Assembly: GCA_022768685.1 (NCBI GenBank)
Contig: JALEPQ010000086.1
Span: 1-32,856, forward strand
DNA: 32,856 nt
Reading direction: 5' to 3'
From: Spirochaetia bacterium
GTDB lineage: Bacteria; Spirochaetota; Spirochaetia; Treponematales; Treponemataceae
Program-made: the position numbers and the translations under genes
The notes under the pieces: generated by a model
Seen by the model: only the letters and a program-made list of their open reading frames with translations
Told to the model about the DNA's origin: nothing
Database searches by the model: none
Shown: positions 1 to 32,856 of the stretch, in pieces
How positions within the stretch are numbered: the first letter of the stretch is position 1
Layout of the letters: each line of letters begins with the position of its first letter

Positions 1-2
1 CT

Positions 3-98
3 CTTTTTGTGGCTGCTGCGAAGCGGCAGTTCAATAGTTTCTATACCACAAAAAGCGTGTAGCGCATTATTGCGCGGTTTTGAATCACGCAACCGTGA
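3..98. other. Cluster of palindromic hairpins at the left edge
   Basis: Bases 3-12 (CTTTTTGTGG) pair perfectly with 46-55 (CCACAAAAAG). Inside lie a 7-bp hairpin with a GAA loop (13-19 with 23-29) and a small hairpin ATAG-TTT-CTAT (34-44), giving a three-way-junction shape. Two further hairpins follow: GCGCA-TTAT-TGCGC (62-75) and TCACG-CAAC-CGTGA (85-98). No convincing gene covers bases 1-152. The AAAAAGCG wording at 50-57 recalls the repeat pair at 10064-10169. It may be an intergenic repeat, or the 3' processing and termination zone of the alpha-galactosidase transcript or of a gene beyond the edge. Confidence 0.5.
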
Positions 99-152
99 CT
101 GGGAGCCAAAAAATCGGATTTTTGTTTATAATGCGGAAGCCCCTGGCACTTG

Positions 153-2447
153 TTATAGGGCATTTAATATTATTTGAATTGAACTTCCAAAATGTGGTCT
201 GTAAGGAATTTGCAGGCCACATTTCATTAATAAATCTCCACTTACAACAATATCATTTTCAAAAGGATAAAAAGCAGCTTCTGGCATGGGAAAAGGAGAA
301 TATAATCTGAAAAATTCTCTGATAGTTTTGCTTTGAGGACATGTAAGCTTATATTTTTTTGATTCATCTAGTCCCTGAAGCTTTATTATATCAGCTGGAG
401 CATTTGCTTCAGGATAATTCCACACAATAGTAAATACAGCCTGATTTTTATCTTTAGAAACAATATTCCATGCTGTAAAATCGGTTATTTCAGCATCAGA
501 ACTTTCAGTCCAGGGGTTTTCCAGTCTGTAATAATCGCCAAACTGAACAGTTTTTCGAATGGTTTTGTAAATTTCTACCTGATCTTTTATTTCTTTTAGT
601 TCAACCGGATTTAATTTATTAAGATCCAGTTCATAACCAAAGGTTCCTGCCATAGCAGTATGTCCTCTTTCCGCAAGAAATGTCTGTCGTCCTGTCTGGT
701 GATTAGGAACTGCTGAAACATGACAACTCATTGAAGAAGCTGGATATGCAATTGTAGAACCTGCCTGAATTGCAAGACGTGAAATTCCATCTGTATTATC
801 ACTAGTCCATGCTTGAGGCATATAGTAAAGCATTCCTGGATCATAGCGGCCACCACCACTTGAACAGGATTCAAAAAGTACATCAGGTAAAGCAGAAGTT
901 ATTTTTTCCATTAAGTTATAAAGCCCTAAATAATATTTATGACTTACTTTCATCTGCTCTGCTGCTGTTGCAGTTCCTGAACCAACTTCTGTGCCTGAAC
1001 GATTAAAATCCCATTTTACATAATCAATTTTATTTTCAGTGATGATTGAATAAAGTCTTTCATACAGATAATCAACAACTTCATTTCTGCTTAAATCAAG
1101 CATAAGTTGATGTCTGCTTAGCGAAGAACTTCTGCCTTCAATGTGAAGACACCAGTCAGGATGATTTCTATACAAATTGCTGTCAGGAGAAACCATTTCT
1201 GGTTCAAACCACAAGCCAAATTTTAATCCCCTTTTATGAATTCCATCACTTATTTCTGCAAGTCCACCAGGAAGTTTTTCTTTGTTTTCAAACCAGTCGC
1301 CTAAAGAAGATGTATCATCATTACGCTTTCCAAACCATCCGTCATCCAGGACAAAAAGTTCAATTCCTGCAGAGGAAGCTTCATCGGCCAGCTTAAAAAG
1401 TTTTTCTGCATTAAAATTAAAATAGGTTGCTTCCCAGTTGTTGATTACAATTGGACGTTCTTTGTATTGCCATTTTCCCCTGCAAAGGTGATTCCTATAT
1501 AAATCGTGGAAAGTTCTGCTCATTTCTCCCAGACCATTCTGACTGTAAACCATTACAGCTTCGGGAGTATAAAATTCTTCCTCAGGTTTAATTTTCCATT
1601 CAAAATTAAAAGGGTTGATTCCTAACTGAACACGGCTCATATTAAACTGGTCAACTTCAACATTTGCATAAAAATTACCAGAATAAACTAAATTGAAACC
1701 ATACACATTTCCTCTGGTTTCAGAAGCATCATAATCCATGAGTGCAATAAATGGATTTTGCTGAAGACTTGATGCTGTACGTTTGCTTTCAATTCCCTGA
1801 TTTCCTGGAACCAGCTTTCTAAAAACAGGATGACGTTCTCTGGCATGAGCTCCTGAAAGCTGAAGCATTTTGTAACGGGAACCACAAAAATCCACATTAC
1901 AACTCATTACTTTTTCAAGACAAATGTCATATTTACCTGTATTTTTTACGACTGTGTGGCGGCAGATTGCATTGTAGTTTTTCCATACAGTGTAGCTTAG
2001 AATAACTGTAACTTCTGTCAGAGGATCCATAAAGTCTATTTCAAGAGTATCTGCCTCTTCATTTTTTAAGGAATAAGTTGCAGGTAAACCTGGAATTTGA
2101 GGTTTCCCTTTTAAAATTCTGTAGGACTTAAATATCAGGTCTGTGGCTATAGTACCGTTTTCTGATTTTATTTCAATAGAACTGTTTCTAAAATCTGTTA
2201 TTCCTGCACCAGAAAATTCCTGAGGCTGTGTATCCAGTGAAAAATCAAGCTTACCTTCAAAAATCTCTGGATTAGGAGACATGGCTCTTCCTGTAACAGG
2301 AGCAGCAAACATATCATTCCATTCATCAATTTTTGGGAACCAGCCATAATGTAAAATGTATTGGTTTGCAAAAATTTTAATTATATATGAAGAAGAAATT
2401 GTATTAAGTAAAAATACCTGATTAGTTTTGTCAAAAATTATGCTCAT
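153..2447 (-). CDS. Alpha-galactosidase, glycoside hydrolase family 36
   Basis: It hydrolyses terminal alpha-1,6-linked galactose from melibiose, raffinose-type oligosaccharides or galactomannan, by a retaining mechanism. The 764-residue length and order (N-terminal beta-supersandwich, central (beta/alpha)8 barrel, C-terminal beta domain) match the family. Visible barrel landmarks are FVLDDGWFG near residue 365, GLWFEPEMVSPDS near 415, DYVKWDFNR with the predicted nucleophile Asp480, and WTSDNTD with the predicted acid/base Asp550. These positions nearly coincide with those of characterised bacterial GH36 enzymes (about 478 and 548). No signal peptide is seen, so it is probably cytoplasmic and acts on imported oligosaccharides. 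The ATG at 2447 is preceded by a GAGGT ribosome site. It stands alone, divergent from the lipoprotein gene at 2630, with no transporter or regulator beside it in the window. Family confidence is high; the exact substrate is inferred. Confidence 0.93.
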   Translation of the reverse strand: MSIIFDKTNQVFLLNTISSSYIIKIFANQYILHYGWFPKIDEWNDMFAAPVTGRAMSPNPEIFEGKLDFSLDTQPQEFSGAGITDFRNSSIEIKSENGTIATDLIFKSYRILKGKPQIPGLPATYSLKNEEADTLEIDFMDPLTEVTVILSYTVWKNYNAICRHTVVKNTGKYDICLEKVMSCNVDFCGSRYKMLQLSGAHARERHPVFRKLVPGNQGIESKRTASSLQQNPFIALMDYDASETRGNVYGFNLVYSGNFYANVEVDQFNMSRVQLGINPFNFEWKIKPEEEFYTPEAVMVYSQNGLGEMSRTFHDLYRNHLCRGKWQYKERPIVINNWEATYFNFNAEKLFKLADEASSAGIELFVLDDGWFGKRNDDTSSLGDWFENKEKLPGGLAEISDGIHKRGLKFGLWFEPEMVSPDSNLYRNHPDWCLHIEGRSSSLSRHQLMLDLSRNEVVDYLYERLYSIITENKIDYVKWDFNRSGTEVGSGTATAAEQMKVSHKYYLGLYNLMEKITSALPDVLFESCSSGGGRYDPGMLYYMPQAWTSDNTDGISRLAIQAGSTIAYPASSMSCHVSAVPNHQTGRQTFLAERGHTAMAGTFGYELDLNKLNPVELKEIKDQVEIYKTIRKTVQFGDYYRLENPWTESSDAEITDFTAWNIVSKDKNQAVFTIVWNYPEANAPADIIKLQGLDESKKYKLTCPQSKTIREFFRLYSPFPMPEAAFYPFENDIVVSGDLLMKCGLQIPYRPHFGSSIQIILNAL

Positions 2448-2629
2448 ATTTACCTCAGATTTTTTGTGATTTTTTAAAGTTTATCACGGAATTTATATTT
2501 TCAATATATAAATTTAATTTGGGAAATGTTATATTAAAAATGTAAAATTGTCATAATAGTATCAAAAATAATGTCGATATTGTTTTAACTGATTTTTTTC
2601 ATGAAGGTTATGAACAGACAGGGGGATTT

Positions 2630-4354
2630 ATGAAGAAACTATTATTATTAATTTCAGCTTCAATTACATTAATTTTTGCCAGCTGTACTGTAAACGGGGC
2701 TGGAGCTTCTGGTGATTTTTCTTTTACTCTTGATGAAGCTTTTTTAGAAAAAATTTATAATGCCCGTTCTGTTTTATCAGATGAGGACTCAGATAAAGGT
2801 GAATTGACCTTAGAATTTTCAGTAACAGGTTCGGTTTTAGAAAAAAGAACTGTTGAGTACAAAGATAGAACAGCAGCAGAAAATGATGAGATTACTTTTG
2901 AACAGCTCCCCCTGAATAAAGCAATTACTGTTTCTGTATGTTGTTACATTGATGATGAATTGCTTTATGAAGCAGCCAGTGACAGCTTTATGTTTAATTC
3001 AACAGATAATCCTTATGAATTAAGTTCACTTGTAAAAAAACTTACTGATACACCTTATGCTTTGTATAACAGGAATGGTGTTTATTTATACAGAAATTTA
3101 AATGATTCAAAGGATTTTATTTCAACGGATTTATTGAAATCTGCTTTATTGGAAAAAGATTCATCTATAATTGAATCTTCATTTAAAGTTGTTGATACAT
3201 GTTTTGATGCTGAAGGTGATTGTATTGCTGCAATTACAGTAGAAAATTCAGCTGCAACAAAATCAGTTTATATTGGAAATATAAATAGTGGAATTATTTA
3301 TTCTACTTCACTTGAAAATGTATTCTCAATTACTTTTGTATCAGAATATAATAGTGTTTTACTAAGAGGAACACAGAAGGTTTCTGATTCTGAAAGTGAA
3401 GAAGTTCTGGATTTTATTTATACGGGAGCAGACAAAAAAGCTGAAAAAATATATTCATTAAAGGAACTTGGACTGTCTGAACTTTCCATCAATTTGATGG
3501 TTTATAATAATAAAAAACTTTATATAGTTCATTCTTCAACAGATGAAAACAATTGTGTCTATAAGCTTTCAAAATATGCAGCTAATATTGTCATTGATAA
3601 TGAAGAACTTGTAGATTTTTCTGTAAAGGCTGAAAATGAAATAAATTTACGCACTGTAAATCTATCAAAAATTAAGCTGCGGGAATCAGCTTTGTACAGT
3701 GATATCCTTGCTCAGAATGATTGTATTTATCTTTTATATTCCGGATCAAATTCTACTTCTGATAAGGATACAAATTCTTCAATGGCAAGTTATGGTGCAC
3801 TTTTTGAATATGATGAAAAAACTTTAGCTTTGGAAAGATCAATTGACTTGAATCCTTCCAGTGTTACTTATTCAAATTTCAAAACATATACTTTTGTTAA
3901 TAATCAGAAAATTTATGTAGATAACAAACTGCAAACTCCTTATTTAAAAACTTTTAATGACGAATTTACTTATTATGGACCTGCAGAAGTTTCTGGAGCA
4001 GAACTGTTTGGGTCGGAAAGATTTGTTGCCAGAAAACCAAGAAAACTTGTATTTGCAGATAATGGTTTTATTTTTACAACTAGTCCTACAGGTGTTTTAA
4101 GTTGTAAAAACGTAAATAGAATTGTAACAGTTGATTTAGAATCTTTTGAAGTTTCTTATGTTTCTGCTGCTCCAAGTGGAATTAATTTTGGTTTTGATAT
4201 TAATGATAATATAAAACTTGAATCTGGCAGTGTTTCAGACCTGCTTGAAGATGGCTTAAAACTTTATATTGAATCTAATGGTAAGTCTGTGGAATTAGAT
4301 TCTTCTGAAGGATTAATTTATTCAACAGCCATCGAAGTTTTAAGTGTTAAATAA
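2630..4354 (+). CDS. Large lipoprotein of unknown function
   Basis: No family is recognised. The N-terminus is a clear lipoprotein signal: Lys-Lys, a hydrophobic stretch, then LIFASC with the lipidated Cys at residue 19, a relaxed lipobox of the spirochaete type. The remaining roughly 555 residues are rich in Ser, Asn, Asp and Tyr, with many alternating short hydrophobic strands (for example DCIYLLYSGS and KSVYIGNIN). This suggests an all-beta, propeller-like or extracellular fold, but no repeat is clear enough to call. There is no membrane segment beyond the signal. The ATG follows a GGGGG ribosome site at 2619-2624. The methyltransferase gene begins 12 nt after its stop, so the two may be co-transcribed although they look functionally unrelated. 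It is likely anchored in the inner or outer membrane, facing the periplasm or the surface. Confidence 0.75.
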   Translation: MKKLLLLISASITLIFASCTVNGAGASGDFSFTLDEAFLEKIYNARSVLSDEDSDKGELTLEFSVTGSVLEKRTVEYKDRTAAENDEITFEQLPLNKAITVSVCCYIDDELLYEAASDSFMFNSTDNPYELSSLVKKLTDTPYALYNRNGVYLYRNLNDSKDFISTDLLKSALLEKDSSIIESSFKVVDTCFDAEGDCIAAITVENSAATKSVYIGNINSGIIYSTSLENVFSITFVSEYNSVLLRGTQKVSDSESEEVLDFIYTGADKKAEKIYSLKELGLSELSINLMVYNNKKLYIVHSSTDENNCVYKLSKYAANIVIDNEELVDFSVKAENEINLRTVNLSKIKLRESALYSDILAQNDCIYLLYSGSNSTSDKDTNSSMASYGALFEYDEKTLALERSIDLNPSSVTYSNFKTYTFVNNQKIYVDNKLQTPYLKTFNDEFTYYGPAEVSGAELFGSERFVARKPRKLVFADNGFIFTTSPTGVLSCKNVNRIVTVDLESFEVSYVSAAPSGINFGFDINDNIKLESGSVSDLLEDGLKLYIESNGKSVELDSSEGLIYSTAIEVLSVK

Positions 4355-4366
4355 AACCATAAATTT

Positions 4367-5560
4367 ATGATAAATTTTACCTGGACAGATTCAGCCGAAC
4401 TTTTTGATGATGATTGTCTTGTAGAAAAAATAACCTTTGATAATAAAATGGATTTTTCAGAACATCTTTTTATTGAAGGTGATAATTATCCTGTGTTGAA
4501 GTTTCTTTTGCAAAAGAAAAATTTTTCCGGGAAAGTAAACTTGATTTATATAGATCCTCCTTACAACACAGGAAAAGATTTTACTTATGACGATAATTTT
4601 TCCCACTTTCAGGATAAACATTCTGCCTGGCTGAGTTTTATGAGCAGAAGATTGAATTGCGCAAAGCAACTTTTATCTTCTTCGGGTTGTATTTTTATAG
4701 CAATTGATCAAAGTGAACTTTATTACCTGAAGCTTTTATGTGATCAAATTTTTGGTGAAGAAAATTTTGTAAATGATTTTATGTGGCTTCATGGAAAAGG
4801 GAAAAAAGACAGCTGGTCACGAACTTTACAACAGCATACTCTTTGTTACGCAAAAAATAAAAAACTGTTAAAACCATTTAAGGAGATTACATTTTCTAAC
4901 TGGGCTAAAAAAAATCTTGATGGAGATTCAAGAGGAAACTGGTTTAGTGGAAGCATTTCTTTTTCTGAAAAAAGATCTAATCCAAATCATAAGAACTTTT
5001 ATGAAATAAAATCTCCTTCAGGAAAAATCTGGAAAAGGCAATGGCAGGTTTCCAAAGATGAAATGGAAGCATTGATAAATGAAAACAAAATTTACTGGGG
5101 AAAATCTCCTTCTTATAATCAGGTTCCCAGAGTAAAAATTTTTAATGACAGTCCTACACAAGTAATTCCTAAAAATTTAATTGACTGTGTTGAATCTACC
5201 AGGTCTGCGCAGAACCATGTAGACAATCTGTTAGGCAGAAAAAATATATTTGATAATCCTAAACCTGTTGATTTAATTGAGCATTTAATCCGCATTACAC
5301 AGCAATCGTCTGATTCAATTATTATGGATTTTTTTGCCGGTAGTGGAACTACTTTTGAAGCAGTCTGTAATCTAAATAAAGAAGATAATGGAAAAAGAAG
5401 ATGCATTCTGGTACAAAAACCAGAAATAATAAAAAATCCGGTCTGTGAAGATTCAAAAACCGGATTTTCTAAAATATCAGAAATTACAGAAGCAAGATGT
5501 AAAAAGGTTTCAGAATTAAATAAAACTTCTTTTACAACCTGCAGACTGATTTTTAATTAA
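4367..5560 (+). CDS. Site-specific DNA methyltransferase (adenine-specific, beta class, type III Mod-like)
   Basis: It transfers a methyl group from S-adenosylmethionine to adenine N6 in DNA. The catalytic motif IV DPPYNTGKDFTYDDNF sits near residue 62, while the AdoMet-binding motif I MDFFAGSGTTFEAV lies near residue 325. This inverted order defines the beta class, typical of type III Mod subunits. The segment between (about 130-300) is the probable target-recognition region. At 397 residues it is shorter than most Mod proteins, and the C-terminus is abrupt. No restriction subunit is adjacent, so it looks like an orphan methyltransferase or a remnant of a system. The ATG at 4367 has no obvious ribosome site and lies 12 nt after the lipoprotein stop. 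The 3' end overlaps the convergent DUF1015 gene by 8 nt. The specificity cannot be read from the sequence. Confidence 0.87.
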   Translation: MINFTWTDSAELFDDDCLVEKITFDNKMDFSEHLFIEGDNYPVLKFLLQKKNFSGKVNLIYIDPPYNTGKDFTYDDNFSHFQDKHSAWLSFMSRRLNCAKQLLSSSGCIFIAIDQSELYYLKLLCDQIFGEENFVNDFMWLHGKGKKDSWSRTLQQHTLCYAKNKKLLKPFKEITFSNWAKKNLDGDSRGNWFSGSISFSEKRSNPNHKNFYEIKSPSGKIWKRQWQVSKDEMEALINENKIYWGKSPSYNQVPRVKIFNDSPTQVIPKNLIDCVESTRSAQNHVDNLLGRKNIFDNPKPVDLIEHLIRITQQSSDSIIMDFFAGSGTTFEAVCNLNKEDNGKRRCILVQKPEIIKNPVCEDSKTGFSKISEITEARCKKVSELNKTSFTTCRLIFN

Positions 5561-6881
5561 AAAGTTTTCTGCATTCAAGATAGAAACGTTTTTCATCCGC
5601 TTCACCCATACTGAAGCTTTTTCTTGGAAGTGGACCTCGTCCGTTTATAGTTTCAAAGAAACTGTCTTTGGAAATTGGTGGAAGAAGAATTGCAGTTGAA
5701 TTGTTTTGTGCACCAAGTCTGAACACTTCTTCAGTTCCATGAATATAATCAATTTCAGCTTCTGTGGATGAAAGATTTTTTAAGAATGTATCAATTTCTG
5801 GTTGAAGTCTTGAAACGGCAAGTTCTGTAATCTTTGTTGAAAGAAGATAATATTTCTGCTGTCCGTTTTCTGTAAAAACAAAACCGAAATCTGCTTCAGA
5901 TTTCTTTACAGAAGATTCCAGCTCTTCAGCAGTTGTAACTTCGCGGAAAGTTCCATCAAGTTTTTCTGAAAGATTTTGTATTAAACTATGAGAATCAATA
6001 TTAAAAATTACTCTGTGAATAGGTTCAAAAGTTAATCCTGTATCATAGATATTTACAATTTCAACTAATGCATAACGAACAGGATTATTCTTAAGTTCAG
6101 TTTCTGATGCACCTTTTTCAACTAATTCAGCTTTGTATTCATCCCATACAGCTTTTGCTGTGGCAAGAGAATGGTTACCGTCGCCTACTGCAAAAAGGAA
6201 AGTGGAACCATCAGCAGCACTGTTTTTATCTGCAATTTTGTTTACAGCCTCTGTTACAGCTTCTATTTCACTTTCAGAGGAAAGTTCCCATCCAGTTATT
6301 TTTCCTCCATTCATCATGATGTTTCCATCATAAAGTGGCGCTTTTTTCTTTGCCAGTTTACCGCAGTCTTCTACAAGAACACCATCTTTATCATTTACAA
6401 GCAGCATGATGTGAGGTAATTCCAAAGGTGCACCTTGGCGAATCTCTTTTCTAGGAGGAATTCGGTCTACAATTGTAGCCTCTGTTGCACGAATATTAGC
6501 TTTACTGAAAGGTTTCCATTCATAAGTTTCCAGATCAATCTGAGCAACCAGACCTTTTCTTGTTCTTCCAAATGCAGTAGTTCTTTCTACATAAACAAAA
6601 CAGTTTTTTGGTTCTGCAAATACATGATTAGAAAGATAAGACTTCATGCTCTGTCTGATTTTTTCAATTCTCTGAGCTTTGTCAGGAGAATTTAAATAAA
6701 CTTCTGGAAGAATCAGATTAAGTGTAGAAGGTTTTCCATTTACGGTTTCTTCGGTTTTTTTCCAATAATCCAGATCCTGAGTGTACTGATCACATGCAAT
6801 GACAGACCAGGTTGAAACATCAATATTCTTAGGTAATAAAATTTCTGGAACTTTAATTCCAAGCTGTTCAAGTGTTTTCAT
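5553..6881 (-). CDS. DUF1015 family protein
   Basis: This conserved family has no firmly established biochemical role; in some Firmicutes its genes sit near serine-biosynthesis genes, which is context only. Diagnostic motifs are WSVIACDQYTQDLDYW near the N-terminus, the FAVGDGNHSLATAK block in the middle (about residue 225), YIHGTEEVF in the C-terminal third, and GRGPLPRKSFSMGEADEKRF at the end. The length of 442 residues is normal for the family. No signal peptide or membrane segment is seen, so it is likely cytoplasmic. The ATG at 6881 has no Shine-Dalgarno. A -10-like TATACT ends 7 nt before it, so the mRNA may be leaderless. It is divergent from rpoN, with only 46 nt between the two start codons. 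Confidence 0.85.
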   Translation of the reverse strand: MKTLEQLGIKVPEILLPKNIDVSTWSVIACDQYTQDLDYWKKTEETVNGKPSTLNLILPEVYLNSPDKAQRIEKIRQSMKSYLSNHVFAEPKNCFVYVERTTAFGRTRKGLVAQIDLETYEWKPFSKANIRATEATIVDRIPPRKEIRQGAPLELPHIMLLVNDKDGVLVEDCGKLAKKKAPLYDGNIMMNGGKITGWELSSESEIEAVTEAVNKIADKNSAADGSTFLFAVGDGNHSLATAKAVWDEYKAELVEKGASETELKNNPVRYALVEIVNIYDTGLTFEPIHRVIFNIDSHSLIQNLSEKLDGTFREVTTAEELESSVKKSEADFGFVFTENGQQKYYLLSTKITELAVSRLQPEIDTFLKNLSSTEAEIDYIHGTEEVFRLGAQNNSTAILLPPISKDSFFETINGRGPLPRKSFSMGEADEKRFYLECRKLFN

Positions 6882-6888
6882 AAGTCAC

Positions 6889-6894
6889 AGTATA
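6889..6894 (-). promoter_or_regulatory. Possible -10 element for the DUF1015 gene
   Basis: On the minus strand TATACT is followed by 7 nt and then the ATG at 6881, so a normal start point would fall on or next to the start codon. No good -35 is found 17 nt upstream, so this rests on the -10 alone. Confidence 0.35.
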
Positions 6895-6912
6895 CTGATA
6901 GAAATATTTTTG

Positions 6913-6921
6913 TGCTATAAT
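6913..6921 (+). promoter_or_regulatory. Extended -10 promoter of rpoN
   Basis: TGCTATAAT is a perfect extended -10 (TGN-TATAAT). Only 6 nt separate the hexamer from the ATG at 6928, so transcription should begin at the start codon. The -35 region is weak, as is usual with an extended -10. Confidence 0.6.
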
Positions 6922-6927
6922 TTTCTT

Positions 6928-8337
6928 ATGCAGAAATTCAGTCAGATTCAAAGTCAGAAACAGATAATGCGAATGTCTCAAAGGCAAATTCAGGCGGTAA
7001 GTATGCTTGCAATGTCTGTAACAGATTTACGAGATGAAATTTATAAGGCTGTAAGTGATAATCCTGCATTGGAAATTGTAAGGGATCCATTAAAAACTTC
7101 TGCAGAATATTACGAAAAAAAATCATCTTCAAGTGAAGCAATGCAATTTGCACTTGATTCTGCTCATTCAGAAAAAGAAACTTTGCAGCATCATCTTATG
7201 GATCAGCTTAATCTTCAGAAAGTAACAAAAGATGAATATGATTTATGCCAGAGGTTGATTTATAATCTGGATAAAAATGGATTTTACGGTTCAAAACTTT
7301 CTCCAGAAACCTTAATTGATAAAAATAATCCACGTCAGAATAAAATAATGCTTCAAAAATGTCTGGAACGGATACAGAAGATGGATCCAGTTGGAATCTG
7401 CTGTAAAAATTATGAAGAAAGTCTTTTTATTCAGGCAAAATTAAATGGTGATGCGTCAGATCTTACTCTGTTTATTCTGGATGGGAATTTAAGTATTTTT
7501 GATCCGCCTGATCCTGCAAAAATAGAAAAGAAACTTAATGACTATAAAGAAAACTGGCATAAAAAAAGTTTTGCTTCAGAAATTTTGCTTGATAAAGTTT
7601 ACATCTGCCAGGAAGAAATAGAAGAAACTCTGGATTATATACGTCATTTGAATCCTTTTCCCGCTGCTAATTTTGACACTGACACATCCATGGTTGATTT
7701 TCAAAAGCCAGACGTTGTAGTTACGGTTGAAAAAGTTAAGGGAAAACTTTTTGATGATGATTTTTCTACAGGAAGAGTAACAGGTGGCGAAGATTATTAT
7801 TTTCAGGTAAAATATGCCTCTGGAATTTTACCGGAAGTAAGAATTGCCCCTGATATGAAAGATGACAGGGATAATGTAGAAAAAGCAAAAGCATTTTTAA
7901 GCAATCTGGAATTCTGCAAGTCCACAATAGTATTACAGACTTGTGCCATTATTAATTTTCAAAAAGATTTTTTTCAAAACGGAGAAGGAAATGTAAAGCC
8001 TCTCACCAGAAAACAGATTGCTGAGTATTTAGGTTTATCAGAATCAACTATTTCCAGAAGTGCGTCTAAAAAAAGCAGTAAGTACCTTCAGACTGAATGG
8101 GGATTATTTCCTTTCAGTAAGTTTTTTGATTCAGGTGTAAAGAGTTCTGATGGGGAAGAAAAAATTTCTTCACAGAAAATCACAGAATTAATTGAAAAGT
8201 TAATAAAAAACAGTAAGGGACCCATTTCAGATATGGAACTTACAACTAAACTTAATAAAATGGGCATAAAAATAGCCCGCCGAACAGTCACAAAGTACCG
8301 CCAGCGGGCTGGTATTAATAATTCTTATTTAAGATAA
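6928..8337 (+). CDS. rpoN: RNA polymerase sigma-54 factor
   Basis: It directs RNA polymerase to -24/-12 promoters and needs an AAA+ enhancer-binding protein to open DNA. The N-terminal region I is Gln-rich (QSQKQIMRMSQRQIQAVSML), region II is acidic, the core-binding domain follows, then a helix-turn-helix (TRKQIAEYLGLSESTISR, about residue 355), and finally the RpoN box ARRTVTKYRQ at about 450-459, which differs from the canonical ARRTVAKYRE at two positions. The length of 469 residues is typical. An in-frame ATG at 6799 lies inside the divergent DUF1015 gene and would add 43 non-homologous residues; the ATG at 6928 starts exactly at region I and is preferred. There is no Shine-Dalgarno. A likely target promoter lies at 16685-16701, upstream of hsp20. 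Confidence 0.95.
   Translation: MQKFSQIQSQKQIMRMSQRQIQAVSMLAMSVTDLRDEIYKAVSDNPALEIVRDPLKTSAEYYEKKSSSSEAMQFALDSAHSEKETLQHHLMDQLNLQKVTKDEYDLCQRLIYNLDKNGFYGSKLSPETLIDKNNPRQNKIMLQKCLERIQKMDPVGICCKNYEESLFIQAKLNGDASDLTLFILDGNLSIFDPPDPAKIEKKLNDYKENWHKKSFASEILLDKVYICQEEIEETLDYIRHLNPFPAANFDTDTSMVDFQKPDVVVTVEKVKGKLFDDDFSTGRVTGGEDYYFQVKYASGILPEVRIAPDMKDDRDNVEKAKAFLSNLEFCKSTIVLQTCAIINFQKDFFQNGEGNVKPLTRKQIAEYLGLSESTISRSASKKSSKYLQTEWGLFPFSKFFDSGVKSSDGEEKISSQKITELIEKLIKNSKGPISDMELTTKLNKMGIKIARRTVTKYRQRAGINNSYLR
8267..8310 (-). terminator. Rho-independent terminator of hpf, inside rpoN
   Basis: On the minus strand AGCCCGC (8310-8304) pairs with GCGGGCT (8280-8274) around a 23-nt loop, followed by ATTTTTA. 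It lies within the last codons of the convergent rpoN, over the RpoN-box coding sequence. Confidence 0.65.
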
Positions 8338-8340
8338 AAA

Positions 8341-8631
8341 TTACTTCTTTTCCTGAACCTTATCTTTCTCTTTCTTAACTTTATTGTCAAGAACATCCAT
8401 CATTTTGTTTACTGCTGCAGTAAAGTCTTCATCTTTTCCAGAAACGTGAGCCTGAACACCCCATTTAAAGTTAGCAGTAGCTTCAATATCATATTCCTGT
8501 TCGTGTTTAACGATTATTTTAAGATCAACAATAAGATCTTCTGCGTATGCAATACGTTTGAGCTTGCTTTCAATAACGCCTGTCTGTTTTTCACTTAATG
8601 TAAAACCTTGTGCATTACATGCTGTATTCAT
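8341..8631 (-). CDS. hpf: Ribosome hibernation promoting factor, short form (HPF/RaiA family)
   Basis: It binds the decoding region of the 30S subunit in stationary phase or starvation and silences ribosomes. The 96-residue protein shows the family beta-alpha-beta-beta-beta-alpha pattern: FTLSEKQTGVIESKLKRI, VDLKIIVKHEQEYDIEATANFKW, VQAHVSGKDEDFTAAVNKMMDVLDNKV. The C-terminus is a Lys-rich tail, without the extra dimerisation domain of long HPF. The ATG at 8631 is chosen because a strong GGAGGAG lies just upstream; the in-frame TTG at 8646 would bury that site inside the gene. It converges on rpoN with a 3-nt gap between stops. It has its own promoter (8698-8726) and a terminator embedded in rpoN. 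Confidence 0.9.
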   Translation of the reverse strand: MNTACNAQGFTLSEKQTGVIESKLKRIAYAEDLIVDLKIIVKHEQEYDIEATANFKWGVQAHVSGKDEDFTAAVNKMMDVLDNKVKKEKDKVQEKK

Positions 8632-8697
8632 AGTTGTCTCCTCCAAAGTGACTGCACTTTGTTTTGTAAAATATTTATGCTTAATCAGCTATGATTT

Positions 8698-8726
8698 ATT
8701 ATAAATCGGTAATATTGAAAACGCAA
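8698..8726 (-). promoter_or_regulatory. Sigma-70-type promoter of hpf
   Basis: The minus strand reads TTGCGT (8726-8721), a 17-nt spacer, and TATAAT (8703-8698). Predicted start is near 8691, giving a leader of about 60 nt before the ATG at 8631. Confidence 0.65.
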
Positions 8727-8747
8727 ATTTCATATTTAATTTTTGTA

Positions 8748-8776
8748 TTGAAAAAATTAATTTCAATGTGTATAGT
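8748..8776 (+). promoter_or_regulatory. Promoter of hprK-ptsH, probably leaderless
   Basis: TTGAAA (8748-8753), a 17-nt spacer and TATAGT (8771-8776). The ATG at 8783 begins 6 nt after the -10, exactly where transcription should start, and there is no ribosome site. It is back to back with the hpf promoter. Confidence 0.65.
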
Positions 8777-8782
8777 GTTTTT

Positions 8783-9772
8783 ATGTCTGATAAAAAAATC
8801 ACGGTATTAGATTTGCTTGATCTGGAACTGTCAGGTCATGATGCATTGAATTTAAAATGTATTGCAGGTCGCCGTGGATTACCAAGATCAATTACGGTTG
8901 CAGAAATAAATCGTCCCGGATTAGCCCTTTCTGGTTTCTATGAAAATTTTTCAAGTCAGAGAGTTCAGGTTTTTGGACGAGGTGAAGTCGCATATCTTCA
9001 GAAACTTCATAAAGAAAATAATATTGAATATATCCAGAAATTTTTTGCCAGTCAGATGCCATGTTGTATTTTTACATACAATCTTGAACCAACTGATGAT
9101 TTCCGTCTTATTGCAGAAGAGAACTGTATTCCATTGTTACAGACAGATCTTACTTCTGCAGAATTTTCGAACAGAATTATCCGTGTATTTTCAAATATCT
9201 TTGCCCCAAAGCAAACTCTTCATGGTGTTTTAGTAGAAGTCTACGGTATTGGTATTCTTTTAAGTGGACATTCTGGTGTAGGTAAAAGTGAAACTGCACT
9301 TGAACTGGTAGAACGTGGACATCGATTGGTTGCTGATGATATTATTGATATTAGATGTGTAAACGGTAACATTCTGCTGGGGCGGGGGGCAAATACTTTA
9401 ATCAGTCACCACATGGAAATACGTGGACTTGGAATTATTAATATTTCCCAACTATATGGGGTAGGTGCCATTCGTGATCAGAAAGAAGTTCAGTTGATTG
9501 TTGATTTATCTGACTGGGATTCAACAAAAGAATATGATAGATTAGGTACTGATCAAAAATATAGGGAACTCCTTGGTGTAAAAGTACCTGTTATTGAAAT
9601 TCCTGTTCGTCCAGGACGTAACCTGCCAATTATTATTGAAGCGGCAGCTATGAATGAACGTTTAAAGAATATGGGGTATAATTCTGCAAAGGACTTTAAC
9701 CAGAATGTTCTTAAATGGATTGAAACCGGGGATGCAAAAACAGCTTATAACGGAAATGATGATTCGTATTAA
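8783..9772 (+). CDS. hprK: HPr kinase/phosphorylase
   Basis: It phosphorylates HPr on Ser46 and reverses the reaction by phosphorolysis, linking carbon-energy status to regulation. The N-terminal domain (about 1-130) is followed by the kinase domain with the P-loop GHSGVGKSETALELVERGH near residue 158, the VADDIIDI segment, and the family signature EIRGLGIINISQLYGVGAIR near 210. The length of 329 residues is standard. A GTG at 8768 would add five residues but overlaps the -10 box, so the ATG at 8783 is preferred. It is followed 22 nt later by its substrate gene ptsH, an arrangement that supports both calls. Confidence 0.95.
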   Translation: MSDKKITVLDLLDLELSGHDALNLKCIAGRRGLPRSITVAEINRPGLALSGFYENFSSQRVQVFGRGEVAYLQKLHKENNIEYIQKFFASQMPCCIFTYNLEPTDDFRLIAEENCIPLLQTDLTSAEFSNRIIRVFSNIFAPKQTLHGVLVEVYGIGILLSGHSGVGKSETALELVERGHRLVADDIIDIRCVNGNILLGRGANTLISHHMEIRGLGIINISQLYGVGAIRDQKEVQLIVDLSDWDSTKEYDRLGTDQKYRELLGVKVPVIEIPVRPGRNLPIIIEAAAMNERLKNMGYNSAKDFNQNVLKWIETGDAKTAYNGNDDSY

Positions 9773-9794
9773 AATATAAATAGAGAGGATAAAA

Positions 9795-10061
9795 ATGGTT
9801 GAGAAAATCTTAACAGTATCAAACAGAGCAGGAATTCATGCTCGTCCGGCAGCAATTATTGCACAGACTTCAAATAAGTTTGAAAGTGAAATCACTATCA
9901 CTCGCGATGATACAACTGTAAATGCAAAATCTATTATGGGTGTAATCGCCATGGGTGCCGGTTATAATACTCAACTAACAATAAGAGCCGAAGGTTCAGA
10001 CGAATCAGAAGCAATTTCAGTAATAGAAGAATTATTCAACAGCCGATTCGAGGAAGAGTAA
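9795..10061 (+). CDS. ptsH: Phosphocarrier protein HPr
   Basis: This small phosphocarrier is phosphorylated on His15 by enzyme I and on Ser46 by HPr kinase. His15 lies in AGIHARPA and Ser46 in NAKSIMGVIAMGA, both at canonical positions, and the 88-residue length is exact for the family. Presence of the Ser46 motif together with hprK next door shows the regulatory serine pathway is intact. No enzyme I or sugar permease gene is in the window, so whether it feeds sugar uptake or only regulation cannot be told. The start has a GAGAGG ribosome site. A palindromic repeat that could terminate the transcript begins 2 nt after the stop. Confidence 0.96.
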   Translation: MVEKILTVSNRAGIHARPAAIIAQTSNKFESEITITRDDTTVNAKSIMGVIAMGAGYNTQLTIRAEGSDESEAISVIEELFNSRFEEE

Positions 10062-10063
10062 CT

Positions 10064-10093
10064 AAAAAGCGAGCAGTGCGAAGCTTTTTATGT
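10064..10093 (+). repeat. Palindromic repeat, copy 1 (terminator-like)
   Basis: AAAAAGC (10064-10070) pairs with GCTTTTT (10083-10089) around a loop containing GAGCAGTGCGAA, followed by ATGT. It matches copy 2 at 29 of 30 bases. As it directly follows ptsH and ends in five T residues it may also terminate hprK-ptsH. Confidence 0.7.
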
Positions 10094-10108
10094 TACGTCT
10101 AAATGGTA

Positions 10109-10125
10109 TAAACACGCAGTGTTTA
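10109..10125. repeat. Hairpin between the two repeat copies
   Basis: A perfect 7-bp stem TAAACAC / GTGTTTA with a 3-nt GCA loop, centred between the two copies of the palindromic repeat. Confidence 0.6.
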
Positions 10126-10139
10126 AACATACTTTAACA

Positions 10140-10169
10140 AAAAAGCGAGCAGTGCGCAGCTTTTTATGT
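10140..10169 (+). repeat. Palindromic repeat, copy 2
   Basis: Same 30-nt unit as at 10064-10093 with a single A-to-C difference in the loop (GAGCAGTGCGCA). It lies 50 nt upstream of the lexA start. Confidence 0.7.
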
Positions 10170-10218
10170 ACTTTATTACAATTTAATTTGCCACAAAAAT
10201 TTGCAGGAGGAAGCTTTT

Positions 10219-10830
10219 ATGAAAGAAATCACTGAAAGACAAAAAGAAGTATTAACATTTATCTCTGATTCTACAGAGGAAAATTCATATCCTCCTACAG
10301 TTCGCGAAATTGCTACACATTTTGATATTTCTATACGCGCTGTACAGGATCATATAACTGCCTTGCAAAAAAAAGGTTATCTTACACAAAGTCAGAAACG
10401 TTCCCGTTCCTTTAAGGTATTATCAGATGTCCGTAAAAAAGAACCAGAAATCTATATGGGTAAAATTCCAGTTCTGGGAACAGTTGCAGCTGGTAAGCCA
10501 TTGCTTTCTGAAGAAAATCTTGACGGGTATGTAAATCTTACAGAACCTTTTGTTCGCCCTGGAAAAAATTATTTTGCACTTCGTGTTCGTGGACAAAGTA
10601 TGGTAAATGCTGGAATTCTTGATGGAGATCTGGCAGTTGTAGAACAGGCACAGTCTGCAGTTGACGGGCAGATTATTGTTGCGGTTATAGATGATGCAAT
10701 TACATTAAAGCGTTACTACAAAGAAGCAGAACGTGTTCGTCTTCAGCCAGAAAATCCTGATTTCAAACCTATTTACTGTACAGATGTCAGAATTGTTGGA
10801 ATCCTTTCAAATATCGTAAGAACTTACTAA
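10219..10830 (+). CDS. lexA: LexA repressor, SOS regulator
   Basis: It represses DNA-damage genes and is inactivated by RecA-stimulated self-cleavage. Residues 1-65 form the winged helix (TERQKEVLTFISDSTEENSY, then TVREIATHFDIS). The C-terminal peptidase domain has the cleavage site Ala91-Gly92 in GTVAAGKP, the nucleophile Ser127 in RGQSMVNAG, and the general base Lys164 in ITLKRYY. The length of 203 residues is normal. A TTG at 10201 is in frame but the AGGAGG site sits after it, so the ATG at 10219 is used. It overlaps holA by one base (TAATG), implying translational coupling and SOS control of holA if lexA is autoregulated; no operator could be identified confidently. Confidence 0.95.
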   Translation: MKEITERQKEVLTFISDSTEENSYPPTVREIATHFDISIRAVQDHITALQKKGYLTQSQKRSRSFKVLSDVRKKEPEIYMGKIPVLGTVAAGKPLLSEENLDGYVNLTEPFVRPGKNYFALRVRGQSMVNAGILDGDLAVVEQAQSAVDGQIIVAVIDDAITLKRYYKEAERVRLQPENPDFKPIYCTDVRIVGILSNIVRTY

Positions 10831-11810
10831 TGGCAGCACCAGTTTATTTATATACAGGTCCGGAATTTGGAGAACGTAATCAGGCAGTTGATTCTGTAAA
10901 AACTGCCCTTAAAAAGAAATTCGGGGCTATTGATGAACATTTATTTTATTTAATTGAAACTCCTTTCAGTCAGGTAATGACAATTTTGCAGAGTGGAACT
11001 TTGTTTTCAGACGGTGTCTGCATTGTATGTAAAAATGCCGAATTGTTAAAAAAGAAAGATGATATACAGATGCTTTCTTCCTGGCTTGAATCAAAACCTG
11101 AAGAAAACAATGTATTGATTTTAATCTCTGATGAAATTTCTGTTGATGCAAAAGTGGATAAGTTAGTTCCTGCTTCAAATAAAAAGAAATTTTGGGAAAT
11201 GTTTGATGATAAAAAAGTTCCATGGCTTTTTGACTATTTCAGAAAAAATGGATACAGAATTGAAACAGAAGCTTGCGAATTAATTCTTGAGATGATTGAA
11301 AACAATACTCAGTCTTTAAAAAATGAATGTTCCAGATTTTTTATCCTCTTTCCAAAAGAACATGAAATTACAGTTGAAGATGTTGAGGCTGTTTTAACAC
11401 ATAATCGTGAAGAAAATGCATTTACACTTTTTAATCAAATAGCTGATAGTTCAGAAAGTGCAGAAAAAAGATTTGAAAATGGAATTTCAATTCTGCAGAA
11501 AATCCGCCTTTCAAATGAAAGTTCATCTGTAATGATTATTGCAGGACTTACATCATGCTTTAGAAAATTAATTGCATGGGAGACTGAAGGTGAAGCTGCA
11601 ATTCCAAGTAAATTAATGCAAAAGCAGTACAGAAAAGCTGCAAAAGTGTGGACAAAAGGACAAGCTACTGCAATTTTAGCTTTGATGGCAGCAACAGACA
11701 TGGAGATTCGTTCTAATGGAACTGTACTGGAAGATGTTCTTCTGCAGAAAATGCTTTATGAAATAATTATAAAAAAAGGTGCGCAGATTTCTGCAGCAGA
11801 CTACAATTAA
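10830..11810 (+). CDS. holA: DNA polymerase III subunit delta
   Basis: This is the clamp-loader subunit that opens the sliding clamp. The N-terminal segment PVYLYTGPEFGERNQAVDSV resembles the degenerate AAA+ start of delta. The middle shows GTLFSDGVCIVCKNAELLKK and the KVPWLFDYFRKNGYRI block, with the C-terminal helical collar including ENAFTLFNQIADSS and RLSNESSSVMIIAGLTSCFRKL. The length of 326 residues is typical; the Walker A is not intact, as expected for delta. The start codon shares its A with the lexA stop. The 3' end overlaps the convergent ydbC-like gene by 4 nt. Confidence 0.86.
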   Translation: MAAPVYLYTGPEFGERNQAVDSVKTALKKKFGAIDEHLFYLIETPFSQVMTILQSGTLFSDGVCIVCKNAELLKKKDDIQMLSSWLESKPEENNVLILISDEISVDAKVDKLVPASNKKKFWEMFDDKKVPWLFDYFRKNGYRIETEACELILEMIENNTQSLKNECSRFFILFPKEHEITVEDVEAVLTHNREENAFTLFNQIADSSESAEKRFENGISILQKIRLSNESSSVMIIAGLTSCFRKLIAWETEGEAAIPSKLMQKQYRKAAKVWTKGQATAILALMAATDMEIRSNGTVLEDVLLQKMLYEIIIKKGAQISAADYN

Positions 11811-12034
11811 TCCAGGGAAATTTCGTTTAAAAGTTTTTTTAATGCTTCAAGTTCTTCCTTAGAAAAAGTAGAACCTTTTCCCATTTTTGTATGATCAGGA
11901 GACCAGCTGCGTAAATCGTATTTTGCAGGTCTTCCACCCCAGGAAACAAGATTTAATTCCAGATTCCATCCGCCTTTTCCTTCAGCAACAGTACCTAGAT
12001 TTTTTACAATTTCAAAAGAAAAATCATCTGCCAT
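11807..12034 (-). CDS. YdbC/PC4-like single-stranded nucleic-acid-binding protein
   Basis: A 75-residue protein of the bacterial PC4 (p15 coactivator) family, which bind single-stranded DNA as dimers and are proposed to act in transcription or repair. Recognisable features are FEIVKNLGTVAEGKGGWNLE, LNLVSWGGRPAKYDLRSWSP and the ending MGKGSTFSKEELEALKKLL, close to the pattern of Lactococcus YdbC. The length matches. It reads convergently into holA and overlaps its stop. It has an intergenic space of 133 nt shared with the divergent lipoprotein gene. Role here is inferred from the family alone. Confidence 0.85.
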   Translation of the reverse strand: MADDFSFEIVKNLGTVAEGKGGWNLELNLVSWGGRPAKYDLRSWSPDHTKMGKGSTFSKEELEALKKLLNEISLD

Positions 12035-12066
12035 TTTTATACCTCTAAAAAATAAAAATAATTTTC

Positions 12067-12108
12067 CGATAATATAGGAAATAGTAGTTTTACCTGACTC
12101 TATTATCG
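12067..12108. promoter_or_regulatory. Inverted repeat in a divergent intergenic region
   Basis: CGATAATA (12067-12074) and TATTATCG (12101-12108) form a perfect 8-bp inverted repeat with a 26-nt spacer. The right arm abuts the -35 of the lipoprotein promoter, so it could be an operator or a transcript hairpin. Confidence 0.35.
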
Positions 12109-12137
12109 TTGTTACTATGGAAAAAATATAGTAAAAT
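12109..12137 (+). promoter_or_regulatory. Promoter of the lipoprotein-LysM pair
   Basis: TTGTTA (12109-12114), a 17-nt spacer and TAAAAT (12132-12137). Predicted start is near 12144, giving a leader of about 24 nt with AGAGGA before the ATG. Confidence 0.55.
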
Positions 12138-12167
12138 AATCTTATTAAAGTAAAAAAAGAGGATTCT

Positions 12168-13211
12168 ATGAAGAAAGTCTTAGTATGTATGCTCTCAGTT
12201 TTAGCTATTTTGGGGATTGTTTCTTGTAAGTCTAAACCTAAAGCTGAAGAAGTTGTGCCTGAAGCTCCTGTTGTAGAAGAACAGGCTCCTGTTGTTGAGG
12301 AAGAAGTTCCTCCTGTTGTAGAAGAAACTCAAGTTGATTATACAGATGTTTTAAATCAAATTGAAAATGCACGCTCTCTAGCTATTGAAGCTGGTGCAGA
12401 AGCAAAAGCTTCAGATCTGTTAAAAGAAATTGATGCTTTTTATGACAGTCTAAAAGAAAATGGTGATTTAGCAGCAAATGCAGATGAATTAATCAGACGC
12501 TATAAATCTCTGGCAAACTATATTAAAGCAAAGGATGCAAAAGAAAAAATTGATGCATTTGGTTTTGCTGGTGATGCTCAAAGAGAATATGATGCTGGTT
12601 CAGCAGCTTTGACAGTTGTAGAGAATACATATTCATCAGCAGCTCCTTTATCAGATGATGTTGCAAATGCTGCCGCTGAAGCTTATTCAAACTTTAATAA
12701 AGTTTTGATTATTGGATTTAAGAAAATTGCTTTACAGGAACGTGTGGCTGCATTTGATGCAAAGAAAAAAGCTGATAGTGTAAAAGCCGGTGTTTCAAGA
12801 AAAGAACAGTATGGTGAAGCTGCTGATAAATTCCAGAAGGCTGATGCTTTGTATGCAATGCAGAGTCCTGAAAAGGCATACGAAAATTACAAGACTGCTA
12901 AGGAAACATTTACAGCATTATTTAATGATGTTTCAGAAAAGAGGGCTGCTGCTCAGGCTGCAATTGAAGCTGCAAAACGCAAAGTTGCAGAAAGTGCTAA
13001 TTATGCAGAAGAAGCTGATGCAAAAGCTCCAATTACAGAAGCAGTAGAAGGAATTGAAGAAGAAGATGCAGTGCTTCTTGAAGAAACAACTTATGAAGAT
13101 CCTGATGCAGCTGTAATTCAGATTGATGCAACAATTGAAGGTCAGGAAGAGATTCTGGCATTACCTGAAGAATCAACAGAAGTAGAATCTTCTGAAGGTC
13201 AGGAGGAATAG
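12168..13211 (+). CDS. Coiled-coil lipoprotein of unknown function
   Basis: The signal peptide ends in LGIVSC, with the lipidated Cys at residue 20. A Pro-Glu-Val-rich linker follows (about 30-55, with PVVEE repeated), which could span part of the periplasm or peptidoglycan. The main body (about 60-290) is Ala/Glu/Lys-rich and helical, with TPR- or spectrin-like spacing (AADKFQKADALYAMQSPEKAYENYKTA). The C-terminal tail is strongly acidic. No named family is recognised. One nucleotide separates it from a LysM-like gene of similar helical design, so the two probably act together in the envelope, one anchored to the membrane and the other to peptidoglycan. The start has an AGAGGA ribosome site. 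Confidence 0.78.
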   Translation: MKKVLVCMLSVLAILGIVSCKSKPKAEEVVPEAPVVEEQAPVVEEEVPPVVEETQVDYTDVLNQIENARSLAIEAGAEAKASDLLKEIDAFYDSLKENGDLAANADELIRRYKSLANYIKAKDAKEKIDAFGFAGDAQREYDAGSAALTVVENTYSSAAPLSDDVANAAAEAYSNFNKVLIIGFKKIALQERVAAFDAKKKADSVKAGVSRKEQYGEAADKFQKADALYAMQSPEKAYENYKTAKETFTALFNDVSEKRAAAQAAIEAAKRKVAESANYAEEADAKAPITEAVEGIEEEDAVLLEETTYEDPDAAVIQIDATIEGQEEILALPEESTEVESSEGQEE

Positions 13212-13212
13212 A

Positions 13213-13902
13213 ATGAAAAAAGTTATTTCAGTTGTACTTACAGCTTTAGTCGCAGCTTCTTTGTTTGCAGTTAGTTATAAAAACAATACTTATCAGAAAT
13301 TAGCTGATGAATACACAAGAAAAGCAGAACAGGCACTTGATGCAGGTGCTTATGACGATGCTTATGAATATTCAAAAAAAGCAGAAGAAAATGCAGAACT
13401 TTCAAAAGCATATATAAAAATGATGATGGCTCGTTCCAATGCAGAAGACAGCATTAAACTTGCAAAAAATCAGCTTGCCTGGGCAGAAAAAATTGATGCA
13501 CCTCATACATTCCCAATGGCTTATACATCAGCTAAAGAAAATCTTGAAAATGCAGAAACAGCTTTTGCTGCAGAAGATTTTGAAAAAGCTGAAGTTTATG
13601 CAAATCAGTGTCTTGCAGCTTTGGATGGAGTTCGTGAAGTAACTCCGCTTCCAGAATATTATATCGTAAAACCATGGGCAGAAACAAAGGACTGTTACTG
13701 GAATATTTCAGGCCGTCCTTATATTTATAATAACCCTTTGTTGTGGGAAAACCTGTATCAGGCAAACAAAGGAAATATGCCTAAACCAGAAGATCCAAAT
13801 CTTATTCTTCCTGGAATGAAAATGAAAATTCCAAGCTTAACCGGTGAATACCGTTCTGGAACTTATAATCCTAAAAAAGAATATGAAACTTACGGAAACT
13901 AA
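13213..13902 (+). CDS. Secreted helical-repeat protein with C-terminal LysM-like domain
   Basis: A signal peptide (MKKVISVVLTALVAASLFA) with no lipobox cysteine suggests export. Residues about 25-140 are helical and TPR-like (YDDAYEYSKKAEENAELSKA, then FEKAEVYANQCLAALDGV). Residues about 148-208 match the LysM pattern: YYIVKPW, then CYWNISG, NPLLWENLYQAN, DPNLILPGMKMKIPS, including the usual Trp, the YxAN segment and the closing PGxxxxIP. LysM domains bind N-acetylglucosamine-containing glycans, so peptidoglycan attachment in the periplasm is likely. It begins 1 nt after the lipoprotein stop with an AGGAGGAA ribosome site inside that gene's end, showing an operon of two. A strong terminator follows at 13932-13979. 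Confidence 0.82.
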   Translation: MKKVISVVLTALVAASLFAVSYKNNTYQKLADEYTRKAEQALDAGAYDDAYEYSKKAEENAELSKAYIKMMMARSNAEDSIKLAKNQLAWAEKIDAPHTFPMAYTSAKENLENAETAFAAEDFEKAEVYANQCLAALDGVREVTPLPEYYIVKPWAETKDCYWNISGRPYIYNNPLLWENLYQANKGNMPKPEDPNLILPGMKMKIPSLTGEYRSGTYNPKKEYETYGN

Positions 13903-13931
13903 GTTTTATTATTTATAAGAAAATTTTGTTA

Positions 13932-13979
13932 AAAGGTGTCATTACTGGAGGTAAATCTGATAATGACACTTTTTTTTTA
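13932..13979 (+). terminator. Rho-independent terminator after the LysM gene
   Basis: GTGTCATTA (13937-13945) pairs with TAATGACAC (13962-13970), followed by nine T residues. The A-run before the stem gives a weaker T-run on the minus strand, so it may also serve the convergent Nudix gene, whose stop lies at its edge. Confidence 0.85.
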
Positions 13980-14543
13980 CTGATTATTTTTTTTGCAAAG
14001 ATACAAACAGAGTGCAGTCCCCATTAAACCATGAGGAAACTGTGGGGTTCCCATTCCTTCACAAACTTCCTGTTGTGGTATTTCAAGATAGTTTACAAAT
14101 TCATCATCATCAAGATGCTGAATACCTGTTGAAGTTAAGTCTTCTGCTAAAAAAACATGCAGATGGTTTGAAAAAAGGGCCGGATTAGGATTTACTGAAC
14201 CTAATTTAGTTAATTTGCCTGCTTTATATCCTGTTTCTTCTTCTAGTTCTCTTGCCGCAGCTATCTCCGGATTTTCTCCTTCATCAATTACACCACCTGG
14301 GAATTCTATACTTAAAGCTTTTTCTCCGTGTCGCCACTGTTTGACCATTAAAAAATTATTATTTTTTACAGGAATAACAATAACCCAGTCTCTGGCATCC
14401 ATTACATAATAGTCACCTTCAACTCCTGAGTAAGATTTGTTGTGATGTGCAATGACTTCAAAAACAATAGTTTTTAAAAGTGATTTTTTTCCATGTTCAG
14501 TCCATTTAAGTTTTTCATCATTTTCATCAAAATAATTTTTCAT
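13977..14543 (-). CDS. Nudix hydrolase, ADP-ribose pyrophosphatase-like
   Basis: It cleaves nucleoside diphosphates linked to another moiety; ADP-ribose or a sugar nucleotide is the likely substrate. The Nudix box GGVIDEGENPEIAAARELEEETGY matches GX5EX7REUXEEXGU with all catalytic Glu residues present, near residue 94. Upstream, the segments VMDARDWVIVIPVKNNNF and VKQWRHGEKALSIEFPGG match the ADP-ribose pyrophosphatase type (EFPGG before the box). The length of 188 residues is typical. The start ATG at 14543 has a modest AGGA. It is divergent from the kinase-like gene, and their -10 elements overlap at 14583-14589. Confidence 0.88.
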   Translation of the reverse strand: MKNYFDENDEKLKWTEHGKKSLLKTIVFEVIAHHNKSYSGVEGDYYVMDARDWVIVIPVKNNNFLMVKQWRHGEKALSIEFPGGVIDEGENPEIAAARELEEETGYKAGKLTKLGSVNPNPALFSNHLHVFLAEDLTSTGIQHLDDDEFVNYLEIPQQEVCEGMGTPQFPHGLMGTALCLYLCKKNNQ

Positions 14544-14559
14544 TTTTTTTCCTAATTTT

Positions 14560-14588
14560 TTGACAGATTTTTTTCTAGGATTTATTAT
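14560..14588 (+). promoter_or_regulatory. Promoter of the cytidylate-kinase-like gene
   Basis: A consensus TTGACA (14560-14565), a 17-nt spacer and TATTAT (14583-14588). A minus-strand TATAAT (14589-14584) for the Nudix gene overlaps the same -10. Confidence 0.7.
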
Positions 14589-14611
14589 ATAGGTCGGAGG
14601 CTTTGTGTTCT

Positions 14612-15430
14612 ATGGCAATTATTACACTTTCTAGACAAGTCGCAGCTCATGGTGATGAAGTTGCTGACGCTTTATCAAAAAAATTAGGCTACACATTTAT
14701 TACTCGTAAAGATATTGAAAAACGCATCATTAATTTAGGATTTCCAGAATCGAAACTTCCAAAGTATGATGAGCGTAAACCTGGATTTTTTGCATCCTTA
14801 ACAAAAGTCCGGGATGAATATCTTAATTATGCTCAATATGCAATCCTTGAGGCTGCAGAAAAGAAAAATGTGATTATTATTGGTCGTGGAGCTTTTTGTG
14901 TAATGCAGAATGTTCCAAACAACATTTCAGTTCGTCTTGTTGCAGATGAAAAAGTGAGAATTCAACGACTAAAAGAGGAATTTGACTGGGATAACAAAAA
15001 AGCAATGCAACGAATTGAAGAAAGTGATGCAAATCGTGCAGGCTTTCATTCAAGTTTTTACAACGTAAACATTGAAGATAATTCCCTTTATCATGCTGTT
15101 TTGAATACTGGCCTTTTTTCTATAGAGGAATGTGCAGATCTTATTGCTAAAATGGTAAAAGATAAAGTGAATGAAAAACAGGAAGAAGAAGGTAATAAAA
15201 TGATTGGGGAGCTTTTAAAGGCTCAAACAATAGTTAATAAACTTCATTTTGATTACCATCTGGGCATAGAATTTATGCACGCAACAATTGAAGATAATAC
15301 CGTAATTCTTCATGGAGTTTCAGATTCTCCTGCAATTGTTGAACAGGCTTTACAGATTATAAAATCAGAAATGACTGGTTATGAAGTTAAGTCTGCAGTA
15401 AGCATTGTTCATGATTTTAAGCAGTATTAA
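14612..15430 (+). CDS. Cytidylate-kinase-like protein with C-terminal BON-like domain
   Basis: Residues 1-190 resemble the cytidylate kinase-like (CMK2) family: ITLSRQ start, then a long alpha-helical middle, VIIIGRGAFCVMQNVPNNISVRLVA, the R-rich lid (RIQRLKEEFDWDNKKAMQRI, ANRAGFHSSFYNV), and a YHAVLNTGLFSIEECADLI end. The nucleotide loop reads SRQVAAHGDEVA, where relatives usually have a GSGG-type loop, so kinase activity is uncertain. Residues about 205-272 look like a BON domain (DNTVILHGVSDSPAIVEQAL, then MTGYEVKSAVSIV), a fold usually found in envelope or regulatory proteins. Start: GGAGG at 14596-14600 favours the ATG at 14612 over a TTG at 14603. pgsA follows but has its own promoter. 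Confidence 0.75.
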   Translation: MAIITLSRQVAAHGDEVADALSKKLGYTFITRKDIEKRIINLGFPESKLPKYDERKPGFFASLTKVRDEYLNYAQYAILEAAEKKNVIIIGRGAFCVMQNVPNNISVRLVADEKVRIQRLKEEFDWDNKKAMQRIEESDANRAGFHSSFYNVNIEDNSLYHAVLNTGLFSIEECADLIAKMVKDKVNEKQEEEGNKMIGELLKAQTIVNKLHFDYHLGIEFMHATIEDNTVILHGVSDSPAIVEQALQIIKSEMTGYEVKSAVSIVHDFKQY

Positions 15431-15434
15431 CAAC

Positions 15435-15463
15435 TTGACTTAAGCATTTGATTTTTCCATAAT
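15435..15463 (+). promoter_or_regulatory. Promoter of pgsA, nearly leaderless
   Basis: TTGACT (15435-15440), a 17-nt spacer and CATAAT (15458-15463). The ATG at 15473 starts 9 nt after the -10, leaving at most about 3 nt of leader and no ribosome site. Confidence 0.6.
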
Positions 15464-15472
15464 TGAAACACT

Positions 15473-16069
15473 ATGAAAAAATCAAATGCTTTTACATTGT
15501 CCAGACTACTTTATGCTCCAGTTTTCTTTCTGTTGTATTTTATTCCTGTCTGGACTGGGAAATTCGCTGCCCTGTCTTTAATTATTGCTATTCCATTGTT
15601 AATTTTTGCTGAACTTACAGATGCCTTGGACGGGTATTATGCAAGAAAATATAATGAAGTGAGCGATTTTGGGAAAATGTTTGATCCTTTTGCAGATGTA
15701 ATGCTGCATGTCTCATCTTTTCTTTGTTTTATGAAATCTTTTGATCCAGAAAAAGGGTTTGTTCTTCCAGTCTGGATTTTTGTTCTTATTTTTTACAGAG
15801 AATTTGGTCAGAATTTCTTGAGAATGGTAGCTGCTAAAAAAGGTGTGGCAATTGCTGCAAGAAAAGGTGGAAAACTTAAAACAGTTATGTATGTTGCTGC
15901 AGAATTCTACTGTGTTTTCCTTGAATTGCTTGTCAGACTGAACTTTGTTCCTGATTGTATGGGAATCTTAAAATATATTGCAATTGGATTATTCGTAGTT
16001 TGTGTGATTTTAAGCTATGTATCTTTTATAGATTATTTAATACATTTTGGGAAAGTATTGAAACAATAG
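15473..16069 (+). CDS. pgsA: CDP-alcohol phosphatidyltransferase, probable phosphatidylglycerophosphate synthase
   Basis: It transfers a phosphatidyl group from CDP-diacylglycerol to glycerol 3-phosphate in the inner membrane, the first step to phosphatidylglycerol. The family signature DGX2ARX8GX3DX3D is complete in DGYYARKYNEVSDFGKMFDP plus FAD (residues about 50-72). Several hydrophobic segments surround it (LYAPVFFLLYFIPVW, ALSLIIAIPLLIFAEL, FVLPVWIFVLIFY, YIAIGLFVVCVILSYV). The 198-residue length suits PgsA; a phosphatidylserine or other CDP-alcohol enzyme cannot be excluded by motif alone. No Shine-Dalgarno precedes the ATG. It converges with hsp20. Confidence 0.85.
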   Translation: MKKSNAFTLSRLLYAPVFFLLYFIPVWTGKFAALSLIIAIPLLIFAELTDALDGYYARKYNEVSDFGKMFDPFADVMLHVSSFLCFMKSFDPEKGFVLPVWIFVLIFYREFGQNFLRMVAAKKGVAIAARKGGKLKTVMYVAAEFYCVFLELLVRLNFVPDCMGILKYIAIGLFVVCVILSYVSFIDYLIHFGKVLKQ

Positions 16070-16071
16070 AT

Positions 16072-16127
16072 AAAAAAAAGGATGCCCTGCAAGTGGTGTT
16101 ATAGACTATTTATCTTACAGGACATCC
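16072..16127 (-). terminator. Rho-independent terminator of hsp20
   Basis: On the minus strand GGATGTCCTG (16127-16118) pairs with CAGGGCATCC (16089-16080) with one mismatch, followed by eight T residues (16079-16072). It lies in the 87-nt gap between the convergent pgsA and hsp20 genes. Confidence 0.75.
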
Positions 16128-16156
16128 AGAACTCGAAAATTAAAAACAGGGTTTAT

Positions 16157-16564
16157 TTAACAAGCTTCAATTAAAATCTTTTTTGGAGCTTCCTTAGCTT
16201 TTTTCTGCATATATACAGTTAAAACTCCATTTTTGAAGTTTGCACTGATTGAATCTGTATCTACATCTTTTGGAAGAGTAAAACTTCTTTTGAAATTGAA
16301 ATTTTTTCTTTCTTTTAATACGTATTTAGTGTTCTTGTTTTCTTTTTCTGTCTTTTTATCTTCTTTAACAGAAGCAATTGTAAGATTATTATGATCAAGC
16401 TCTATACTTACATCATTTTCATTTCTTCCAGGTAATTCCATTTCCAATGAATAAGAATCATTGTTTTCAATTACATCAACACAAGGGGAACCTGAAGTTC
16501 CTGAAATTGCTGCATCCATTACATTTCCTAAAAGTGAATCTAAAAAGTTTAATTCGTTCATCAT
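16157..16564 (-). CDS. Small heat shock protein, Hsp20/alpha-crystallin family
   Basis: An ATP-independent chaperone that holds unfolding proteins in oligomers. The alpha-crystallin domain runs from about residue 33 (VDVIENNDSYSLEMELPGRN) through LDHNNLTIASVKED and FKRSFTLPKDVD to the hallmark FKNGVLTVYMQKK near 115; the C-terminal ILIEA resembles the IxI oligomerisation tail. The length of 135 residues is normal. The ATG at 16564 (or the next codon) follows AAAGGAG and is preferred to a TTG at 16633, which would add 23 residues read from a GC-rich leader. A -24/-12 sigma-54 promoter lies at 16685-16701 and would give a leader of about 110 nt. Expression therefore probably depends on rpoN and an enhancer-binding activator. 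Confidence 0.92.
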   Translation of the reverse strand: MMNELNFLDSLLGNVMDAAISGTSGSPCVDVIENNDSYSLEMELPGRNENDVSIELDHNNLTIASVKEDKKTEKENKNTKYVLKERKNFNFKRSFTLPKDVDTDSISANFKNGVLTVYMQKKAKEAPKKILIEAC

Positions 16565-16590
16565 AATTTTTATCTCCTTTAAAAACTCCA

Positions 16591-16620
16591 CGTTAGCGGC
16601 GAGCCGGGATGGCGCCTCCT
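16591..16620 (-). promoter_or_regulatory. GC-rich hairpin in the hsp20 leader
   Basis: About 22 of 30 bases are G or C, in strong contrast with the AT-rich surroundings. On the transcript strand GGCGCC-ATCCC-GGC-TC-GCC (16616-16598) can fold as 6 bp with a 2-nt bulge. A perfect AAGGAGG lies at its 5' side, about 45 nt ahead of the real ribosome site. Confidence 0.45.
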
Positions 16621-16684
16621 TAAGCAGGTGCAATCCTGTGTGTATTTATTTTTTTTATAAGCAAAACGCTTACACTATACTTAT

Positions 16685-16701
16685 AGCAATTTTCGTGCCA
16701 A
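16685..16701 (-). promoter_or_regulatory. Sigma-54 (-24/-12) promoter of hsp20
   Basis: The minus strand reads TTGGCACGAAAATTGCT. It has GG, ten bases, then GC, and agrees with TGGCACG-N4-TTGCW at every defined position. Transcription should begin about 12 nt beyond the GC, near 16674. rpoN is encoded at 6928-8337. Confidence 0.85.
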
Positions 16702-16800
16702 GTGGAAAAATTAATTAAAATTTGAATAAAAATAAAAAAAACTTATTAATTTTCATTATTTTATGAAGAAAATAAAATTGTGATGTTGTATATGAGAGTT

Positions 16801-16832
16801 AAAAAAAACTCAATATTTTTGCAAAATTATTG
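16801..16832 (-). terminator. Probable terminator of radA
   Basis: On the minus strand CAATAATTTTGCAAAAATATTG (16832-16811) forms an A/T-rich hairpin with one mismatch, followed by AG and eight T residues. The stem is weak but the T-run is strong. The rest of 16702-16851 is AT-rich with no gene; binding sites for a sigma-54 activator would be expected here but none is certain. Confidence 0.45.
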
Positions 16833-16851
16833 TTTTTTGGGTCAAAATAAC

Positions 16852-18213
16852 TCATTTTGAAAAGACATTTTTGACTAATTGTTTAATATTTTCCACCTTT
16901 ACAGATGATTCTTCTTTTTCAGGACAATAAATAGTTGTAAAGCCTAAATTTTTCCCTGCTTTAATTCTTTGTTTTGCTTTATTAACGGATCTGATTTCTC
17001 CTGCAAGACTTAATTCACCAAAAGCTGCTGTGTTGGAACTGACAGGTAAATCTGTTCTGGCAGAATATAGTGCAACTGCAATTGCTGCATCAATGGAACT
17101 TTCACTTAATTTAATTCCACCTGCAACATTTACGTAAATATCCTGATCGTTAAAAGAAAGACCGCATCTTTTTTCTATAACGGCTGCAATTCGTGCAACA
17201 CGTCCGTTATCAATTTTTTCACTGTATATTCGTGAAACAGATGCTTTTGAAGGAACTGTAAGTGCTTGTATTTCAACTAAAAAAACTCTTGTGCCTTCAA
17301 AAACTGGAGTACAGATTACACCTGCGGGTTGATTTTCACTTCGTTTTGTAAGGAAGAATGAGTTTGGATCATCTAAAGGAATTAATCCTTCTTCTGTCAT
17401 AGAAAAAATACCAATTTCATCAATTGAACCGAATCTATTTTTCTGGGCATGTAAAAATCTTATATCATCATTATTTCGTTCAAAACTTATTACTGTATCT
17501 ACCATGTGTTCAAGAGATTTAGGACCTGCAATTGTACCTTCTTTTGTAACGTGTGCTGTCATTATTAAAATAGAATCTCTTTCTTTTACCCATCCTATAA
17601 ATTCATTTGCACAATATTTTAGCTGATTTACAGTACCTGGAATCATGCCTGCTTCAGCAGAATAAATGGTCTGAATAGAGTCTATTATGACTAAAACAGG
17701 ATTAAGAGAGTCTAATGCATCAAGCGCATCTTCCAGGCGGGAAGTACAAAGGATGCTTATATTGTTGCAGTTCAAGTTTAATCTGTCGGCTCTTTCTTTT
17801 ATCTGTTCGCAGGACTCTTCTCCACTTACATAAAGAACTTTTCCCTTATCATTAATTGTTTTAGCAGTTTGTGCAGCAGTTTGAATCAGTAAGGTTGATT
17901 TTCCAATTCCTGGTTCTCCACCTAATAAAATTGCAGAGCGCTTTGTAGCACCGCCTCCAAGAACCCGGTCAAATTCTTCAATTCCTGTTGATAATCTAAC
18001 ATTTTTCTGTGCTTTTACAGTTGAAAGAGAGACAGGTTTAACTTTCTCTGACTGAATGGAACCACGACCTGCAGGAGATATTTTATTTGAATCAATTATA
18101 ATTTCTTCCAGAGAATTCCATTCCCCGCATTCAGGACAACGTCCAAGCCATCTTGGTTGTGAATATCCACATGAAGAACATTTATACATGATTGAACCAT
18201 TTTTTTTTGCCAT
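16852..18213 (-). CDS. radA: DNA repair protein RadA (Sms)
   Basis: A RecA-like ATPase that promotes branch migration in recombinational repair. Domains in order: zinc finger CSSCGYSQPRWLGRCPECG (about residues 11-29), the ATPase core with Walker A GGEPGIGKSTL (about 90) and a VLVIIDSIQTI Walker B, the RadA-specific HAQKNRFGSIDEIGIF motif (about 255), and a Lon-like C-terminal domain (VNVAGGIKLSESSIDAAIAV). The length of 453 residues is typical. The in-frame ATG at 18237 would add eight residues; AGGAG sits just before the ATG at 18213, which is preferred. It is a single-gene unit upstream of hsp20 on the same strand, separated by a probable terminator. Confidence 0.95.
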   Translation of the reverse strand: MAKKNGSIMYKCSSCGYSQPRWLGRCPECGEWNSLEEIIIDSNKISPAGRGSIQSEKVKPVSLSTVKAQKNVRLSTGIEEFDRVLGGGATKRSAILLGGEPGIGKSTLLIQTAAQTAKTINDKGKVLYVSGEESCEQIKERADRLNLNCNNISILCTSRLEDALDALDSLNPVLVIIDSIQTIYSAEAGMIPGTVNQLKYCANEFIGWVKERDSILIMTAHVTKEGTIAGPKSLEHMVDTVISFERNNDDIRFLHAQKNRFGSIDEIGIFSMTEEGLIPLDDPNSFFLTKRSENQPAGVICTPVFEGTRVFLVEIQALTVPSKASVSRIYSEKIDNGRVARIAAVIEKRCGLSFNDQDIYVNVAGGIKLSESSIDAAIAVALYSARTDLPVSSNTAAFGELSLAGEIRSVNKAKQRIKAGKNLGFTTIYCPEKEESSVKVENIKQLVKNVFSK

Positions 18214-18290
18214 ATAATCTCCTGCTGTTATTATCATATAACAATTATTGAAAATAATTAATTTAAAAGCTCTAATTTTTTAGAAAAATA

Positions 18291-18319
18291 TTGACACACG
18301 TAAATAATGCTGATATATT
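18291..18319 (+). promoter_or_regulatory. Promoter of a candidate small RNA
   Basis: A perfect TTGACA (18291-18296), a 17-nt spacer and TATATT (18314-18319). No gene follows on this strand before the terminator at 18376-18419; the next gene (cysE) is on the other strand. Confidence 0.7.
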
Positions 18320-18324
18320 GATAG

Positions 18325-18419
18325 TCAGCTTGTAAATAAGCTGATAAACTCTCTCCGATGTCCAGAAATGGACGACAAGGTTCCCTTTTAGTGTTACTGG
18401 TTGGGAACCTTGTTTTTTT
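18325..18419 (+). ncRNA. Candidate free-standing structured small RNA, about 95 nt
   Basis: The transcript predicted from the promoter at 18291-18319 begins in or at a hairpin TCAGCTT-GTAAAT-AAGCTGA (18325-18344). It continues with CTCTCC, then a second hairpin GTCC-AGAAAT-GGAC (18360-18373), and ends in a strong terminator. No start codon with a ribosome site is visible within it. It lies between radA and cysE, both on the minus strand, so it is neither a leader nor a 3' end of either. It does not show hallmarks of 4.5S, 6S, tmRNA or RNase P RNA. Class and function are unknown; unpaired CTCTCC (18350-18355) could pair with GGAG-type ribosome sites, which would fit an antisense regulator. Confidence 0.62.
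18376..18419 (+). terminator. Rho-independent terminator of the small RNA
   Basis: CAAGGTTCCC (18376-18385) pairs perfectly with GGGAACCTTG (18403-18412) around a 17-nt loop, followed by seven T residues. The minus strand lacks a T-run on the other side, so it is directional. Confidence 0.85.
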
Positions 18420-18432
18420 AAACATTACATTG

Positions 18433-18458
18433 AAAAAAAAGACTGTCCTTAGACAGCC
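18433..18458 (-). terminator. Rho-independent terminator of cysE
   Basis: On the minus strand GGCTGTC-TAAG-GACAGTC (18458-18441, one G-T pair) is followed by eight T residues (18440-18433). It lies 10 nt after the cysE stop. Confidence 0.8.
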
Positions 18459-18468
18459 TCATGCTTGA

Positions 18469-19332
18469 TTATTCTTGTGTAATTACTGTTTTTTCAGGAA
18501 CCGAATCTGTTACCCAAGTGTTTCCACCAATTATACTTCCTTTGCCGATTGTAGTTTTACCGCCAAGGATAGTGGCATTTGCATAGATTGTAACATCATC
18601 TTCAATTGTTGGATGGCGTTTTTTGTCTTTAAGATTTTTCTTAACGCTTAAAGCACCCAGAGTAACACCCTGATATATTTTTACATTATTTCCAATAATA
18701 CAGGTTTCTCCAATAACAACACCTGTTCCGTGATCAATAAAGAAGGATTCGCCAATTGTTGCTCCAGGATGTATATCAATACCGGTTTTTCCATGCACAT
18801 GTTCACTCATAATTCTAGGAATTAATGGTACCCCGTTTTTGTATAAAAAGTGAGCTATTCTGTATATTAAAATTGCTTCTAATCCTGGATATGAAAGTAT
18901 GACTTCTTCATTGCTGCGGGCTGCAGGATCTCCCATATAAGCTGAAATTGTATCTAGTCTGATTAATCTTCTGATTTCAGGTATTTCTTCAATCAACGCA
19001 ATAGAAGTTTGTTCTGCTAGTTTAAAACAGTGAGATTCCTCAATATTTTCAGTTGTTCCTTTTTTTTGTGCTAATGTAAAAATTAAGGCCTTTTGAATTT
19101 CTCGGGTTAGTTTTGAAACAACACTATTTACTTTCTGTCCTGTCAGATATCTGAGATTATAAGGATTAATTTCTTCATCATATTTAAAACCTGGGAAAAT
19201 AAGTGACTGAAGATCCTGAAGTATTGAAACTACATTTTCTCTGTTAGGGAAATTTTCTTTATCGGTTCTATTTATAAGTCCATAACGGTCATAAGAATCA
19301 AGAATTCCATCAATCAACATATCAATATTCAT
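18469..19332 (-). CDS. cysE: Serine O-acetyltransferase
   Basis: It acetylates serine with acetyl-CoA to O-acetylserine, the carbon skeleton for cysteine. The C-terminal left-handed beta-helix is evident: [20 protein letters not shown] (about residue 180), [55 protein letters not shown], and a closing [13 protein letters not shown]. The helical N-terminal half (about 1-170) is the longer form, seen in many spirochetes and anaerobes, giving 287 residues. It ends in VITQE without the usual longer tail that carries the C-terminal Ile for cysteine synthase docking. The ATG follows AGAGG. A minus-strand TATAAT lies about 20 nt upstream of the start. No other cysteine gene is in the window. Confidence 0.94.
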
Positions 19333-19423
19333 GATTTACCTCTTTTCAACATTATATAAAAAATATAATATGAAATAAATGGGAAAAATTCATAAAAAAA
19401 TATAAATTTCTTTTGTGAATTTA

Positions 19424-19452
19424 TTGACTAAACTTCATTCTTATTTTATATT
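19424..19452 (+). promoter_or_regulatory. Promoter of the tRNA-Thr to rpoC operon
   Basis: TTGACT (19424-19429), a 17-nt spacer and TATATT (19447-19452), with an A/T-rich tract upstream like an UP element. An inverted repeat AAATTCA / TGAATTT (19386-19392 and 19416-19422) borders the -35. Start is predicted near 19459. Confidence 0.7.
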
Positions 19453-19494
19453 CGTATAACGCACGTTTTCTAAGTTTTGTGTTGAATACTGTAT

Positions 19495-19567
19495 GCCCCT
19501 GTAGCTCAGTTGGTAGAGCACCACATCGGTAATGTGGAGGTCTGCAGTTCGATTCTGCACATGGGCT
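19495..19567 (+). tRNA. tRNA-Thr (anticodon GGT)
   Basis: A full cloverleaf of 73 nt: acceptor GCCCCTG / CATGGGC, D stem GCTC/GAGC, anticodon stem CCACA/TGTGG with loop TCGGTAA, T stem TGCAG/CTGCA with loop TTCGATT, discriminator T. CCA is not encoded. Acceptor position 5-68 is a C-T mismatch. It is the first gene of the large ribosomal operon. Confidence 0.95.
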
Positions 19568-19612
19568 GTAAAAAAGAGAACTTTTGGTTAAAAAATAAAC
19601 AGGAGTAAAAAT

Positions 19613-19789
19613 ATGGGAAGTAAGAAAAAGGGTGCTGTAGAAATCATCGCTTTACAGTGTACAGACTGTAAAAGAAAGAATTACACAACTTACAAAAACC
19701 GCAAGAACATTACTGGAAAATTGGAAAAAATGAAGTATTGTCCATTTTGTCGTAAGTCAGTAATGCACAAAGAAACAAAAGCTAAATAA
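19613..19789 (+). CDS. rpmG: 50S ribosomal protein L33
   Basis: A small protein of the large subunit near the E site. The 58-residue product begins MGSKKKGAVEIIALQC and has the zinc-ribbon pairs CTDC (16-19) and CPFC (43-46), so it is the zinc-binding form, with YTTYKNRKN between them as in the family. The start is set by AGGAG at 19601-19605. It sits between the tRNA-Thr and tRNA-Trp genes, so its mRNA must be released by tRNA processing. A tetraloop hairpin AAGTTGT-GAAA-ACAACTT (19805-19822) follows, ahead of the tRNA-Trp. Confidence 0.95.
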   Translation: MGSKKKGAVEIIALQCTDCKRKNYTTYKNRKNITGKLEKMKYCPFCRKSVMHKETKAK

Positions 19790-19831
19790 TTAATTTGATA
19801 TTTTAAGTTGTGAAAACAACTTTGAATATAT

Positions 19832-19904
19832 AGGGCAGTAGTTCAGTTGGTAGAGCAGCGGTCTCCAAAACCGCCTGTCGTGGGTTCAAGTCCTGCCTGC
19901 CCTG
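19832..19904 (+). tRNA. tRNA-Trp (anticodon CCA)
   Basis: 73 nt with a fully paired acceptor AGGGCAG / CTGCCCT, D stem GTTC/GAGC, anticodon stem GCGGT/ACCGC with loop CTCCAAA, T loop TTCAAGT, and discriminator G. CCA is not encoded. The trpT-secE-nusG order is common in bacteria. Confidence 0.96.
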
Positions 19905-19930
19905 ATTTTTTTTATAAAGGAAAATGTATT

Positions 19931-20113
19931 ATGGCAAAAGTATTTCAGTTTTTTAAAGAAAGTAGAGCAGAATTAAAAAAAGTTGTATGGCCTACAAAGG
20001 AAGATGTTTTTTCTTCTATTAAGGTTGTAATTATCTCTACAATTATTATGGCTATAATACTTGGTCTGCTTGATGTAGGTTTCTCAGCATTATTCCGCTT
20101 AATAATGAAATAG
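19931..20113 (+). CDS. secE: Preprotein translocase subunit SecE
   Basis: This small clamp subunit of the SecYEG channel stabilises SecY. The 60-residue protein has the amphipathic FFKESRAELKKVVWPTKEDV signature followed by one membrane helix (IKVVIISTIIMAIILGLLDVG). This is the single-span form usual outside enterobacteria. An upstream in-frame start at 19847 lies inside tRNA-Trp and is rejected; the ATG at 19931 has AAAGG (19916-19920) ahead of it. nusG follows after 9 nt. Confidence 0.94.
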   Translation: MAKVFQFFKESRAELKKVVWPTKEDVFSSIKVVIISTIIMAIILGLLDVGFSALFRLIMK

Positions 20114-20122
20114 GACGAAAAA

Positions 20123-20680
20123 ATGTCTAGAGCTTGGTATATTCTTCAAACTTATACTGGTTACGAAAGTAAAATTGAACGTACAATTAAATCACTTCTT
20201 GATAAGGGTGATTTAGATTCTAATGTAATCTTAGATGTAAAAGTTCCTGTGGAAGAAGTAGTTGAAATCAAAGATGGTAAAAAAAAGACACGTATGAATA
20301 AATTTCTTCCAGGATATATTATGCTGGAAATGGATTTACCAGAGATTGGCTGGAAAAATACTTGTTCTACTTTAAGAAAAATTCAGGGTGCCGGTGGATT
20401 TGTTGGAACTGATCCTAATACTCGCCCTCATCCAATTACAAATGAAGAAGCAAGAAATCTTTTACAGCGCTCAGGTGTAATTAAAGGTGAAAAACCTGTT
20501 TATGTTAAACAGTCATTCAACATCGGTGATACAGTAAAAATTACTGATGGTGCCTTTGCTTCATTTGAAGGTGTTATTAAAGAAATTAGCGTTGAAAAAG
20601 AAAAACTTAGTGTTGAAGTTCAGATTTTTGGACGTGCAACACCAGTTGAAGTTACATTCTTACAGGTTGAAAAAGCTTAG
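20123..20680 (+). CDS. nusG: Transcription termination/antitermination protein NusG
   Basis: It binds the RNA polymerase clamp and links it to Rho or the ribosome. The NGN domain begins at once (RAWYILQTYTGYESKIERTI, then FLPGYIMLEMDL and the TLRKIQGAGGFVG segment), and the C-terminal KOW domain is clear (FNIGDTVKITDGAFASFEGV, residues about 133-180). The length of 185 residues is standard. The start ATG lies 9 nt after secE, with AGGACG as a weak ribosome site. It is followed by 157 nt of structured leader before rplK. Confidence 0.96.
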   Translation: MSRAWYILQTYTGYESKIERTIKSLLDKGDLDSNVILDVKVPVEEVVEIKDGKKKTRMNKFLPGYIMLEMDLPEIGWKNTCSTLRKIQGAGGFVGTDPNTRPHPITNEEARNLLQRSGVIKGEKPVYVKQSFNIGDTVKITDGAFASFEGVIKEISVEKEKLSVEVQIFGRATPVEVTFLQVEKA

Positions 20681-20710
20681 TAAAGGTAACGTTGTTCTAT
20701 GTCAAAATCA

Positions 20711-20796
20711 GGGGTTTATATCCCAAATATAAACCGTTAATCCTGTTTTTGGGAGAGGTGTAGGTCCGTTGGACATAGGCATCTCGTTAGTATGAT
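20711..20796 (+). promoter_or_regulatory. Structured leader of rplK-rplA with a possible internal promoter
   Basis: Two strong RNA stems: GGTTTATAT-CCCAA-ATATAAACC (20713-20735, 9 bp) nested in an outer CAGG/CCTG and followed by five T residues; and a long stem from GAGAGGTGTAGGTCC to GGACATAGGCATCTC (about 20752-20785) with three mismatches and a GTT loop. L1 autoregulates the L11-L1 operon in other bacteria by binding such a leader. TTGGAC (20769-20774), a 16-nt spacer and TATGAT (20791-20796) may form a promoter overlapping it. Confidence 0.5.
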
Positions 20797-20837
20797 ATCT
20801 ATATGATACATACACACCAATATTGGGAGAAACAAAA

Positions 20838-21269
20838 ATGGCTACAAAAAAAGTTACTGCCGTTATCAAGTTACAGTGTCCAGCAGGAGCAGCAACACCA
20901 GCTCCTCCAATTGGACCAGCACTTGGACCTCACGGTGTATCAGCTCCAAAATTTGTTCAGGAATTCAATGATAGAACAAAGACAATGGAAAAAGGTCTTA
21001 TCATTCCTGTTGTAATCACAGTATATCAGGACAAATCTTACACATTCGTTCTTAAGACTCCTCCAGCAGCTGTTCTTATTAAGAAAGCTGTAAAGATCGA
21101 CAAGGGTTCTGCAAATCCTTTACGTGATAAAATTGCTACTTTGTCTAAGAAAGATCTTGAAGAAATCGCAAAAACAAAAATGCCAGATATCAATGCAAAT
21201 GATATTGAAGCAGCTAAGAAAATCATTGCCGGTACTGCACGCAGTATGGGTGTAGAGGTGGAGCAGTAA
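20838..21269 (+). CDS. rplK: 50S ribosomal protein L11
   Basis: It forms the GTPase-associated stalk base with 23S rRNA and binds L10. The 143-residue protein shows the family run [20 protein letters not shown], the Pro-rich N-terminal domain, [10 protein letters not shown], and [16 protein letters not shown] before the RNA-binding C-terminal domain ending MGVEVE. The ATG at 20838 follows GGGAGAAA; a TTG at 20823 is in frame but precedes that site. It is one base from rplA, whose ribosome site lies inside the end of rplK. Confidence 0.97.
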
Positions 21270-21270
21270 T

Positions 21271-21948
21271 ATGAAACATGGAAAGAAATATAATGCAGCA
21301 GCTGCAAAATATGATCTTACAAAGAAATATGATGTAAACTCTGCTTGTAAAATGGTTCAGGATATGAAATATGCTGGTTTCGACGAAACTGTTGAAGCTC
21401 ATGTTGCTCTTCGTCTTGAAAAAAATGCTACTGTTCGTGATACATTGGTATTCCCTAATCAGTTCCGTGGCGAAAAGAAAGTATTAGTTTTCTGTAAAGG
21501 TGATAAAGTACAGGAAGCTTTAGATGCTGGTGCAGCTTATGCAGGTGAAGAATACATCGAAAAAGTAAAGGGCGGATGGCTCGAATTTGACGTTGCTGTT
21601 GCTACACCTGATATGATGAAAGATGTAGGTCGTCTTGGTATGGTTCTTGGTCGTAAAGGTTTAATGCCTAACCCAAAAACTGGTACTGTAACACCAAATG
21701 TTGCACAGGCTGTTGCAGAATTGAAAAAAGGTCGTACAGAATTCCGTGCTGATAAAGCTGGTGTTGTACATATCGCTGTTGGTAAATGTTCTATGGATGC
21801 TGATAAGATTGTTGAAAATATCAATACTCTTGTTGCTGAAATTGGACGTAAAAAGCCAGCTGGAACTTCTGCTGGATTTATCCAGTCAGTTTCTGTAAGT
21901 TCATCAATGGGCCCTGGTGTTTGGGTTGATGTTAAGGAAGGTGAATAA
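21271..21948 (+). CDS. rplA: 50S ribosomal protein L1
   Basis: It forms the mobile L1 stalk at the E site and often represses its own operon. The 225-residue protein has EAHVALRLEKNATVRDTLVF, DVAVATPDMMKDVGRLGMVL, GRKGLMPNPKTGTVTP and AVGKCSMDADKIVENINTLV, all family blocks. It begins 1 nt after rplK and its stop overlaps the rplJ start (TAATG), so translation is coupled. Its probable RNA target is the leader at 20711-20785. Confidence 0.97.
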   Translation: MKHGKKYNAAAAKYDLTKKYDVNSACKMVQDMKYAGFDETVEAHVALRLEKNATVRDTLVFPNQFRGEKKVLVFCKGDKVQEALDAGAAYAGEEYIEKVKGGWLEFDVAVATPDMMKDVGRLGMVLGRKGLMPNPKTGTVTPNVAQAVAELKKGRTEFRADKAGVVHIAVGKCSMDADKIVENINTLVAEIGRKKPAGTSAGFIQSVSVSSSMGPGVWVDVKEGE

Positions 21949-22463
21949 TGGCTATTAGAGCAAAGAAAATCCAGCCTGCTAAAGCAGAAGCTATCGAATC
22001 AACAAAAAAAGTTTTTGCTGATTATAATGACTTCATTTTTGCTGATTATCGTGGTTTAACTGTAGAACAGATTACTGCTCTCAGAGATAAACTTCGTGAA
22101 AAAAATGCAACTCTTAAAGTTGTAAAAAATAACTTTGCAAAAATCGCTTTCGATGAAATGAAAGTAGAAAATGTTGCTGACTATCTTAAAGGTCCAACTG
22201 TAATTGCAATGGCAAAAGAAGATGCAAACGAAGTTGCAAAAGTACTGTTTGACTTCAAAAAAGATGCTCCAACTCTTGAAGTAAAAGGTGCAAGTATTTC
22301 TAATGAAATCTATGATGTTGCAAAAATTGAAGCATTCTCAAAGGTTCCAGGAAAGAAGACACTTTACTCTATGCTTATGTCTGCAATGAATGGTCCAGTT
22401 CGCCAGCTTGCTGCTACATTAAAAGCATATGCAGAAAAGAAAGAAGCAGAAGGTGCAAACTAA
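21948..22463 (+). CDS. rplJ: 50S ribosomal protein L10
   Basis: It anchors the L7/L12 dimers on the stalk base. Family blocks: FADYRGLTVEQITALRDKLR, LKVVKNNFAKIAFDEM, LKGPTVIAMAKEDANEVAKV, and the C-terminal L7/L12-binding helix LAATLKAYAEKKEAEGAN. The length of 171 residues is normal. Its start overlaps the rplA stop by one base. Unlike many bacteria, rplL does not follow closely; 214 nt of structured sequence intervene. Confidence 0.95.
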   Translation: MAIRAKKIQPAKAEAIESTKKVFADYNDFIFADYRGLTVEQITALRDKLREKNATLKVVKNNFAKIAFDEMKVENVADYLKGPTVIAMAKEDANEVAKVLFDFKKDAPTLEVKGASISNEIYDVAKIEAFSKVPGKKTLYSMLMSAMNGPVRQLAATLKAYAEKKEAEGAN

Positions 22464-22677
22464 TTTTAGTTTATGCCTGATGTGACTGTAAAAGTCACAA
22501 AAATAATGTAGATAAAGCTAAAATGCTTTGCTATATAATGAACAGATTTTTTCTGTTCTGCACAGGTCAGGCTTCATAACTGTCGACTGTCCTGTGAAAA
22601 ATGTGGTAAGTACTCAGTTGAGGAAAAATCCACAACCACTTATGTGGAAAGCAAATATTTATTGTAAGGAAGACAAT
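22464..22677 (+). promoter_or_regulatory. Structured rplJ-rplL intergenic leader with possible internal promoter
   Basis: The 214-nt gap holds hairpins TGTGACT-GTAAA-AGTCACA (near 22481-22499), AACAGA-TTTT-TCTGTT (about 22541-22556), CACAGG (22561-22566) with CCTGTG (22591-22596), and CCACA/TGTGG close to the rplL start. TATAAT at 22534-22539 may be an internal -10, but no fitting -35 is seen. A separate promoter would help provide the extra L7/L12 copies needed. Confidence 0.45.
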
Positions 22678-23052
22678 ATGGCAGTTACAAAAGAAGAAAT
22701 TCTTGACACTATCGCAGCTATGTCAGTTCTCGAAGTATCAGAACTCGTAAAAGCAATGGAAGAAAAATTTGGAGTTACAGCAGCAGTTGCAGTAGCAGCA
22801 GCTCCAGCAGCAGGTGCAGCAGCAGGTGCTGAAGAACAGACAGAATTCACAGTTACTCTTGAAAGCTTCGCAGCAGACAAGAAGATTCCTGTAATTAAAG
22901 CTGTTCGTGAAATCACAGGTCTTGGACTTGGTGAAGCTAAAGCTTTAGTTGAAGGTGCTCCAGCAACAGTTAAAGAAAATGTTTCTAAAGCTGATGCAGA
23001 TGAAATCATTAAGAAGATCGAAGAAGCTGGTGGTAAAGCTTCAAAGAAATAA
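22678..23052 (+). CDS. rplL: 50S ribosomal protein L7/L12
   Basis: This is the flexible stalk protein that recruits translational GTPases. The N-terminal dimer domain ([17 protein letters not shown]) is followed by an Ala/Pro hinge ([19 protein letters not shown]) and the C-terminal domain ([20 protein letters not shown], then [13 protein letters not shown]). The length of 124 residues is typical. The ATG at 22678 has AAGGAAG just before it; a TTG at 22528 in the same frame would translate the structured leader and is rejected. Confidence 0.97.
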
Positions 23053-23053
23053 G

Positions 23054-23126
23054 TTAGTTTTGGTTAATCAGAACTAATAATAACTATAGGGGGTGCTTGA
23101 ATTATGCAAATGGTTCAGGTATCCCC
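23054..23126 (+). promoter_or_regulatory. Hairpins between rplL and rpoB (attenuator or processing site)
   Basis: A 9-bp stem at 23054-23077 (TTAGTTTTG with CAGAACTAA, one G-T pair) is followed by a 13-bp stem in which GGGGGTGCTTGAA (23089-23101) pairs with TTCAGGTATCCCC (23114-23126) allowing G-T pairs, with a 12-nt loop. Only three T residues follow, so it is at most a partial terminator. In E. coli this same gap holds an attenuator and an RNase III site. Confidence 0.55.
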
Positions 23127-23242
23127 TTTAGTGCTTTAATTGTCCTTTTTATTATAATGGAAAAAACAGTATTTTCTGTGCTGTGCAGAGTTTCTAGCAT
23201 GTAGCAGATTTTATACTGAAAAAAATAAACGAGGGGGAGCTG

Positions 23243-26200
23243 ATGTTCGCTAAGACTCGAACTATCAACCGCCAATACATTGGTAAAGACATCCAGAACT
23301 TCATGGATGTTCCTAATCTTATTGCAATCCAGACATCATCTTACGAAAGTTTCCTTCAGTCTAATAAAGACAAAAGTGAACGTTTAAATCAGGGACTTCA
23401 AGATGTTTTCAATTCTACTTTCCCTATTGAAAGTCCAGATGGAGATATGTCTCTGGAATATGAATTCTATGAGTTGGACTGGGAAAACCTGAAATTCTCA
23501 GAAATTGAATGCAAACAGAAAGGTTTAACATATTCTGTTCCATTAAAAGCTCGTATTAATTTGAATTTCCTTCAGACTGGAGCAATCCTCCAGAAAGATA
23601 TCTATATGGGAGACATTCCTCTTATGACAGACCGTGGTACATTTGTTATCAATGGTGCTGAACGAGTTGTTGTTTCTCAAATTCACCGTTCTCCAGGTGT
23701 AATTTTCTGTCATGATAAAGGTGTTTATTCATCTCGTATCATTCCTTACCGTGGTTCATGGTTGGAATTTGAAATTGACCAGAAAAAAGAATTAATCTAT
23801 GCGAAAATTGACCGCAAAAAGAAAATTTTAGGAACTATTTTCCTTCGTGCATTAGGTTATTCAACACGTGAAGAAATCATTCGCTGTTTCTATGATGTAG
23901 AAAAAGTTGCAGTTAAGAATGAAACAGCTGCTAAAGAAGCTTTAGTTGATAAAGTTCTTGCTGATGCAGTTATTCTAAAAACAGAAGACGGAGAAGAAAA
24001 ACGTCTCTTTAACGCTGGTACAAGACTTCATCCACATGATATAGATGATTTAGTGGCAAATAATATTGAAGAAATCACTTGTATCCGTTTTGATACACGC
24101 AGTAATTCTCAGAATAAAGATGAAAAGAATTTCTCTCTTGATTCTCAGATGATTATTAACTGTTTTGATCGTGAAGAAGTAAAATTTGTAAAAGAAGGAT
24201 CAGTTGATAATGAACCTTCTAAAGAAGATGCTTTAAACGAAGTTTACAAAATTCTTCAGCCAGGTGAACCAATGACTGTAGAGCAGGCTGAAAAAGATTT
24301 AAATTCAATGTTCTTCTCTGAAAGAAGATATGATTTAGGTCGTGTAGGTCGTTATAAGTTAAATAAAAAATTTGATTACTCTGATGATGTTAAAGATTTT
24401 ACTTTAATCAAAGATGATATCATCAATACAATGAAGTTCTTAATCAAAGTTTATATTGGTGAAGAACAGACTGATGATATTGATCACTTGGGAAATCGTC
24501 GTATCCGTTCTGTTGGTGAATTGATGACAAATCAGTTGAAATCAGCTTTTGCAAGAATGGAACGTATTGCTAAAGAAAGAATGAGTTTAAAAGAAAGAGA
24601 TACTATGAAACCACAGGATCTTATTTCTATTAAACCAATTGTTGCAGCAATTAAAGAATTCTACGGTTCATCACAGTTGTCTCAGTTTATGGATCAGATT
24701 AACCCATTGGCTGAACTTACTCATAAACGTCGTCTTAACGCTCTAGGTCCTGGTGGTCTTTCTCGTGACCGTGCCGGATTTGAAGTTCGTGACGTTCACT
24801 ATTCTCACTATGGTCGCATGTGTCCTATTGAAACTCCTGAAGGTCCAAACATTGGTCTTATTGTTTCTATGGCTATGTTTACACGTATTAATGACTATGG
24901 ATTCCTTGAAGCTCCATTCCGTAAAGTTGTTGATGGTAAAGTAACTAATGAAGTTGAATACTTGTCTGCAATGGATGAAGATAAATACTACGTTGGACAG
25001 ATTGTTCCTGGTATTAAGGAAGATGGTTCATTCCCTGTAGAAATGATTCCTTGTCGTCACCGTGGTGATTATACAACTCGTAATGTAAAAGATATTCAGT
25101 ATATTGACGTTTCTCCACGTCAGATTATTTCTGTATCTGCATCTATGATTCCTTTCCTTGAACACGACGATGCTAACCGTGCGTTGATGGGTTGTAACAT
25201 GCAGCGTCAGGCTGTACCACTTTTATTCCCAGAGCCAGCTCATGTAGCTACAGGTATGGAAAAGAAATGTGCTATGGATTCAGGCGTTTTAGTAAAAGCT
25301 AAACGTGCCGGTGAAGTAGTTTACGTTTCAAGTGAAATGGTAAAAGTAAAAGTTGATGGAACAGGTGAAATTGATGAATATGTTCTTTTGAAATATCAGA
25401 GAACAAACAATGATACTTGTAACCACCAGAGACCTACTGTTGATCTTGGTGAAAGAGTTGAAGCTGGTTCTGTACTTGCTGATGGACCTGCAACATTCAA
25501 TGGTGAAATGGCACTTGGTAGAAACCTTCTTGTTGGATTCGTTCCATGGAATGGTTACAACTACGAAGACGCCGTATTGATTTCTCAGCGTGTAGTTCGT
25601 GAAGATATGTATACTTCTATTCATATCAAAGAATTCCAGACAGAAATTCGTGAAACAAAACTTGGTCCAGAACGCGTAACTCGTGATATTCCAAATACTA
25701 ACGAAAAAGCTGTAGCTAATCTTGATTCTGAAGGTATCATCAGAATTGGTGCTAAAGTTCGTTCTGGTGATATTTTGGTTGGTAAAGTTACTCCAAAATC
25801 AGAAACAGAAACTACACCAGAATTTAAACTTTTGAACTCAATTTTCGGTGAAAAAGCTAAAGAAGTTCGTGATACATCTCTTCGTGTTCCACATGGAATT
25901 GAAGGTGTTGTAATTGATATTCAGCAGATGAGTCGTACAGAAGGTGATGACTTAAATCCTGGCGTTGATAAGGTTATTAAGGTTCTTATTGCTAACAAAC
26001 GTAAATTACGTGAAGGTGATAAGATGGCTGGTCGTCACGGAAATAAGGGTGTTGTTTCTCGTATTCTTCCTGTTGAAGATATGCCATATTTGGAAGATGG
26101 TACTCCACTTGATGTATGTTTGAATCCTCTTGGTGTACCTTCTCGTATGAACATTGGTCAGATTCTTGAATCAGAACTTGGTATTGCAGGTAAGTACTTG

Positions 26201-26782
26201 AATCAGTTCTTTGAAGCACCAGTATTCCAGTCTCCTTCACAGGAACAGATTGCTGATAAACTTGAAGAAGCTGGTATTCCTAGAAGCTGTAAACAGATTG
26301 TTCATAGTGGACAGACAGGTGAACCTTTTGTAAATCCAATTTTCGTTGGTGTAATTTACTATATGAAGCTTCATCACCTTGTTGATGATAAAATGCATGC
26401 TCGTTCAACAGGTCCATATTCACTTGTTACTCAGCAGCCACTTGGTGGTAAGGCTCAGTTCGGTGGACAGCGTCTTGGTGAAATGGAAGTATGGGCTCTT
26501 GAAGCTTATGGTGCAGCTAACTGTCTTCAGGAAATGATGACTATTAAGTCTGATGATATGAATGGTCGTTCTAAGATTTACGAATCTATTGTAAAGGGTG
26601 ATCCTTCATCTCCAATTGGCGTTCCAGAATCATTCAACGTTTTGGTTCAGGAAATGCGTGGTTTGGCTCTTGATTTCACAATTTATGATGCTAAGGGTAA
26701 ACAGATTGCTCTTACTGAACGTGATCAGGAATTAATTGATAAAGCAGCTTCCGGATTTGATAAGGAGGATACTAATGCGTGA
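23243..26782 (+). CDS. rpoB: DNA-directed RNA polymerase subunit beta
   Basis: This catalytic subunit forms one pincer of RNA polymerase. The 1179-residue protein has the expected lobes, the rifampicin region with [20 protein letters not shown] (about 483-502), [13 protein letters not shown], the [17 protein letters not shown] region, [12 protein letters not shown] and the C-terminal [20 protein letters not shown] block. The residue matching E. coli Ser531 is Asn499 (codon 24737-24739), a change known to underlie natural rifampicin resistance in spirochetes. The start follows GAGGGGGAG. Its end overlaps rpoC by 8 nt, so subunit synthesis is coupled. A 190-nt structured gap precedes it. Confidence 0.98.
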
Positions 26783-29700
26783 TGTACAGGATTTTGACAG
26801 CTTAAAAATTAAACTGGCTTCTCCAGAGACTATTCGTTCATGGTCATACGGTGAAGTTAAAAAACCTGAAACTATAAATTACAGAACTCTTCGTCCAGAG
26901 AAAGATGGTTTGTTCTGTGAAAGAATTTTTGGTACTACAAAAGAATGGGAATGTTATTGTGGTAAGTTCAAGTCAATCCGTTATAAGGGTGTAATTTGTG
27001 ATCGTTGTGGTGTTGAAGTTACTCACTTCAAAGTTCGCCGTGAAAGAACTGGTCATATTGAACTTGCAGCTCCAGTAAGTCATATCTGGTATTATCGTTC
27101 AGTTCCTAGCCGTATGGGTCTCCTTCTTGATATGCAGGTGGCTCAGTTACGTCAGGTTCTTTACTATGAAAAATATGTTGTAATTGATGCTGGTGATACA
27201 GATCTTAAGAAGGGTTCACTTCTTTCTGAAGAAGAATATCAGCAGTATGTTGAACAATATGGTACAGCTTTTACAGCTGATATGGGTGCTGAAGCCATTA
27301 AGACAATGCTTGAAAGAATTGATCTTGATGAATTAGCTGCAGAACTTCGTATGAAGATGATAGAAAAGGGTGCTAAATCTGATAAACGCCTTCTTCGCCG
27401 TATTGAAATTGTAGAAAACTTCCGTGCTTCTGGAAATAAAGTTTCCTGGATGATTCTCGATGTAATTCCAGTAATTCCTCCTGAACTTCGTCCAATGGTT
27501 CAGCTTGATGGTGGACGTTTTGCTACATCTGACTTAAATGATCTTTATCGTCGTGTTATTAACCGTAATAACCGTCTTAAGAGATTACAGCAGCTTTCTG
27601 CTCCTGATATCATCATTCGTAATGAAAAACGTATGCTTCAGGATGCTGTTGACGCTTTGTTTGATAATACAAAACGTAAGAGAGCTGTAAAAGGTGCTTC
27701 AAACAGACCATTAAAATCAATTTCTGATTTACTTAAAGGTAAACAGGGTCGTTTCCGTTTGAATTTGCTTGGTAAACGTGTTGACTATTCAGGACGTTCT
27801 GTAATTGTTGTTGGACCAGAATTGAAATTATGGCAGTGTGGTCTTCCAACAAAAATGGCTCTTGAATTATTTAAGCCATTCTTAATGAAGAAACTTGTTG
27901 ATAAAGATGTAGTATTCAATATTAAGAAAGCTAAAATGCTTGTAGAATCTGAAGCTCCAGAAGTTTACGCAATTCTTGACGAAGTTGTTAAAGAACACCC
28001 AGTTATGTTGAACCGTGCTCCTACACTTCACCGTCTTGGTATTCTTGCATTTGAACCAGTTTTAGTAGAAGGAAAAGCTCTTAAACTTCATCCTCTTGCT
28101 TGTAAAGCTTTCAATGCCGACTTCGATGGTGACCAGATGGCTATTCACGTACCATTAACTCAGGCTGCACAGATGGAATGCTGGACATTGATGTTGTTTG
28201 CACGTAACTTACTTGACCCAGCAAACGGTAACACAATTGTTGCTCCATCTCAGGACATGGTTCTTGGTATTTACTACATGACTGCTATTAAACCTAATGC
28301 TCGTGGAACAGGAAAACGCTTTAGTTCAGCTGATGAAGTACGTCTTGCTGCAGAATCAGGTGCAATCGAATGGCAGGCTTTAATTAAAGTTCCAGCTCCA
28401 AAGAAATCATTTGATTCTAAAGCTCTCAAAGTTAAGGGAGATGATGCTTTCGTAAACGGAACTCAGGATTTTGAAGAAGGTGAACTTATTGAAACTTCTG
28501 CTGGTCGTCTTAAATTTAATGAAGCTATGCCAGAAGGTATTGAATATGTAAACCGCCAGATGTTTGATAAATCTCTTAAGAAGATGATTGAACATGTATA
28601 TCATACAAAAGGCTCTTGGATGACAATCCAGATGCACGATGCAATTAAAGATTGTGGATATAAAAATGCTACATTCTTTGGTGCTACACTTTGTATGGAT
28701 GATATTCTCGTTCCTGAAGTTAAGAAGGAAATGGTATCTGCAGCAAACAAAGAAGTTGAAGATATTATCAACCAGTATTCAAAAGGTGTTATTACACAGG
28801 ATGAACGTTACAACCGTTCTTGTCAGGTTTGGTCTCGTACTAACGAAAAACTTACAAACCTTATGATGGAGAATCTTGAAAAAGATAAAGACGGTTTCAA
28901 TACAATCTGGATGATGGCTAAGTCTGGTGCCCGTGGTTCTCGTGGTCAGATTTCTCAGCTTGCTGCTATGCGTGGTTTGATGACTAAACCTAATGGTGAT
29001 ATTATCGAACTTCCAATTAAAGCAAACTTCAAGGAAGGACTTTCCGTAATCGAATACTTCATTTCTACAAACGCTGCTCGTAAAGGTCTTTCTGATACAG
29101 CCCTTAAAACAGCCGATGCCGGTTATATGACACGTCGTCTTGTAGATGTTGCTCAGGATGTTGTTATTAATGAAGAAGACTGTCAGACAATTAACGGTAT
29201 TGATTATGCTGCAATTAAAGACGGTGATGATATTAAAGTTCATCTGGCAGATCGTATTGTAGGCCACTATACAATTGAACGCGTTGTTCACCCAATTACT
29301 GGAGAACTTATTTGTGATGTTAACCAGTATATTGATGAAGAAATGGCTGCAAAAATTGAAGCTGCTGGTGTTGAAAAAGTAAAACTTAGAACTGTACTTA
29401 CTTGTGAAGCTAAACATGGTATTTGTGTAAAATGTTACGGTAAAAACCTTGCTCGTAATAAAGTTGTTGAAATTGGTGAAGCAGTTGGTATTATTGCTGC
29501 TCAGTCAATCGGTCAGCCTGGTACACAGTTGACACTTCGTACATTCCACTCTGGTGGTGCAGCTGAAATGTCTACAGATGATAACAAGATTGTTCTTAAG
29601 TTTAATGCTTTTATCAGTGATATTGCTGGTACTCACGTTGAGAAAGATGGTAAATGGTTGTTTACTCGTAAAGGTTATATGACTGTAATCCGTATTCTTG

Positions 29701-31082
29701 ATCAGCTTGAAATTGGTTCTGGTGATAAACTTCTTGTTGAAGATGGAATCAGTGTAATGAGAGGAACTCCAATCCTTACACATGATGGAAAAGATATTGA
29801 AGCTGCAGTTACAGGTAAAGTCCTTGTAAAAGATGGAATTCTTTATCTAACAAGTAAAGAACAGAAAATTGAAATTACTAACGGTTCTAACATTTATGTT
29901 AAAGCTGGGGACCTTGTTAAGAAGGGTGAAGCAATTGGTGATTTCGATCAGTATGCTGAACCAATCATTGCAGAAAGTGATGGTATTGTTCACTTTGAAG
30001 ATATTATTCCTGGTTCTACTTTGGAAGAACGTGTTGATAATCAGACAGGAAATGTTCAGAGATTCATTTCTGATTTACACCTTGATGTAAAACAGCCAAG
30101 AGTAATGATTACAGATGAAGCTGGTAATGAAATGGGAACATATTACCTTCCAGCAGGTGCTTTGTTACTTGTTGAAGATAAGATTTCAATTTCTGCTGGT
30201 ACTAAACTTGCTTCTATTCCTAAAGAAGCAGTTAAAACAAACGATATTACTGGTGGTCTTCCACGTGTATCTGAATTGTTTGAAGCTCGTAAACCAAAGA
30301 ATCCTTGTGTACTTGCTCAGATTTCTGGTCTTGTTAAATTCAAGGGAATTACAAAAGGTAAACGTATTGTTGTAATCGAAGATGAATTTGGTTCTCAGTT
30401 TGAACACTTAGTTCCAATGACAAAACGTATGATTGTACGTGATGGTGACCATGTTGAAGCTGGTGAACAGCTTTGTGCTGGATCTCCAAATCCACAGGAT
30501 GTATTGGCAATTCTTGGTGAAAATGCATTACAGAATTATTTGATGGACGAAATTCAGGGCGTATATCGTGCTCAGGGTGTAGATATCAATGATAAACATA
30601 TTGGTATTATTGTTCGCCAGATGCTTCGTAAAGTAGAAATCTACTCTGTAGGTGATACAAGATTTATCTTTGGTCAGCAGGTAGATAAATATAAATTCCA
30701 TGAAGAAAATCAGCGTGTAATTGCTGCCGGTGGACAGCCTGCTGTTGGTAAGCCAATGTTCCAGGGTATTACAAAAGCTTCTCTTGGTGTTGATTCATTT
30801 ATTTCTGCTGCATCATTCCAGGAAACAACAAGAGTACTTACAAATGCTGCTATTGCAGGTGCTTCTGATGGATTACACGGTATCAAGGAAAATGTTGCAA
30901 TTGGTCACATGATTCCTGCTGGTACTGGTATTAAGAATTATAAGAATATCAAACTTTATGATGATAGTGATAAGGATTTGGATTTACAGATGAATGAAAT
31001 TCTTGAACGCCGTCGTCAGGAAGCTGAAATGGAATCTCAACTTGAAGAAACAAGTTTTGAGACTTCCGACGAAAGTGATTAA
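26775..31082 (+). CDS. rpoC: DNA-directed RNA polymerase subunit beta'
   Basis: This subunit contains the magnesium-binding active site and forms the clamp. The N-terminal zinc site is [20 protein letters not shown] (about residues 57-76), the active-site loop is [12 protein letters not shown] (about 449), the bridge-helix region includes [21 protein letters not shown], and the second zinc site is [13 protein letters not shown]. The length is 1435 residues with no large lineage insertion evident. The ATG at 26775 follows AAGGAGG and lies inside the end of rpoB; a TTG at 26736 would add 13 residues translated from rpoB sequence and is rejected. The operon ends with a terminator at 31119-31155. 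Confidence 0.98.
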
Positions 31083-31118
31083 TCTTCTATATACAATGTA
31101 TAAAGATTAAAACTAAAA

Positions 31119-31155
31119 ACCTCAGGATTGAGAAATCAGTTCTGAGGTATTTTTT
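31119..31155 (+). terminator. Rho-independent terminator after rpoC
   Basis: ACCTCAG (31119-31125) pairs with CTGAGGT (31142-31148), with an inner GATT/AATC stem, then ATTTTTT. It closes the operon that starts with tRNA-Thr. Confidence 0.85.
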
Positions 31156-31189
31156 ATAAAAGAATTTATGAAATTCTTTATAAATTCAC

Positions 31190-31273
31190 TTGAATTCATT
31201 TTTAGAATTTTATAAACTTGTTAAACCTATCTTGGTATAGGTGTTTTTATTTCTTCCGGAGTGCTGGCCGGAA
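31190..31273 (+). promoter_or_regulatory. Promoter region and two-hairpin leader of rpsL-rpsG
   Basis: TTGAAT (31190-31195) and TATAAA (31211-31216) make a possible promoter with a short 15-nt spacer. The leader has ACCTAT-CTTGGT-ATAGGT (31225-31242) followed by GTTTTT, which looks like an attenuator, and TTCCGG-AGTGCTGG-CCGGAA (31254-31273). The ribosome site AGGAG lies at 31278-31282. Confidence 0.5.
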
Positions 31274-31290
31274 TAATAGGAGTATAGGCG

Positions 31291-31665
31291 ATGCCTACAA
31301 TAAATCAATTAATCCGTCAGGGTCGTAAATCTGCTGCAAATAGAACTAAGGCTCCCGCACTTGATTCTTGTCCACAGAAACGCGGTGTATGTACACGTGT
31401 TATGACTCAGACACCTAAAAAACCAAACTCAGCTCTTCGTAAGATTGCTCGTGTTCGTTTATCAAATGGTATTGAAGTTACTGCATACATTCCAGGTATT
31501 GGACATAACTTGCAGGAACACTCAGTTGTTTTAGTACGTGGTGGACGTGTAAAGGATCTTCCTGGTGTACGTTATCATATTATTCGTGGTACTAAAGATA
31601 CTCTTGGTGTAGAAGATCGTAAACGCGGTCGTTCTAAGTATGGTGCTAAGAGACCAAAGGCTTAA
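31291..31665 (+). CDS. rpsL: 30S ribosomal protein S12
   Basis: It is part of the decoding centre. The 124-residue protein has [40 protein letters not shown] and [15 protein letters not shown]. The lysines in which streptomycin-resistance changes usually arise (in TPKKPNS and in RVKDLPGV) are unaltered, so sensitivity at this locus is predicted. It pairs with rpsG 12 nt downstream and is separated from rpoC by a terminator and its own leader. Confidence 0.97.
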
Positions 31666-31677
31666 TGGAGGACTGAG

Positions 31678-32148
31678 ATGGGAAGACATAAGAAATCAAT
31701 CGAGCGTCCTTTGATGCCAGATGTAAAATACAACTCTAAGGTTGTAACAAAATTTGTTTGCCGTATGATGTTGGATGGTAAAAAAGAAACTTGTCAGAAA
31801 ATCGTTTACCAGGCAATGGATAATCTTAAGGCTAAAACAGACAAAGATCCTTTGGAAGTATTCTTAAAGGCTCTTGAAAATGTAAAACCAATGGTTGAAG
31901 TTAAATCTCGCCGTGTTGGTGGTGCAACTTATCAGGTTCCAATGGAAATCCGTGAAACACGTCGTGAAGCTCTTGCAATGAGATGGATTATTGAAGCTGC
32001 ACGTAAGAGAAGTGGTCATGGAATGGCTGATACACTTTCTTCTGAATTGCTTGATGCTTATAATAATACAGGTACAGCATATAAGAAGCGTGAAGATGTA
32101 CATAAGATGGCTGAAGCTAACAAAGCTTTCGCACATTATAGATGGTAG
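31678..32148 (+). CDS. rpsG: 30S ribosomal protein S7
   Basis: It initiates assembly of the 30S head and often represses its own operon. The 156-residue protein has the family blocks [60 protein letters not shown] and the C-terminal [23 protein letters not shown] precedes the start. In many bacteria fusA and tuf follow in the same operon; here a strong terminator follows and fusA is absent from the window. Confidence 0.97.
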
Positions 32149-32163
32149 ATTAAAATCTAACAG

Positions 32164-32200
32164 AATGGGGATTCAATTTTTTTGAATTCCCATTTTTTTT
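32164..32200 (+). terminator. Rho-independent terminator after rpsG
   Basis: A 13-bp stem (AATGGGGATTCAA with TTGAATTCCCATT, one G-T pair) at 32164-32176 and 32182-32194, with a five-T loop and a run of eight T residues (32193-32200). Confidence 0.9.
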
Positions 32201-32221
32201 GAAAAAATCTATTTTAAAGTA

Positions 32222-32250
32222 TTGAAATTAATTTTAATAAATTGTATAAA
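32222..32250 (+). promoter_or_regulatory. Promoter of tuf
   Basis: TTGAAA (32222-32227), a 17-nt spacer and TATAAA (32245-32250). Predicted start is near 32257, which leaves a leader of about 440 nt before the ATG at 32695. Confidence 0.7.
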
Positions 32251-32256
32251 TTAAGA

Positions 32257-32694
32257 GCTTGACTTTCCATGTGGAAAGTCATTGGGTTCTTTGAGAGTCA
32301 GGCAGATTAAAGAAAAATCTGGCGCTTCCGTAAAGTTAATAATTTTAATAATTATTTTCAGGAAAGCACGACCCTTATTTTGGTGGTTTTGTTACTGTTA
32401 GTAACAATAAATAGATAGCTGATTTGGGTTTCTGAGTTGTTTAAAACTTTCTAAACCAGACCGGTTATCAGATTGATAGTGACAGGTGGTTTAAGTTTTC
32501 ATCACTTCGAAAAATTATGGAGTGAAAGATCAAATATCCACTTATCTATCTATTAATCATATCTAATTTAGCAAATATTGTGTCTGCGAATGTAAGAATT
32601 GCTTAGTGAAGTAGTTTTTCATTCTGGCTTAAAGTGCAACACATAAAAAAATAAGAATATCAGATAATAAAATTGATCTGATAAGGAGAAAAAC
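32257..32694 (+). ncRNA. Long structured tuf leader, possibly containing a separate RNA
   Basis: This is the longest stretch without a protein gene. Stems visible in order: GACTTTCCA-TG-TGGAAAGTC (32261-32280); CAGATT/AATCTG (32303-32321); GCTTCC with GGAAAGC (32324-32329 and 32361-32367, one bulge); TTGTTACT-GTT-AGTAACAA (32389-32407); and a long arm closed by TAAACCA/TGGTTTA (32452-32458 and 32487-32493) with inner TATCA-GAT-TGATA. The AAACC at 32453-32457 could instead pair with GGTTT at 32427-32431, so two mutually exclusive folds exist. No terminator hairpin with a T-run was found, and no known riboswitch or housekeeping RNA was recognised. Confidence 0.5.
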
Positions 32695-32856
32695 ATGGCA
32701 AAGGAGAAGTTCAACAGAACTAAACCTCACATGAACGTTGGTACTATTGGTCACGTAGACCATGGTAAGACTACACTTTCTGCTGCTATCACTACATATT
32801 GTGGAAACAAATATGGTGATAAAGTTCTTAAGTATGATGAAATTGATAACGCTCCA
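32695..32856 (+). CDS. tuf: Elongation factor Tu, 5' part (runs off the window)
   Basis: It delivers aminoacyl-tRNA to the ribosome with GTP. Only the first 54 codons are present: [20 protein letters not shown], then [12 protein letters not shown] with the P-loop GHVDHGKT, followed by [11 protein letters not shown]. The ATG has AAGGAG ahead of it (32682-32687). With fusA absent on its left and a promoter of its own, tuf probably begins the S10 ribosomal operon beyond the edge, as in other treponemes; this is inferred. Confidence 0.97.

Follow-up and report, generated by a model that had tools for sequence, protein, structure and literature searches.

The small heat shock gene of this window (the whole stretch of 32,856 nt that was analysed, contig JALEPQ010000086.1 of a Spirochaetia bacterium of the family Treponemataceae) raises the question of which system switches it on. 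Small heat shock genes are usually under sigma-32, HrcA or RNA-thermometer control; for this one, the original prediction named a sigma-54 promoter. The gene, hsp20, is on the minus strand at 16157..16564 and encodes a protein of 135 amino acids with the Pfam HSP20 domain (PF00011, E=1e-22); its coding sequence starts at the ATG at 16564, rather than at the TTG of the longest open reading frame, and the Shine-Dalgarno sequence AAGGAG is read directly at 16574..16579 of the same strand. As predicted, the gene for sigma-54 is inside the window: rpoN occupies 6928..8337 on the plus strand and looks functional, with all three Pfam sigma-54 domains, namely the activator-interacting (PF00309), core-binding (PF04963) and DNA-binding (PF04552) domains. 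It is followed on the opposite strand by an S30AE gene (ribosome hibernation/sigma-54 modulation protein) at 8341-8646; in Treponema denticola, the ribosomal subunit interface protein TDE1296 is a member of the published core stress set (PMC2965109).

Regarding the promoter, the minus strand from 16701 to 16685 reads TTGGCACGAAAATTGCT, with GG at -25/-24 and GC at -13/-12, and the match that had been claimed was confirmed by direct reading: all the sigma-54 consensus bases are present at the exact GG-N10-GC spacing. The element lies 121 nt upstream of the hsp20 start codon and is the only match to TGGCACGN4TTGCW in the window at zero or one mismatch; the remaining matches carry two or three mismatches each and are as numerous as chance would have it (31 vs 30.8 in shuffles). 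Sigma-54 promoter geometry, counting 12 nt past the C at -12, places the predicted transcription start at 16674 on the minus strand, the same position given by the original prediction, and the sequence AGTG(T/A)A around it is conserved among relatives; the leader counted from this start is 110 nt long.

One proposed check was whether related genomes also keep the -24/-12 element ahead of hsp20, and the outcome was strongly positive. The hsp20 loci were picked at the protein level, by similarity, and the scan covered 220-250 bp ahead of each start codon. In the genus, the element was present at 10/12 or better in 67/67 genes and at 11/12 or better in 66/67, 40 of them perfect, with 0.05 expected at the latter threshold from shuffled sequence; elsewhere in the family (19 genera) it was found at 11/12 or better before 42/44 hsp20 genes, 25 of them perfect (0.1 expected), and elsewhere in the order (families f2-f5) before 15/16 at the same threshold. 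The GG and GC columns and their spacing are nearly invariant among relatives, GG and GC being held at exactly 10 nt within TGGCAC-N5-TTGCW. On comparative grounds, a working sigma-54 promoter at the hsp20 gene of the window is close to certain, and the same predicted element fronts hsp20 throughout the family and, beyond it, in others of the order. A separate observation concerns family f3, in which the hsp20 leaders (L322, L325, L326, L328 and others) carry a near-identical GAGCGCCGAAAAGGGC just past the predicted start.

The bases of the element can also be read as a sigma-70-like promoter, TTGGCA-N16-TATAGT, which matches at 10/12 and coincides exactly with the -24/-12 bases, and an ordinary sigma-70 promoter overlapping a -24/-12 look-alike might thus drive hsp20. 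The relatives make this most improbable: a -10 hexamer (at least 5/6, spacing 15-19) occurs in 5/67 of them, vs about 8 expected from shuffled downstream sequence, and is not conserved, the -35 always departs from TTGACA at position 4, and the TGC at -14 to -12 is nearly invariant, though dispensable for sigma-70. Control through the leader or through HrcA/CIRCE, with the promoter being incidental, has in its favour the fact that the leader holds a hairpin at its 5' end and a GC-rich stretch; the hairpin, TGTAAGC-GTTTT-GCTTATA at 16656..16674 of the minus strand, leaves the Shine-Dalgarno sequence free, however. Rather than being sequestered, the Shine-Dalgarno sequence is more accessible than in shuffled leaders (0.60 vs 0.47, and 0.96 unpaired in the hsp20 gene of the window), the leader folds no better than shuffles, the Rfam search gave no match at hsp20 and no thermometer, and the window holds no CIRCE inverted repeat with 3 or fewer mismatches, which leaves this reading highly unlikely.

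As for the hairpin, counted if its start falls no more than some 6 nt from the predicted 5' end, it recurs with differing stem sequences in 32/62 non-redundant leaders of the genus (8.0 expected) and in 23/36 leaders from other genera (4.9 expected). Such a recurrence is consistent with the predicted start and with a 5' stem-loop that probably stabilises the hsp20 mRNA. The GC-rich stretch (16586-16640, 64% GC amid AT-rich DNA) has no Rfam match and no repeat among the loci of the same genome that were compared; a loosely similar stretch follows the second hsp20 gene of this genome (L001, about 2130-2190).

The genome to which the window belongs (2.28 Mb) has four perfect TTGGCACN5TTGCW sites and three exact TGGCACGN4TTGCW matches, and the reversed control of TTGGCACN5TTGCT gave zero matches in it. 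Each of the four lies on the correct strand, 55-137 nt ahead of a start codon: they precede the hsp20 gene of the window, a second hsp20 (contig C120, L001), the gene of a sigma-70-family factor of 281 aa that has regions 1.2, 2, 3 and 4 (C197, L003) and that of a 306-aa protein of no confident family (C104, L005). The two hsp20 sites and the sigma-factor site share the downstream stretch ATTGCTATAWRTAWAGTGTA. The 281-aa factor scores 254.9 bits against RpoS (TIGR02394), below the curated cut-off of 378.7, and is therefore named a group-2 sigma-70-family factor.

Perfect sites were found in 99/118 genomes of the same genus, with far fewer matches to the reversed control pattern. The 94 distinct sites, a slightly selected set that includes most of the sites listed and omits a few resembling coding-sequence repeats, divide into 31 before hsp20, 44 before a sigma-70-family gene, 11 before the 306-aa family and 8 elsewhere, rpoN being the downstream gene of one of these 8, so that 86/94 precede a gene of the first three kinds. 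The 44 sigma-70-family sites comprise 33 of the L003 type, picked by promoter and hence not an unbiased rate, and 11 of a second paralogue, about 30% identical (L065:634-1461, L070, L084, L118 and others), with a perfect -24/-12 element; several sigma factors seem to be under sigma-54 in the genus. In one relative (G038, L098), rpoN itself has a perfect -24/-12 element 30 bp ahead of it, which suggests autoregulation there. The family of the 306-aa protein (306-332 aa; L005:1557-2477, L077, L115 and L126, for example) has its own perfect sigma-54 promoter at no fewer than 11 loci. Single homologues gave weak Pfam hits to sigma-70 regions 2 and 4 (E 0.0015 and 0.012), profile comparison with the RpoS-like set gave no support for a sigma factor, and a single-sequence AlphaFold2 model of the 306-aa protein was uninformative (pLDDT 40).

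Three of the promoters of this genome share a dyad near -150, and from this dyad and the sigma-factor upstream regions of the same genus the palindrome GTGTCA-N3-TGACAC was taken, and counted at 10/12 or better. It occurs 100-300 bp upstream of hsp20 in 37/67 protein-picked genes of the genus (0.32 expected) and in 35/43 from other genera (0.28 expected), which had no part in defining the motif. The candidate upstream activating sequence of the window, GAGTTATTTTGACCC at 16839..16853 of the minus strand, has its centre some 172 bp ahead of the predicted start and overlaps the radA stop codon; at 9/12 it is weak alone, as is the copy at the second hsp20 gene, also 9/12, and the case for an enhancer comes from the enrichment before hsp20 across the family, which is about 100-fold. 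When the upstream regions of hsp20 and the sigma factor were searched de novo for exact 5+5 palindromes, GTGTC did not come out on top, owing to the variability of its half-sites, and AT-rich palindromes were dominant, as in shuffles; the motif thus rests on the mismatch scan and on the out-of-sample test in the other genera. Genome-wide, 14 genomes contain 9 exact palindromes; 5 lie by an hsp20 or sigma-factor gene, and the remaining 4 lack a fitting promoter.

The distribution of the palindrome among the sigma-54 targets is selective. It precedes 31/33 of the L003-type orthologues, again at 100-300 bp, and none of the paralogous sigma genes (0/11), of the 306-aa family (0/11) or of the other sigma-54 sites (0/8). 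Accordingly, hsp20 and this sigma factor, the orthologue of T. denticola TDE0937, form one sub-regulon and likely share enhancer and activator, and the remaining sigma-54 targets presumably form another. Elsewhere in the order, hsp20 retains the promoter but has the palindrome in 2/15 cases, which indicates a different activator or a different site for it.

Three proteins encoded in the genome have clear sigma-54-activator domains, and one of them, L037 on contig C153, is the only complete enhancer-binding protein found: it has a receiver, the AAA+ domain (PF00158) with the loop GAYTGA, and a Fis-type HTH (HTH_8), and the gene directly upstream of it encodes a PAS histidine kinase. Its best hit is AtoC (NF008469) with 481.6 bits, below the curated cut-off of 714, and it is called AtoC-like for this reason. 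The protein of contig C39 lacks an HTH, and its loop is degraded (GACTGV); that of C142 has a Fis-type HTH and no loop. The sigma-54-activator AAA+ protein lacking a DNA-binding domain (L038:1276-2391), whose loop is GACTGV in this genome, has an intact GAFTGA in some relatives (L311 and L312, for example); similar-sized hits are listed for other near-complete genomes, and none for the 1.1-Mb relative. The AtoC-like protein itself is found in all 13 near-complete genomes examined, with 59-81% identity.

By elimination, the AtoC-like regulator is the likeliest activator, and probably the right one. The other reading, in which the sigma-54 promoter and the palindrome are real and a different enhancer-binding protein serves them, is possible but rather doubtful. 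The genome is 92% complete, and another activator could be encoded in the unassembled 8% or be divergent, like the protein of C142; some relatives have additional complete enhancer-binding proteins, and the AtoC-like protein is retained in G137, the 1.1-Mb relative that has no hsp20, and must have other roles. Against this, the protein of C142 lacks the GAFTGA loop needed for sigma-54 contact, that of C39 lacks the HTH, and among the strong PF00158 hits of the near-complete relatives G041 and G076, the AtoC-like protein alone has both loop and HTH.

The reading that very probably accounts for the locus as a whole is as follows. RNA polymerase with sigma-54 would transcribe hsp20 from the 16701-16685 element, starting near 16674. 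An enhancer-binding protein of the NtrC type, required for the open complex, would bind GTGTCA-N3-TGACAC about 100-300 bp upstream and reach the closed complex across the AT-rich spacer; this protein, most likely L037, would be phosphorylated by the histidine kinase of the adjacent upstream gene. This activator would also switch on the second hsp20 and the group-2 sigma factor, which in turn would relay the signal to further stress genes. The original prediction of a stress regulon under an enhancer-binding protein is thus supported by the palindrome common to hsp20 and the co-promoted sigma factor, by the single complete enhancer-binding protein, and by the co-induction of the T. denticola counterparts in a published array study (PMC2965109).

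In that study, TDE0937 was up 2.8-, 21.8- and 14.0-fold on heat, oxygen and osmotic downshift, respectively, and the Hsp20 gene TDE1029 was up 9.5-, 8.5- and 6.7-fold; both are within a core stress set of 39 genes, and TDE0937 was proposed by the authors as a potential global stress regulator (PMC2965109). The paper mentions neither RpoN nor HrcA, and its available part proposes no promoter, enhancer or activator. A genome of genus g15 that contains both published TDE0937 primers exactly encodes an L003 orthologue with 57% identity; its TDE0937 element, TTAGCATGGTTTTTGCT, is weaker (10/12, the first G of the GG being lost), and its hsp20 has the element TTGGCATATAAATTGCT, with GTGTCAAAATAACTC upstream. 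Within the limited literature collection searched, no paper linking Treponema hsp20 to sigma-54 was found. The core stress response of T. denticola was described in 2010 without a regulator, and the elements reported here would predict that it depends on RpoN and one response regulator.

On a broader scale, sigma-54 appears to serve hsp20 across the family and, judged by the promoter, across the order. Sigma-54 demands an ATP-driven activator, and chaperone synthesis would for this reason be tied to a sensed signal. It is somewhat better than an even guess that the general stress response of the Treponemataceae is a two-component sigma-54 switch, in which one AtoC-like enhancer-binding protein, acting through a single palindrome, turns on hsp20 and a stress sigma factor together and replaces the usual sigma-32/HrcA control of hsp20.

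Regarding known systems, a sigma-54 regulon with an enhancer-binding protein is of a familiar kind; what appears to be new is the set of targets, the site and how deeply the system is conserved. A likeness in gene content is seen with the T. denticola core stress response, whose orthologous genes TDE0937 and TDE1029 are co-induced by heat, oxygen and osmotic downshift; what the present analysis supplies is a candidate mechanism, consisting of sigma-54, palindrome and enhancer-binding protein (PMC2965109). A small heat shock gene is also linked to sigma-54 in a survey of sigma-54 regulons, where IbpA/COG0071 is among the heat shock genes of a sigma-54-enriched cluster in Planctomycetota and Bacteroidota; in the part of the survey available, the text on Spirochaetia does not include hsp20 and Treponema is not mentioned (PMC12316311). 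The arrangement resembles two-component systems of the NtrC/AtoC/ZraR type in that a PAS histidine kinase adjoins a receiver-AAA+-Fis HTH regulator and a 15-bp dyad lies 100-300 bp upstream; unlike AtoC, ZraR and NtrC, L037 scores under the curated equivalog cut-offs, and the GTGTCA-N3-TGACAC site and the targets, hsp20 and a sigma factor, are different.

Finally, in the Rrp2-RpoN-RpoS system of Borrelia burgdorferi, which serves stress and host adaptation, a spirochete sigma-54 and a response-regulator enhancer-binding protein likewise activate the gene of an alternative sigma-70-family factor (PMC3037356), and here too a sigma-54 promoter precedes a group-2 sigma factor, L003 and its orthologues (33 promoter-picked loci). 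Rrp2 was reported to have no specific binding at the rpoS promoter, where BosR is required (PMC3037356); here, by contrast, a conserved palindrome is common to hsp20 and the sigma factor, and the pattern of an enhancer-binding protein with no specific DNA site is not seen. Moreover, the sigma factor is below the curated RpoS cut-off and has its type of promoter in common with the small heat shock genes. If the reading is true, this would be a second RpoN-to-sigma cascade in spirochetes, wired differently from that of Borrelia, and would provide a comparison case for the latter, where the missing specific binding of the enhancer-binding protein is a puzzle.
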